Shown: in pieces, positions 1 through 64,000 of the stretch
Position numbering within the stretch: the stretch's first letter is position 1
Layout of the letters: each line of letters begins with the position of its first letter
DNA from: Chrysophaeum taylorii
Lineage: Eukaryota > Sar > Pelagophyceae > Pelagomonadales > Pelagomonadaceae
DNA length: 64,000 nucleotides
Assembly: GCA_029834535.1 (NCBI GenBank)
Contig: JAQMWT010000469.1
Coordinates: 48,721 to 112,720, forward strand
Reading direction: 5' to 3'
The notes under the pieces: model-generated
The model's input: the letters and a program-made list of their open reading frames with translations, nothing else
Databases searched by the model: none
What the model was told of the DNA's origin: nothing
Made by a program: the position numbers and the translations under genes

Positions 1-1394
1 GGCGAGGATTCTTGATGCCTGTGAGTGTTTGTGGCTGCGTGGATCGACGAGTCGTCGTCGTCTTCATGTCCTGTTGGTCGCTTTCTTGCCGACGACGGCA
101 CAGTCCGACTGCGAGTTGTGTCAGTTCCCCTTGCCCAACGAATAACAAACGAACGAACGAACGAACGCACAAATTTACCACCTTAGCATCAAGCTTGGTA
201 GGTGGGCCAGGAACGTTTGGAAGCTGGCTCGCGGCTAGCGAATGCACGCTTTGCTCGACGAAAGATGCGCGTCCTACAATGACAACGGCGACGCGCAGGA
301 ACGTTTGCTTTTAAATCGGGGAGTTTTTCTTGCACGACGGCAGAGCCAGGCTACTTACTACCAGCGTCGAGACGATTTTTTCTGTACGCTTTGGTCGATC
401 TCAACGCGCGGGCGATCATGCCGCTATTTCTCGCGCGTGGAAGAAATTCGAGTGTACTCCAGATGACCAAGCTCAATATTGGCGTTGCGTCTCTTCAGAT
501 TGCACTCGATTACGATCGGGTCCATGACACGAGTGCACTTCCCAGACCCACTTCGTTTCCTCAACACATTGGGCATCGGCATCGCCAAAATCGGCGCGAT
601 AATGGACTGCGGGAGCAACCTTGTCATCGTCACGCTATTTCCCTTTGTGTCTGCGCTTATCGTTGCGTCGTCTATGCCACCGCCAAGTTTCGTTGTCTTG
701 GTCCGGAATCACGAGCTCAAAGCTCGCAATGAGCGCGCGACATCGATGGCGACGTACGCGACACGCTCTGGCTGTTTTACGTCGCCTTGCCGAGTTTCTC
801 TCAGTGTCGTCCAAACCCACCCAAATACGTATCGATGCGTCAATTCACGACAGGTTGTTGTTGTTGTTGTTGTTGCTGAGATCGTATACTGGCTGCTCGT
901 CTTATATCTTCACTTCTTTTTCTTGCTTGAAGTATGATCGCGGCAGCGGACGGGACAACCTCAAGGTCCTTGGCACATCCCCCGACATCAAGTGCACGAG
1001 CCCAGCCTACCGGGGGTGGTTGTGGCAATTTAAATAGTGTGGATGACTCCGACTGCTGCTCGTGCACAGGTGGCTGTCTGGCCAATGGGCGTACCACTGT
1101 CGATCGTACCGCCGCCGTCTCAATCCGTCGTCGAACGACGACAGCAATGAAAACCCGGCGCTGGAAGGGGACTTTTCACCAGAAAGCAACGAAATTTTCT
1201 TTTCGAGCTTCGCCATCGACTCTTGCAAGAGCGGGAAATTGAGGCGCATAAAAGGGGGGTGAAACCTTGCGACGACTCGCTTTTGCTTATGAAGAGTTCG
1301 TCTTTGCTTGTGTCTCCACCATAGACTGTGATACGCAGCTATGAGGCTTCCCCGTCTTCGAGCTCGCGTGGCTTGTCTTTTTGTCCGCCTCGAT
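1..1394. other. Left-edge intergenic DNA, no gene recognised
   Basis: No convincing coding frame is seen; all open frames are short, overlap one another and have no family motif. Two simple repeats stand out: an (AACG)n run at about 143-170 and a (GTT)n run at about 853-876. Base composition is mixed and unremarkable. Confidence 0.5.
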
Positions 1395-1412
1395 CACGGT
1401 GTATGACTCGCG
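1395..1412 (+). repeat. Left arm of an imperfect inverted repeat around the copia insertion
   Basis: The 18 bases CACGGTGTATGACTCGCG reappear in inverted form at 7629-7647 with a substitution and an inserted base. The two arms bracket the heat-shock-element-like clusters and the copia element. Without the copia insertion the arms would be roughly 270 bp apart, so they belonged to one palindromic locus, perhaps a small DNA element. Confidence 0.45.
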
Positions 1413-1425
1413 CGGAAAAGAAAAT

Positions 1426-1461
1426 GGAAGCTTCTGGAAATGGATGTTTCCAGAAGTTTCC
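1426..1461. promoter_or_regulatory. Two perfect three-unit heat-shock-element-like sites
   Basis: The sequence contains GAA-nn-TTC-nn-GAA at 1427-1439 and TTC-nn-GAA-nn-TTC at 1448-1460, each an exact match to the canonical trimeric heat-shock factor site. CTTCTGGAAA (1431-1440) and TTTCCAGAAG (1447-1456) form a perfect 10-bp inverted repeat with a 6-base loop. Heat-shock factor binding is inferred from the consensus only. Some LTR elements and stress promoters carry such arrays. Confidence 0.45.
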
Positions 1462-1489
1462 AGATTTTCCGAGGGCCTCTCAGAGGCTG

Positions 1490-1585
1490 TGTGAGGAAGC
1501 TATGACACTTACCCCTGCACCGCGTATCCAGTATCCCTATGTCATTCTCTTATCGCTAGTCTAACGCCTCATTCCAGTTGTCACA
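1490..1585 (+). repeat. 5' LTR of copia element (96 bp)
   Basis: It begins TGTGAGG and ends GTCACA, with the TG...CA termini expected of an LTR. It matches 7353-7448 at 91 of 96 positions. The 5 bases before it (GGCTG, 1485-1489) are repeated exactly after the 3' LTR (7449-7453), the usual copia target duplication. At 96 bp the LTR is very short for the family. Confidence 0.93.
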
Positions 1586-1600
1586 TGGTAGAGGTGCTCG
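1586..1600 (+). other. Putative primer-binding site
   Basis: TGGTAGAGGTGCTCG follows the LTR end directly. Copia elements normally have TGGTATCAGAGC-like sequence here, pairing with the 3' end of initiator methionine tRNA. Only the first five bases match well, so the priming tRNA is uncertain. Confidence 0.5.
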
Positions 1601-1689
1601 TTCGTTTCGATCGAACGTGTGCTTGACTTCACGGCGACTCCTCATCGGCTTCAGTTCATTGCTACGTGTTCGGTTCGTTATCGTTTATC

Positions 1690-2720
1690 ATGTCCTCGAT
1701 CGAAATTAAAGATAGCAAGCTTTCGCAAAAACTCGATGCCTTCAGTGGTGAGCGACATCGTTTTCACCAATGGACCCGGCGCCTGGAAAACATGATCATT
1801 TCCACCGGTGATCGCATTATCTTGACCAATGACACTTGGACTAGCATTTCCGCCTCTGGCTGCTCTGAAGAAGAATTTGGTCTTAAGCAGCAACGCTGGT
1901 ACTCTGCACTGTTCATGGCGCTACCAATGCATGATACTGATCGTGCTGATATCCGTGAATACCGCGATATGAACTTCACGCGGCTTTACAAGCGCATTAC
2001 TGATGTTTACATGGGCCATGGAGATCGTGTCGCTCTGTCTGCAATTGCTTCACTGCGTTCCTTGGTGTGCAACAATATCGATGAACTTGAGTCTTTTCTT
2101 AACAAGTTCATCACTGGTGTTCAAGTTGCTCGGCATCATCAAGATTTCCCTGACACACTTGCATTGCAATTGCTTCAGACAAAAATCCCCGACTCGATCT
2201 TGTCTAAGGATCTCATTGCACTTGATCCTAAACTGCGCACATATGATGGTTTCGTTGATCGCCTCCACAGTAAAGTTTTTGATTATCTTCAGACCAAGTC
2301 TGCGCTTGTCCATGCTACGTTCCGTGAAAGTCCCCGTCATCGTGAACGTTGCAACTTTTACGGTCGTACCAACCATCCTTCTGATAAATACCTTCATCGC
2401 CTCAATGCTTTGCGCTCCCAACAACGTTCTAACCCTCGCCCATCTTTTCGAACATCTTTCCGTAACCGACCTTCATCTTCATTTTCCCGTGGTTTCCATC
2501 GCAAGCGCCCACGCCATACTGATCTTTGTCACTTTTGTGGTATTCCTGGCCATCACCAGAAAGATTGTCATAAGCGCCAGCGCTATTTGCTCTCACAAGC
2601 CACCGCCCGCCCTCGGCATCAATATCAATACCCACGTCGGTCAACTCCCCAATACCCACCTCGGTCCAATCCCCAATACCCACCTCGGCCCCATCCACCC
2701 TTCTCCAAAATTATCTTTCC
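1690..2720 (+). pseudogene. gag: copia Gag with CCHC zinc knuckle
   Basis: Gag packages the element RNA into particles. The first ATG in frame is at 1690. Residues about 1-230 form the helical UBN2/gag-like region (WTRRLENMI, LQLLQTKIPDSIL). A basic Arg/Ser-rich stretch follows, then a CCHC knuckle, CHFCGIPGHHQKDC, at about 2527-2568. Downstream is a Pro-rich region with YPPR repeats. The same frame stays open to 3120, but from about 2740 the coding signal moves to another frame that carries protease, so gag and pol are offset. That offset could be a natural frameshift site or a mutation. Confidence 0.85.
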
Positions 2721-2735
2721 GCCCCCATTCCACTC

Positions 2736-4300
2736 TTGCCTCCATCTCAATCCTCTCCGCCGCTCCTTGCGTTGCCACCCTCCACCACACCCTCTGTCCC
2801 GCCTTCCACCGCTGTCTCCCTTCCTGACCCATCTCTTTCTGCACCCACCTATCCGTCTTTCAATTTCCATCTTCTTTCCATCTCCCCCTCCATTCACCAA
2901 GTCCTTTCCTCCACCAATGCCCTTACCGCTCTGCTCACCGCCCGTGAGCGCGACTACCTTCACAGCACCAACCTTCGCCTCGTTGTCTACGATACCGGCG
3001 CAAACGCCAATCTCTTCAATTCTTCAGCTGGTTTCGCTGACCTTGACAACAGTCAACAGCACTCCATCACTTCTGCTATCGGCACTGGCTCTGTTTCTGG
3101 TTCTGGCACTGCTCACTTAACGTTCCCTTCAATTGGTCCTCTTGACAATCGTGGTCTTCCTTCTCCTGCACCCACTCTTTCCGCCCCTCATGGTATCCAT
3201 GTCGCGTTCCCGCATACCCTCATTTCTCCTAGCCTTGGTGACAAACGGATTCTTTCGGATCATGCCCTTGAGCAAGTTGGTTACGATTGCCACACCATTC
3301 AGGCCGCTGGCCTTGCTCATCCGCAACGTATTTTACGTCACCGCCAAACGCATCACGTTATTCCCCTGCTTCGTCGCTGTGGTCTTCTTTTGATCGTCTG
3401 TTGGATCGGCAATACGACCGCTGCGCCCTACGCGGACTTCGTTTCACCTTTCGTGGCATTTTCTTCTTGCCCCCGTGTCCATGACCCTTGTGCGTTTCCC
3501 GCTGTGTCTCAACGCACTCAACTTACCTTCGACCTTTGGCATGCTCGTCTTGGTCACTACAGTCCCTCTTATATCCGCCGATTGTCTTCTCTCGCTGTTG
3601 GCGCACCGCTTTTCCCGAGCTCCGCGTCTCTTTGTTTTTGTCCTGCTTGTGCTCTCGGTAAAATGCATGCTGCGCAAGTTGGCCAACGTAAAGCCCATGC
3701 TTCCGCTTCCACTTCGCTTCCTGCCTCCGAGCCTTTGTCTCGTCCACGTGCCGTTGCGCCCTACCTTATTATCCACGCCCATCTCATGTTTGCAGGCGTC
3801 CCATCCTTCATATATCAAGATCGCGCGATCCTCACGTTTGTCGATGATCATACGCGCCGCCGCACACGTTACTTTGCTCCACGACACGATGCACTTACGA
3901 ACGCTCGTCAACTCGAACTTTTTCTGTCTACCGTGGTTCGCCCATTCGGATATCGCATTGCCCTCATCTACACCGATCGTGACCGCTCTCTTATGGGCCA
4001 ATTCGAAACCTTCTGTCTGGGCAACAACATCGCTCTCAAACGTGCACCTGCAGCTCAGTCCAAAACTTCACAGGCGCACGCTTTTTCTGGTGTTGTGGAA
4101 CGCTCTCATCGCGCAACTGCTGATATTACTCGCACTCTTTTGGCACATGCGCACCGTCCACCTGATTTTTGGCGTTGGGCCATGGAAACGGCTGACTTCA
4201 TCTCTGAGCGCATGCCAAATGCCTCTAATCCTGGATATATGACGCCATATGAAATGCTACATGAAAGTCTCCCCAAATGCTACATGAAACTCTCCCCCGT
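2736..4300 (+). pseudogene. pol: copia Pol: protease and integrase part
   Basis: The aspartic protease motif YDTGANANLF lies near 2988-3017. The integrase zinc-binding region follows with WHARLGHYS at about 3535 and CPAC at about 3640. The integrase core shows TDRD at about 3972 and ERSHRA at about 4099, matching the second Asp and the Glu of the DDE triad. The first Asp, normally in an H-T-D-L context, is replaced by His in IIHAHLMF (about 3768). The frame is lost at a 23-bp tandem duplication (4252-4274 repeated at 4275-4297), after which the integrase C-terminal part continues in the next frame to about 4867. Confidence 0.85.
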
Positions 4301-4867
4301 GTTGATTTTCTTCGTGTTTGGGGCTGTCCTGCTGCAATTCTTACTGGCGACAAATGGCCTACCAAAGCTATAACCGGCATCTTCATTGGGTATCCCTCTG
4401 CAGGCCCTGGATATCGCATATTGCTTCAACGCCCCACTGGTCCTGTCATCCACACCTCGATTGATGTTGTTTTTGATGAAAATTTTGCTCTGCGTAAGTC
4501 TCTGTCCTCTCAACCCCTTCCTCCGTCTCTTGTGGATTCTCGTTTTCCTGACTTATTTTATTACGACCCTCGTTTATCTTCCGCTGTTGCTCCCTTGTCT
4601 TCTGTTTTTGATGCTCAGGAGCCGGCCTTATCGGGACTGATCACCCCTGAAACAATATCTCAACCGTCACTGGACAATACACAACCGTTACCGGACAATA
4701 CGAAACGTGCACCATTACGTCGAGCCAGACGGGGCCGACCGCGCAAAGTCGACCAACGCGCGTTACAACAACCAACAAACTTTTATACGGGCGATTCTGT
4801 TTCATCCTGTCTCAATGTCGATTCTGTTTCCTCTGTCGCTTCTGTTTCCTCCTGTAACTCTTTGTAT
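4277..4867 (+). pseudogene. pol: copia integrase C-terminal region and linker
   Basis: This continues Pol after the frameshift. VDFLRVWGCPA followed by GIFIGYPSAGPGYRIL is the conserved copia region after the integrase core. A Ser/Pro-rich linker follows with a basic RRARRGRPRK patch. The frame runs into the terminal-repeat insertion at 4868, which adds foreign codons before a stop. Linker coding resumes at about 5157-5234 (LLASEETSQYSYIDET), up to the LINE-like insertion. Confidence 0.8.
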
Positions 4868-5128
4868 GTCTTTAAATGTCGACTGCTAAGAGGGGGGTGT
4901 GTGGGGGGAGCATGAAGGATGTGGGTGGTATGTCTTTAAATGTCGACTGCTAAGAGGGGGGTGTGTGTGGGGAGCATGAAGGATGTGGGTGGGTTTGTGG
5001 GGTATGAGGGATGTGGGTGGTATGTCTCTTATGTTAGCTTTCGTTTGTTAGTTCATTATGTCTTCCTTCCCCTTTGTTTAGCTAACACCCACACACACCC
5101 CCCTCTTAGCAGTTGACATTTAAAAACA
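4868..5128 (+). mobile_element. Short terminal-inverted-repeat element inserted in copia pol
   Basis: The unit GTCTTTAAATGTCGACTGCT starts at 4868 and again at 4932, a 64-bp tandem duplication. An inverted copy closes the element at about 5086-5128 (CTCTTAGCAGTTGACATTTA). The arms include a G-rich tract with GTGTGTGGGG. Related single ends occur near 39660, 49095, 52563 and 55755. No open frame is carried, so it is non-autonomous. A clear target duplication was not found. The inverted end reads as a pyrimidine tract plus CTTAG/CAG, like a 3' splice site, and CTAAC lies upstream, hence the comparison with introner elements in the findings. Confidence 0.75.
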
Positions 5129-5234
5129 CCCTTGTTGATCCCCATGCACATGTTTATTACTAGCTTCCGAAGAAACCTCTCAGTATTCATACATTGACGA
5201 AACTACCATTACTTCCACCCATTTACGTGAAGCT

Positions 5235-5621
5235 GTAACTAACTTCAGACCTCTCCCGAGCATGGGAGCCAGGCCGGACAGGCAGGAGCCGATCCGGAAT
5301 CACAGAGGAAAATCACGCAGTTGGGGCTGAGGCGAGGGACGAGGACTCGTTGATGATGGACCGCCACTGCGCGCGGTCTTGTGCGAAGTCGTGCAAAAGC
5401 GTCGCAGGCCGCAAACGTGTTGGTCCACGAACAATCGACCTGTCCGTCGCGTTCTGCCCAACCGAGCGAACCCCATTCCAGCGCGGACTTTCCGGGTGCT
5501 AACCGGCCAGCCCGGGAGGCGAGCAGGCACCGTCTCACTCCGGGACGGCCGGGGCCGCCGCAGGGAGCCAGCGTGTTAGGCGCCGTCCTCCATTGCAACC
5601 AACGGTTAGCGATCGCAGGGC
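5235..5621 (-). mobile_element. LINE-like repeat, copy 1, inserted in copia pol
   Basis: It is flanked by GAAGCT at 5229-5234 and 5622-5627. Removing one copy rejoins the Pol linker frame (HLREA then LAQTNPERPGW), which fixes the boundaries. Read on the minus strand it ends with a short GTTA-type tail (GAAGTTAGTTAC). About 285 bp nearest that end is shared with 37694-37995 and 57356-57648, while the opposite end differs between copies. A shared 3' end with simple-repeat tail plus variable 5' truncation is the pattern of non-LTR retrotransposition. A minus-strand frame is partly conserved among copies (GWGSLGWAERDGQVDCSW), possibly the C-terminal tail of the parent protein. Confidence 0.75.
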
Positions 5622-5631
5622 GAAGCTTTAG

Positions 5632-6217
5632 CTCAGACCAATCCTGAGCGTCCTGGCTGGTTGCAAGCCATCGCTAAAGAGTATAGCTCCCTTGGTCAGC
5701 TTGGTTGCTGGGATGTTGTTCGCCTTCCTTCGACTTTTTCTGGCAACATTTGTACCCTCAAGTGGATCCTTCGCAAGAAGTATGACTCTGGCCGCTTCAA
5801 ATCATACAAGGCTCGCCTCGTCGTCCGCGGTTACACCCAGGTTCACGGCATTGACTATCATGACACCTACTCACCGGTTGCTAACATCGTCACGATCCGT
5901 TTCTTTCTAACCTTTGTCGCTGTTCATGACTGGGATTTGCACAAGTTGGATGTCAGCTCCGCTTTTATCCAAGCTCCCATTGACGAAGACATCTATGTCT
6001 GGCCACCCGAAGGCTATGCTCCTCGCCAACCCACCGATGGTTCCAAAATCGTTTACAAGCTCCGTCGCTCTTGGTATGGTTGCAAACAAGCTTGTCGCAA
6101 TTCGTGGCTTTATTTGGAGCGCTTCCTTCTCAATGATTGTGGCATCGTCCGCGGATCTGGTGACACTTGCAATTACAAGCTCGTGCTCAGTTGTCCTGCG
6201 TCTCGTTCTTGTCGTTG
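5632..6217 (+). pseudogene. pol: copia reverse transcriptase, first part
   Basis: The region encodes WLQAIAKEYSSL and then KARLVVRGYTQVHGIDY and SPVANIVTIRFFL, typical of copia reverse transcriptase. The first catalytic Asp is present in KLDVSSAFIQAPI (about 5944). The YGLKQAPR segment has decayed to YGCKQACR. The frame stops just before the second catalytic block because of a frameshift at about 6200. Confidence 0.88.
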
Positions 6218-6681
6218 ATGATCTTCTTGTGGCGCACCCTCGTCATTGCATTGGCCATTACCAAGCCTTTTTCCTCCGTTTCCGCACTTTCACTGACGTC
6301 AATGAGCTTGATCTCACCTCTTACGTTGGTCTTCGCATTACGCGTGATCGCTCTCAGAAAACCCTCACTCTTGACCAATCCCATGCTATACGTGAAATCC
6401 TTACCGAACATCGCTTCATCAACAGTAAACCTGAACTGACTCCCGCTCCCAAAGGTCTTCATCTTTCTGCGGCTGATTGTCCTGCTCCTGGTTCTCCAGA
6501 TCACATCTTCATGGCGCGCATCCCTTTTCGCCGTATTGTTGGCTGTGTCCTCTTCATCTCCATCATGACTCGCCCTGATATCACTTGGTCCGTCAATCAG
6601 TGTGTGCGTTTTTCCCACAATCCTGGTAAACCCCACTGGCACGCTTTATCCCACACTCTGCGTTATCTCAACGGTTCTTAG
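6200..6681 (+). pseudogene. pol: copia reverse transcriptase, second part
   Basis: In the next frame LVVDDLLVA (about 6206-6232) replaces the usual YVDD box, so the two Asp residues remain but Tyr is lost. SYVGLRITRD and the MTRPDITWSVN block near 6570 are the conserved end of copia reverse transcriptase. The frame ends in a stop at LRYLNGS, where the homologous sequence moves to another frame. Confidence 0.85.
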
Positions 6682-7189
6682 GATTGCCCTTATTCTTGGT
6701 CGCGATTCTACCCTTCGTCTCTGTGGCTATTCCGACTCCAGCTGGGCCGACGACCCTGATGACCGCCACTCTACAACTGGTTTTTGTTTTCTCCTTGCTG
6801 GCTCTATGATAGCCTACTGCTCCCGCTCGCAGTACTTACTTGCTCGCTCTTCTTTTGAAGCTGAATTGCTCGCTCTTTACGCTGCTACTGCTGAGCTCTC
6901 TTGGCTTCTCAAACTTTTTGATGACTTTGATCTCCCTCGTCACACGGTCCCAATGTATGTCGATAATAGCACCACCGTCACCCAAGTCCGTCTCCAATGT
7001 CTCACACGGCGCACCCGCCATATTGACATTCGCTTTTACAGTACTGCCGAATATCATCGCAACCACATCATTGATCTCCAACACATTCCCCGCCTTCACA
7101 ATCTTAGCGATATTTTCACCCGCAGTACGGAAGCTCCTTCCTTCCTCCGGCTTCGTGCTCGTTACCTCACCTCGTGCTTTTCGCCCTAA
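6680..7189 (+). pseudogene. pol: copia RNase H domain
   Basis: GYSDSSWADDPDDRHSTTGF is the hallmark start of copia RNase H. It is followed by SSFEAELLAL, MYVDNSTT and RRTRHIDIRFY, which carry the remaining acidic and His positions. The domain runs to a natural stop at 7189 and so is a complete C-terminus in a third frame. Confidence 0.88.
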
Positions 7190-7259
7190 TCTCTGCTGTT
7201 TCTTTCTGCCACAATTCCTCTATTGACGTCTTTCCTCACAGCTTCTCCTCTGTGAGCGT

Positions 7260-7360
7260 CTCACTTACCCCTTTCTCCTTTTCTTTCTTTTCCAGCACCT
7301 GTGTGAGGACCTCACTTACCCCTTTTTCCTTTTCTTTCTTTTCCAGCACCTGTGTGAGGA
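7260..7360 (+). repeat. Two-copy 51-bp tandem repeat next to 3' LTR
   Basis: Units 7260-7310 and 7311-7360 are nearly identical. Each has a long CT-rich tract followed by CAGCACCTGTGTGAGGA. The unit ends with the first bases of the LTR, so a duplication involving the LTR boundary produced it. The polypurine tract that primes plus-strand synthesis would be expected here, but the coding strand is pyrimidine-rich. Confidence 0.8.
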
Positions 7361-7448
7361 AGCTATGACACTTACCCCTGCACCACGTATCCAGTATTCC
7401 TACGTCATTCTCTTATGGCTAGTCTAACGCCTCATTCGAGTTGTCACA
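7353..7448 (+). repeat. 3' LTR of copia element (96 bp)
   Basis: It matches the 5' LTR with five substitutions and is followed directly by the GGCTG target duplication at 7449-7453. Confidence 0.93.
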
Positions 7449-7543
7449 GGCTGGAATAGTGCGTCAAATAATGAATATTCAGTAGTGCGCGCCGCCGCCA
7501 CGTTGGGCTCAGTCCGCCAGGTTGCTGAAAGTCTTCTCTCCAG

Positions 7544-7627
7544 TTTCCGGAAGCATCCACGGAAATGGGAAGATATGGAAGCTTCCGGACATTTATTTCC
7601 AGGTCGGCTGTTTACATTTCCGGAAAT
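7544..7627. promoter_or_regulatory. Second part of the heat-shock-element-like cluster
   Basis: GAA/TTC units recur at two-base spacing: TTC-cg-GAA at 7545-7552, GAA-gc-TTC-cg-GA at 7578-7589 and TTTCCGGAAAT at 7617-7627. Before the copia insertion this stood about 100 bp from the cluster at 1426-1461. Function is inferred from consensus only. Confidence 0.35.
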
Positions 7628-7628
7628 A

Positions 7629-7647
7629 CGCGAGTCGTATCACCGTG
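7629..7647 (-). repeat. Right arm of inverted repeat paired with 1395-1412
   Basis: CGCGAGTCGTATCACCGTG is the near-perfect reverse complement of 1395-1412. Confidence 0.45.
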
Positions 7648-9409
7648 TACGTCCTCTGTGCACGCGCGTCCTCCTTACGAAAAAAGAGCGCAGGTTTATC
7701 CCTAGCTCGATGAGCGAGATTGCCGTTGGCTTGCTTGGCACCTCTGTCTCGACCCGAATCTTTGTCCTTTCCCAATAACTTTTGAGTTCTCAGATCTCGT
7801 ATCACGTTTTTCCTCCATACATCAGCGACGATTTCATGAGTGAGATCGCTCAGACCCGTGAGTATTTCCTCCTCGCGTGCGGTAAAATCAATTGGTCTTG
7901 ATATGCTTCGTGGCAATGCTCCTCCGCGCGAGCAAGGAGATCGGGTACAGGCTTTATCTCGAGCAAGCAACTGCCGCGCATCTCTTCGTCATCTACGCAT
8001 CTTCGCTTATCCATGATGGCGGTGTGGACTGTGGTGGTAGATGTCTGTGGCATCGCCAAGCTCGAAACCAGCGCCTCGAGAATAAAAGCCGCATTCTCTA
8101 GGGCCGGCCGGCCCAATGACCGCACTTGGTTCATTTCCTTGGAGGTCTCAGGGGGCAGTCGACCGCGAAGTCTCCAACGCCCCCCCACTTTCCGTGGCAC
8201 GAGCCCGATTATCTTCTTCTTCATATCCCACGATTCATGCCTGGACGCACAACCTTGAGGCAATACTTCGTTCCATCATACCAGCTTGGAAGAACCAGAC
8301 TGCGCTTACCATTGCTGTCGAGGATACGACGCGAACAATAGAGCGCTCTCGAAGAGGCATGCTGTTCTGGTTGGGAGGGCAACAAACGCAGTAGAAAGTG
8401 CGCATGCCCAGGTTTGAAAGAACAATTGGATTACGTGCCCGCCTTTGGTGGTGGCCACATCGTTACCGGGATCGAGGCATTGTACATTCGTCTCCTGTCT
8501 CCCGGAATACGCTAAGCTAGTCTCAAATCCAGATTCTCACAAACATCCGCACGAAGCCAGTTTGCGAAGGACAGCCCGTTCATCGAAATTTTCACATTAG
8601 ACGCAACCTTGCTGCATCGCGGCGATTTCACGACCGAGATGAGCGACCGTCACAATGGAGTTCCTCTCTTTGCAACTGCGCCTTTATCAGGACCTGGTCC
8701 AGCCGCAGAGTTCGAGTTGAGGTAGGAGGCAGAGATGCTGTAGCCATCTGGAACTCAAACACAAGTATGAGATCATCTACCGATCAATTCTTCTTCACAG
8801 TTTGCGGCGCGCTGTAGCACGCCAAGATCACGTTTAGTCTTTGGGCGGCGAACGAGGCAGGGAGATGGGTGCCGTGCTTTTGGAGCATCATCGAGGAGTC
8901 GAGCGATTCGACACAGCACCACAAAACCACTTGAGAAAAGCACTCGTGCAATGATGTACTCGGGCTTGCTCGATGGGAACAGGGGGGCGCTTCGGGGCCT
9001 GCCAGGACAATGATGATGCCGACGACCAGTGCCGACTGTTCAACATTTGCAACCTGGAGTCTGCGGTCGTGGTGCTTGTTTTGCGGCCTCCCTCCAAACT
9101 CTGGTCGCGCCAGGCAGTCGCGCATAAAAAGAGATGTGCTCGCTCCTCGCACCTACCCACGCCACTGACGCTCGACAAAGGAAGAGGGTTCGGACTTTCG
9201 TCGGTCCTGTGTTTGCGGATACATACTCAGGCTCTAACCTCCGCCCTCTTTTCGGCCGAACTAGCGCCGAGCCAGTACTATTTATATTCCTGGTTGGCGC
9301 TTTTTTTACTTCCACACGGAGGTGACCACAACACCCTGTTTTCGGTCCTTCAACTTGAGACCGTTGGGTACTACTAGTCCGTTGGGATTGGACTGACCGA
9401 GCGTTAAAA
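7648..9409. other. Intergenic DNA, no gene recognised
   Basis: Only short overlapping open frames with no family motifs are present. A possible upstream region for the gene at 9410 includes TATTTATATT at about 9280, about 130 bp before its ATG. Confidence 0.5.
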
Positions 9410-9733
9410 ATGTGCGAGGAGTCGAAGGTGTGCCTCGTCGGCGCCGTGGGCAGCGGTGCTCTGATGGGGAGCATGTTTGGCTTCGCGGGATCGCTCGTCG
9501 GGTGGTCCTGGCCGGGGGTGACGTTCGGGGCGGGGCTCGGTTCGCTCGCCGCAGTTTCGCCCGACGGCGCATCGCCGCGCCGAGCAGCGCTAACCCTCGG
9601 AGCCGCAGGCGTTGGTGCGGTCGCGTGTGTCGTCGCGGTCCCCCTCGCCGCCGTCCTCGCGAGTTTTGGCGCGAATCTCGCCCTCTGGCTCACTCGACGC
9701 CGTCGTCGTTTAGAAGAGAGTGTAGACGTCTAG
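9410..9733 (+). CDS. Small Gly/Ala-rich membrane protein, unknown function
   Basis: The 107-residue product starts at an ATG at 9410. Residues about 8-32 (GAVGSGALMGSMFGFAGSLVG), about 36-52 and about 60-92 are hydrophobic and rich in Gly and Ala, giving two to three membrane helices with small-residue packing motifs. A basic RRRRR patch follows, which predicts a cytosolic or matrix-side tail. I do not recognise the family; the Gly-rich helices resemble small mitochondrial inner-membrane proteins only in style. Its stop codon overlaps the stop of the convergent MAPEG gene by four bases (CTAG, 9730-9733), so the two transcripts must overlap in antisense. Coding is supported by the good frame and the precise tail-to-tail packing. 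Confidence 0.6.
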   Translation: MCEESKVCLVGAVGSGALMGSMFGFAGSLVGWSWPGVTFGAGLGSLAAVSPDGASPRRAALTLGAAGVGAVACVVAVPLAAVLASFGANLALWLTRRRRRLEESVDV

Positions 9734-10143
9734 GCAGCTGCGCTCTGGAACGTCTTCCAGCCGATTGTGAGGAGGAGGAGCAGCTGCGCGAAAAAGCTGT
9801 AGAAACGGAGCGTGATGTGGGTCTCGGTGACCCCCATCCAGTGGAAGCCGATCTGGGCCACGCGCGCCGTGAGAAGGCACCCGGAGAGGAAGGAGATATC
9901 AGGTCCGTTGAGGACGCGGTTTGTCAGGACGACGACCGCAAAGAGCGGCATATTCTCGAGGCAGTTGGCGTGCGACGCGGCCACGCGGCCTACGAAAGTT
10001 TCTTCGGTGGCGAAGCGCGACTTGTTGAACTCTGTGGGCTTCTTTTGCCCCGAGAAGATGAGCGCCGACCGGGCGCCTAGGATGATAAACACGTGCACCA
10101 CCGTGATCAACGCGTACAACAACAAATACTGCTCGGGGACCAT
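9730..10143 (-). CDS. MAPEG-family membrane protein
   Basis: The 137-residue protein has the size and four-helix layout of MAPEG proteins (microsomal glutathione transferase, leukotriene C4 synthase and relatives). The family signature is clear: RVAASHANCLENMPLFAV at about residues 53-70 matches the R-x-x-x-A-x-x-N-x-x-E-N-x-P motif that binds glutathione in active members. Hydrophobic helices lie at about 6-28, 64-78, 83-102 and 112-130. Members act in ER or mitochondrial membranes on lipid peroxides and electrophiles; the exact substrate cannot be told from sequence. The gene overlaps its convergent neighbour at the stop codon. Confidence 0.9.
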   Translation of the reverse strand: MVPEQYLLLYALITVVHVFIILGARSALIFSGQKKPTEFNKSRFATEETFVGRVAASHANCLENMPLFAVVVLTNRVLNGPDISFLSGCLLTARVAQIGFHWMGVTETHITLRFYSFFAQLLLLLTIGWKTFQSAAA

Positions 10144-10845
10144 CGTTCACAATGATACGTCGCTGTTGAATAGTACTATGTGGGAATGATTTCTGAGACT
10201 GACGCTAGGCTTCAGTAGTGCCAGAATTTCGTTTTCTCAGAAAATGATGGTGTACATGGTTAGGGTGGCCGCGGAAGGGGGGCAGATGGGCGAGGAAAGG
10301 TGGACAAGAAGTATACAGCGTGATGGCTAGAAATAAAGTCTACGACGGCGAAGGTGCCGAAGATTACTACGACGAGTAGGGAGAAGCGACCTTTTTTGTC
10401 TTTAGTTGCACGCCATTCCTTTTAATCAAGCGAGCGAGTGGCTGCGGCGCAGTTCATCGCCCACTAGTAGGGTCGGATAAGGAACTCGGGGGTCCCGCGC
10501 CGGGGCTGAAAATCCCCAAGGATTGGCGGGCTTTTTTGTCCGTCGCCAAGTTGACCCAAAATGGTGCCGATTTTATCTTGGAACGAAGTCCGTAGCTGCC
10601 GATTTGGCGAATCTACTTGGGAGTGAGGTATTTTGGCGCCTCGGTGGAGGCGGGGGCCTAGGTGGCTCTACTCTGCACGACGCCATCGGCTCCAAATACA
10701 ACAACCGGCGCATCGGGAATGTCCGTAGGCCCAATGAGGGTCGTGTGGGCGTTTAGACGGCGCCTTTTGTTCGCTGGGGCCAGTTCTAGTGTCCTCGTCT
10801 TTCTGGGCGTCCTCGGGAGACCGGCATCGGGGCCCGCGAACGCAG

Positions 10846-12168
10846 CTATGCGTAGTCGTCGTCGTCGACGTCCATCGCGTCCTCCTCCTCCTCCTCGTCG
10901 TCGTCGTCGTCGTATTCGTTGTCCTCGGACACGAAGCGCCAGGAAGCCGGCTTGGAGCCGTTGAAGAAGGTGGGGCGGTTCGCGAGGAGCCACCCGCTGA
11001 AACCGTCGTCATAGGAAACGAAGATCCAACCCAGCCCGAGTTTCTTGCGACCGTCCTTGGAGTTCTCGTCGGATACCGCCTCGATGGTGCCGGGCATCCA
11101 GTAGCAGCCCGGGTGCCCCGACAACTCCCAGAGAACCTCGACGCGTGACCCGACCAACGCCACGTCAATCGTCGGTAGCTTCGAGCGGCCACTCGTTGTC
11201 CGCGTCCGCTTCCTCGGATGGCGAAAGGCGCGGCACTCCTCAACCTTGGCCTTGAGCCCGTCAACGCTCAAGTGCCGCCTCGCGTCGAGTTCGAGACGCT
11301 GGGCCGTCGCGGTCCCGAGCACTGGCAGCTGCCGTCGGCGCTCGCCCGGGACTACCGCCTCGGCGACCAACTCGCGGGAGTTGGTCTTGATCTGCTCGTA
11401 GACGTACTCGAGGTGCGCGGTGAGGAATTCGATGTTGGCCTTGGAACCGGCCGAGCCGATCGTCGGGTCCTTGCCCGAGGTGTAGGACTTGGGTTTGAGG
11501 TCGCCCATGCCCATGCCGACGACGTACCTGTCGATGTTCTCCTTGAGGACCTTCGACCGCGCAGCGTTTCTCGAGATCTGCTTAAGTGCCGCATCAAGTC
11601 GCTTCTTGACCGTCGAGAGCAGGGTCCTCCCGACGAGGGCCTGCTCGTCGACGACAGGCTTGACTTTCATGGCCTCCTACGCCTTGGCGTAGTCGTTCAC
11701 CTGGCGCTCGAGGGCCTTCTCGACGAACGCGGCGGCGCGACGGCGATGGTGCTCCTTCGCCGCCTCCGCGCGCGCGGCAGCCTGCTCCTTGTGGTTCTGC
11801 CGACCACGACGAGCCGCCTCCATCAACACTCCTCGAAAGTCGTCGCCGAGCGTGGCGAGACGTCCTCCACCAACTCGATCGCGCATTCGAGCCTTCGTCG
11901 TCGTTCGACCAGCGACCTCGTCGGCGACGCGTCGCCGGCGCTTGGTCGTAAAACTCGTGGCGGCCCGGTCGAACATGTGGTCCCGTTGGCACGCGACGAC
12001 CCCGACGCAGTTCACGACGCTCATGTTGACGTAGGAGGCGTTGTAATACTTCAATACGCCAAACTCGCCTTCGACCTCGTTCGAGTTCCGCCGCGCGCCG
12101 TCGAAGGCCCTCCGGAGCTCCGACGTCTGGTTGACCGCCGCGAGGTCGCCGTCGCCGACGTAGCGCAT
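10846..12168 (-). pseudogene. Transposase C-terminal part with in-frame stop and Tudor/PWWP-like domain
   Basis: EGEFGVLKYYNASYVNMSV near 12060 provides a likely catalytic Glu followed by a helix, as at the end of DDE cores. The frame hits a TAG at 11677-11679 but continues in the same frame from an ATG at 11670, so only one stop separates the halves. The last 120 residues contain VGSRVEVLWELSGHPGCYW ... WIFVSYDDGFSGWLL, a Tudor/PWWP-like barrel often used to bind chromatin, and end in a long acidic Asp/Glu tail. The barrel resembles the N-terminal one, so the protein may carry the module twice. Confidence 0.7.
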
Positions 12169-14992
12169 AGACTGCCCCCCTCGAACGTGCGGCGCATGCC
12201 GCGGCCCCAGGCCCGGAGCGCGTCGAGCATGGTCTTGGCCTCTGGATCATTGGTGTCAGTCGGAGCGTAGAGCCGCGCCCGAACGGCCGCGACGTCGCGG
12301 ATCGTGGACTGGCCGTCGACGGACAGCTTCGCCGACCCGGCCCGCGTCTCGAGGAAATGGGCGTAGGTGGCGATCTCAGTGTCGAGGGCCTCGTAACCGG
12401 CGGTCGCAACGAGTTGTGGATTATCCTGGCAGACTTGGAAGAAGGCATGCACTCGCTCGAGAACGCCCGCCATGTCGAGAACCGACCAACCCTCGAGGGC
12501 GTCCGATGCGGCGAAAAATCGGAAAGGCACCGTGAGCTTGTCGTCGATGATCGCTCGGGCTCGAGTGGCTCCGGCGACCTCCTGCGAGGACAAGGTCGAG
12601 AAGAGGTTGTTCCTGAGGATGTTCTGCGGCGCGTAGCTCGCGTTCTCGAGGAACTCGACGAGAAACGGGAGGTTGTGGAAGATGACCCAGGCCGCGTTGG
12701 TGCACGCGTCCTGCCGCGTCCCCTTGTCCGTGCGGCCGAGCGTGAGGTAGAGCTCCGACGGGTGCTTCTCCTCGAGGAATGCCCGGAGAGGGGTCCCGAA
12801 GCCCTTCCCGTAGCGATCCACGCCCTCGCCGATACACTTGGACAAGGCATGAATGACCTTGTTCAACTCGCCGGTGAGGCGCAGGTGCTTCGCCTCCGAG
12901 CTCTCGATGCTATCCTTCAGCAGCGTGTCGAGCATCTTGGCCTCCTCGGCGGCGCCGCCGTCGAGCCATGTGTTGCCTGCTCAACAAATTGCTGGTGGGA
13001 CGGCACGACGTACCGAGATGTCGCTGGCAGTTCCCGTGAAAGACACGAGTCTTCGCGTCGCGCTCGTCTTGCGTCATCAAATTCCATAGCTCTTCCCCGA
13101 TCTCCTTCTGCACCGCCGCGAGGACATGCTCCTGGAGCTCGCGGACCGATGCGATGGCGGCGGAGGCGTTGTCGGTAACGTTGGCCCGGCCGGCGAGATT
13201 CTGCACGCCGGCGCTGCCGGCGGCCGGGAGCACCTCCGCAGCAGCGTCGGCTCCGTAGAGCTCCTGGTGAACTTGATTAACGAGCTGGAGCGCTCGATTC
13301 AGGTCACCAAACCGATCGTTGATCGCCTTGGCCTCGCCAGGCGCGCTCTGGTCGGAGATCTCGCTCGCGCCCAGCGTCCAGTTCTCCGTCACGCCGCCGC
13401 GTGTGACGCGAAGTTGGGTAGTCGCGATCTCCTTGCCGTCGAGCGGCGACGCGTCCGTCGCCGCGTCGACGACGTCACCGTATCCCACGGCGAGGGCGAC
13501 GGCGGCCTCGTGAAGGACACCCATCTCGGAGCGCAGGTCGCGAATGAAGCGTGCGGACGGGAGCTCCATGTCGCGCACTCGCTCCGGGCCAACGACCGCC
13601 TCGACGACCGAGACCAGGACCTCGGGGATTTCCGCAGGCGCAACCCGCGAGGCGAGCAGTTTCATACACAGCACCCTGAGCTTCGAGTCCCACGGAGTGC
13701 CCTTGCCGGATCCCTTGCCGGACGGCTTCCGCGGTACCCACACTTCGGCGTTCTGCTTCTCGAGGACCGCGACCCGCTCCCGCAGCCGCTCGATCTCCTC
13801 CTCCCGGGCCTGGACGCGGTCCTCGGCAGCCGCGAGCTTTATCTCCATTTGCTTCGCTTCCTGGTTGAGGGCGGCGTAATTGTTCTTGAGTTGTCGCATG
13901 GCCCGAGGGTCCGATTTCTTCAGTCGGTTCCTCTCCCGAAACTCGGCCGCCGCCGCAGCCTGTCTCGCCGCCTCGTTCGACTGGGCCTTGGTCGCGTTGA
14001 GCTCGTCGATGGCTCGCTGCAGCCTCGCGGTCGCGGTGCTTCTCATTGGAGGCCTGGTGGCGTTCGATGCGGACCTGGAGCCGTGCCTCCCGACGTGCGG
14101 CATCCCGGACCTCGTCCTCGTACTTCCACTTGGCCTCGAGACGCGCCGCGTCTGCCTTGGCGGCCGCCATTTCCGCGGCGAAGGCGTCGGCGTGGGCTTC
14201 TTTCGTCTCGCGTTCGGCGGTGACAGAGCGAGAGTGCTGAGCCGTCTTGGCCGCCGTGAGCTTGTCGACCGTGCTCCGGAGTTTCGACACCTCCTTCTCG
14301 AGCTCCGAGATCCGCACATTCGAGTCCGACGACAACAACAGTGTGGAGATAACCGATGACCCACTCGATCCAAGCGTCGGACGCGCTGGCCGTCCGGGTG
14401 GTAGTCGCCGAATCGGGGGGGTGTCGTTCTCCTTGTCGGGCTTGGCCTTGACGTGGGAGAACGGGACGCGGATCTCTCCCTGCTGAATCGTTTTCACGTC
14501 GTATGACTCGACCCGACACACAGCGTTGTTGTAGATTAGGCCCAGGACAACGCCGTTGCCGCCCTGGATGTTGTGCCCCGCCGAGAAGTCGTGCTCGATG
14601 AGGACCTCGTCCCCGCTGCGGATGGTTGTCTTGAGAGTCCTAGTTAGCGACGCGGAGATCCGGGCGAGAACGGCCTTCGCGCCCTTCGTCGTGTGTAGCT
14701 TGCTCGGGGTGAAGTCGTCCCGGCACATTTTCGAGCACACGTAGAACTTGTCGGGCAGCTCGCCCTCGATATTCAGGAGTCGCTCCAGGTCGAGCGGCTG
14801 GCACCTGGCCGTCTCGTCGGCGTCGAGCCTCGCTACGCACCACACGCACTCTCCCCTCAAGAGGTTTTTTCGCCGTTGACGTTTGGCAGCGGGTTTTTTC
14901 GACACGTTCGTCAACTCAGCCGGGACCGAAGGGTCCACAGGGGTTACAGAAGGACCCGGGGCCGACTCTTTGCTCGTTTCGGCCGATTCCAT
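12166..14992 (-). pseudogene. Transposase, N-terminal, coiled-coil and catalytic part (frameshifted)
   Basis: The first in-frame ATG is at 14992. A Cys-containing region (CVWCVARLDADE ... CSKMCRDDF, residues about 46-95) could bind zinc. A Tudor/SH3-like barrel follows (GDEVLIEHDFSAGHNIQGGN), then long coiled coils. Near 14030 the homologous frame shifts by one base and continues (LNATKAQSNEAARQ) to the catalytic region, with ATDASPLDGKEIATTQL near 13450 carrying a likely first Asp and FHGNCQRHL near 13030. A second shift near 12980 leads to a helical domain (GKGFGTPLRAFLEEKHPSEL ... FHNLPFLVEFLENA). A third shift lies at about 12168. Some shifts could be spliced introns; cDNA would tell. Confidence 0.75.
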
Positions 14993-15019
14993 GGGCGGAA
15001 CGCCGATTTTGTGATTTTG

Positions 15020-15044
15020 CAGGCTATGTTTGAAACATAGCCTG
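15020..15044. repeat. Perfect 12-bp palindrome near the transposon right end
   Basis: CAGGCTATGTTT (15020-15031) is followed after one base by AAACATAGCCTG (15033-15044). It lies between the transposase ATG and the right terminal repeat, so it falls in the 5' leader or promoter. It could be a hairpin or a binding site for the transposase or a host protein. Confidence 0.7.
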
Positions 15045-15139
15045 AGACAATCCACTTTTGAATGAGGGTTTCTCGTTTGGTGTTCGAAATGTAGGCTAGG
15101 GCCTAGTTTTGAGCTTTCTTATCCGACCCTACCACTAGT

Positions 15140-16080
15140 TGTGCGAGGTTGGTATTGATAAATAAGCAATAGGCTCAGCTTATTAGAAACAAAAAAGTTT
15201 CTGGATTTTCGGAGCATAAACCCCAAATTTTCCCGACGTGAGATCCGTAGCTGCCGAATCGGGAGCTTGCACAATACGACCTGCGTGGGGGAGTTCTGGA
15301 CGCGTAGCTATGAATGCGCAGGGCGTGGCACGTCCAGGGTGGTCTGGCGGTCGATGCGACAACGTTACCGTCGACCTTAGACCACCAATTGGCAAGTCCG
15401 TGGGACTCCCGCCGCCGCCGCAATCGTCGTCGTCATCCATCACATGTCACAAGGCAAGTCGTCGCCGCACTCGCTTCCATCGTTCTCATCGTCCTCATAA
15501 TCGTGAAGCCATTATCGTGCTTGACAAAGACCCAGCCCTTTTTTTTCGGCGTCCGTCTTCAGAAGTCACCGTTGATGGAGTCGTTTCAACGACACCGTGG
15601 CCTGCCAACTTCCAAAGGACATCGACCTGCGTACCAACCAACGCGTCATCGATCGTCAGCAGTTGTGAGCATCGAACCGGTGGCAACTTCCGTGCGCGTC
15701 GCGTCGCTCCCGAGGCGCGGCGCTCAAGAACCTCTTTGTCACTCGCAAGCCACCAAGACTTGGGGTGCGCCGTCACGGTACAAGGGACGGACAGTTCCCA
15801 TCTACGCGTCCGCTGCACGACAGCCTCCAGCTCGCGACGCTCCAACTTGATGACGTTGTAGACGCGCTAAGGGCGCCCGGTCAAAAAAGGCTGCTGTCTT
15901 CCACGCCCGACACAATAACGCTCGATGTTCGCTCCTTCATCCGAACACAGTTGCTGGAAAGCTGTGTTGAGGGCGGTGTCGAGGCGCGTTTTGCATCTCG
16001 AGGTCTTCGTCTTATTGCCCGGCGTGAGCGCCGGCTTGTCGACGAGATGTTCTTCGCCGCGTTGAGGCCACAATATCAAG
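15140..16080 (-). mobile_element. Decayed second copy of the 10.5-kb transposon family
   Basis: CCGTAGCTGCCGA at 15245-15257 matches 10590-10602 inside the left end of the intact-ended copy. Minus-strand frames match its protein: LLTIDDALVGTQVDVLWKLAGH (about 15570-15650) against LPTIDVALVGSRVEVLWELSGH, and KTRLDTALN with NIERYCVG (about 15930-15990) against KKRLDAALK and NIDRYVVG. The order is the same as in the first copy. Frames are broken throughout. The right limit is not visible. Confidence 0.6.
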
Positions 16081-16220
16081 GCAGAACCTGGGTCGTGGAG
16101 CTCGGTGCGGATGCAGGTCTGCCCGGCCTCATGGCCGCCAAACTCGGAGCCAGCGTTACTCACCGACCAAGACCCGCAGATCCTCGTGTTTCTCCGACGA
16201 AATGTAGCGGAGATAGCGAC
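16030..16220 (+). pseudogene. Fragment of a Methyltransf_16-type protein methyltransferase
   Basis: On the plus strand TWVVELGADAGLPGLMAAKL (about 16090-16150) matches motif I of the METTL21/FAM86 class, whose normal form is V-x-E-L-G-a-G-x-G-l-x-G. LTDQDPQILVFLRRNV follows in the next frame at about 16165-16210 and matches motif post-I (T-D-x-x-x-x-l-x-x-x-x-x-N). The one-base shift between the two and the absence of the rest of the domain make this a remnant. These enzymes trimethylate lysines on chaperones and elongation factors. Confidence 0.5.
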
Positions 16221-19200
16221 TTTCCAAAGCTCGCTGCTCGTCAGATGCGGCTTGTTGAAGGCGTCCTTCAGGTCCTCCGATGCCCCGAGTATAGCATATG
16301 TTGCCCGGGCGGCAGCACCCTGTACGCGCGACCTGTCCAGGAGGAGCGGACTTGAATTCGAGCGCGACCTCTTTAATGGGGCATCGTTAGGGCAACAGCC
16401 TCGTATGGATTCCGGTTGTTGTGTCGCCTGGAGCGGGCTGCCCTTGGTCTTCGAAATCGCGCGTTCCTGCGGCGGACTCGTGCTTTCGCTCGATCGATTC
16501 GTTTGGCATGACAATTTCAAAGCCACGCACCCGGAGGCGGTTGAGCTCGCCGTCGATGCACATCGAGGACGGCCAGCGGCAGAAGGTGCCATAACAAAAC
16601 AAGGTCGAGGCATGAATTTGTCCTGAACTGCACCCCATCGGCGGCGAGGAAGCCAGCCATTGCCAATCGCCCAGCTTCAGGGCGGAAGCCGAGGTCGAGT
16701 TGCGAGTTAATGGGAAGGACGTAGTCTAACAAGAATCGACGACGCTGTCAGCGGCTCGACGCAGCAAGTCCCAGATGCTCCCGCTGGCCTTGGGTCTGGC
16801 AACGGCGAGTGAGTCGTGGCAGCAGCACTCCGCTGTGGACTCACAGTCGATCTTGGCGATGGCCGAAGAATATCGTCAATAGACTTGGGGCGCCATGATT
16901 ACGACTCCCGTGGTAGTGAGTGCTGGGTGCGTTGCGGCTTGAACCAAGGAGGTAGGGGACCAGGCGACTGCAGTCCCGTCGACGATCGTCGCAGCACTCC
17001 GAAGCTCGCTATCCACGTGAACCCCCAAAGACCGCTGTTGAGACTCGCGCGCGTTGGCGGCGACGTCGTGGCACGGCGCGTGGGTGGCATTGCCTGGGGT
17101 GTCGGTCGACCCGAGGGCTCATGACAGAGCCGGAGTAAGCGAGCAACGGCGTCTCCCGCCGTGCGCCGCCGTTAGGGAGAAACATCGCGCATTCCAGTCA
17201 GACGGGTGACTGCCGCGTGCAGCTCTTCGGACGACCGCGCGTGCAACTTGGCACCCACATGCCTGTGGCTGCCTGGCCCACGCTTGAGGTCGTCAAGACG
17301 CGTCGAACCAACGACATGCCAGCATTACTCGCCGGCGAGCACTACTAGCTGATGACGGAACCGGTGTCGGATGCGGTCGGCGCTCGTGCCGGCGACGGTA
17401 GGGTCTAGAAGGTTATACCCGATGCTGCTCGTCGTCGTCGCCGCCAGGCTGCTTTTCGCCCGTTTAATGAGTCTTGCGTTTCTCCGGAGCTTATCGTCGC
17501 GGTCGCCGCGGCCCTCTAGCTGGAGCCATGCGCAATCAATCTTAGAATTCGGCTCCGAACAGCGTGGCGTTGCTTCACTCTATGGTTGACGATCTCGTTG
17601 TTGATCCGATCTATCCAGTCAAGGTCGTCGTTGTTTGTGTGCAGACGCCAAATCGCCGGAGGAGCCGTGGTCCGCCGACGCTGTGAGCATGATCTCGCAT
17701 GGCGACATCATTGATTGTGGCGCACGGCTCTCTCAGCCGCTTGGCCATTAAGAGCGCACGGCGCGATCACCTGGACTTCCTCGAAAGTAAGCAGGCGAGA
17801 GAAAAGTAGTAGTAGTAGTAGCACTGCGTCTCGTTGGCGATGCGCTCACAAATAAATGCCTTCGGCGAGTTTGAGAAGCCTGAGGAGCTTGCCGGCGCGC
17901 ACGACGGTTGCGACTTCTCTCAACGCGCTCGCGGCTTGCCGGTTGTTGACGAGACGGCTAATGCGCGGCGGAGCATACGATCGTGGAGCCGGAAAGGGTC
18001 GCGCACTCATAAAGAACGTGCTGTCGACCATCGCTCCCTCGTAATTGCACTTGATGGCGGCCGCTTGGAGGGTGTTTGACGACGACGTAGCTTATCGTTT
18101 GCAGCCAGCCTTGTGCGCCGAAAGCACGCGCCGAGCTCGCGCTGTCGATCGGCGCGCTTGGGAAAATCCCACTCGCGCATCAAGGCGGCGGCTGCTTGCT
18201 CGTGGTGGCCACGTCACAGTTTCTTCATTCGAGTGTTCTCGACGTCGACGCACGTTTACGGTTTCTCTAAGAGGTTATTCGCTCAAAAAAGAGGAGCGAC
18301 ATCTTTTTGAGGCTCTCTTCTTCTTCTTCAAGGCGCGCCCTCCCATTGAGCAGGAGATGTCTCTCGCGTCGATTTTGTTTCGTCGAAGAGCTTTGCCACA
18401 GCATCGTACTCCAGAAGAGGCGGCCATTCTGATTCTAGTAGCTCTTGGCGATGTTGTCAAATTCCTCCTTCCTGCGGGGTGCTTGGTGTTTTGGCGGATG
18501 GAGAAGGCACGTACCTCCGCGCGTTGGATTGACAAAAAAAAACCACGACGAGGGAGTCGAAATTCGCGAATGTCCTCGAAGATGTCAAGACCTGAGCAAA
18601 CCGCGACTCCGAACCTGTTGGCAGGCTCGCCGAAAAATACAACTCTATGGACTATTGTGTGTTCGACGGCTCCCGAAAGAAAGGTGGGGCGTCAGAGGCT
18701 CATCCCCAAACAAGCGGGCGCGCAACCCCGGCGAGAAAAGTTGGACTTTGGAATATCCGTGGCAAAGGTACGTACGTCGTCGACACGGCCATGCAGCGCG
18801 CTCGACGCGAATCATGCAACACCGAAGGAATCTTTTCTCGCATTTTTTGATTATTCGGAAATTCAGATATATCTTGGAGCACCGTGCGTAAATAGAAAGA
18901 TTACTTAAGCCATGACGAGCGACGAACACGCGGCGTTTTTCTTCACGCGAATATTAACAGTAGGCACCGAGCGATAACACCGACAATTGTTGGCAAAGGG
19001 TTTTCGGTCGGCGCTGACTTCGTACCACTCGACGGCGGTGACCAAGAAGTCGCTAGCGGTGTGGGCTACCGTCATCAATGGCACGATTGCTTCGACCCAC
19101 TTCCTTGATCCGACGATAGGCGTCTGTCGCGCCGCCGGAAGGCGCCGGAAGGCGCCGTGCAGGCATCGGACACGAAATTACAGATTGGCAACTTGGCGCG

Positions 19201-20160
19201 AATTCCTGTCGCCCAATATCGCTTCCAACCTTCGTACGAAGAAGAAGAACACCCGGCCACGGGGAAAGCCTTGGACGCCGACTATGCCGGTTGAATTGAA
19301 CTGAACTGAACTGAACCGAACCGGGGGTGAAGAGGAAAATGATAGAAAGAAACTGGGGGGATATTTAGGCTGGCCGGCTACAACAAATGCCCGGCCTCCA
19401 ACACCGAAGTTGAGAGTTTCCGCCAGTCTCTGCTCTTGCCAGGTATAGGTAGGAGCGCAGTCCTATGCCTGTCCACATCACAAAGTCTGGAAACGCCGAT
19501 CGGGAGTGAAGAGATAAGAGGTGGGAACACGGCTTTATCACTTACTCCTCCGAAAAAAGGTGGGGTGGTAGGCGAAATGTAGCTCAACGAAGGCCTTATA
19601 TAACATAGAAGTAATGGTTGCCGCCACGTCACAGTTATAACGCGTGTTCCCCTTTCCCGGTTGCCACGGTCCTCGGGACCGGCATTAAGGCCGCCGGTCA
19701 CGACCGTCGCCATTATCGTCGTCACTGCCGCGCTTGGTCTGGTTGCAATTGGCCCACCAGAGCTGCAGCAGCCGCATCACGTCCTACCGTTTCGGGGCTG
19801 GTTCGACTCGGACGGCGCCACGCAGCGGCAGCATGCAGCGGCACCTTCGAGTCGACGGTCACGTCATCGAAAACGTATGCGTTAGATATTCACGTCACCA
19901 TCAGGACTCTTTACCGGCACAAGACGGCGAGGCTGGACGCATCGGTATGACGCGAAGCGGGCGTCGCGCGCGGGTAGGTGGCTTCCTGCCTTACTCGCCG
20001 CGGTCTCGCGAACGCGGGCGAGGCCAACATAAATTAATTGACCTCCTCCGCGTTTAACGTCGTCGACGGCGAGAATCGCAGTTCCTGTGGTCGCAACGTT
20101 CCCGGCCGAATGCACGTCTGGTCAGCGAGAGATGCGAGCGCGGATGGATAACACCGGACA
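16221..20160. other. Unassigned DNA, probably decayed repeats
   Basis: Several open frames exceed 60 codons but none has recognisable motifs or consistent coding character; the longest, on the plus strand from 18045 to 18908, is Arg- and Ser-rich and looks non-coding. Small simple repeats occur: (GTA)n at about 17805-17820, a repeated GGCGCCGGAA at 19133-19155 and (GAACT)n at about 19292-19315. Confidence 0.45.
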
Positions 20161-20281
20161 ATTGTTATGAGGAGGAAAAATGATTTTTTTTTTTTTCCGA
20201 CGGCAGAAGATGGTGATATAAATCAATCTCAGAATACACGGAGCAAAAGGAGTACGCCCCCGCCACCAGATAATAGTGACG

Positions 20282-20722
20282 TTAGTCCCACATTAAGACG
20301 TGTGTCGCAGGTTTTGAGATTTTCTCCACGATCGGCGGACGCAAGAGCGCGACGATCGCCGAAACTTCGTTGGGCGATGGGTTTTCCGGCGCGCGCGGCA
20401 CGATTTTCGTGACAAATCGGTTCAGCTGCAGAGTATCGCGGCCCGCGTGGTCGATGAGACGGTTGACCTCTTCCGACGTTGGAAGGTTCGGTTCCTTTGG
20501 GGGTTTGTGCGGCCTGAGGCGCTGCAGCCGATCCTCGCCAAATTTTTTCGCCCCTCCCCGGATCGCCCGCTTGAGCGCGACCTCGGCCTCGACCTCGCGG
20601 CGGAGCTTCTCGTCGGTCGCCGCGAGGGCCTCGTCGCTCCAGGAAATGAACCCCACGACGTCTCTCTCCGTCGTTACATTCATTTCACACCAACCAGTGG
20701 GTACCGAACCTAAAATACACAT
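20282..20722 (-). CDS. Hypothetical protein, unknown
   Basis: The 146-residue frame has two possible starts: ATG at 20722 or, 13 codons in, ATG at 20683 (MNVTTERDVVGFISW), which gives a cleaner N-terminus. The middle is charged and helical (LRREVEAEVALKRAIRGGAKK), then KPPKEPNLPTSEEVNRLI. No membrane segment, signal or known domain is seen. It stands alone between repeat-rich regions and could be a fragment of a transposon protein. The frame reads like coding sequence, with balanced charged residues and no low complexity, which is the main support. Confidence 0.35.
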   Translation of the reverse strand: MCILGSVPTGWCEMNVTTERDVVGFISWSDEALAATDEKLRREVEAEVALKRAIRGGAKKFGEDRLQRLRPHKPPKEPNLPTSEEVNRLIDHAGRDTLQLNRFVTKIVPRAPENPSPNEVSAIVALLRPPIVEKISKPATHVLMWD

Positions 20723-20990
20723 GGTATCAAAGGTCAGGGTTTAGTTTTAGTACTTTAGTAGTACATGTTTTAAACCGGTTTTTTTAAACCGGATTTAACT
20801 TGGATTTCACGGTTGACACCGAAACGCTCGCCGCGGAAAACGTTGTTGCAGGACACGTCCGTTTGTGAGGTCAGGGAGCATCTTCTCTTCCATTTCTCTT
20901 CTGTGCCACACGCTCGCTGCCTCTTGTTGAAGTTGCACACGCTGGTGGTGACCGTTATGGTGACCAAAATTCAAAAAAGAGAGGAGTTCG

Positions 20991-22800
20991 GTGAGCGACT
21001 ACGTGATCGCAACGCCTAAGGGCGACGGCACGTTCGAATGGAGATGTGCGGCACGCGGTGGTTGCATGCACGCACGCACGCACGCCCGGGCAAAAAGTTC
21101 AAGCCAACAACTCAATGGGCTGATTGAGCACATCGTCCTGGATTGCAACCACACACCCGATGGCGTTAAGTGCACGCTCGCGAGCAAGTCGTCAGCTAAG
21201 AATGTTCTCGGGGTGTGTATGGGCTACGAATAAGCGGCCCGCCGCTGTCCACGACCTTCGCGCCTCGACCGCGACATCGTCCGTGCCTTCGTTGTTGCCG
21301 GAGACTGGAACGGCTCCGTCGCAAGTCGTGTCGAAGCAAGCTAGAGTCACCGAAGTCACTGACAGGTATGATACGCGCCGTGCCAATCTTATCAACGAGA
21401 AGATCACCAAATTCATGGTTGGTTGCGCTCTGCCTTTCAACATCGTCAACACCGTTTTCTTCTTCATCGATATGATCAAGGCGCTCAACGCGGCCTACGT
21501 CAAGCACGTGCCCAAGTCCGAGGCCTTTCGGCGCACGCGGGCGCCACGGCTTCCTGAAGAGACTGCACATAACACCAACAAGATGTGGTTCGCCACCGGC
21601 AACTTCGCTCGAACCCTTGGGTTCGACGGCTTCAAGACCGAGGCCGGCACCCGCGTCATCATCGTCACCGAGAGTTGTGGAGAAAAGACAGCGTTTAAGG
21701 CGCGTGTTGATCCAAACGAGCGCCGCGAGGACGCGCAGTTCTTTCTACAAGAACCTTATCATATCTCAGCTGAAGAGCGGCGCGCCGGTGAGAAGCCTGT
21801 CGAGGAGGTCTATGGTGGTGTCGTCGCGGACAACGTCCGCTACAACCGGCCGGCATTCGCCTTGGTCGTCGTCGTCGCGTTTCCAAAATTATCCTTCATC
21901 GGCTGCGTCAACCGCAGCCTCGATCTGATGATGGAGGATCTTGCCATCATCCCAGAGATCAAAGTCATCATCGATAAATAAATGAGTGCGTATCTCCAAG
22001 TTTTGTCAAGGACCACGGTCTTGTTTTGTCGGCCTTCAAGCGCATCAAAGGCCGCGACGGCCTAATGCTCAAGATCTTCCCCAAGACCCGCTTCGCCTAC
22101 GCCGACCTCACGATCATACGCTGCTACAAGAACAAGGAGAATCTCAACACACACCTCGACGATCCGAATAATTGGGGCGAGGCCACGAGGTCGGTCGCGG
22201 ACTCGCTCGCAGTTCCGCGCTGACGTCGAGGACACCCAACGGCGCCGCGTTGCTGTCCCACACGAGCTTCTCGGTGCCGTCGACTCTGCCATTCATCACA
22301 TCGAGCGCCATGCGGCACGCGCGTCCAGCGTCTACGCGCTCGCCTCCGCCATCATACAGCACGCGCGTGCTTGGAAAGCCAAGGCTGCCACCATTTCGGT
22401 CTCAAGGACTCGATTCATATCCTGGCCTGGGTTCTTAACCCCTTCACGACGCCGACCATGGCGCTGCTTCCCAACGGCTGGGCTCAAGAGTGCAAGACTG
22501 TCATCGAGACGTTCTATAGCGAGCCCGAAACTATTGACGCCGCCTTCATCTCCGAGCTCAACGAGATCGTCCTCGGGTCCGGCGCCTGGGGCGATGTCAT
22601 CAAGCGAAACAAACAGAAGCTCCTCGATCCGCCGGCGGGCGTCCTCGCCGAGCTCGCCACTGTCGTCGACGTCCAGATATGGAAGAAGAATGACTTTTTC
22701 CACTGCCTCCGACTTGGCCGTCCAAGGCGCTGCCCAGTTAGTTTCCCCTGCTCGCCCCCCGACTTGATCGCCCCGCCAACGTGTCGAGCGCTGAGCTAAC
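20991..22800 (+). pseudogene. hAT-family transposase, broken by several frameshifts
   Basis: The N-terminal frame has a BED-like finger (FEWRCAARGGCMHARTH ... HIVLDCNHTP; a Cys pair, then His and Cys). The main frame (to 21981) contains FMVGCALPFNIVNTVFFFDMI-like sequence, the LPF block of hAT proteins, and later GVVADNVRYNRPA followed by GCVNRSLDLMMEDLAIIPEI, which corresponds to the catalytic region with T-D-N and g-C-a-a-H-x-l-n-L. Here T-D is A-D and the conserved His is Arg, so it is inactive. The homologous sequence moves to other frames near 21200, 21980, 22200 and 22440. No terminal repeats were identified with confidence. Confidence 0.75.
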
Positions 22801-22919
22801 GTGGCGGCAAGAAACCTAACCCCCCCAACAATTTTGTGTGTTGTTTTTCACCACAAAAAAAAAGCCCAAAAAAACCACCCCCTGCAAAAAACCGTAGCCC
22901 TTACCCTCGACGACGACGC

Positions 22920-23939
22920 ATGGAGTCGTCGAGAGTGCATCACTGGCTTGTCCCCACGACCGCCGCGACGGGGTGCTGGGCTTTGAGCGACGTGTGCTGC
23001 GACTGCTGCATCAGCGGGGAAGAGCCCAAGGCGGGGGCTCTATCGCCCGAGCAGAACGCGGTGATCTCGGCAACGGTTTCACTGTGCAGCGCCCTAGCTC
23101 TCCTCGCGTACGCTGGAACCCTAGAGTCCAGAGACTCGGCGATCGGGCTGGTGGCGGGGGGGGTGCATTTTGTAGCCTACGCGATCGAGCTCAAGGCCTA
23201 CAGGACAGCCTCGAGCACCGTGATCACTCCGCTTCTTCAACTCTCGGCGGTGTGGATGACTTTGCTGAGGACGGGGCAACCGCTCGTGGCCTCTGCCCTC
23301 CCCAACGCCGACGACGTCGAAGCCCTCTACGTGGCGACCGCGGCCATGAAACCCGCCCACCTCGTTGCTGTCGTGTTTATCTTTGTCGGCGGGTTCCTGC
23401 CCGCGGCTCGGGGTCGTCTCTCGAGGTTCGCCGAGAGCGCGTTCTATCGCCAGGAAGCCGTGAGATGCTGCGTTTTTGGCGAGCTTTTGGTGTGCGTCTA
23501 CAACGCGCTTCTTCACATGTGCACATTCACCGACAGCCTCGATCTAAAAAACTCGCGGAAGGACGTCTTTCGCTTCTTCGCTGTTTCGAGGACCGGCACG
23601 TCGCTCGCGTGCGCCCTCGCCGTCCTCTCCGGCCTCTGCGGCTTCTCGCGCCGCGACGTCTGCGACCTCGCCTCCAGACGCCCGACATACCTCGTCGGCG
23701 CGCTCTTTGGCGAAGTCCTCAGCGTTCTCGGCGTCGGCGTCGTCATGTTCTCCTACGCCAACTTTCGCGAACCCGCCGTCGTCAACGCGGCCGAGGGTGG
23801 CGTCCAGCAGCTCCTCAACCTCTGCTTCGCCCTCTCCCTCCGCTACTTTTGCGGGGTCGGTCGCAAGATCGAGCACACCAAAACTAAACTCCTCTCCTTC
23901 GCTCTCGTTTCCCTCGGACTCACCCTCTCCGCTATTTAA
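22920..23939 (+). CDS. EamA/DMT-superfamily membrane transporter
   Basis: I place the start at the ATG at 22920 because the 28 codons before it are Lys/Pro-rich, and MESSRVHHWLVPTTAATGCW then leads directly into the first helix, as in EamA proteins. The 339-residue product has about ten hydrophobic segments in two halves: roughly 10-30, 47-67, 75-93, 100-120, 140-160, then 180-200, 230-250, 262-285, 290-312 and 318-337. This two-repeat, ten-helix form is the drug/metabolite transporter pattern. Substrate is unknown. A second EamA gene lies 1.1 kb downstream on the same strand, but the two share only the fold, so recent tandem duplication is not supported. Confidence 0.7.
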   Translation: MESSRVHHWLVPTTAATGCWALSDVCCDCCISGEEPKAGALSPEQNAVISATVSLCSALALLAYAGTLESRDSAIGLVAGGVHFVAYAIELKAYRTASSTVITPLLQLSAVWMTLLRTGQPLVASALPNADDVEALYVATAAMKPAHLVAVVFIFVGGFLPAARGRLSRFAESAFYRQEAVRCCVFGELLVCVYNALLHMCTFTDSLDLKNSRKDVFRFFAVSRTGTSLACALAVLSGLCGFSRRDVCDLASRRPTYLVGALFGEVLSVLGVGVVMFSYANFREPAVVNAAEGGVQQLLNLCFALSLRYFCGVGRKIEHTKTKLLSFALVSLGLTLSAI

Positions 23940-25015
23940 GAATATTATTATCAACTTGACGGACGTCGTCGTAGCACGCGTGGTTTGTTTGTTTTTGTTT
24001 GTTTCAGAGGGAAGGGAGCCGCCGCCACCACATGAAGTTCTGGCATCCAGCACTTCTTTTTCACCATCATCATCATCATAAACAACGAGGGTGGGAGGGT
24101 GCTTAGGATCGATGCTTCTAAATGTCCGCGCGCAGCAGCACGCGAGCAAAAGTACTCTTGAAGAGTCACCTTCTTGCAGTCACCCTTTCTCCCCAAAGCG
24201 AGCACCTGCCGATGCGACCAAAAAAAAGTCGGGAGGATGTCCATCCGATCCTTTTGATGATACGTCCTGGAACGTCACGGTGGAAGATATACCGAAGACA
24301 GACCTTTCCTCGTTGTTGGAGGTATCCCGGCCTTTTTTGCCAGACGACATCGTCGCGGCGGCGATCGATCATTTTCGATGTTGACGCAACCCGCAACAGC
24401 TGCTGCGTTGGGGACACCATCGATGTGCTGTCTTCTTCTAGTCCGCCGACTGCTTGCTTCTTCCACTCGGAACGTTCTTTGCCACTCCCCCTCGACGACG
24501 ACCGACCGCCGTGTTCTCTCTTGTGCTCGTCCGTGCTCTCAGCCTTGAGCCGGAACTCCATTTTTTTCGTCGTCGTCGTCGTCGTCGTCGTAATCCGGTG
24601 CCGCATTTTCCTGATTGCCCACAACGCGTTTGTTTTCTATAACGCGTCGCGCAAACGTGCTAGACTGCCTCCGCGCGCGCCATTGCCGCAGTGCCAAAGA
24701 CGTTCACAGCCAGTCCCTATTATCACCAAGAGTGGCCTGCTGTCAGAGCCGGCTTCCTCCCGCGGGCCGATGTCAACTCCATCGCGCGCATCACAACATC
24801 GACCTGCGATTCACCTCGAGATTTTTTTTTTTCCGGCGCGCGTACGTACCAAGCCGAGTAGTCAGTCACTTCGTATCCTCGTCGAAGCATCAAGGGAGTC
24901 GAAGCACCGAACATCAAGGAGGGATCGCCAATTTTTTTTTTTTCAAACACCGCTCTCGTTTGCACGATTTATCATTCATTCATTCGTAACACAAGTTACT
25001 AATACTAGGGTTCGT
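23940..25015. other. Intergenic region between two EamA genes
   Basis: An open frame continues upstream from the gene at 25016 into this region, but it is low-complexity and lacks motifs, so I treat it as non-coding. A (GTC)n run lies at about 24568-24592 and two poly-T runs of about ten bases lie near 24825 and 24935. The remainder shows nothing. Confidence 0.5.
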
Positions 25016-25999
25016 ATGCTGGTTCTGTTGTTGAGTCTAGGGCACGGCCTCGCCCCACCGCAGGACGCCTCGAGAGTGCTCGAGCGCGCGGTTTCGCGGT
25101 CCCCGTACGCGACGCTCGTGGGGGTGACAGCAATCTGGGGCTCGCAGCACTCGGTTATCCGTTGGGCCGTGGGCGAGGGCGACCCCGAGGCTTTGACAGC
25201 ACTGCGGTTTAGCGTCGCCGCCGCGTGCCTTGCCCCCTTCGCCCCGAGGGATCCCGAGACCTGGCGCGCCGGCGCCGAGCTCGGCGTCTGGAGCTTCCTC
25301 GGCTTCGCGCTGCAGGCGGTAGGCCTCGAAACGACGACGGCGACTCGGTCGGCGTTCTTGCTTTATTTGAACGTTAAGCTGGTCCCGGTCGTCGGTCTCG
25401 CTCGGGGCAAACGAGCCTCGATCGGGGTCTGGGCGAGCGCGGCCTGTGCCCTCTGCGGAACAACTCTGCTCACAACGGATCGCGTTGGTGCGTTTGTCGT
25501 CGGGGACGCCTGGTCGCTCGCCGCCGCCGTAGCTTCGGCGATTTTCATAGTTCGATTGGAGGACCTCGCGAAGGGCAAAGACTCGGCCGAGCTCGCGGCG
25601 GCGACGGCGGCCACCACCGCCCTGCTCGCTCTCCTCTGGAGCGGCCCTCCCGAGCCGACGCCCGACGTGCTTCTCGCTTCGGTCTATCTTGGCGCGTTTC
25701 CCTCGGCCGCGTGCGGCTTTCTGCAGACGGCAGCCCAAAAATATCTCTCGGCTCCCCGGGCTGCGGTCGTCTACGCTCTGGATCCTCTCTGGGCCTACTT
25801 TTTCGCGTATATTCTCCTGGGCGAGACCCTTCAGCCGCGAGCGGCGTTCGGGGCGACCCTCGTCGCGATCGCCGCCCTCGGCCCGCCCGTCGCCGCTGCG
25901 ATTACGGACCCGAGGCGCTTACAGCAGCCCGCGGACGACGTCTATGCTGACGAGACGAGAGAGATAAAGAACGCGACTGATAAAGGTACTGAGAGCTAA
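25016..25999 (+). CDS. EamA/DMT transporter with N-terminal targeting segment
   Basis: The start at the ATG at 25016 gives a 327-residue protein of typical EamA length. The first 15 residues (MLVLLLSLGHGLAPP) look like a short signal or anchor. The first EamA unit begins SPYATLVGVTAIWGSQHSVI, with W-G in the position where the family has W-G-x-n/s. TALRFSVAAACLAPF and TATRSAFLLYLNVKLVPV match conserved EamA blocks, and the second unit holds YALDPLWAYFFAYILLGE, the strongly conserved E-P-x-x-a-x-l-x-a-x-l-x-L-g-E region with D in place of E. It probably exports or imports a small metabolite. The hydrophilic tail is short and acidic. Confidence 0.88.
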   Translation: MLVLLLSLGHGLAPPQDASRVLERAVSRSPYATLVGVTAIWGSQHSVIRWAVGEGDPEALTALRFSVAAACLAPFAPRDPETWRAGAELGVWSFLGFALQAVGLETTTATRSAFLLYLNVKLVPVVGLARGKRASIGVWASAACALCGTTLLTTDRVGAFVVGDAWSLAAAVASAIFIVRLEDLAKGKDSAELAAATAATTALLALLWSGPPEPTPDVLLASVYLGAFPSAACGFLQTAAQKYLSAPRAAVVYALDPLWAYFFAYILLGETLQPRAAFGATLVAIAALGPPVAAAITDPRRLQQPADDVYADETREIKNATDKGTES

Positions 26000-28900
26000 C
26001 TAGGAAGTAATCGAGCCACACCCCCGAAAAGGAACAGGACGTGGACGACGAAGGAATAGAGGAGGCATTGTTCTCAACGTGATGAGCAACAACGTGCAAG
26101 AAATCGGCGCCCTGCGAGTATTATTAAACTATGCAGCGCGTAGAAAGAGAGCTATCTAGCCCAGTGCTGTACGGGGCGCAGGCGGATAAAAAGATGCGCA
26201 AAGTTATGCGCGTAGTCCGAGAAAGGCTCTCAAATTTTGCGCGTAGTTCGATAAAGGCTCTTGCCAAGCGAACCCTGGAAACGCAGCACGTCGCGCTCTC
26301 GGACCAAAACGGCTTCCCATGCGCACCGCAAAGTCGAAAGACACAGTCGATAGCCGCTTGAAGCGAACTGCACCTACGACGACGCCTACGAAGCCTCTCT
26401 CGCGGCTGGCTATCCGTGCGAAAAATGCTCTTGGGTACGACGCCCGCGAAGTCTCCGATGCTGACTGCCGCCGCCCATTTCTCGGTTGCGGCAAAGAGTG
26501 CTCTCCATGACGCCCGTAACGCCTCTGTTGCTTGCGGCACGCCGCACCAGACGTGCTCTCCGCCGCATGGCTCTCCGCGACGCCCGCAAAGTCTTCGAGA
26601 CGCCCGCGAAAACATCAGTTGCGGCAACAAACCGCGCCAAACGCGCCATCGACAACGCCGCTCGTCGCGATGCCCGCGAAGCCTCCGCCGCGGCCAACCT
26701 GGCCGACGCCGTCAGCACCTCAGTTGCGGCCGATCTCGCCCGACGATCTTCCTGCCGACGCGCCGCAACCGTATTCCGACACAAAAAACGGTCTTCTTCT
26801 TCTTCGCGACGAAGTCGACGGGTCGTGCTCTTGACGAACCAGCTCGTGGTGAAACCGACACGCTGGACAGACTCCTCGCTAACCCCTCGGATCCACCACT
26901 CGCGCCTTACAACATCAAAACCCAAGTCGATGAGACCACCGAGCCCATCACTCCGGCGGGCCAGACAACGGTTTCCAACACATCCAAAGGCCTCTCAACT
27001 CGCCGAGCCCACTCCTCTCCAAACGAGGCCGCATCATCCTTGTTAACAACGCAAGTTCCAGCAGAACTCCACGACGACGACGCCAAGGAGACAGACCATA
27101 TGGTCTCGCGAGACGAGCTTTCGTCACCGCAGACGCGCCCGTCTGCGCAAATGGATGCACATCGGCAATCTTTGACTGAGCAAGTGCTGCAATCTCTGAC
27201 TGAGCAAGTGCAACAGCATATGTCCGACCAACAACGCCAGATGCACCAGCACATGCACAAACAAATGGAGACACTCGTGTCTCGATCAGCGACTTGACGA
27301 CAAGCTCCACACATTACTAAGTTCGCCCAACATCAACGGCAACACGATGCTCAATGGCACGAACACAGCATGCCCCTGAGCGAGCAACACTTCACTCTTC
27401 GCTCAGATTTCGATCATAAGTTCGACTCCCTGATCACCGGCCAAGCTAGCCACGAAAATCAAGTTCCGAGACGATCGACGTTCCCGCGCGAGGAACAAAC
27501 GGCCACAAAAAAGCGTCTTATCCATTCGGAGCAACAGACTCACACGATCGCCATCATGATCACATTGTACGCCTGGAGCATGACCTCCGCCGCACAACAC
27601 GCGCTCCGAACACGCCTTCGCCGAGCTCACTCACCGGCGCCAAGACCACGACCACAACGCGACCGCCACGGAATCCTCGATGGCAACTGTAGCGCGTCAC
27701 AGTGAACTACTCTGCGTTGTCACCGAACAGCTTCGTCCCCGGAATATGCCTCAGCGCCAATTGGTGACGCTACTGGCCTCACGCGCGCGCCCGACTCGTC
27801 TTCCACCCCGGCACCACCCGCCCGGCCCGCACTGAACCGACGGACGATAGCGTCGATTCTGTGTCGATATCAGCCCCAATATCCATCTGCAGAGCCCCTC
27901 TCAGACTCTCACCAATTGCGCAGCGCCTCGACGTTTGGCTTGATTCAATGACCAACCACCACCTTGGTCTACACCTAACGCGATGCTACAAACCTCGACC
28001 CCGTCACCCCGCGTAAGGTCCGACACAACAGACGCCATCCTTGTTGACGACAAAAAAGCGTGCCGGAGACCTCCACGGCCTCGACCCGCTCGACTCACGT
28101 TGATCGAAGTGATTCGTCCCTCCCCAAATACTCCGAACCTCGACGTGTTCGGTCCGACGAGGAAGTAATTCAGACCCTCTACCCGTGTGATCGGTCAGAC
28201 GAGGAAGTGCCTCAACCTCCGCGCGAACATAAGAACTGTATACTCGTCGCGCCAAGGAAGTTCAACGCATTGTATGCCTCGAACTCTCCCAGAACATCGA
28301 CCCGGGTACTCGATCCGGGTACCCGACCCGACGAGGACGTCAATACCCGGGACCCGCGCGTCCGATCCGACACGGAGCCCACACTACCCGTGACCCATGC
28401 CAAGCACCGTCTTGTGCTCCGCTCGTCACGGACGCCCAACGTCTCAAGGCGCACTAACCGTCACCTCGCACCCGGACCACCAAGGACTGACTGACTGACT
28501 GCCCAAGCTTCGACTCCCGTGCATTTTTCGGTCCGACGGCGACGTCGTCGGCCCTGACCCGGCCAAAGAGTCCGACAACTGCTTCGTCCCATACATCGAG
28601 GAAACCATCGCCCTCGAAACACCGATACCGAGTCTCGCACATGCCTCTCTCCGCGCTATTCAAATCTCCATTCAAGTCATCGTGCAGACGATGGAAACCC
28701 ACGGGCGATTAAGCGCGCGTCGTCCCCTCTCATATGCGGAAGCTACCGCCAGTAAAGACTCCAACACTCATCATCGCTGCTGATGCACGCCAACCTCCCA
28801 TAGGTTCGGCACACCTTGCAACAGTCTTTTTCGTGGAAGAATGCCGCGAGGACGTCTTCAACGCGTCCCGGGCCACTGGCCACGTACTCAACGTGCTTTG

Positions 28901-31900
28901 CTCACGTCACCGACAACATCCATCACGTGTGGTCCACGTAAGTCCTCATGGCTTGACGCTCGTCTGTCGCGACCCGAATGCGTCTGCAGCCACGAAGCCT
29001 CCTCGACCTCATACGTCGGCCTCGACGCGTGCACTTCGAGTACCAGGACACACGCCCTTCAAGCATCAACAACGAGACAGCCACCCTGTCTCGTGGCCTC
29101 GTCGGCACCCCAGCTATTGAAACCAATCCTGGCCAAACCGCGCGCGACAGCCTCTCGACATCATTGCGCGCAGAGCAGCCCGACCACGTCCCTGATTCGC
29201 GGCGGCAGCCTCGGGCTATATCATCCCGTACGGACGCAGTCTCTCGCATGAGCCGACGTCCCCTCCGAGTTTCCCTCGCTGTCCCGCAACAACCGCATCT
29301 TCGCCGCTCATTTGGGCGCCGTCTTGGTATGCGCGACACCGAAGACACTCCTCCGCACCGCGGTGCTTTGGCTCTGACGTCGCTACGCGCCACGATGCCA
29401 ATCACATCCCCATCACGGTCGGAACGGGCAACCTCGCACCCACAGCTGACGTCACCCTGCTGTCAACTGCCGAGACCAACCCCAGGTGCTCAACGGTTTG
29501 ACGGACACGCCACGGGCACTTATATTCAGCTCGAACCCACGCGTTCGGCATGTCCCACTCCAACGCCATTCCCGAGGAAATTTTATTCTCCGACACGCAC
29601 CACTCCCCAGCGTCAAGAGACCAAGTGCTAACCGCAGGTCGTGCGCCCGGACACCAGAAGTCGACCGCCGCCACCGTCTGCCTTTTCCAAAAGTCAACCC
29701 TCACTCCGACCAACTCGAAATCTCCTTGTCGCGAAACAATCACTCTCCCAGCGTCGGTACCTCCCATGCCCACACCCTTGCCTTGCATGTCGTATCGTTC
29801 CCGCTCTTCAAAGCCACCTACCTACAGCCCGTGTCAGGGGGTGTATCAAAGAAGAAAAGCCACAAACAACAACAAGCGACTCGGCCATCACCCTCGGAGT
29901 AAACAACGACTCACCTACAGCAAAACACATACGTCACTCACAACATGGGCTCCGCCAGATGCCTCGCTGGACGGACGCTGGAGTCATCACCGAACTCCAT
30001 ATCGTGCATGCAGCTCACCACCAAGTCACAACGGATACCGTAGTAGCATCTTCCAAGCTCCACGCCGAATCTTCTCCCTATTGCAAGTCCATCAGTAGCT
30101 GCTTCCTGACAGCAACGCCAACAACGCCAGTATCCGCTCGTGCAGCTTAAATCTACGCGCGTGATGCCTATGGCAGCCCATTCCGTTGCACGTTCTGTAG
30201 GTAACAGGAGTCAAAACACGCACCAGCCGGTCATGATATCCTCGTCGTACCGGCGTGCAAACTTGAAGAAGTCTCACACAGGCTACTGACCTCTCTCTCA
30301 CCTGAAGCGAGCATCGCACAATCGCATAACGCTCAAGCCTACACCCTCAATGAGTTGGTCTTGGTGACAGTTGGACACGTTCCGACAATAAACATTACTG
30401 ACTGACCCCTCATAATGCGTCCCCGCTCAAGACGGTACGTATCAAGTGTGACGCAGACACTGCAGATTCAGCACACGTCGCTCAGAGGCCAAAAACGCGC
30501 TAGCAGCTGAGATGCATGGCATCATCGACCTGTTGAAAGTCAATGATGTCGCACGAGCACAGATCATGCTCACCGACGCGACTCAGCAACTCTAGTCGCG
30601 CGACCTAAACTGTGGAACTCCATCTCGAGACCCAAGATCGATACCCGTGTGTGTACCGGGACCCCAGCTGATTCTGTCTCTTGCCATCTTATTATCAAAA
30701 AAACGTGATCACGTTGCAAGGAGACCTACTAGTCGAGGCCATCGAGTCAACGACCTGTACCGGCTTTTCACGAGTTTCCACCCGCTCCATGACGCCACCA
30801 GGCATCATCGGATCTTGCGGCGGCGCAAACACGCTGACCGCTCGTCTTATCCACTCTTGTCTCGACAAGACGTCTTGAAGACCGAGCTCTTCTTCTCGTA
30901 CAGAGCTTTGGCCCCGTTCAACCTCTCGCACCGTCACCAACGGGCACCCAAGACCGCACGCGGCAATCCCTCGACAGCACAGATACGCTAAGAAGAAGGT
31001 ACCATCCGCCCCGAATCGGGACAGGTGCACCACAAGCAGCAAGTGGTTGCCCAGACAAATAACCTCCTCCTCCACAAGCTTCTGCATGACCTGTACTCAG
31101 TGCACACCCCAAGCACCAACGCCTCCCCGTACGCTCATACGCCGGAGCCGCCACCGGATATCGCAACCTCATTGCGCCTGTCAGGGCATCCCTCCGCACC
31201 AGACGACACCATTCCACCAGATGATGACGACCAGTCACCAGGGTCTGACTCACCCCACGAAAACGATGCCGCATCACCGCCGACACCTCTCCGGCGCAGG
31301 ACCTCGCACGTCAACCCGTCTCCCGACAGAACATACCCGCAGCAACCAGCTCGACGACCCACGCCTCGTCGTCTCCCCGGCGTCAACCACATCGGAGCTG
31401 AACCACACGGCCGACATAGCGTCTGACCACACGTACCAAACACGCCAGTCTCCCGTTCCATGTATCGCTGCCTCACCCACCAATGATGACGACACCTACA
31501 GTCCCACCACGCCCAACCGGCGACAGCACACGGTCCCCTCCATCACGTGGCGTCGGCGTCAAAGACGTTCGGCGCACACCACAGCCAGTTGGACTGACGC
31601 GCTCATCTCGCTCAAAAACGCGCCTTACTATACCCTTCGGGCTATCCGCCGTAGACGCCCTCGCCGTCGCTCATCCGGACCTCGTTCCCGTGTGCCTCGA
31701 CACCGCCGCTGACCCCGCCGTCGTCACCACGTACGACGAGTCGCCCCTCTCCCGCGAGATTCGACTCGAGGGGGTGAATCCTGCATCATCGTCACAAACT
31801 AGAGACTCAAGGAAGTCACTCAACGCTACGCGCACTGCCGCCTTCCCAAATGGATCAAGCAGATGTTGCGCACGCCACAGCCGCGCCGCAGCCGCGAGCG

Positions 31901-32940
31901 CATTCCAAGGCAACGAGCATGGCTAAGTTCTCTCTATTCGAAAGGAAAACAGCAGACCTGAGCGACACCCGTGTTGAGAAACAGTTCTTCGAGCTGGACC
32001 TCACCGCCGACGGGATCAAGATGGCGAAACAACTGATGACGCCTATATAATCCCCGAGCGCACGCCGGCGCAGCAAACGCGCACAACTCGTGCGCAACTG
32101 GAACTCAACCCTTGCAGACTTTTTCGCCAGTGCGACCACTCGACCACCTATGAGGGGACACTTGTACACTTACAATCTTTGACTCAGCAGATGCTGAATC
32201 CGTGATGGGCGCCTTGATCATCATCCCGCACCACGATGACGTGCCACCTGACATTCCCTTCACCAAGTCCACCTACAGGTGAGTTGACAAGTGATTACAC
32301 AGTTGTGAGTTGACAATTAATTACGCGGTCCCTATACGCGACGACACGCATCCTGCGCACTTCAATCATCTGCTGCAACGCCAATCTTACATCTGGGATG
32401 TGAAACGTGTACGATCACTCACCCGCAGCGCTTTACAAACCCTGATTCGCAAAGCACCATCATTAATCCACGAAGCATTCGTACTGATCCGCACATCACT
32501 TGCTGTTACTACGCCTGCGAAAATTTTGGATCAGACACTGAAACACATAAGTCACATTCTTACGCAAAAGACACTGGTTTACCTGCGTTGAGCCGAGACC
32601 TAGACTCGCAAGTCGCGAAACAATCTGCATAGTTAACACATACTCGCCATACCTTTTCAGACAATCCACTGCATCACAGTGTCCACTCAATGCGCAACAC
32701 ACCTTGCATTATAACACGGCAGATGCCACGCAAAACAACTTTTTGGCAATGGGTCTCCAACAACCACGCTCCCTAGCAGGTCACCACTACACACGCACTA
32801 CTTTTGCCAAACTACTACAAAACACTTCTCTGTGGACCTCTCCAGGCCACTGCCGGTCGATCAAAATGAAGTTTACCTGCAAACACTGTTACTCAACAAC
32901 TTACGACGCGGCTCGCATGCAGTGTCGACTCTGATTTCGG
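26000..32940 (+). mobile_element. Decayed retroelement-like region
   Basis: The plus strand is strongly C- and A-rich over almost 7 kb and then changes abruptly to T/G-rich at about 32940. Such strand asymmetry is typical of old retroelements. No long frame survives. Remnants look like gag or ORF1: DARK/DARE-type repeats (about 26420-26700), a Gln/His-rich segment with a repeated SLTEQV (about 27165-27290), acidic RSDEEV/PDEDV repeats (about 28150-28370) and RPLSYAEATA (about 28716-28745), a phrase common at the start of LINE ORF1 proteins. I could not find reverse transcriptase motifs. Boundaries are approximate. Confidence 0.4.
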
Positions 32941-35217
32941 TGACGCGACAACACGCGTGCCTCGCTCGTTACTTTTTGTGACTCGATGACATTTGTTTGT
33001 GACTTTATGGCATTTTGTTTCGTGTTTGGGTTTTGTGTTTTGGGATGACCTTTTGTTTGTTACTCAATCATGCATGTTTTTACGAGGACCCAACGACAGT
33101 TTTTTGACCAGCTGACACTCAGGCCCGTTTGCGCCCGCTCGTCAATGCCATTCACGGCTGCGGGGACAATCGCGCCTACCTCAAGGTGCACACTAAAGAG
33201 ATGCATACCCGGCCCGCATAAACGAATGTTCGAGTCAGAGGGCTGTTAGATCCGTTTACCGTCGCCGACGCTTCCCGCTGTCAGCAAGACCAGACGCTGT
33301 TCATTCGTGCCGTCGCGGACGCGAACAACCAGCCGCTCGAGATGGGCGTGCTTCGGGCGAACGACACGGAGTCCGGGGTTTCCCGGGTCCTTTTCGACAA
33401 GTTGATATTGGAAGCGTACCCCGCGCTCGACTTACCATACCATTGACTGCCGCGACTCAGACAAAGAGGGACACGTATGTTTCTCGCAAAGAAGGTCCTG
33501 AACAAGACGTTGTTCGAGCTCTGTGACGAGCATGGAGCCAGAAACTGCCAGCAACACGTCAATGGCAAGGGCATGCGCAAGATCTTCTCCAAGAGTGGTG
33601 GACGCGCGCGACAACACCTGAGGCGTCAGACGCGCGCCGGAGATCGATACCCCCGAAGCTCCGCACGTACATCGACATCAAAGCACGGCGTCTGGTGATA
33701 CCGCCCGCCCGCCCGCCCGCCCGCCCGCCCGAGAGGCTCACCATCATGGCGTTTCCAACGTGCGTGGTGTTCCAGCTGTTATCCTGGCTCGACCCCCGTC
33801 TTTAGGTCACTGCACGGTGACGGGACCTGCGACGAGGTCGAGACGCTCATGAAGGTCCACCTTCCTACTCGCCTTCTCTGCTTGTAGCGTACAGAGTGTC
33901 GGAGTCGAACATGGCGATGTCCTGGGAGCGCGAAGCTCATGCGACTCGGTGCACATAACTGCGTCGTACGCCGACTCGCGGTCTCGCACCAACTTGCCGT
34001 CTCGCGGGCCTTCGCGATTTGCATGGCAGCGACCATGTCCGGCGCTGACTGTGTCGGCTCAGCTGGCAATTCGGACAAGACGGTCGCCGGCCAAAAAAAC
34101 ACGAAGCGGATCTTGGGAGCATTTTTTTCTAGCGGGAAACTGTTGCCGCCTTGGGGTTTCGTTGAACGAGGCGCAGTGGAGAACTGTCTGTACCAGGCGC
34201 TCGCCCACCCATATCTGGTCAATGTGCAAGTCCGAGGAGCCTGCGAACAACAAAGGCAAGCCGTCGTCGGCGGACGTCCCCATAAACCGCCTTCGTGCGC
34301 TCCTCCGCTCGGCCCGAAGCACGTTCCGAGCCGCCGGCGTCTCGGCGGCGGTGACGTTGTTCTTTACCTACCTCGATAAGATAGCAAGACGCAGATCGCG
34401 ACTTAGTTCCAAGGCATGATCCACAACATAAAGCGCATCTGCGCCTGCGACGCACGAAGGAAATGGCGAGACAATTCGGCGCCGGCCGCGTACTACACGG
34501 ATGATCGAGGCGGTGTCTACTACTTGCGCGAGGGCACCAAGGATTCCTTTATGCGTATCTTCGGCATCCTCGGCTTGTAGTTCCTTCGTAGGCAGACGTC
34601 TGAGCCGGCATGGACTTTGGGCGAGGGCTTGTCCTGGGACCACCTCGAGTTCAAGTGCGGCGCGACGAAGACGCCGACTTCCAAGGTCGAAAGGTACAAG
34701 CTCGGGGCCAAGGTGGCCAGGACCGACCTGCAACGTGCTCTTCTTCGGCATGGGTTGCTTCATGCATGGTGACGACTCGATTATTGCTGGGACTGTGCGC
34801 CAACGACAACGCCGACGGCGCTTGTTGGCTCTACCCCTTCTCGCACGAGGCGGCCGGGAACGATGACAAGAAGCTCGGGAGTTCGGGTGGCTCAAGGACC
34901 TGTTGATCGGCAGTTGCATTGCAGACTCCATCAGGATTGGCAGCTCTGGTGCTTGCCAATCAACATCTCAGCTGCGAGTGTTAGCGCGTCGGCGTATGCA
35001 ACAATCTGTTGGAGCGGATCCCTGACGAGCTCGCTGTCAAGATCACGGGCAAAGAGGAGGAGTTTCTAAGAGTACCTAAGGGCGGACATGGCCGTCCTCA
35101 TGCCCGGCGCCACCGTCCTCGCTGGCTGGCCGACACCTCAACCGTGCGGTTCTTGCGGCACTGGTCATTATCACCCTTAAGAAGGGTAAGTGTAATTGTT
35201 AGAGCAGGCTTATCATC
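32941..35217. other. Unassigned, probably decayed transposon DNA
   Basis: The first 150 bp are T-rich. Broken plus-strand frames then read like former coding sequence (RAVADANNQPLEMGVLRAN near 33300, then MFLAKKVLNKTLFELCDEHG near 33480, RLRALLRSARSTFRAAGVSA near 34290 and AAYYTDDRGGVYYLREGTKD near 34490) but match no family I know. A CCCG repeat run lies at 33705-33731. No intact gene is supported. Confidence 0.4.
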
Positions 35218-36216
35218 ATGTTGCTCGTTTTCGCCACGGCGGCGGCGACTTTTTTAGCCGTCGGCGGTGGTCGAGGCGAGTGCGGCGACGCCGACGCGCT
35301 GGCACGGCGTGGGATCCCGGCCGTTGGGGCGGGATTCGAGCGGCTCGTGGTCCACCTTCACTACTACGAATCGCCCGAGTACCCCCGTTGCAAAATCGTC
35401 ACGAAGCGCACGAATCTGGCGGTTTTTGTCCGGCAAGCTGTTATGCGGACCGAAGCGACCTACGTCGTCACGGCGAGCTCGCGTTTGCCGAACGCGACGG
35501 ATTTTTTCGCGTCGATCGGCGTCGAGCCGTGGGGTGAGTCGGTGCTGCCGGCGAGCGTTCGCTTCGTCGAGGTCGAGAATCCGGCAACGGACCTGTGCCC
35601 GCGCGCGAAGATTTTAGAGACTTTCGAGGGGTCCCACTACTTGTTCCTTAACGACGGGGCCCGGGGCCCCTTTGGCGGTTCAGACTGGACGTCGGTGCTG
35701 GCGTCGCCGTTCGCGGCCGACGCGAGGACGAGACTCGGTGGCGTCGTAGCTGCCTGCAAACCCCATTTCCACATCCAAAGCTGGGCTGTAGTGATCGACG
35801 CGCGGGTCAAGAATATCATATTGGAGAGGTACCGCTACGTCTGCGAGATCGAGGACAAGCTGGACGTTATCATGCACGCCGAAGTTGGGGTGGGTCCGGC
35901 GGTCCTAGAAATCGGCGCGACTATCGGAGCCTTGTGGCCCCCCTTCTATGGATATTCCCGTGCCGCCGACAAGTGCCTTCGGGAGAGAAACACGCCGACC
36001 TTGATCAAGGACCTCCATTCCTGCGAGAACGTTTTCGTCCCGTCGCGATACAAGGGAGGATTCCACGCGCCAAGAAATCTCAGCGACGTCGTCTTCACCA
36101 AGTTTGGCGGGGATGTCATGCCCTACATGCCCCCCCCCTTCAAAATCCGCGTCGCCGACGAGACGGCCGCCATTTTCGGGAAACCCCGCCTTGCCGAACG
36201 TTCCTGCTATCTTTGA
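35218..36216 (+). CDS. Secreted or Golgi glycosyltransferase-like protein
   Basis: The 332-residue protein starts at the ATG at 35218 with a signal peptide (MLLVFATAAATFLAV, cleavage near residue 20). The key block is YLFLNDGARGPFG at about residues 139-151, followed by W and, 30 residues on, CKPHFHIQSWAVVIDARV. The N-x-G-x-R-G-P-F then h-x-Q-S-x-x-x-x-x-d pattern is one I associate with a family of glycosyltransferase-like proteins involved in cell-surface polysaccharide assembly; this is a family resemblance, not a proven activity. The C-terminal third holds conserved-looking aromatic residues and Cys. Downstream, AATAAA at about 36296 fits a polyadenylation signal. It stands alone in repeat-rich DNA. 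Confidence 0.6.
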   Translation: MLLVFATAAATFLAVGGGRGECGDADALARRGIPAVGAGFERLVVHLHYYESPEYPRCKIVTKRTNLAVFVRQAVMRTEATYVVTASSRLPNATDFFASIGVEPWGESVLPASVRFVEVENPATDLCPRAKILETFEGSHYLFLNDGARGPFGGSDWTSVLASPFAADARTRLGGVVAACKPHFHIQSWAVVIDARVKNIILERYRYVCEIEDKLDVIMHAEVGVGPAVLEIGATIGALWPPFYGYSRAADKCLRERNTPTLIKDLHSCENVFVPSRYKGGFHAPRNLSDVVFTKFGGDVMPYMPPPFKIRVADETAAIFGKPRLAERSCYL

Positions 36217-37693
36217 TGCCTGCGGCACGGAGAGCGTGAGAGCGTTTTGAGCCACTTTTAAGGCCCTTTTTTTTGTACTCGGGATAGTAGTTAATAAATA
36301 AAGGAGGCACCTAGCTGGATATGACAGCGACCAATAGGCCGAGTCACGTTTTTATAATTCTTTCGGTTGGGTTGAACAAAAAAATGATTACGCTGCCCGT
36401 CTGCACCTCCAGCAACAACAACGACATTACGCACAGGCAAACTTTTACAGGGAGCGAGCGCTAACAGAAACGCCAAGCTCCTACGTCGCTCGGCCGGCGC
36501 CGGGGTCCCTGCGCCGGGTCTCTGCACCGGCGCCCGGACGGGGTTAAGCTATAGCGCCTGGCCGTCCGTCTTCCCCTTTTTATCCCTTGGCTTGCGTCAA
36601 CGAACGTCCTTCCCCCCACTCTCCTTTCAGCTCGACGCTCTCGCCCCCGCCAATCTAATAATAATAATAATAAGCTGCTTTATTAATTAATCACACGCTT
36701 TTTTAACCTTTGAGTTTACTCCTAAACCCTATGGGACCGACCGACCGCTCGAGATATCGTCGTCGGTTTTAAACTTGTTATAGGGTTCGCTCGCCCCAAC
36801 GAATTCTCAACAGACTCAGGATATAACATTCCCGTAAGAAGACTACGACATTTCTCATTTACTTGGACTAACAATAACTCTCTGCTGTCAAAGTCAAAAA
36901 TAACACAATCTCACCCTCGCGAACCGCTTCGCCTTCCACTTTGATGTTTATCAGAATGGCCTGCCCGTCATTTTGAAATTTTCCGTGTACCAGCCACTCC
37001 CGCGCACATGGATCTGCATGATGCTATCTCTTCCATCTACGCCTCCCTTCCCGTTCTTGGAACCGTCAGCCCTTTCCTGTCCGTGCGAGATCCAATAGTC
37101 ACCACTTTGCCTCCCCCGGCGATTAAAGCCACTGTTTGCTCACAGGGATCAAAGAAAGAAAACCTCCTGTTAGGTTAGCCAATCACGACTGCTCGACGTG
37201 CTTCCTCAATGGTGCTCCAATGCATCTCTAAGCACCGAGATCTACAAGAAGAAAATGCCTTCCGTACCACCAACAGCAGTCACGGAACGTTTTTCTATAG
37301 ACAAGAGCATCTGGCCAACAGTTATCTTCCCGCGACTGTTGTCACTGCTCTAATATGTTGTGCTTGCTTAAATACCGATCACGCTAAGAACAGCATTCTA
37401 ATTACTGCGCGCAACTACACTCACTATCACCCACCGTGCGCAGCATGTCCTGCTGGTCATCTTCGTGCAACGATACTCCGAACATACTACTACGTTCCCA
37501 CTGACTTCAAGACTTCACTTACGAAACGTATTGCGGACCAAGCCGATCTGCCCACAGACCAAAAATATTCTGGCTTTCAACCTGAAGCATCAGACTCTGA
37601 TGCATCTCGAGCATTTATATCCTTACAAGTGACGATTGCACTGGCGCCCAACTCAAGCGCTACTCGCCGATCAAATCTTCACATTGCATTCGA
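36217..37693. other. Intergenic/repeat DNA
   Basis: Contains the likely 3' end of the upstream gene (AATAAATAAA at about 36294), an imperfect GC-rich palindrome with GCGCCGGG repeats at about 36490-36535 and an (ATA)n run at about 36655-36672. Otherwise nothing is recognised. Confidence 0.45.
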
Positions 37694-37995
37694 CCCGGGC
37701 TGGCCGGCTAGCACCCGGAAAGTCCGCGCTGGGATGGGGTTCGCTCGGCTGGGCAGAACGCGACGGACAGGTCGATTGTTCGTGGACCAACACGTCCGCG
37801 GCCTGCGACGCATTTGCACGACCTCGCACAAGACCGCGCGCAGCGGCGGTCCACCATCAACAAGTCCGTCCTCGTCCCTCGCCTCTACCCCAACTGCGTG
37901 ATTTTCGTCTGTGATTCCGTACAGGCTCCTGCCGGTCCGGCCTGGCTCCCATGCTCGGGAGAGGTCTGAAGTTAGTAAGTTTGTTAGTTAGTTAT
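37694..37995 (+). mobile_element. LINE-like repeat, copy 2
   Basis: This is the inverted counterpart of 5235-5517 and carries the same conserved frame (GWGSLGWAERDGQVDCSW). It ends with AAGTTAGTAAGTTTGTTAGTTAGTTA-type tail, longer than in copy 1. A degenerate direct repeat may flank it (TTCACATTGCATT before, TTCCACAGTGCTT after), which would be an old target duplication. Confidence 0.7.
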
Positions 37996-39631
37996 TCCAC
38001 AGTGCTTGAGATACTCGCACAAGCCCCCGTTAAGCGCATCATAGCTTATATTTCCATGCCGAGTGACGACCGGCCTCTTTCTATCATTACTCGGGATTTT
38101 CTCGAGTTATTGTCCAACAAATTTCCACAACTCTACGCTGAAATTATTACTGATGCGACCGAAACGTCGTTCGGAACAATCAACCGATGGCTCATTTCGC
38201 TGTTGCATCCCAACCCTCGTGTTCTCCTCCAACCACCTCGTTCACACCACAGGATGATTTTGATGCATTCACTGCTAAATGACCTTGCTCAATGAATCGA
38301 TACAACAAGGTCCATGATCAGTTCACAGACGAAGTGGCACTCGTTAATTCCTTAGAAACGCGGCCTTTTCTTGTTTTTTTCCCCTCTAACTTCGAACAGC
38401 AATGTTTTGTTGGTAAGTAGAGATGTAGAGATAGAAAATCTGAATTAGGGTTAGTACTCCCTATTTTAGGGTTAGTTCACTTAACTTTGCCACCTTTGAT
38501 TTAAGAAAACGCTGTGTTATTCACACCGGCTGTCCTCGATTAAGAGACAGATTCGAGGACAGACTACCACTGTTCTCACGCTCTGCTGAAGGGTAACACA
38601 GTTGTGATTGCTGTTCTCTAGTAACGCTCTTCGAGGTCTGTTAGCCCGCCTATCACTTTCACTAGAAGCTCAGTGCCAACTCAATCACCAAATTCCAGAC
38701 GCCCATCTCCTTCAACTTCGGCAAGCATTGTGTGCCACTCTTCGGCATCCTTCTCTGCAACCAGACGCTGAACCTCTACACGATTCTTCTGCCTCGCCTC
38801 AGTTTATCGAGGACTGACTGGATGACTTACAGCTAAGTGGTCTCATCCCCAAAATTCTGGATCGCTTTCTAGCCCGTGCAGTTTGGTTCCTGAGCACTGT
38901 TCAGCTCAGTATAACACGCTTTCTCCTGCACTGGAAAATGACCCTCCGAGTGATGGCGACGAGGTCCAAGCCATTAACGACGAATCCGACGAAATTAAGT
39001 TAGACCAGCTTGAGGATAAGCCTTCCTCGACGATGTCTCAGATGTCCACACTCCTACCAAAGTCCTTCCTTGTCAAGAGTTTTCAGTGGTGTAACCTCAT
39101 TGACTCATGCCATCGAGTTCACCTTCTCGTGTGTTTCGTATCCATGATTTCTCGACGGGGTGCAGAGAAATCTGCAGAATCCAGCCCCTATGGCGTCCGT
39201 TGAGAACGACATCTCTTCCGCACCCTTATTCTTCCCTATCCCTCTGATCTGTGCTCACGCTCATCATCATGGTCTAGTGCGTCCCGTAGGAACGTAGTCT
39301 TACATGTTAACTTAAGTGTAGTTCTGCGTGTCGTCTGTCGTGTGCGGAGGCTAGGGGAACTATAACCTGTGTGTCCCTGAACTGCTACGTGCCAGACCCA
39401 CGCGGTGTCAGAGGCGGGATGGTTCTTCAGTGACTTTATACCACTGCATACTACTCTGCAGAATGTGTTATAGGCGTAGTGATCAATCTTGTCCAAACTA
39501 AAAAATGATCAAACTATAACAAAGCTGATCAAATTTTTTTAAAATAATATTCAACACCAGATCAAAAAACGTGACCAACCCCTACAATTTGGAATATTTA
39601 TCATAACTAAACTTTGGGAAGTGTCCCCACA
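37996..39631. other. AT-richer repeat DNA without recognised gene
   Basis: Several short frames occur but none has motifs. Around 39480-39580 GATCAAA/GATCAAAC is repeated several times on an A/T-rich background, resembling the subterminal repeats of the element at 55889. Confidence 0.4.
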
Positions 39632-39692
39632 CAACGCACCAAAACCTTCAAGCACCCCCCCCCCCCCTCTTAGCAGCCGACCTTTAAACACC
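39632..39692 (-). repeat. Single end of the GTCTTTAAATGTCGAC-type repeat family
   Basis: Read on the minus strand: TTTAAAGGTCGGCTGCTAAG, then a run of about 13 G, then TGCTTGAAGG. It matches the ends at 4868 and 55755 with a few substitutions. No partner end is seen nearby. Confidence 0.65.
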
Positions 39693-40070
39693 TTTTTTGG
39701 AAGCAAGCAAGCCCGGCTACTTTGTCCCACATCCTCAAAAGATTGTCCTCCTCTGCAAGCACTCATTGGACTCTCACCTCGTCGAACATCGAGTGCTAGT
39801 ACGTCGCGAAAAGAAGGCGGAGATTGAGCAGTAGGAAGAGCTAGAACGAGGAGGTCGAGTGGGGCGAACACTATTACGCGAGATTTGGGCGAGTTAAAGG
39901 AGACAGCAGGTAGTGCGAGGACACTCGGCGGCGGCGCCGGATAAAGCAACGACTAATACACTCGTGCCCGGAGGCGGATTCTTGTCCCACCACCTTTTCT
40001 TAACGGCACGGCGTCGTCGTCGTCGTCGTTAGAAATAGAATCTGGAAATAAATTCTTCTCGAAACGGAGG

Positions 40071-40880
40071 TTACATCCCGAAGCGGCGGTGGCGGTTGGC
40101 AAAGGTGCGGAGAAGGGAATCGAAGTCTCTTCTGGAGAGGTCAGGCCACAACTTATCGATAAAAACGAGCTCAGTGTAGGCTAGCTGCCATAGCAAAAAG
40201 TTAGAAATGCGTCGCTCGCCGGAGGTCCTGACTAGGAGGTCGGGGGCATCGGGAAGCTGGAGATGTTTAGTTATGGTGTCCTCGGTGATGTCGTTCGGGT
40301 CCAAGAGGCCGTTCTTGACATCCGTAGCGACCGCCTTGGCCGCCTCTGCGATTTCCATGCGCGAGCCGTAGGACACGGCCAAGTTTAAAACGAAGCCGTC
40401 GTATGTCCTCGTTTCATCGACGAGCGCTTGGAGTGCCGTGTCGACGTCCTCCGGGAGGCGGTTGTCGGTGCATAAAACACGAACCCGAATTCGCTTTTCC
40501 TGGGCTTTCTTTTTGATCGCGTCGCATCGGCCGACGAACGTCTTCATCAAGCAGTCGATTTCTGCCGGGTCGCGACGCCAGTTTTCGGTGGAGAAGGCGA
40601 AGCACGTCACCTCGCGGACGCCGCAGTCGACACACCATTCGACAACCTCGCCGAGCTTTTTTCCGCCGGCTTGATGGCCTTCGAGGCGACGCGCGCGGCC
40701 GAATTGCCGCTCGCCATATCTCCGGTTGCCATCCATGATGAATGCGATGTGTCGCGGGACGCGCTTGTTGTGATGATGATGACCTTGGCTGCTGCTGCTG
40801 CTGCTCCGTCGCGCCACGACGATCGTTATGATCAGCACGACGCCAATCACCAGTGATGATGCTGCTGCTGATGACAACAT
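40071..40880 (-). CDS. cis-Prenyltransferase (polyprenyl/dehydrodolichyl diphosphate synthase)
   Basis: The enzyme adds isopentenyl units in cis to an allylic diphosphate, making the polyprenyl carrier used for protein glycosylation or plastid lipids. All hallmark motifs are present in 269 residues: HIAFIMDGNRRYG (about 44-56) with the catalytic Asp, FAFSTENWRRDPAEI (about 94-108), and DLLVRTSGERRISNFLLWQL (about 211-230), whose Arg residues bind diphosphate. The C-terminus FANRHRRFGM keeps the R-x-G motif needed at the dimer interface for catalysis. An N-terminal hydrophobic segment (about 8-24) suggests ER or plastid membrane anchoring. It is divergent from the large gene to its right, with only 71 bp between start codons. 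Confidence 0.95.
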   Translation of the reverse strand: MLSSAAASSLVIGVVLIITIVVARRSSSSSSQGHHHHNKRVPRHIAFIMDGNRRYGERQFGRARRLEGHQAGGKKLGEVVEWCVDCGVREVTCFAFSTENWRRDPAEIDCLMKTFVGRCDAIKKKAQEKRIRVRVLCTDNRLPEDVDTALQALVDETRTYDGFVLNLAVSYGSRMEIAEAAKAVATDVKNGLLDPNDITEDTITKHLQLPDAPDLLVRTSGERRISNFLLWQLAYTELVFIDKLWPDLSRRDFDSLLRTFANRHRRFGM

Positions 40881-40951
40881 CGCGAGAGGCAGAGAAAAGG
40901 TACAACAACCCTTACCCCTATATTGGGTTCTGCTTTTGGCACAGCAGAAGA
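40881..40951. promoter_or_regulatory. 71-bp bidirectional promoter region
   Basis: The start codons of the cis-prenyltransferase (minus) and the large secreted protein (plus) are 71 bp apart. CCTATATTGGG at about 40917-40927 is the only TATA-like sequence. Sharing of control elements is inferred from the distance. Confidence 0.5.
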
Positions 40952-43198
40952 ATGAGATGGCGGTGCGTCGTCAAAGTGTCGTCGTCGAGCGCCGCCGCCT
41001 TGTTCGGGTTGGTGGTGCTGTACGCGACAAGATATGAAGTGCAGCCGGCGGCGGCGGTGAGAAGGACGGTCGAGGAGGCTGCGATCGAGCGGAGAGCACT
41101 CCGATCACTCCAGACGGTTGAGGAGGAGGAGGTGTTTGGCGCCGAGGTTGGGGAGGTGACGACGGGGATTGTCGCCGGGCAGGTGGAGGGATCGGAGATC
41201 AGGTGGAAGAACACGAACATCACCGCGATGAACTGCGTGCAAAACGCGCCTGTCCAGGTCATGCAGGACGCACCTTTCGACAAAACGCACATTCGAGCCG
41301 TGTATTTTTCGTTCGATTCGGATTCGATTCTCGGCCACTTTGCTATCGACGCGTACGACGAAGCGACGAACCCCGTCGTGAGGAGACACGGGCAGCCGGA
41401 CCGCGTGAACGCGGCGGCGATGTTCGTCGATTCTGACCATTCGAATTATCCGTTGGCGATTTTTCTCTTCGATTCGAACGAATTGGCCGTAGACGACGAA
41501 GAAATGAGCAGGGAAATATACCTGTGTCGGTTCGATGCGTTGCGAATCGAATGTTTCGAAGATTCGCCCTTGGAACGCGTGGGGCGCGCCTCGACGATTC
41601 CGTTCGCGGGTTTTATGCTAAATTCGACGTACTTCTACGCCAACGGCGTCGGCATCGCCGACAGAGGGGTATCGAGGCCGTTGTTCGTGGTCCACGACAT
41701 CACCTCGGATTCGCCGGACTTCAACGACAACAAACCCTATTACATCCAGCGGACAGCAAACAGGGGTCTCCGATGTTCGGATCTCACCGGCTTCTTCGCG
41801 GACTACGTCGCGGCCGAGGAGGTTCCGGGCGGCGAACCCGTCGCCGCGGCGGTGTCGGAGGCGCGCGCTTTCCTCACCTGCATCACCAGCAACGCTCTAG
41901 GCATCGTCCTTATCTCGCTGTCCTTCAACCTCGAGCCGCAATCATATTTATGGATCGAAGGCGTCGACCTCGTCGTCGCCGAGGATAGAATCTACCCTCC
42001 CGAGAACGACGGATCCAAGACGACCCCCGTGCGCTTCGACGACGGAGAGCAAGTCGGGAGCTTTGGAGCCTGCTACGAGCTCTATTCCCCAAAGACCCGG
42101 GTCTTTTGCACATCGAACACCGGCAAGGGTCTGTGGGAGATCCAGCTGCCGGTGGAAGTAGGATACTGCAACGACCGATGGCAGGCCGTCGCCTTCGCTC
42201 CTGCCAGAGTCGACGCCGGCCGGTGCCAGAGGTGGTGTCCGGCGACCACAGACACCTGTCTCCTCCTCGAGGAGGAGGAGACAGGTCAGCAGGCTCTCGG
42301 TGGCAAGCCGCGCGTCCTGTTCGTCGCGCCGCAGCGAGCCACGATCCGAAATGACGGTCTCACCTGCCGCGTGCCGGAGACGCAAGGATTGGTGGTCTCG
42401 TCGTCGTTAGCTGATGCTGTGATTACGGCGCCGCCCTCGCCCGGTCCGAAATTCGGGGCTGATCCGGTCGTGGTGGGTTCGCGAGGCGCCAAAGTCCAGT
42501 TCTGGCTGCCCCTCGGCAAATGGCTCCAGATGCTCTCGACGCCCGACAGTATCGACTTTTACGTGCGCTGCTTTGGCAAGCCGGGGACCCACGCCCAATG
42601 GATCGACGGAATCGTCATCAAAGAGCGAGGGGTAGTAACTCTCGACGTCATCGTCCGCCACCAAGCTGCTGCTGCTGCTGCTGCTGCTGCGAAGAACGGC
42701 GGCGAGGATTCTTCTTCTTCTTCTTCTTCTTCATCATCATCATCATCGTTGGAGGAGGAGGAGGAGGATGTGGTCTCTTTCCTCGACGTCAAGGTCGACG
42801 GCAGGCCCATCTTTAAGATTGCCGCCGGCTACGCCTCGAATCGAGGGTCGGCCGTCGTAGATTTGGCAAAAAACGACTACCCAATCCTCGACGAGCTCGG
42901 CGACGCCGTGTCCGTCGCGACCTCAGCATTTCAGCTCGAGTTCTTCACGATGCCGGCGCGCAAATACAAGGACGACTACGAGGCCGCCAAATGGACCCAC
43001 ATCGACTTCAAATTCGTCTCCGTCAAAAATCGAGACAAGTGCACGGGCTTTTTGAGCGATTTAATGTTTGGGACCGACACCTTCGACCCCGAACTCAAGG
43101 CTTCGTGGCTCAAGAAACCCCCCGTCCTCGACACGGACGACTACGAGGTCGAGGCCCCCGAGGTCCTCGCCGGCCTCACCGACGTCGTCTTTTCCTAG
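40952..43198 (+). CDS. Large secreted protein of unknown function
   Basis: I choose the ATG at 40952 (MRWRCVVKVSSSSAAALFGL) because it gives a signal-anchor-like N-terminus; an earlier ATG at 40853 would overlap the divergent gene. The 748-residue product has a hydrophobic segment at about 14-26, then an ectodomain with repeated beta-like blocks (IRAVYFSFDSDSILGHFAID, YPLAIFLFDSNE) and about a dozen Cys, consistent with disulfides. Near residues 570-600 three homopolymer runs occur in a row, Ala, Ser and Glu, encoded by GCT, TTC and GAG-type microsatellites; they form a linker. No known domain is recognised. No second membrane helix is seen. Confidence 0.75.
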   Translation: MRWRCVVKVSSSSAAALFGLVVLYATRYEVQPAAAVRRTVEEAAIERRALRSLQTVEEEEVFGAEVGEVTTGIVAGQVEGSEIRWKNTNITAMNCVQNAPVQVMQDAPFDKTHIRAVYFSFDSDSILGHFAIDAYDEATNPVVRRHGQPDRVNAAAMFVDSDHSNYPLAIFLFDSNELAVDDEEMSREIYLCRFDALRIECFEDSPLERVGRASTIPFAGFMLNSTYFYANGVGIADRGVSRPLFVVHDITSDSPDFNDNKPYYIQRTANRGLRCSDLTGFFADYVAAEEVPGGEPVAAAVSEARAFLTCITSNALGIVLISLSFNLEPQSYLWIEGVDLVVAEDRIYPPENDGSKTTPVRFDDGEQVGSFGACYELYSPKTRVFCTSNTGKGLWEIQLPVEVGYCNDRWQAVAFAPARVDAGRCQRWCPATTDTCLLLEEEETGQQALGGKPRVLFVAPQRATIRNDGLTCRVPETQGLVVSSSLADAVITAPPSPGPKFGADPVVVGSRGAKVQFWLPLGKWLQMLSTPDSIDFYVRCFGKPGTHAQWIDGIVIKERGVVTLDVIVRHQAAAAAAAAAKNGGEDSSSSSSSSSSSSSLEEEEEDVVSFLDVKVDGRPIFKIAAGYASNRGSAVVDLAKNDYPILDELGDAVSVATSAFQLEFFTMPARKYKDDYEAAKWTHIDFKFVSVKNRDKCTGFLSDLMFGTDTFDPELKASWLKKPPVLDTDDYEVEAPEVLAGLTDVVFS

Positions 43199-43308
43199 CC
43201 TAGAGAGATCATGTTGTTGTATAATCATAATATTATTATTATCACTCACTAGAGTCTAGAGAGATTGAAGAGAGAAAAGAAAATTAATAACCCTCTCCTG
43301 CGTGCGGC

Positions 43309-45159
43309 ATGTCAAGCGAGCGAGAAGACGAGCAGCAGCAGCAACAACGCGAAGATAAGCGCGAGTTTCCTGAGAGGACGCTGTGGATGGGCGACCTCGC
43401 GTTGGAATGGCGCGAGGAGGAGATCGTCGGAATGTTCAAGGATTCGGTGGTGAAGGTGTCGAGGCCGTTCGACCAGCGCGCCGACAGGCCCGCCCTGTAC
43501 GCCTTCATCGTCTTCGAGACGGAGGAGCTAGCGCGACAGGCGTACGACGAGCTGAATGGGCAGGCGTTGCCCGAGCCGTACCGTGGCCGGTTCCGGCTGA
43601 ACCCGCGGTGGGTGGCGCGCGCGCGCAAGCGGCGGAGGTCGTCGTCTCCTCCCGCGCGACGTACTTCGGGTTCTTCGCCGCGGCGCCGCGACCCGCCGAA
43701 CGGCGGTGGAGCACCGCGGCGATTCCACCGGCTAACGTTGTGGCCAGGGCCGCGAGCCGGCGAGGTCCCGCCGGGGGTTGCGGTTGGCAAGATATTGGAC
43801 GACTTCTCTCGGCGGTGGCTCTCGGAACCCGACGACGAGGCTTGGGCGCGAGCGTTGGAAGAGTCGCGGATTGTGGGTGCAATGGTGGATGGGGAGTTAC
43901 GGAGTCCCCAGGACCCGGTCGACGAGAGCTGGGAAAGGGTGATGCCCGTGCTGTCGAGGTCTCTAGAAGGCTACGAAATGCTCCGGCGATCTCTCGTTTT
44001 TTTGCTCGCGCTCGCCGTCTCGATCGAACTGCCCGAGGCCCGGTTTCGAGTCGCGCACGAGTGCCCCGACGGCTCGCTGCTCTGCGACATCGAATACAAA
44101 GATCCCCAGAGACTCGCGGCTTCTGTGCGGCAGCTCGTCGATCTCGACGTATCTTTTGTCGCTCGGGCGAAGAAAACGACGCGAGCCAAGGTGAGGGTCG
44201 GGGAGGACGTGCGAACTTTCGAAACCTCCAACCGCGGACTCCTGCTGGATTCCGCCCGCGGTTTGAGAGGATTTGACTTCGCGCTCGAGTCGGCCGCGCC
44301 CTACCTCAAGCTCTCGATGCGCAGCTCTAAACCCCGGACTCGTTCGAGCTCGGGCATCGCGCTGTGCGCGGGCCTCGAACCCGTCTCGTTCGACGTGCCC
44401 TACGATCCCGGGACTGTGGAGGCGATGGACGCGCATACCCAGCGCCACGGCTTGGACCGCGTCGACGCGATCAACGCACTTTTGGCCGAAGACCCCGACC
44501 TTCTCTACCAAAGGATACGCGTAGTCGAGGCTTGTTTCGCCCTCCAAATCGACAACCTCGCCGTAACTTGCGCTGGAAAAAGTGTCGTTCTGGCGGGACT
44601 CCGAGGCTCGGCCTGCGGCGCGATCGCCAAGCGTCTCGCTCTCGCGCTGGCCGCCCGCGGTGATCGCCCGAGAGAAGTCCTCGCCGACCCGGGGACGATC
44701 CGCGCGACGGGTATTTACTACCGCGTCGACCCCGAACTCTTGAGACAACCAAACCGCGAACTCCTCTGCGTCTGGTGCGACCCCCTCGACCAGCCAAACC
44801 TCGACGACCTCGCGCGCGTCTCTTCGCGGGACATTCGCGACTCCCGCGTCCTCGCCGCCTCCTGCTATGCCGGCAAGCAGCCCGCCGCCGACGTCCTCGC
44901 TCGTGACCTCCTCCTCCTCCGCAAGCCCCCGCCACCCTGCGACATCGTCTTTTCGACCTCGCTACCCTACGATCTCCACGTCCTCAAGCCCTTCATCACG
45001 CCCCACCTCCGCAACCTCAAACCTGAAGTCCCCGAGTATTTCCGCGCGACCCAGCTCCTCGCCACCCTCGACCAATTCGAGCCCATCCTCCTCGAAAACC
45101 TCCCCCCCACCTCCATCCTCAAATCAATTCTAACCGACCACGCCGACGACCTCCTCTAG
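43309..45159 (+). CDS. RRM domain fused to degenerate bacterial-type nucleoside (uridine) kinase module
   Basis: The N-terminus has a Gln-rich tail and an RNA-recognition motif at about 22-100: RNP2-like TLWMGDL and RNP1-like YAFIVFET. A Ser/Arg/Pro-rich linker follows (RKRRRSSSPPARRTSGSSPR). Residues about 225-345 resemble the ThrRS-type second additional domain that precedes the kinase in bacterial TGS-uridine kinase proteins (RRSLVFLLALAVSIELPEAR ... GFDFALESAAPYLKL). The kinase part starts near 428: VVLAGLRGSACGAIAKRLAL stands where the family has G-P-S-S-S-G-K-T-T, so the P-loop Lys is gone. QPNLDDLARVSSRDIRDSRV (about 493) and IVFSTSLPYDLHVLKPF (about 545) match conserved family blocks. 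The segment with the catalytic Asp is shortened. It is probably a pseudoenzyme with RNA-binding ability. Confidence 0.8.
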   Translation: MSSEREDEQQQQQREDKREFPERTLWMGDLALEWREEEIVGMFKDSVVKVSRPFDQRADRPALYAFIVFETEELARQAYDELNGQALPEPYRGRFRLNPRWVARARKRRRSSSPPARRTSGSSPRRRDPPNGGGAPRRFHRLTLWPGPRAGEVPPGVAVGKILDDFSRRWLSEPDDEAWARALEESRIVGAMVDGELRSPQDPVDESWERVMPVLSRSLEGYEMLRRSLVFLLALAVSIELPEARFRVAHECPDGSLLCDIEYKDPQRLAASVRQLVDLDVSFVARAKKTTRAKVRVGEDVRTFETSNRGLLLDSARGLRGFDFALESAAPYLKLSMRSSKPRTRSSSGIALCAGLEPVSFDVPYDPGTVEAMDAHTQRHGLDRVDAINALLAEDPDLLYQRIRVVEACFALQIDNLAVTCAGKSVVLAGLRGSACGAIAKRLALALAARGDRPREVLADPGTIRATGIYYRVDPELLRQPNRELLCVWCDPLDQPNLDDLARVSSRDIRDSRVLAASCYAGKQPAADVLARDLLLLRKPPPPCDIVFSTSLPYDLHVLKPFITPHLRNLKPEVPEYFRATQLLATLDQFEPILLENLPPTSILKSILTDHADDLL

Positions 45160-45403
45160 TTTTTTTGTTATGATCATCCTTACTTTTATTTACTCACGTC
45201 GTTTCAGCTCCACATTATTTGTTTGTTACTTTTTTCTTTTAGAGAATCGTCATGTGTATTATTATTATTATTATTATTATTACTGTACAAGGACCACCAC
45301 CTTGTGTGTGTGTGTGTGTTTGCGCATTTTATTCGTTCGCTGTATTTTGAAAAAAGTTGTTCTTTTTCGTGCGTACAGTCCGAAGAAGAACTTACTTTTC
45401 ATT

Positions 45404-45442
<39 letters not shown>

Positions 45443-45767
45443 TCTGCGGCACCACGCCCTGTAATTCTGGACATCCTCCATCAAGGGCGGCGGCGGCGGC
45501 GGTGGTCCTTTCTTGGCGATATTCGCTCCTGCGTCGACCATCGATGCCACCATCGCCCAGCATGGTCGCCGTCGAGCGGCGCCTGCGCAGCTACGGTCGC
45601 GATTCTCGTTTGTGGTGTGGCACCCCCCAGTGGCAGTGCGGCGCCTCCACATAGGATAGATACATTCTCTCTCTAAAGAGAGGGAAATAAAAAAAACCCT
45701 GGACTTCAAGTTTCGCATTGCATTGAAGTTGTTGGCGCGCCCGAGTTCGTTCTCTGCGAAGAAGAAT
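45160..45767. other. Intergenic, microsatellite-rich
   Basis: Contains an (ATT)n run at about 45258-45283, (GT)n at about 45304-45320 and a long (GTC)n run at 45403-45441. No gene is seen. Confidence 0.7.
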
Positions 45768-46427
45768 ATGAAGAACATGCTGATCCTGGCGACGATGGTG
45801 GGGACGGGGTTCGGGTTTCTCGCCGGCAAGGTCTCGGCGCTCCAGCAGCAGCGCGTTCTGGAGGACGAGGTGGCGCGGCTGCGGAAGGAGAACGAGGAGC
45901 TCCGCGGCGCAGAGATCTCGCGGCTCGAGAAGGAGAACGAAGAGTTGCGGAAGGCGCTCGAGCATCCGTTCGGCGAGCTCGGGCGCGCTGTGGACGTCTT
46001 CGAGCGGGGCCTCGGGACCGAGCTCGGCCGCGCGATCGACGTCTTCGAGCAGGGGGTGGGTGCTTTGACGAAACGTTTTTTTCACGAATTTCCGGTGGTT
46101 GAATTTCCAGACACGACCCCCGACCTCGACCGAGTGAAGGATGCCGTCGCCAAGGCTGTGGAGGAAAGGGGTGATCTCGGGAAAAAAGTCGAGCTCGACG
46201 CGCCGATGCAGCAGACCTACGAAGCTACCTCCGTCAACGGAAAAGTAACGAAGAAAGTATGCCTCGTGTGCCGGGCCAAGGGGGACAAGGAGGTCTCGGC
46301 CATCGTCAAGGTCCAAGCCAAGATCGAGGACGACATCCTCTGCCTCCTGGATGTGAAGCTCAACGACAAAAACCTCCTCGCGGCGGCTGACGACGACGAC
46401 GAGACGCCAGCCTCGATCGAACTGTAG
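45768..46427 (+). CDS. Membrane-anchored coiled-coil protein, unknown
   Basis: The first ATG in frame is 45768, giving 219 residues. MKNMLILATMVGTGFGFLAG is a hydrophobic anchor or signal. Residues about 23-65 form a strong coiled coil (VLEDEVARLRKENEEL, then ISRLEKENEELRKALE). Two near-identical segments follow (ELGRAVDVFERGLG and ELGRAIDVFEQGVG), an internal duplication. The C-terminal half contains a small beta-rich region (KKVCLVCRAKGDKEVSAIVK) with an acidic tail. No known family is recognised. It lies on the same strand and 72 bp upstream of the fibrillin-like gene. Confidence 0.65.
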   Translation: MKNMLILATMVGTGFGFLAGKVSALQQQRVLEDEVARLRKENEELRGAEISRLEKENEELRKALEHPFGELGRAVDVFERGLGTELGRAIDVFEQGVGALTKRFFHEFPVVEFPDTTPDLDRVKDAVAKAVEERGDLGKKVELDAPMQQTYEATSVNGKVTKKVCLVCRAKGDKEVSAIVKVQAKIEDDILCLLDVKLNDKNLLAAADDDDETPASIEL

Positions 46428-46499
46428 AGGAGGACGGACGGACGGACGGCCCCCTCCCTCTGTGACTAGAAACTAAACCCTCTTTGTTGATTGAACAAA

Positions 46500-47198
46500 A
46501 TGCGTCGAGGCTGTCTCCTTCTTCTTCTTCTTAGCGTTGTGGCAGGGATGGCCCCCATCGACGAACTCTTCCGCGCCGTACGCCTCCGCGACCAGAGCCG
46601 CATCGGCCAGCTCATCGAGCGGTGCGAGGGGTGGGGCGTCGAGACCCCCCCGAGGGTCGCCGCCTACGGCAAAGTCGTGTACGGCGCGCCCTACAGCCAC
46701 CATCACCTGCTCGGGGACGAGGTCGTCACGGTGCGCAGGCTTCCGTGGGGCCTCGTCGTGCGCCGCGGCATGATGTCGCGGGGTCTCGTCGAGTTCGAAG
46801 CTCCGCGCTACAAGATTGGTCCTTTCGTCTTCAAGGCGGGCGCGTCGACGACGGCCAAAATAAAAACAACGTATCTCGACGAGGAACTAAGAATCACGCA
46901 CGTCGACGGCCGGCCCGTCGTGCTGAAGACGATACCGAGCCACGACGCCTGGCGCGAAGTGTGTGCGGTCCAGCCGCTGGATTCGGACGACGCCGCGATC
47001 ATCCTCGCGCTCGTTTCTTGTCTCCTCGCCGTCTTGAGAGTGCTAAAGGGCATCCCAAGCCTCCTCGTCATCTTGGCGCCCTTTCTCCTCGCCATCCGCC
47101 TCTTCACCCTCAGCGACTCCCCCCCGGCCTCGGCCAACGCGACGGGGACTCCCTTCCTCTCCACCTCCGTAGCTCCCAATAACAACAAGGACGATTAG
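46500..47198 (+). CDS. PAP/fibrillin-like protein with C-terminal membrane helices
   Basis: The ATG at 46500 gives 232 residues with a cleavable signal (MRRGCLLLLLLSVVAG), as expected for a protein entering a secondary plastid through the secretory route. IKTTYLDEELRITHVDGRPV (about 118-137) resembles the T-x-Y-L-D-e-d-L-R-I-s-r-g signature of plastid lipid-associated proteins (fibrillins), which bind lipids at thylakoids and plastoglobules. Unlike most fibrillins it ends with one or two hydrophobic helices (about 165-205) and a polar tail. Its stop overlaps that of the convergent neighbour by four bases (TTAG, 47195-47198). Confidence 0.55.
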   Translation: MRRGCLLLLLLSVVAGMAPIDELFRAVRLRDQSRIGQLIERCEGWGVETPPRVAAYGKVVYGAPYSHHHLLGDEVVTVRRLPWGLVVRRGMMSRGLVEFEAPRYKIGPFVFKAGASTTAKIKTTYLDEELRITHVDGRPVVLKTIPSHDAWREVCAVQPLDSDDAAIILALVSCLLAVLRVLKGIPSLLVILAPFLLAIRLFTLSDSPPASANATGTPFLSTSVAPNNNKDD

Positions 47199-47803
47199 AC
47201 GACCGGGCTGCTGCTGCTGTACCGGACCTCGATGCGGGAGGAGGCGAGAAAAAAGGCCCCGATCAGCACGGGACATCCGAGGCCCATCGCGATGTAGGTC
47301 AGCCGGAGGGCGAGCTTGTTGGTGCTCATGTACCCGAACAACACCACCATCACCAGAAACAAGGTCGCCCCGAGCAGAAACATGCAGTGCGGGCACATGA
47401 GGTAAAAGCGGTATCGCAGGAGAAACTCCTTGGCCTGCCGACCGTTGCAGGCCGACACCTTTTTGTACAGAAAAGTTGCCGATATCGCGCTCAGCATCGC
47501 CGTCTGGATCGTCGCGAATGTCACGACGTCCTTCAAGATCTGCGTCGGGGTCTGCGGCGGGGCCACCATCGTCACCCACGAGTCGTACGAGAACCCCGTG
47601 ATCAGCGTCGCCACCACTCCCGTGTTCACGAGGTCGCTCAGCAGCCGTTCGCGGCACTCGTCGTCTTCATAACCTCCGAGGAGGTCCAGCTCCTTCCCCC
47701 CAGTGAACTCCGCGAGAAAACTCTGCAACCGGCTCAGCCGCGGCCTTCTCTTGGGAATCTCCTCCTCCTCGTAATCCTGCGGTCGCACCTCGATCGCAAC
47801 CAT
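47195..47803 (-). CDS. Four-helix integral membrane protein, unknown
   Basis: The 202-residue protein has an acidic, basic-ended cytosolic N-terminus (about 1-58) and four predicted membrane helices: about 60-82, 90-113, 130-152 and 160-186. CNGRQ and LMCPHCMFLLG place Cys pairs at the ends of helices 2 and 3, possibly a metal or disulfide site. Short loops give a compact bundle. No family is recognised. The stop codon overlaps that of the fibrillin-like gene. Confidence 0.65.
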   Translation of the reverse strand: MVAIEVRPQDYEEEEIPKRRPRLSRLQSFLAEFTGGKELDLLGGYEDDECRERLLSDLVNTGVVATLITGFSYDSWVTMVAPPQTPTQILKDVVTFATIQTAMLSAISATFLYKKVSACNGRQAKEFLLRYRFYLMCPHCMFLLGATLFLVMVVLFGYMSTNKLALRLTYIAMGLGCPVLIGAFFLASSRIEVRYSSSSPVV

Positions 47804-47932
47804 CTTCGTTAACTTTTTTTTTTGTTGTAACGCTTCGACCGACTATCTTTTTCTTCTCATGACGTCACCGCTTTATTTGGAACCTTGGGGGGAATCAAAA
47901 TCCCAAAATCAAAATCAAACATTGTTGGGAAT

Positions 47933-48392
47933 TTATTCACTGGGCTCACTTCACTAGGTTCGCTGGATTTACTTCACTTCACTTCACTTCACTTCACCGA
48001 AAATTTTCGTCCGAAGTCCAATATGTTCACTTCACGTTCATTCACTTCGGCTGACGGCCTGACCCTGACCCCGGTCTGATGAGCAAAGTCGAGCCGCGCT
48101 ACATCGCCTAAAGCAAGAAACGCTGAACCCCATCCACGGTACTCCTCCCTCGCCCCCCGAAACGCGAACGAATCTAAGAGCACCAGACCTAGGAGGCAAT
48201 AGCGCGCGGAGGGCACGGAACTGACGGGGCGCGGCAGGGACCGGCGGCGCTGGCGTTAAAAAAAAAAGTGGCGTTCACTTCACGAAGGTTCACGATGGCC
48301 ATGTAGGGTGACGTGCTCACTTCAAATCACTTCACCAATATTGCGTGGCTGGCGAAGTGGTTCACGTTCACTTGCTGAAGTGAATTCTCAAC
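47933..48392. mobile_element. Candidate non-autonomous element rich in TTCACTTC
   Basis: About ten TTCACTT/TTCACGTT units lie within 460 bp, including a (CACTT)n run at about 47970-47997. GTTGGGAATT at the left and GAGAATTCAC (minus strand) at the right give a possible weak terminal inverted repeat. Clustered subterminal motifs of this kind are usual transposase-binding arrays in miniature elements. No coding frame. Confidence 0.4.
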
Positions 48393-48522
48393 GCTGAAAT
48401 CAAATCGCGCGGCGGACGAAATTGCAGATCGATTTCTTTTTTGATGACGGACAGGGTGTCTGTCGGCTTACTTAAGGAATTAAGAGAGGCGTCAAAGGAA
48501 GAATACAGCTAGACCGCATTCT

Positions 48523-49083
48523 TCAGGACCTGCTGTTCTTCCCCGCGCGCGTGGCGGCGGCCAAGGCGCCGGCAACGACGGCCACCGTGCCGACAAACTT
48601 AACGGTGTTCTCCGGAGTAATGCGCTTCTGTATGGCGTCCTTCCAGGTGTCGGGGAGCAGGGCGTAGGCAGCCGATGCCCCGGCGACGAGCCTGGCCGCA
48701 TCGCCGAGATCACTTTCCCGCAAGAGCATCGCGGCCACGCCGAGGACGTCGTCTGACCGGGTCGCTGCCGTCGCCGCGACTTCGGCCGCGCGCACGGCGG
48801 CGCGGAAGACTCGCAGCGCGTCCTCGAACGAAAACTCGATCGGCGTCTCGCGCGCGTCGTATTCGCGGCGGCGGTCCTCGTCGCGAAGCACTTCGTAGGC
48901 TTCGGCAACCCGCTGAAACGCTCGCGTCGCATCGGGCGAACGGTTCCGGTCCGGATGCACCTTGACACTCACGCGGATATACTGTTTTCGAATCGTGGCT
49001 GTGTCGGCCTTCGCGGGCACCTCCAGCACCTCGTAGTAACTCCTGGCGCCCAACACGGCCGCGCAGGCGGCCTCATCTCCCAT
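48523..49083 (-). CDS. J-domain (DnaJ-like) co-chaperone
   Basis: Residues about 14-72 are a J domain: SYYEVLEVPAKADTATIRKQ, then VKVHPDRN with the invariant HPD that stimulates Hsp70 ATPase, then AFQRVAEAYEVLRDEDRRRE. The remaining 110 residues are Ala-rich and helical, with weakly hydrophobic segments at about 130-145 and 162-178 that may be membrane-associated. No Gly/Phe region or zinc fingers, so it is a type C J protein. A repeat of the GTCGAC family sits just upstream of its ATG. Confidence 0.9.
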   Translation of the reverse strand: MGDEAACAAVLGARSYYEVLEVPAKADTATIRKQYIRVSVKVHPDRNRSPDATRAFQRVAEAYEVLRDEDRRREYDARETPIEFSFEDALRVFRAAVRAAEVAATAATRSDDVLGVAAMLLRESDLGDAARLVAGASAAYALLPDTWKDAIQKRITPENTVKFVGTVAVVAGALAAATRAGKNSRS

Positions 49084-49090
49084 GGGTTTG

Positions 49091-49155
49091 GGTTTTTAAA
49101 GGTCGACGACTCCCATAAATGGGGGGGGGTGTGGTTTTGTGGGGTAGGAGGGATG
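49091..49155 (+). repeat. Diverged end of the GTCTTTAAATGTCGAC-type family in the 5' leader of the J-domain gene
   Basis: TTTTTAAAGGTCGACGAC is followed by a G-rich run, GTGTGGTTTTGTGGGG and AGGAGGGATGGG. Both the AAA-GTCGAC start and the GGGATG end match the copy at 55755, with the CTGCTAAG segment changed. It starts eight bases from the start codon of the divergent-facing gene and so lies in its leader. Confidence 0.5.
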
Positions 49156-49289
49156 GGCCTGCCTGACCCAGTGACGGGCGTAGATAAGTATGCGGGACCT
49201 ATAGTCTAGGGAGGTGCCTGTCGGGCGTAGGGTTTGGGTTTTAGTTCTAGGGGTGTGTTTATGCTAATAATTCGAGACGAAACCGCCTC

Positions 49290-49327
<38 letters not shown>

Positions 49328-49377
49328 ATGAATAAATAAGAAGATAAGATCTCGCTAAAATGGAGTTTGATGTCCAC

Positions 49378-50175
49378 CTAGGAAATAACAGAGGTCGCAA
49401 CGACCGGGGGTAATTCGGTGATCTTGTAGTCGGCCGGACCGGGGTAGTAGTAGGCGGCCGTGGGTTCGCGGCCGCGTCGCCTTAAGACGACACACGCGGC
49501 GACACCTATAAGAACGGCGGCGGCGGCGGAGCCGACGACGATGATAGCTAGCGTCGTCGTCGAGACGGTCTCCGATGATTTTTTGCTGGAAGAATCGAGG
49601 ACAATGGTGGGCAGGAGCGTTGGGGGGACCGTTGAGGCGTTGGTAGGCGCGGGCGCCGGGGGTGCGATCGTCGGCGCGGAGGTCGTCGGCTCGAGCGAAG
49701 GCTCGGCCGTCGGCGCCGAGATGACCGTGATGGTCCCGCAGTGGTCGAGAGAGCAGTCCGTGCAATCGTAGCAGGCGCAGCCGGTTTCGTCGACGCAGTC
49801 GCAACTGGAATAGGTAAAACATAAGCAAAATTCCGTCAGTTCGGAATTGGCGCACACGGCTGCCTCGACTCCGACATCATCGGGGTGGCCGTAGAAGCAC
49901 GCGTTTTCGGCGGAGCAGTCGTATCCCTCGTCCGTTGGCCAGCAGGACGAGCAGTCGTCGCATTCTGTGCAAGCGCATCCAGTATCCAGGCAGGCGCACG
50001 TCCCGCTGCCACAGAAACAGCCTTCCTCCAACGTCTCCTCCAACGTCACGTCAGGTGGCGTGCAGACTAGGGCCTCGAATCCAAAAGTGTCGGGGTGCGA
50101 ATAGAAGCACACGTTGGGATCAGAGCAATTCTGAGCGCCGGCGACGGCGACAATCACCCATAAGACCTTCTTCAT
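49378..50175 (-). CDS. Single-pass surface protein with duplicated Cys-rich domain
   Basis: The ATG at 50175 starts a signal peptide (MKKVLWVIVAVAGAQ). Two Cys-rich repeats follow: the first begins NVCFYSHPDTFGFEALVC and the second NACFYGHPDDVGVEAAVC, each with a run of C-x-C and C-x-x-C pairs (GCACTECDDCSSC and GCACYDCTDCS). About 28 Cys lie in 130 residues. Then comes a Pro/Thr/Ser-rich stalk of about 60 residues, likely O-glycosylated, a transmembrane helix (TTLAIIVVGSAAAAVLIGVA), a basic stop-transfer RRRGR and a short tail with AAYYYPGPADY. This is the layout of a receptor or adhesion protein. The repeat family is unknown to me. Confidence 0.75.
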   Translation of the reverse strand: MKKVLWVIVAVAGAQNCSDPNVCFYSHPDTFGFEALVCTPPDVTLEETLEEGCFCGSGTCACLDTGCACTECDDCSSCWPTDEGYDCSAENACFYGHPDDVGVEAAVCANSELTEFCLCFTYSSCDCVDETGCACYDCTDCSLDHCGTITVISAPTAEPSLEPTTSAPTIAPPAPAPTNASTVPPTLLPTIVLDSSSKKSSETVSTTTLAIIVVGSAAAAVLIGVAACVVLRRRGREPTAAYYYPGPADYKITELPPVVATSVIS

Positions 50176-50429
50176 GGATCTTTCCCCAACGTCAGCATAA
50201 TTACGCAAATATTACTAGATAGTTCTTTCTTTGTTTGTTTGTTTGACCCACAAAAGTCATGTCGCCTTTGCTGAGCTCGAGGTGCTTGCTCACGAGGTAG
50301 TCGCACGCGGATGTGAGCTCTCTCTCACTGCGCGCCGCCACTTTTCCTACCTCGAGAAAACTACTGCCAGCGTGGTTTGGTCTTCTTTTTAATCTTTTGA
50401 GCCGCCTTGCAAACCACAATATTTAATCA

Positions 50430-50702
50430 TCACATCGTATTTTTGGCTTGGAGCCGAGCGCGGAGTTTGGAGAGGTCAGGAAAAGTCTCGGGGAGGTCGA
50501 CCTTGACATTATATTTGAGGGCGTTCAGTTTCGACGCGACAGCTTCCGCCGCTTTCTTCTTCTCAGCGCGGCGCCGATGTGCGGCGGGAGCGTCCTGCAG
50601 ATCGAAGCGCGCCTGAGAGATCTTCCCGCGGAGGCGCGCGACGTCCCCGCGGCGGCGCATCTCCGCCGCCGCGATGATGACCAACAGTAGAAATACTCGC
50701 AT
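50430..50702 (-). CDS. Small signal-bearing helical protein
   Basis: The 90-residue frame starts at the ATG at 50702 with MRVFLLLVIIAAAEM, a short signal or anchor. The rest is basic and helical (RLRGKISQARFDLQDAPAAH, RRRAEKKKAAEAVASKLNAL) and ends VKVDLPETFPDLSKLRARLQ. No family recognised. It lies between two well-supported genes on the same strand, which favours a real gene, but small size keeps the call tentative. Confidence 0.5.
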   Translation of the reverse strand: MRVFLLLVIIAAAEMRRRGDVARLRGKISQARFDLQDAPAAHRRRAEKKKAAEAVASKLNALKYNVKVDLPETFPDLSKLRARLQAKNTM

Positions 50703-50850
50703 GACTCTATAATCCTATATCCTTACCCTCGCCTGGCGACCGGACGATCTTGGCCTTTTTTGGCCGACGGACGGACGGACGGACGGACGGATGCAGCAGC
50801 AGCAAAGAATGTCCAGATAGATAGACAGATAAAAACACTCATTGGGGGGG

Positions 50851-52377
50851 CTAGGGATTTTTTTGTTCGTCGCCGTTGTTGTCGGTGGCGGGGTGTTGGT
50901 CGGCGGCGGCGGCGTCGTCGTCGGAGGGGTTATTATTATTATTATTAATGGCCGCCGGCGGCGGAGTGTAACGTAGGTCGTTGAGGCGGAGAATTTGCTG
51001 GAGCGCGGCGCGGTCGAGCGGGCAGCGCTCGATGTCGGCCAGGTCGACCGGCGCCGTTTTGGTGGCGGCGTTCCCGAGTTCCTGCACCATCGAGTAGAGG
51101 AAGGGGTGCTTGAGGGCCCGCGACGCCGAGGGGCGGTTCGCAGGGTCGAAGCGGAGCAAACTGGAGAGAAAATCGAGGCCCGTCTTCGAATCTGAGAGCT
51201 TTGGGACGACGTCTGCCCACGAGTCGTAGTGCTCGTTTGCCTCGATCGACATGACGTAGGCCCGCGCCTTGTGGTTGGTCACGAAGGCGAGTTGCGCGAC
51301 GTCGCGAGGCCGCACCGCCTTAACGGCCGACGCGACGCGTCGAATTTGGTCGATGACGTCGCGGCCACCAAACAACGGCCTCCGCTCGACCATCTCCGCC
51401 ACAACGCACCCCAAACTCCACAAGTCGACGGCGCCGTCGTAGGAGCTGCTCAGAAGGAGCTCGGGGGCGCGGTACCATCGCGTCACCACGTACTCGGTCA
51501 TGTCGGTCGTCAGACACCTGGCCAAGCCAAAGTCGCACAGCTTGAGCTCGCACTTTTCGTTCAGCAGAATGTTCCCGGGCTTGACGTCCCGGTGCAACAC
51601 CCCCGCAGCATGCATGTGCTCGAGGCCGCGCAGCAACTGGTAGCAAAAGAACTGGACGTGGGCTCTGCTCAACGGTCTTCTCGCGTATATCACGTCGTGC
51701 AGGTCCGTCTGCAGCAGCTCGGTGACGATGTAAATTTCGTCGAAGTCGAGGCCGTTCGCGTAGCAGTCGTAGATCCGGAGCAAATTCGGGTGCGAGAGGC
51801 GGTGCATCAGCCTGATCTCGCGCACTATCCGTTTCGCATCCACCAGATCTGCGAACGCGTTTCCGATTTTTTTTATAGCGCACGGCAGCTCGGCGCGGAG
51901 GTCGCGACCCGACACGACCAGACCATACGAGCCTCGCCCGATCGCCTTGGACAAAGCGTAGCACGACGGATCGAAAAAAAAGTCTTCGAACTCCTCGGGG
52001 GGACTTTTGGGGGGAGGGTCTGCCGTATCGGACGCGACGCGCGCCGTCGCTTCCAACAGCGTCCCCGCGATCGCGCCTTGGAGCATCTCCTTCCACAGCA
52101 CGGCGTCTCGTCGCGACTCGGCCGCGAAACGCACGGTCTTCTCGCCGTGCACGATCAGCCCGCCCTCCTTCTTTGGGTCTAAACTCACTTTCGTCCGTCT
52201 GCTCAGCCGGATAGTCCCCACGGGTTGTCGCGCGTCGAGTCGTGCGTAGTAGTTCACCACCCGCTTTTCGTTCAAGCTCACAAAGTACCGTCGCCACGTG
52301 AACACCGAGCTCCGTTTCCGCAGCCACCCCTCGATCGTATGCTCGCTTGCGTTCACATGTGTTATCTGGCTCGACAT
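50851..52377 (-). CDS. MAP kinase with N-terminal PH domain
   Basis: I start at the ATG at 52377 (MSSQITHVNASEHTIEGWLR); the longer frame begins in a Lys/Thr-rich low-complexity stretch. The 508-residue product has a pleckstrin homology domain at about 14-105 (EGWLRKRSSVFTWRRYFVSL ... ESRRDAVLWKEML), which usually binds phosphoinositides, then a CMGC kinase at about 138-440. Glycine loop IGRGSYGLV, catalytic HRDVKPGN, DFG in CDFGLARCL and the activation motif T-E-Y at 294-296 followed by VVTRWYRAPE mark it as an ERK-type MAP kinase, predicted active. The tail is Asn/Asp-rich. The PH domain implies recruitment to membranes. Confidence 0.93.
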   Translation of the reverse strand: MSSQITHVNASEHTIEGWLRKRSSVFTWRRYFVSLNEKRVVNYYARLDARQPVGTIRLSRRTKVSLDPKKEGGLIVHGEKTVRFAAESRRDAVLWKEMLQGAIAGTLLEATARVASDTADPPPKSPPEEFEDFFFDPSCYALSKAIGRGSYGLVVSGRDLRAELPCAIKKIGNAFADLVDAKRIVREIRLMHRLSHPNLLRIYDCYANGLDFDEIYIVTELLQTDLHDVIYARRPLSRAHVQFFCYQLLRGLEHMHAAGVLHRDVKPGNILLNEKCELKLCDFGLARCLTTDMTEYVVTRWYRAPELLLSSSYDGAVDLWSLGCVVAEMVERRPLFGGRDVIDQIRRVASAVKAVRPRDVAQLAFVTNHKARAYVMSIEANEHYDSWADVVPKLSDSKTGLDFLSSLLRFDPANRPSASRALKHPFLYSMVQELGNAATKTAPVDLADIERCPLDRAALQQILRLNDLRYTPPPAAINNNNNNPSDDDAAAADQHPATDNNGDEQKNP

Positions 52378-52562
52378 CGACCTACACTTGTTTCTACCAC
52401 CACCACCGAGGGGATTCGATTCTACGGTCCCGTCCCTTACCCTTTTCTTTTTCTTTACCCTTGTTGCCCTTGTTGTTGTTGTTGTTGTTGGTGGTGGATT
52501 TTTTTTTTTTTTTTCCACCATTTTTTATTATTTTAAGTCTTTTTTTTTTAAGTGGGGGTCTT

Positions 52563-52607
52563 GTCTTTAAATGTCGACTGCTAAGAGGGGGTCTTGTCTT
52601 TGCCAGG
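52563..52607 (+). repeat. Minimal copy of the GTCTTTAAATGTCGAC-type family
   Basis: GTCTTTAAATGTCGACTGCT is followed by AAGAGGGGG and then by TCTTGTCTTTGCCAG. This is the shortest copy, and on the plus strand it would read as a 45-nt unit starting GT and ending AG with a CTAAG inside, like a tiny intron. The sequence after it (to about 52740) is open in two frames but matches nothing. Confidence 0.6.
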
Positions 52608-55312
52608 CAGCAGAACGACGACGACGAGAATGTCGCTTCGGCCGGCCGAGAGGCGGAGCGCCAACGCGAGGAACAGCGCCAACATCAGCAACACATGATT
52701 TTGCCAAGACGACGCCCGAGCTCAGGAGCCTGTACGAGTAGACGACGCCGAAGGAATGGCGTCAGGCCTCACTTTCAAAGATCGGCCCGCTGACACTTGC
52801 CTTGATATTTATTTATTTATTCCTGCGACACCGCATTGTTCCCAAGCCAGGGGGACTAACAACATCAACGAATTAATTACCAAAAGACAAAGTCCCCGCT
52901 GACGGAGGAGAAGAGCCACACCCTTCGTGTTCTTCATAGGCTATCATCATCATCACAGATAATAATATTGAACCAACATAGACTCGTACGCGAGAATGCG
53001 GCGGCGGCTAAATGTCAAAAATCGGTCATACCAAAGCCGTTGATCCATCCTCGCGAGGTACCTACCTACCTCTTTACAACACACACGGACTCGTACGTCC
53101 TGCAGGCGGCCCCCCTCCTCTCTGCGCCTGCCCCGCGGCTCGGCGACGACCCCTCGGGGTGCGTCCGCCTTCCACGCCCACTGGATACCTGTGTTTCCAA
53201 CCCCACTGGCCGCGCACAACTTCCACAACTTGTCTCCTAGATCTTGCCTCACCCTTTCGAGTAGTCGCCTTTTTATTTACAAAATAACACACTTCGCCAA
53301 CCAGGAACGTTGTGTACAACACTCTTGTGCTCTCTCATTAGTCGCAAGAGACAGGGCACATTCGAAACAGCCACAGCCGCTGCGTCACTCTCTACGGGCA
53401 TCACGTTATGAATGCTATATACGCTGCCTCTGGGTTTTCGCCATGTCCCAGTACGTGAGGAACCTAGCGTCCCGGGGACGATCGATCGATCAAAAACTTT
53501 GACGTCCTATAGCGACACCGACTATTGAGAGTTATTACTCGATCCCACCAACCTCAAGCCAAGATGCCGCCTTATTAAGCTAGACGCGACGTGGCGGTGA
53601 CAGAAGCCAATCTGCTCAATCCCCAAGCCGAGCTGCAGACCACCCGAGCCGAGCTCACTCAGCCACGCACGACACCCCCAAGATGCAACTTCAAGAAAAC
53701 GGTCCAAGGTGGACAGCCACCCTCCCTTGACTTTAGAACCACTCGAAGCACCCACGACAGCCAACCCTAAAACCATTTGAGAACCCAGTGCCGTTCGTTT
53801 CCCAAGCTCTAGTGGACAATCAATACTCACAAATCGATTGAGAAGGAGATTGCTCACCACCGCATGATGCCCTACTATGGCACCGTTCTTCTTATTATCG
53901 CCTGCAAGTTGAGACCACCGTTGATCCAGCCGCCTAGGCTTGTATACTCACGACTCGGCCCTTCGCAGCGGCTGCGACGGCGCCTCAAATGCACTTCAAT
54001 GTCGTCTGAAGGTTTTAAATCAGGAGCCGCACCCTCACTCCACCGACTTCAACGCCGCAAACAACGGGGCATTTGAAAGTGTATTATTGTAACAGAATCC
54101 ATTTTTTAATCTCGGAAAAACGATAAAACAAAAGGCTGAGCCGTCCCTTTTTTACCGCTACGGTCCATTCTATATCTTCGGACCGGGTCGCTCTTGGAAT
54201 CAGATTTACGTGCCCGGGAAGCATATAGATTCAGGTTTCGCCAGAGAAGTCTCCTGTTGGGAGTACAACGAACATGTTTCACATTTTCGAAACGTTGCCT
54301 ACGTGGCATCAACCCGCAAAAAAAAAAAAACGCTCGGATCGAGAGGAAGTCAAAGGGTAAGATTCGCACAAGGGCAGAAGAAGGGGCTTTGATGAAAGCA
54401 GCTCGGATTGGAGGGGTCTCGAGCGGAAAGGAGAGCTGGATTAGGGAGCAAACTCAAAGGCAGGGCGGGCGTGGGAACCCCGGAGAGGGCTAGGAGCTTG
54501 AGCGATTGAGGGTTTCGAGCGCGAGCTGTCACTATAAGCCGCCGAAATCTGCGCTTTATTAGAAACGTGCCCTGTGGTGGCTTTCGAATTATTGTACAGT
54601 TTTGAAAGGAAACCCAACTTTCTTTTTGCGTCGTTGCGCGTGCTTTCTCTATACCAGCTATAGGTATACATCTCCTTCTTAAAACGAGCACAGCTCAGCT
54701 CTCGTGCGACCGAAGAACGTTCAAAGCAGGTCGCATGGATCCTCCTTGCGTCCTCGCAGCCTGGTATACATCCGAGATGCCCCCTTCGTGATGTCCTGGA
54801 ACGGGCGGGCGTCTTCCACGGAAAGGAAGAACCTGAAGACTCTATGATGATGAGGGTGTTTCCTTTTTTGTTGTTGTTGGAGCCCGACGGTGGACCTCCT
54901 CGCGCGACCATGTCCTCCACTGGTCAGTCAGTCAGTCAGTCAGTCAGTCAGTCAGTCATCTGCCACGGGCTAGCAAGTTTTTTGATAGCGAGGTAATCGC
55001 TCCAGCGGCGACCCGATTATGACGCCTCACAACAAACAAGTCAGCTGCATTCCTCCAGACGTGTGTAGTTTTCGTCGTCATTCTCATCACCCGCAAAACG
55101 CGGTGACCCGAATCAATCAATCATCTTGGAGCTGCAGCATGCATGGAGTGAGTGACCGAACTCCCTCGTGCGTAGTTCCACATCCCAAAAGGAATGATGA
55201 CCCCCGTGTGGTTGCGTTGCAAACCCCCCACGTCAGCTTTCTTTCACAACCCCCCCTTTCTTTCCGAACTAGTCGGATATGCGGTGGCGGAGGTAATGAT
55301 TGAGAAGAAGCG
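52608..55312. other. Intergenic/repeat DNA without recognised gene
   Basis: Short frames only. A (CAGT)n run lies at about 54920-54957. The part at 53600-54100 is C/A-rich on the plus strand like the decayed retroelement at 26-33 kb and may be a fragment of it. Confidence 0.4.
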
Positions 55313-55750
55313 ATGATGAGAAAGCAAAGAAGTGCGCTGTTGAAGCTCATCGACATGAATCCCGCTGTCCTCCTCGAGAGCGTCGAAAGCGGGAGCCTCG
55401 AGGAGAAGCGGAAGGAATTGCGTAGACGAGTGAATGCCAACGACGACGACGAATGGTTGTTCTCCTTTCTCGACGACATCTCCAACAAGGCGCTCGACGC
55501 TCTGGTCGAGAACCGTCTCACCGAACAGTCAGACCTCATCGAAGTCGCGAAACTCTTCGACAAGGTCGGTGTCGACGAGCGCATGCGCGGCTTGGTGAGG
55601 GCGGCGATCATTACGGACGACGACGACGCCCGTGAGCCTGTCGGCGAGTGGGACCCGTCGTCGCCGCCGGAGGACTTGGGGGAGCTCCACCACGTGCTCG
55701 GGGAGTTCCTCAAGCTCATCGTCATTTGTCGGGCCCAACCTCCAGCTTGA
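55313..55750 (+). CDS. Small acidic helical protein, unknown
   Basis: The 145-residue frame begins ATGATG at 55313. It is helical and acidic (LLESVESGSLEEKRKELRRR, FLDDISNKALDALVENRLTE), with DEWLFSFLDD and an acidic loop ITDDDDAREP. No signal or membrane segment. No family recognised; the amino-acid balance and codon phase look genuinely coding. Its stop codon falls inside a 22-bp segment that is duplicated on the other side of a repeat insertion, so the 3' untranslated region was altered by that insertion. Confidence 0.55.
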   Translation: MMRKQRSALLKLIDMNPAVLLESVESGSLEEKRKELRRRVNANDDDEWLFSFLDDISNKALDALVENRLTEQSDLIEVAKLFDKVGVDERMRGLVRAAIITDDDDAREPVGEWDPSSPPEDLGELHHVLGEFLKLIVICRAQPPA

Positions 55751-55855
55751 GTTGTCTTTAAATGTCGACTGCTAAGAGGGGGGTGTGTGGGGGGGGGGGT
55801 GTGAAGGATGTGGTGGGGTAGGGAGGGATGTGCGCCCAGCCTCCAGCTTGAGTTG
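55733..55855 (+). mobile_element. GTCTTTAAATGTCGAC-type element with 22-bp flanking duplication
   Basis: The element (about 55755-55833) begins TCTTTAAATGTCGACTGC and has a G-rich body ending GGGAGGGATGTGC. It is flanked by 22-bp direct repeats at 55733-55754 and 55834-55855 that differ at one base (GCCCAACCTCCAG versus GCCCAGCCTCCAG). This is the clearest target duplication in the family, though 22 bp is long for a DNA element. The duplicated segment contains the stop codon of the upstream gene. Confidence 0.7.
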
Positions 55856-55888
55856 GTCGCTCGCTTGCAAAAAACCATAATAATAATA

Positions 55889-58427
55889 AGGGATCCGTCA
55901 AGTTTGGTCAAAAAGTTTGGTGAATTTCTTTCATGTTTGCTCGATTTTGATGTATGATTAAGGAAAAACTCACATGTGTGGTCACTTTCCATAGAAGTTA
56001 GGTCAGTTAAGTTTGGTCACTCCGAAGTTGCATTAAGTTTGATCAATCAACCCTTCAAGTTTGATTAATTTCCTTGTAAGTTTGGTCAACAAGTTTGATC
56101 ACTATTTGATCACTACTCCTCAAACTTCCACAGTATTGACCAAACTTCGGCTTTTAAAATCAAACTTAAGGAGGCTTTTTTGAGGGGGCGCGTGAGCGCT
56201 TTTGGTGCGAAAATGCTTTAAAAACGAGAGCTAGGTGCTGCAGCTACGCAGAATCTACCGTGGCGTTACACGCGCGGCATGGACACCCCCCCATGACCGC
56301 CTTAGAAGGAGGTCCGTCCTAAGACAGTACGGCGATACGCAAGGAGAGCGGGCAGCGACACGCGGCCCCGAGAGCAGATTCCCCCGGCTTGGCGTACTTA
56401 AGCTGGGCCCATTCTCGTACCTTCCATCGTTCGTAGAAGCCACCCAAACCGCGACTCACCACGGTGGTGTTGCCGTGGTCGTGCGTCATTCTTCAACAAC
56501 GAGCGGACATAGGACACCAGACTCACACGGTCTGCGTGAGACGGATCACCCCATTCTGCATCCCAAAACTCGAGAGGGAGCGCGTCTTTGATAATCGACT
56601 CGGGATTGAGAACGCGAAACTCGATGACCTCGAGAAACTGCGCGAGCAACGCCCCTCGAGCACCCAAAGATTGTAGTCCCACACTTGTGCGGGACCGTAC
56701 AGGACCACGTTCAGGAGTTCCTCACCGTCGCGTACCCGATCCGGAGTTAGCTGTCCAGCTTGATCATGGGACGGCAACGCGAGCACGTGCCGTTACGCCA
56801 GCATAAACAACTCGCACGACCGTAAGAGAACACCTCCTTATCCTCCTCCTCCTCGCGCATCTCGACAACCCCGCCCTGCCGCAAGATCTCCCCGGGAGCT
56901 GCTGCTGCACCGTCGAGCACTGTACGAGAAAGTCGGCAAATACAAGCTGCGGCGCGAAGGGATGTCAAGACGTCGACAGCCTCGTTCCGGAAGATCGCCG
57001 ACACCACCCCTGTAATTCTAACCCAGTCATCAGTACGAGTCTAAAATATGACAAGTTTGATGTGATTGTTCGAAATTTGATCACACCAAATTGAATGCCT
57101 CCAAGTTTGACCATACACACGCATCAACATGCGAACACTCGCCGAACAACATATACAAACAAGGCCTGCGCAAGACAACGCTGATACCACGCTGTTTCGT
57201 CGTCGCCCAAGATTATTCGGATGCGCCTTATTAGTTCGATGTTTATGACAGACTACAGCGAACGATCCCGGTTCGTCATCTCGTGCCTTTAGCGGATGAC
57301 ACTGTTGCAGATGTCTATGAAACGCATATGCCGAGAAGAGCCGCCTGACAGACTGAATAACTAACTAACTAACTTCAGACCTCTCCCGAGCATGGGAGCC
57401 AGGCCGGACCGGCAGGAGCCGGTGCGGAATCACAGAGGCAAATCACGCAGTTGTGGGGCAGAGGCGAGGGAAGAGGACGGACTCGTTGATGGTGGACCGC
57501 CACTGCGCGGTCTTGTGCGAGGTCGTGCTGCAAAAGCGTCGCAGGCCGCGGACGTGTTGGTCCACGAACAATCGACCTGTCCGTCGCGCTCTGCCCAACC
57601 GAGCGAACCCCATCCCAACACGGACTTTCCGGGTGCTAACCGGCCAGCGAGCCGCCTGACGACTTGCCCTCCATAAAGCCCTTGATGAGGACCGACACGG
57701 CCTCGCAGAAGTGTGCTTCGCGCGATAGCTGGATCTTTGTCGGCAAGAAGGTTCGGAGCAGGTGTGCCTTTTAGCACACGTGACGGTATTGTCTACTTGC
57801 ACATCACAACGACCAGCACGCACATAAAAGCTGCATCTTGCATATAGCACTTGAGCGACAGCGCTGTCGCGCTGTAGACCATGATGCTGTACGCGCCGTC
57901 AACTTGCCGCCCGTGTCGAACATCAGATGCTGCTGCAAGTCGGCCTCGAGAACACACCTGCTGAACTTGGCATCTTGGTCAGATCGAGTATTAAGTGGAG
58001 CCTCGCATTTGCGCGCTCTGAGCTGCGACAGCGTACTCGGCGATCTCTCGTAGTCGTTTACCTTCGCCTGGGCACGCTTAGACTTGTTGTTTTCTTTCTC
58101 GGCGTCGTGGTCACCCGACGTCGGCGTGTTACCACCACGCTCCCGCTCGACCTGAGCGACGAAACCCGCATCGATACCGTGTTCGTTTCGAAGTCGAAGG
58201 ACGCTCCGGAGTCACCACAGCGCGACGACATGCAGAACCGCTGAAAGCTTGATCACGGCGGGCCTTGTTTTGTCATCGAACCGTATGTTTTTTGCTCTCG
58301 AAGTAAGAGTACAAGTTTAGTCAACCAAAAAGAGCCGGATGATTGACCAAACTCACTCAAGTGACCAAACTTGTTGAAGGTTTACGGTGACCAGACTTCT
58401 ATGGTGGTTGGAAACTTGACTTTTCCC
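55889..58427. mobile_element. 2.5-kb element with AAGTTTGGTCA subterminal repeats
   Basis: The left end GGGATCCGTCAAGTTTGGTC and the right end read inward on the minus strand, GGGAAAAGTCAAGTTTCC, form an imperfect terminal inverted repeat. Both ends abut TAATAATAA, so the target duplication cannot be sized. Within 270 bp of the left end and 120 bp of the right end, AAGTTTGGTCA or AAGTTTGATCA occurs many times in both orientations; a further cluster is at 57050-57110. No transposase is seen, so it is non-autonomous or decayed. A LINE-like copy is nested inside. Confidence 0.6.
57338..57660 (-). mobile_element. LINE-like repeat, copy 3, with target duplication
   Basis: GAGCCGCCTGAC occurs at 57338-57349 and again at 57649-57660; allowing one inserted base the match extends to about 16 bp. 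Between them is the LINE-like sequence, minus strand, ending in a (GTTA)n tail of about four units and 5'-truncated shortly before the point where copy 2 ends. Long, inexact target duplication, simple-repeat tail and truncation fit target-primed reverse transcription. Confidence 0.75.
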
Positions 58428-58470
58428 TAATAATAATAATAATAATCTGTAATTATTATTATTCAGAAAA

Positions 58471-59325
58471 ATGTTGTTATTAGTAAGTCTGTGGTGGTGG
58501 TTTGCCGCGGCGTGGTCGGTGGAGGTGCTGCGCGAACGCGCCGCGAAGCTCCGAAAGGCCGTCGCCGTCCTTGGGGAAACCGAGTTGTTCCGCGAGAGGT
58601 CCGTTTTAGGTTCGCAACATCTCGAGATCGTCGTGTGTCGATCAAAGAACGTTGCTTTCGTTCACGTCTTCAAGGCTGCTGGGACGACGGGCATCGAGCT
58701 GATGGCCCAGGTGTGCCCCGAGACCCTCGAGCAGTACATCCATTGGCCCTGCGAAAACGAAAGGCGCCACGGCTGGCGCTGTCACGAGCCGCCGCATTCC
58801 GCGGACGTAGTCTTCGAAAACGTCAGTTCCACGTTCGCGTTCGTTCGCGATCCGATCGAACGGTTCCAAAGTGCCGTGTTCGAGATCGCGATGCGCGACC
58901 ATCGAAGGGGCTCCGAGTGGCTCGCGACCAAGGAGTTTGAAGCTGCGGGGCGCGGGACAACGGTCGCGGACGTCGTTATCGGGGACGTCTCGGCGGCGTG
59001 GAACGCGGGACGTTCGATCGACCAACACCTCGTCCCGCAGACTTTTTTTCTCGTCGAAAACTCCAGAGCGATCCCCGACTACGTTGTGCGCGTCGGACCC
59101 CAATTCAGGGACGAGTTGAAGGTGTTGGTACCGCATCTTTTTTCCGTCGAAATCGACGACGTCGGTCGCGCGAGGGACTCTCGCGACGATGGGTACAACG
59201 ACCTCGGGACCACATCGCTCCGGAACGAGGCGCTGCGGCCGCGCACCCTGCTCAAAATTTTCGACTTTTATCGAGTCGACTACGCCTGGATGGGGGGGCT
59301 CCAGTACAACTCTACCTCCTCCTAA
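58471..59325 (+). CDS. Secretory-pathway carbohydrate sulfotransferase
   Basis: The 284-residue protein starts with a signal-anchor (MLLLVSLWWWFAAAWSVEVL), typical of type II Golgi enzymes. VAFVHVFKAAGTTGIEL at about 62-78 holds the 5'-phosphosulfate-binding loop (family form: h-x-K-a-a-s-T/t), and STFAFVRDPIERFQSAVFEI at about 118-137 the 3'-phosphate-binding loop (F-v-R-D-P-x-x-R-x-x-S). DQHLVPQTFFL at about 183 fits the H-x-x-P-Q block of the Sulfotransfer_2 family. It would move sulfate from PAPS to glycans. Three Cys near 82-106 could form a disulfide. Only 22 bp separate its stop from that of the convergent gene. Confidence 0.85.
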   Translation: MLLLVSLWWWFAAAWSVEVLRERAAKLRKAVAVLGETELFRERSVLGSQHLEIVVCRSKNVAFVHVFKAAGTTGIELMAQVCPETLEQYIHWPCENERRHGWRCHEPPHSADVVFENVSSTFAFVRDPIERFQSAVFEIAMRDHRRGSEWLATKEFEAAGRGTTVADVVIGDVSAAWNAGRSIDQHLVPQTFFLVENSRAIPDYVVRVGPQFRDELKVLVPHLFSVEIDDVGRARDSRDDGYNDLGTTSLRNEALRPRTLLKIFDFYRVDYAWMGGLQYNSTSS

Positions 59326-59347
59326 TACGGCGCGGTGGGTGGTGCGC

Positions 59348-60715
59348 TCACGCGAAACTGCGGCCACACAAATAAAAATCCTCCTCCATGGTCTCGAGGA
59401 CGTGGCCGAATATGTGGCCGTTCGGGCAGATGTAGACCTCGAGGGAAGCGTCGTCGTCGTGGAACCAGGTGGCGGCGAGGGCGGCGGGGAGGAGGCGGCG
59501 CGCGCCGGGCGAAAGGGTGTTGTCTTCGCTCAGAAGGGGGATCGTGGGACCCGGGGCGCCGCACACGGCGCAGGGCTGGGGCGCGAGATTTCCTTGGACG
59601 TTAAGGAGGACGGCGCTCTTGAGCGCGCCGGCAACGCGGCGTAGAGTCCCGTCGTCGTCGTCGTCGTCGTCTATTTCGGCCTGACATATCCCGACCGTGG
59701 CAAACGGCGTCTCGTAGACGTCAAAGCCGTGACCACCACAGCTGCAGGTCCGTTTCCCCCACTCAGGAAGAGCCGCCGCCGCAAGCACGGTCGTGCCAGG
59801 AGAGATGTTATTATTTTTTTTGTCGGACCGTCGAGCGACGAGCTTAGCGAGCGGATCGGGCACCTGCGACGGTCTGTATTGCGGAGCATGTATGTGCGCT
59901 GTCGCCTCGACGAAGGCCTTGGTCGCCCGGTTCGCGAGGAGTGATTGATCTGTTGGGGATAGGCGGTTCGAGGACCCTGACGCAGCCGGTCGCGAGGTCG
60001 ACGAGCGAGCAGCCCGCCCGTCGCGCGCCCAGAGCTTCTTCGAAGTCCATAAACGCGAAGCCCGCGCACACCGAAATCTCGCGAAAGGGCGTCGCAACAA
60101 GGAGCCTCGAGTTCTCGACGCGCACGACGGGCGCGGCGGCCTGGCGCGCGCGTCCAAGTAAATAGCCGAACCCAAATAAGCCGAGCAAGCGACTTGGCTG
60201 TTGGATACCGAAATTTTCCGAGCCGAGAGAGCAGCTATCGAGGCGGAAAAAACTCTCGAGTTCCGGACCGAAAGGGATTTGGCCTGCACGAGGGGCGCCC
60301 TGGAGGCGGTGACGCCGATCACGACGCAGTTTTCGAACTCGGCGTCGTCGGCTTTTAGAATAGCGCAAACCCTTAGTTCGACGTTTTCGAGGCTTAGCCT
60401 GCCCCGCGCAACAAGTCGTGGCATTGTCACCACCACCTTTGAGTTTGTCGACGATCCCGCGATCTCGAGGGAATGCGGGATCACGTGCGCCGGCGGCATC
60501 AGGAGTCGGGGCTTGCGGGCATCGATCGTCCATACCCCTTCGCCCACCTCGATCCGGTCATCCTCCGTCGACGCGGCGATCGCCGCGTTCAGGGACAACC
60601 CCGGACCCACGCGTCGGACGGTCCGCTTCTTCCCTTCGTTCCGCTTCCAATCCTGGGGGGTGTTCGTGATCTCCTCGAACGCGCGACGACGACGATTCTC
60701 GAAACTCGTCATCAT
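59348..60715 (-). CDS. Beta-helix protein with C-terminal zinc-type Cys sites; internal double frameshift
   Basis: The N-terminal 180 residues look like a right-handed parallel beta-helix (LSLNAAIAASTEDDRIEVGE, then SLENVELRVCAILKADDAEF and SLSVRNSRVFSASIAALSAR). The C-terminal 140 residues carry paired Cys sites: CSCGGHGF, CAVCGAPG and CPNGHIFGH, likely zinc-binding. The frame is open throughout (455 residues), but from about 60145 to 59935 the frame in use turns Arg/Ser-rich, while the adjacent frame reads naturally (RVENSRLLVATPFREISVCA). The coding signal then returns to the first frame. Two compensating indels, one in a GCGCGCGC run, would explain this. Role unknown. Confidence 0.65.
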   Translation of the reverse strand: MMTSFENRRRRAFEEITNTPQDWKRNEGKKRTVRRVGPGLSLNAAIAASTEDDRIEVGEGVWTIDARKPRLLMPPAHVIPHSLEIAGSSTNSKVVVTMPRLVARGRLSLENVELRVCAILKADDAEFENCVVIGVTASRAPLVQAKSLSVRNSRVFSASIAALSARKISVSNSQVACSAYLGSAIYLDARARPPRPSCASRTRGSLLRRPFARFRCARASRLWTSKKLWARDGRAARSSTSRPAASGSSNRLSPTDQSLLANRATKAFVEATAHIHAPQYRPSQVPDPLAKLVARRSDKKNNNISPGTTVLAAAALPEWGKRTCSCGGHGFDVYETPFATVGICQAEIDDDDDDDGTLRRVAGALKSAVLLNVQGNLAPQPCAVCGAPGPTIPLLSEDNTLSPGARRLLPAALAATWFHDDDASLEVYICPNGHIFGHVLETMEEDFYLCGRSFA

Positions 60716-60900
60716 CTTAACGGTGGCTTTTTCTTCAAATTTTGAGGGTTACAGAAAATTTTTTTTTTGCACACCACACCAAAAAAGGGGGGGGGGGTGA
60801 AAACGGCTCCTTGTATACAACAACAACAAAAGCCGGATGGATTGGATTAGTCGCGCCCATCGATATGAAAAAAAAAAACGACGACGACGACAAACAAATA

Positions 60901-61644
60901 TTAGCTTTTCTTGGTGTTCATAAAATCAAAAGTGGCGAGCGCGAGAGCTGTCGAAGGTGCGAGATGTGCGACGCGCGCGGGAGTCCCGCGGAACAAGCCG
61001 CGCACGCCCTCCCGCAAAACGACCTCCCTTAAGACCTCCACGAACGTCAAAGTTGTGGTCGTCGCCGTCTGAGACCGCAGCTTGGCGAGGTCCAGGGGAG
61101 AGGTCGCGGCAGCCGCAAAGCCGCTCGCGGCGAACGCGGAAGCCAAAGAGGATATTCCTCCTCGATCTCGTAACTTCTCGTAGAGCCCAAAGTAGAGGCC
61201 CGAGTAGACCCCAAAGCTCAGGACCGTCGCGCCGTAGCCCCGATACAACGTCCTCAACGGAAGCCGCAAACCTTCGGACAAACTCGAATCGATTTGCCGG
61301 AGTTGAGCCTTTTCCTTCGCGACGTCTACCGGAACGAACAACAGGCACGCGACCGCTTCGGCGAAGACCCCGGCCACAAACTGCGACCAGAACGACTCCC
61401 CGCGGACCAAATCGTAGGTTGTAAAGTAGAGCATGCCCGCTGGCGTTCCAATCAACGCGACGACGCCGAAGCCACGGTACATCCCGCGAATGCCCTCCCG
61501 CCGCACAAAGCTCCCAACCTCCAACGCCCCCTGCACCCGCGCCTTGACCGTGTCGATCGGGTGGCACACTACCTTGGCCCACAGGCTCGCAAACCCGCCA
61601 GCAACCGCCGTCTCAAGAATATCGCCTGCTTCTTTCATCATCAT
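60901..61644 (-). CDS. Mitochondrial carrier family protein
   Basis: The 247-residue protein has the threefold carrier repeat. The three signature motifs P-x-[DE]-x-x-[KR] are CHPIDTVKARVQ (about 27), FVPVDVAKEKAQ (about 104) and TSPLDLAKLRSQ (about 184), each closing an odd-numbered helix, with G-x-x-x-Y/F-R-G segments after them (GIRGMYRGFGV, LYRGYGATV, GVRGLFRGTPA). It is somewhat shorter than the usual 280-300 residues, through short loops. It should exchange small metabolites across the inner mitochondrial membrane; the general form is close to S-adenosylmethionine-type carriers, but the substrate is not determined. Confidence 0.93.
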   Translation of the reverse strand: MMMKEAGDILETAVAGGFASLWAKVVCHPIDTVKARVQGALEVGSFVRREGIRGMYRGFGVVALIGTPAGMLYFTTYDLVRGESFWSQFVAGVFAEAVACLLFVPVDVAKEKAQLRQIDSSLSEGLRLPLRTLYRGYGATVLSFGVYSGLYFGLYEKLRDRGGISSLASAFAASGFAAAATSPLDLAKLRSQTATTTTLTFVEVLREVVLREGVRGLFRGTPARVAHLAPSTALALATFDFMNTKKS

Positions 61645-61780
61645 TTTCCGAAATCATTCATATTCCTTTGTTTATTATTTGTTTGGAACAACGAAAAAAA
61701 CAAACAAACAAACAAACAAACAAACAACCCTCGTACGCGTTTAGTTAGTTAGTTTGTTTGTTTGTTTGTTTGTTTGTTAG

Positions 61781-63286
61781 TTAGTTCCCTGGGACGCCGC
61801 ACTTGAACTCCGCGAGGTTGAGGTAGAAGATAGGCTTGCCCTTCTGGGCTTCGATGGTAATGGTGGCGACGCCGGAGGCGACCATCGCGATGCAAGCGGT
61901 ACCGATGATGGAGCCGAGGAGAAAGATGACAAAGGAGGGGCGACCCGTCTTGCGGAGGAGGGAGTCGACCGCGTGCTGGCCGATCTGACCCGAGACGAAG
62001 CCAAAGCCGAGCATCCAGCACATGAGCTGCCAACCGAGGTTGTCGCCGAAGACCCACAAGATGGTGGAGGAGCCAGCCGTCCAGAGAATAGAAAAGGCTG
62101 ACGCCGAGGTCGCGCAGCGGGGCTCCATGTTAACTTCCATAAAGATAGGGCCGAGGATCATGCCGCCGCCGATGCCGAGGAGGCCGGCCGCGCAGCCCGC
62201 GCAGAGGGCGTACACGGGAAACTTGGCCATAAATTTCGAGTCCCAGACGAGGTCGTTCTCGAGGGGGACGTAGGCGGCGCAAGCCGCGCGCCGATCGCTT
62301 CGCTTCTTGATGATCTTCGCGATGACGAGCCAGAAGCACGCGAAGACCGGGACAGGCGTCCAGTACCAGGTCCAATACACGCCCTGTGCCCAAGGTCTCG
62401 CGTTCCCGCCGCGCTCCGAGAGGTCCCAGGTCGCGCACGGAGAGAAGACGGTGCGGGACAGGAGTTTGTAGAGGACGAGGTAGGCGGTCATGGGTATCAG
62501 GACAGCGTACGCCCAAATAGGGAACTGGATCGCCTCGTCGGCAAGAACAGCCTCGAGCTCTGCGTCCTCGGGCTTCGCCTTGTTCTCGACCATCTCGATC
62601 ATCTTGCCGCCCTCGAGCGAATCCGTGCCGTGAGCTTCACCGCGGAGCCTGGCGTCGAGGGGCTTGGCGGCGGCCTGGAGCTTCTTTGCGGTCTCCTGGC
62701 GGCGTGTCCTGAGGGCTTTCTTCAGGGTGCGGCGCGAGTTGTACGAGAGCACGAGTGCCAGGAGTACGACGATCGCGATCTTCGGCAGAATTATGTTCAG
62801 AAGAACGCCGAACACCACCCCCAACAGCTCCCCGGGCTGCGTGAAGACGGCAGCCTCGTAGTCGATCAGAGGTCTGTTGGCCTTGGGGTGCTTCGCGAAG
62901 CCGATCGACACGAAGTTGCCGATAGCTCCGCCGAGAATCGTCGCGTTCGACAAAGGCACCGCTGCCTTGGGTCCGACGCCCAAAATCAGCCAGTAAATAG
63001 GCACGAACAGCCCACCACCGCCGATCCCCGCGCCCGCGGCGAGCGACCCCAGAACCAGGACCAGCGACGTCGCGATCCCCAGCCGGACGGGATCGACCTC
63101 GCCGAGCTTCTGCTTGGCTCCGGCGTACACCGACCTTAACTCCCGGTGCGCCTGGTGGTCCTCCTCCTCCGTACTGCTTGACGCCATCATCATCGTCACC
63201 ACCAACGCGAGCCCGAGCCCCACGCAGACGCCCGCGCGCCCGAGGTCCACGCCGGCTCGCCGGACAGACATCATCATTCTTCCCAT
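61781..63286 (-). CDS. TauE/SafE-family anion (sulfite-type) exporter
   Basis: The 501-residue protein has an N-terminal hydrophobic segment (about 18-36), then two homologous halves. Each half contains the TauE/SafE glycine motif: AAGAGIGGGGLFVPIYWLIL at about 84-103 and GLLGIGGGMILGPIFMEV at about 375-392. Around nine membrane helices are visible, with a long cytosolic loop rich in Lys/Glu at about 185-250 between the halves. Eukaryotic members of this length occur in plants, oomycetes and algae. Bacterial relatives export sulfite or sulfoacetate; the role here is inferred. It is followed by simple (GTTT)n repeats and then the mitochondrial carrier, same strand, 136 bp apart. Confidence 0.92.
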   Translation of the reverse strand: MGRMMMSVRRAGVDLGRAGVCVGLGLALVVTMMMASSSTEEEDHQAHRELRSVYAGAKQKLGEVDPVRLGIATSLVLVLGSLAAGAGIGGGGLFVPIYWLILGVGPKAAVPLSNATILGGAIGNFVSIGFAKHPKANRPLIDYEAAVFTQPGELLGVVFGVLLNIILPKIAIVVLLALVLSYNSRRTLKKALRTRRQETAKKLQAAAKPLDARLRGEAHGTDSLEGGKMIEMVENKAKPEDAELEAVLADEAIQFPIWAYAVLIPMTAYLVLYKLLSRTVFSPCATWDLSERGGNARPWAQGVYWTWYWTPVPVFACFWLVIAKIIKKRSDRRAACAAYVPLENDLVWDSKFMAKFPVYALCAGCAAGLLGIGGGMILGPIFMEVNMEPRCATSASAFSILWTAGSSTILWVFGDNLGWQLMCWMLGFGFVSGQIGQHAVDSLLRKTGRPSFVIFLLGSIIGTACIAMVASGVATITIEAQKGKPIFYLNLAEFKCGVPGN

Positions 63287-63515
63287 GATCGGGTTGGTGA
63301 ATGACGTCTCGTGTTATTTATTTATTTATTATCTCGGGACAAAAATTTGTTCTCTTCCTCGATCCTAAACCCGCACTGTTCCTTCGAAATTTCCAACAAC
63401 AACGACGACGAGATACGACGTTGTCTGTCTGTCTGTCCGTCTGTCTGTCTTCTTCTGCGTCGAGAACGCGGCGGCGGGGGATGTCGTCAAACGCAAGCAC
63501 AGCGACGAGACCATC

Positions 63516-63779
63516 ATGCATGCTCCTCGCAGCCGCCCTCAGAGCGCCCATCCGCGTCGAGAAAAGGTCGAGAAAGACAACAACGTCCTACGCAAGGCGA
63601 GGCGCCGCCTGGAAGCCGAGTCCGAGGCGTGCAGAATGCTCATGGAAGAAGAGTATGGCCGCATCAACAAGAAGCTCATGTTGGACGATGAAGGAAAAGA
63701 AGAAGAACGTGATGATTTATTTTCAGCTCGAGAGTGGTACTTTTCCCAGCCCGCCAGCAAGAAATTCATTCGAGCTGTG

Positions 63780-63814
<35 letters not shown>

Positions 63815-63986
63815 TCAAAGCGACTTCCTTCCTCCTTGGGCTGGCTGCGTAGGCCGAAGAAGAAGAAGAAGAAGAAGCCCTGCTTCTCGCGGGCAGCAAC
63901 GCAGAAAAAACAGGACAAAGCCGTTGGTCTTAGACCCTATTTTCCCCTTGTTGGCGGTTGATTCCTTGTTTTTGCACCCCTACTGA
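63516..63986 (+). CDS. Possible coiled-coil protein, gene model uncertain
   Basis: From about 63465 one plus-strand frame reads like coding (VVKRKHSDET, then KVEKDNNVLRKARRRLEAES and ACRMLMEEEYGRINKKLMLD), a charged coiled coil. The first ATG in frame is at 63516, inside that stretch, so the true start or an upstream exon is probably missing; a pyrimidine-rich (TCTG)n tract just before it could be the end of an intron. After about 63750 the frame runs through a (TTAT)n microsatellite (FIYLFIYLFIY) and an Arg repeat and is unlikely to be coding. The C-terminus is therefore not defined. Confidence 0.3.
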
Positions 63987-64000
63987 CCTTTTTTTTCTCT

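Follow-up and report, generated by a model that had tools for sequence, protein, structure and literature searches.

Within a 64,000-nucleotide stretch of the Chrysophaeum taylorii genome (contig JAQMWT010000469.1, positions 48,721 to 112,720 of the forward strand; hereafter the window), one open reading frame places an RNA-recognition motif (RRM) in front of a sequence resembling bacterial uridine kinases, and this raises the question of whether its product may act as an enzyme, as a nucleotide sensor, as an RNA-binding protein, or not at all. An earlier note, made from the letters alone, had proposed a kinase fold conserved without catalysis and tied to an RNA-binding domain, and from this a new RNA- or nucleotide-sensing protein. 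Profile comparison sustains the architecture and the loss of the catalytic motifs, and it does not sustain the sensing of nucleotides. The reading favored here, which we hold to be somewhat better than an even bet, is that the gene fuses an RRM to a descendant of the bacterial TGS/ThrRS-editing-like/uridine-kinase family in which the kinase is dead, and that the resulting protein would serve as an RNA-binding scaffold or regulator.

A single frame with an RRM and a basic linker

The frame comprises 616 codons and a stop, begins with ATG and holds no internal stop (Table 1), at an overall GC content of about 65%; none of 2000 base shuffles remained free of stops. Its GC by codon position (0.69/0.47/0.78) is akin to the values in seven of eight other frames used for comparison, and the frame 1 codon score, taken from the codon usage of the neighbors, is above zero in each of the 12 intervals scored along it. 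At residues 101-180, which span the linker and the start of the TGS part, frame 3 scores 0.19 versus 0.07 for the coding frame, so that these residues may be weakly constrained or may include an in-frame intron. This dip would also suit the proposal that two neighboring genes or exons have been misread as one frame, which is nevertheless very improbable, as the frame is open throughout and, after residue 42, the next in-frame ATG comes only at residue 192, whereas the TGS match sets in at about residues 139-148. The in-frame Met codons fall at residues 1, 27, 42, 192, 212, 224, 337, and 373 only; since the RRM ends near residue 98 and the TGS part starts near residue 139, with no ATG between, the TGS-UDK part cannot start whole on an ATG of its own.

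Table 1. Features of the RRM/TGS-UDK gene, with window coordinates and the evidence for each
Feature	Position	Strand	Basis
Single frame: RRM, RS-rich linker, TGS, ThrRS-SAD-like part, degenerate uridine-kinase module	43309..45159	+	ORF list, shuffles, codon scores
RRM, residues 25-87	43381..43569	+	Pfam RRM_1 and genome profile search
Basic linker rich in R and S, residues 99-138 (net charge +13)	43603..43722	+	composition
TGS-like segment, about residues 139-215; about 14 extra residues compared with most bacterial rows	43723..43953	+	alignments
ThrRS editing-domain-like (SAD) segment, about residues 216-345, with about 30 columns gapped	43954..44343	+	HMM, alignments, fold search
Site of the ThrRS HxxxH editing motif, with R227 and F231 replacing the His pair	43987..44001	+	alignment
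Linking and helical segment leading up to the P-loop, residues 346-424	44344..44580	+	profile alignment and model
P-loop relic GLRGSACGA, residues 430-438 (family GPSSSGKTT)	44596..44622	+	profile alignment
Residues 461-483; family about 66 residues longer, EGIHGLN block missing; low-confidence loop in model	44689..44757	+	alignment and model
Relic of the TQLNLDDHNRI/lid region, residues 484-541	44758..44931	+	profile alignments
C-terminal block, residues 542-616	44932..45156	+	75-member HMM and alignment

Among the surroundings of the gene, a GTC trinucleotide run lies downstream of it (window 45404-45442), and a 781-residue frame (40853-43198, + strand) carries Ala, Ser, and Glu runs derived from simple repeats and has no Pfam match at E <= 0.01. 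Other frames in the window encode an EamA-type transporter (24122-25999, + strand), a TauE/SafE-type exporter (61781-63286, - strand) and, within one frame of 556 residues (50851-52521, - strand), a PH domain with a protein kinase domain behind it, which is the order of AKT-type kinases. Rfam yielded no match in the window at gathering scores and, with E allowed up to 0.1, none between 42500 and 46000.

The RRM is present where the earlier note had placed it, and the PF00076 search recommended there places it over the cut-off (Pfam RRM_1, 23.7 bits against 20.7); a six-frame search of the genome (70.8 Mb) gives 28 bits at this position, among at least 94 RRM matches genome-wide. The SR-rich linker described behind it is likewise found, with the composition and charge given in Table 1. 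The RRM carries W26, Y64, and F66, which we take to be the usual places of the aromatic residues of RNA-binding RRMs. Within the same genome it is closest to the first of the RRMs in a three-RRM protein (G000:C334; L012:1393-2931), at 22.4 bits with the next at 15.7, the two matching at 33% over 82 columns, and the best PDB sequence match of that whole three-RRM protein is NAM8, a U1 snRNP protein. In a comparison with the NAM8/RBP45/SECp43-type first RRM, the window RRM has an LW(M/I)G block and a C-terminal RLN-x-RW block in common with the first RRM of this NAM8-like protein, and it differs in being a single RRM where there would be three. NAM8 is absent among the 60 PDB matches listed for the window RRM alone, as it is among the 60 listed for the first RRM of the three-RRM protein alone; in both lists poly(A)-binding protein and others rank first. 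The SECp43 RRM (2div) does appear for the window RRM, with an E of 0.0085, and stands below PABP, RNA15, and RBM7 among the matches listed. Because NAM8 is not listed in the single-RRM searches, a NAM8/SECp43-type origin of the window RRM can be offered only as a suggestion.

Kinship with a bacterial three-domain family

The bacterial TGS-ThrRS-UDK members used for comparison were fetched with a bait sequence, which returned 80 loci, 75 of them full-length (among L017-L096), with ten phyla named in the record titles. When residues 135-616 of the window protein are compared with 23 of these members, hhalign gives a probability of 99.4% (E 1.1e-21), with residues 148-610 aligned to columns 20-556 of 566, or near the full length of the family, while the RRM and linker alone, as a negative control, reach 0.1% against the same profile. 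An HMM of the 75 members scores the protein at 73.5 bits, where the best of 2000 shuffles attains 2.5 bits and the next best of 616 six-frame segments of the window 1.5 bits. An HMM of eight members scores it at 90.7 bits, spread over three collinear segments; these eight were picked by a motif filter and are rich in Verrucomicrobia and kin, which may explain the higher score. Residues 346-540 alone, comprising the helical segment and all that follows it up to the end of the lid, reach 69.3% in hhalign (E 4.3e-5) and align only up to the Asp. In plain protein searches, a verrucomicrobial member used as query picks out the window ORF from the genome of the alga, in two segments (E 2.9e-6 and 7.2e-5). 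In the other direction, the window protein recovers a TGS-UDK member in four of four bacterial genomes, picked among the closer ones, with best E values of 3.2e-10 to 3.4e-6. Identity to the aligned bacterial members is 19-26%, and the best-scoring stretch is C-terminal (residues 544-608, 39.0 bits). Homology runs across the TGS, SAD-like, and UDK parts in the order of the bacterial family, as the earlier note had recognized from the succession of blocks. These profile comparisons show the protein apart from its RRM to be a near full-length, very divergent relative of the bacterial TGS/ThrRS-editing-like/uridine-kinase proteins.

Profile libraries and structure prediction are less informative for this part of the protein. 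The C-terminal 392 residues draw no Pfam match, and PF00485 and PF07973, which had been put forward as checks, fail to pick up the window protein at E up to 10; PF07973 is also silent, at E up to 0.001, on two intact bacterial members scanned, so that these checks would miss the homology. An NCBIfam match to a "rim ABC transporter" (E 0.077 and 0.15) was set aside as chance, and no other NCBIfam match to the C-terminal part was found. A model built with the bacterial alignment has a mean pLDDT of 70.1 and a pTM of 0.71, with the C-terminal modules mostly at 70-98, low confidence at about residues 281-310, 341-370, and 460-482, and a poorly predicted RRM (pLDDT about 28-55); prediction from the single sequence yields no usable fold (mean pLDDT 34.8). 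The PDB fold search gives six matches at E <= 0.001, of which four are ThrRS chains (6vu9, 1qf6, 1tje, 1nyq) and two are mL39 chains, and among the best 50 of 191 matches, where query-normalized TM-scores are low at 0.24 or less, neither a uridine kinase nor a phosphoribulokinase is present. The conserved kinase fold that had been claimed is seen in the model built on the bacterial alignment, but a match to nucleoside kinases was not reached on structure alone. Since the model leans on the bacterial rows and no kinase is listed, the kinase link rests on the sequence profile and not on independent structure.

In the tree, the branch leading to the window protein is 10 changes per column long and belongs to no starred group, so that no donor phylum can be named. 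Viral contigs contained no relative of the whole window protein or of its C-terminal 77 residues and no match to a full-length consensus used as bait; one viral locus, drawn by a shorter block bait, was rejected, as its frame is an unrelated P-loop frame of 218 residues. At least 80 open residues precede the match in seven of the 80 bacterial frames, and an RRM is found in none of these seven at E <= 0.01; a few frames are cut by contig ends and carry no information on this point. A six-frame search of the genome of the alga, in which introns were ignored and the best candidates scored, revealed no intact TGS-UDK copy and two PF00485 genes, one a strong match (L009) that is read as a plastid phosphoribulokinase, as would suit a photosynthetic eukaryote, and the other read as an ordinary uridine-kinase-like protein. 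The same genome has a separate ThrRS-like frame of 835 residues.

Kinase and editing motifs lost and kept

The core of the P-loop, said in the earlier note to be lost, is indeed gone, as GPSSSGKTT of the family is replaced by GLRGSACGA, which keeps G430 but has neither the Lys nor either Thr of Walker A; among the bacterial members, GxxxxGK[ST] is intact in 74 of 75, a count biased by a bait that itself contained the motif. The segment of the catalytic Asp had been described as shortened, and about 66 residues, with the EGIHGLN block, are in fact gone after the Asp column, yet the Asp itself is still in place (D460). The lid region retains three of its six conserved Arg (R503, R510, and R513), and the other three, R514, R517, and R522, are changed. 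With Walker A altered and the EGIHGLN stretch deleted, kinase activity is not expected, and we infer that it has been lost, an argument carried by the loss of Walker A. The retention of D460 and three lid Arg indicates that decay is not total. These residues, together with G430, might be taken as the remains of a rebuilt site, by which the protein would be an enzyme or a nucleotide-binding switch much as the nucleotide sensing of the earlier note supposed; set against the missing Lys, Thr, EGIHGLN block, and lid Arg, such a proposal appears highly improbable.

The distribution of the losses bears on a second alternative. There are 107 columns that at least 90% of the 23 members conserve; the window protein retains 34 of them, and 20 fall in gaps. 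The retained columns number 6 of 12 in the TGS/SAD part, 3 of 10 in the helical segment, 6 of 14 around the P-loop, 5 of 26 in the deleted middle, 6 of 25 in the lid, and 8 of 20 at the C-terminus, so that the claim of outer blocks kept while the kinase motifs were lost stands, in the contrast of the C-terminus, the TGS/SAD part, and the P-loop stretch with the middle. It is conceivable, if rather unlikely, that the gene is simply decaying, that is, that an ancient bacterial-type TGS-UDK gene fused by chance with an RRM and is heading to loss with no present function. The low overall retention, the very long branch, and the fact that the gene is known here from one genome would fit this view; however, 616 stop-free codons at such a GC content, a coding-frame bias over most of the ORF, a deletion that is in frame and lies over the active-site blocks, and the score of the C-terminal block all argue against it.

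The editing site of the ThrRS-like part appears to have an older history. Its motif columns were placed through the ThrRS-like protein of the alga itself. In the window protein, the HxxxH motif has lost its His pair (Table 1), and at the Cys and His columns of the second motif there are a gap and a Leu. The His pair is missing in 75 of 75 bacterial members as well, the first column being occupied by Arg in 70 and by other residues in 5, and the second by Phe in 48, Tyr in 17, and others in 10, while the Cys of the second motif is kept in 3 of 75 and its His in none of the 75. Because the pair is absent throughout, the SAD part looks non-catalytic for editing in bacteria already. The editing site would then have been lost family-wide and the kinase site later, in the lineage of the alga, an order that we infer. 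A broader and still tentative possibility is that two enzyme activities were shed in turn, tRNA editing first and then the kinase in this lineage, with the binding surfaces kept and an RRM joined, which would give a new class of RNA-binding regulator.

A putative RNA-binding role and known relatives

In the favored reading, a protein that has shed its catalytic motifs and gained an RRM would act through RNA. The TGS domain has been described as RNA-binding (PMC1949818), and in the portions available, this paper and PMC1779556 treat TGS without mention of uridine and PMC3532385 mentions no kinase; as a point against the favored reading, the TGS part of the window protein has a net charge of -6, which is not that of a basic surface. 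RNA binding by the protein is plausible by analogy with the RRM family and with the role described for TGS. The RRM would bind single-stranded RNA, the TGS and SAD-like parts would supply a second surface facing RNA or the ribosome, and the former kinase domain would remain as a structural or partner-binding platform. The whole may thereby form an RNA-binding scaffold or regulator, possibly nuclear, because its R/S linker is basic. This scaffold role is the best-supported guess at present. Some support may be drawn from the parent family, as the Thermotoga maritima member (TmUK) formed no UMP either at full length or truncated, while the full-length protein showed ATP phosphatase activity with uridine, results that its authors consider to fit a hypothesis of translation autoregulation, in the portion of the paper available, where work on interkingdom gene fusions is also cited (PMC10248530). 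Given the absence of UMP and the autoregulation hypothesis, it is reasonable to suppose a family-wide link to RNA, and it seems less odd that the alga has lost the kinase site. If two enzyme activities were indeed shed in turn, as in the broader possibility above, the bacterial three-domain "uridine kinases" would themselves be suggested as RNA- or translation-linked. A eukaryotic relative with an RRM and without the kinase site would point to RNA as the business of the family, and it would provide a concrete protein for testing. The case further indicates that the Pfam and NCBIfam profile libraries can overlook catalytically dead relatives. No description of an RRM with a uridine-kinase-like part was found in the open-licence literature; the bacterial three-domain family is known, and what is new, and real as judged from its sequence, is a eukaryotic relative that lacks Walker A and is fused to an RRM.

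Comparison with known systems begins with the middle of the protein. The N-terminal TGS/editing domain of ThrRS (1tje, 1qf6) is a fold match to this part, with a TM-score of 0.51 by the length of 1tje; the window protein differs from ThrRS in the Arg and Phe that stand for the HxxxH pair, in a second motif without an aligned Cys or His, and in having no synthetase core. The mitoribosomal protein mL39 is likewise a fold match (E 8e-4), over a TGS and SAD-like part that it may share with the window protein, and, to our knowledge, has neither an RRM nor a kinase part or relic. The presence of mL39 among the six best fold matches, and the kinship of the RRM with one in a NAM8-like three-RRM protein, would be compatible with a structural RNP component that resembles mL39 but resides in the nucleus or cytosol, where it would belong permanently to a single complex and would not regulate many RNAs. 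We consider this unlikely, since mL39 is not known to have a kinase part or an RRM, NAM8 is not listed for either RRM alone, and the acidic, polar N-terminus seems unlike a mitochondrial presequence. Uridine-cytidine kinase and phosphoribulokinase (PF00485) represent the parent superfamily of the C-terminal part of the bacterial relatives, from which the window protein is set apart by its invisibility to PF00485 and by the want of an intact Walker A. The bacterial three-domain uridine kinases, such as TmUK, have the same order of modules as the window protein, which differs from them in the added RRM and RS linker, the lost Walker A, and the residues deleted after D460.
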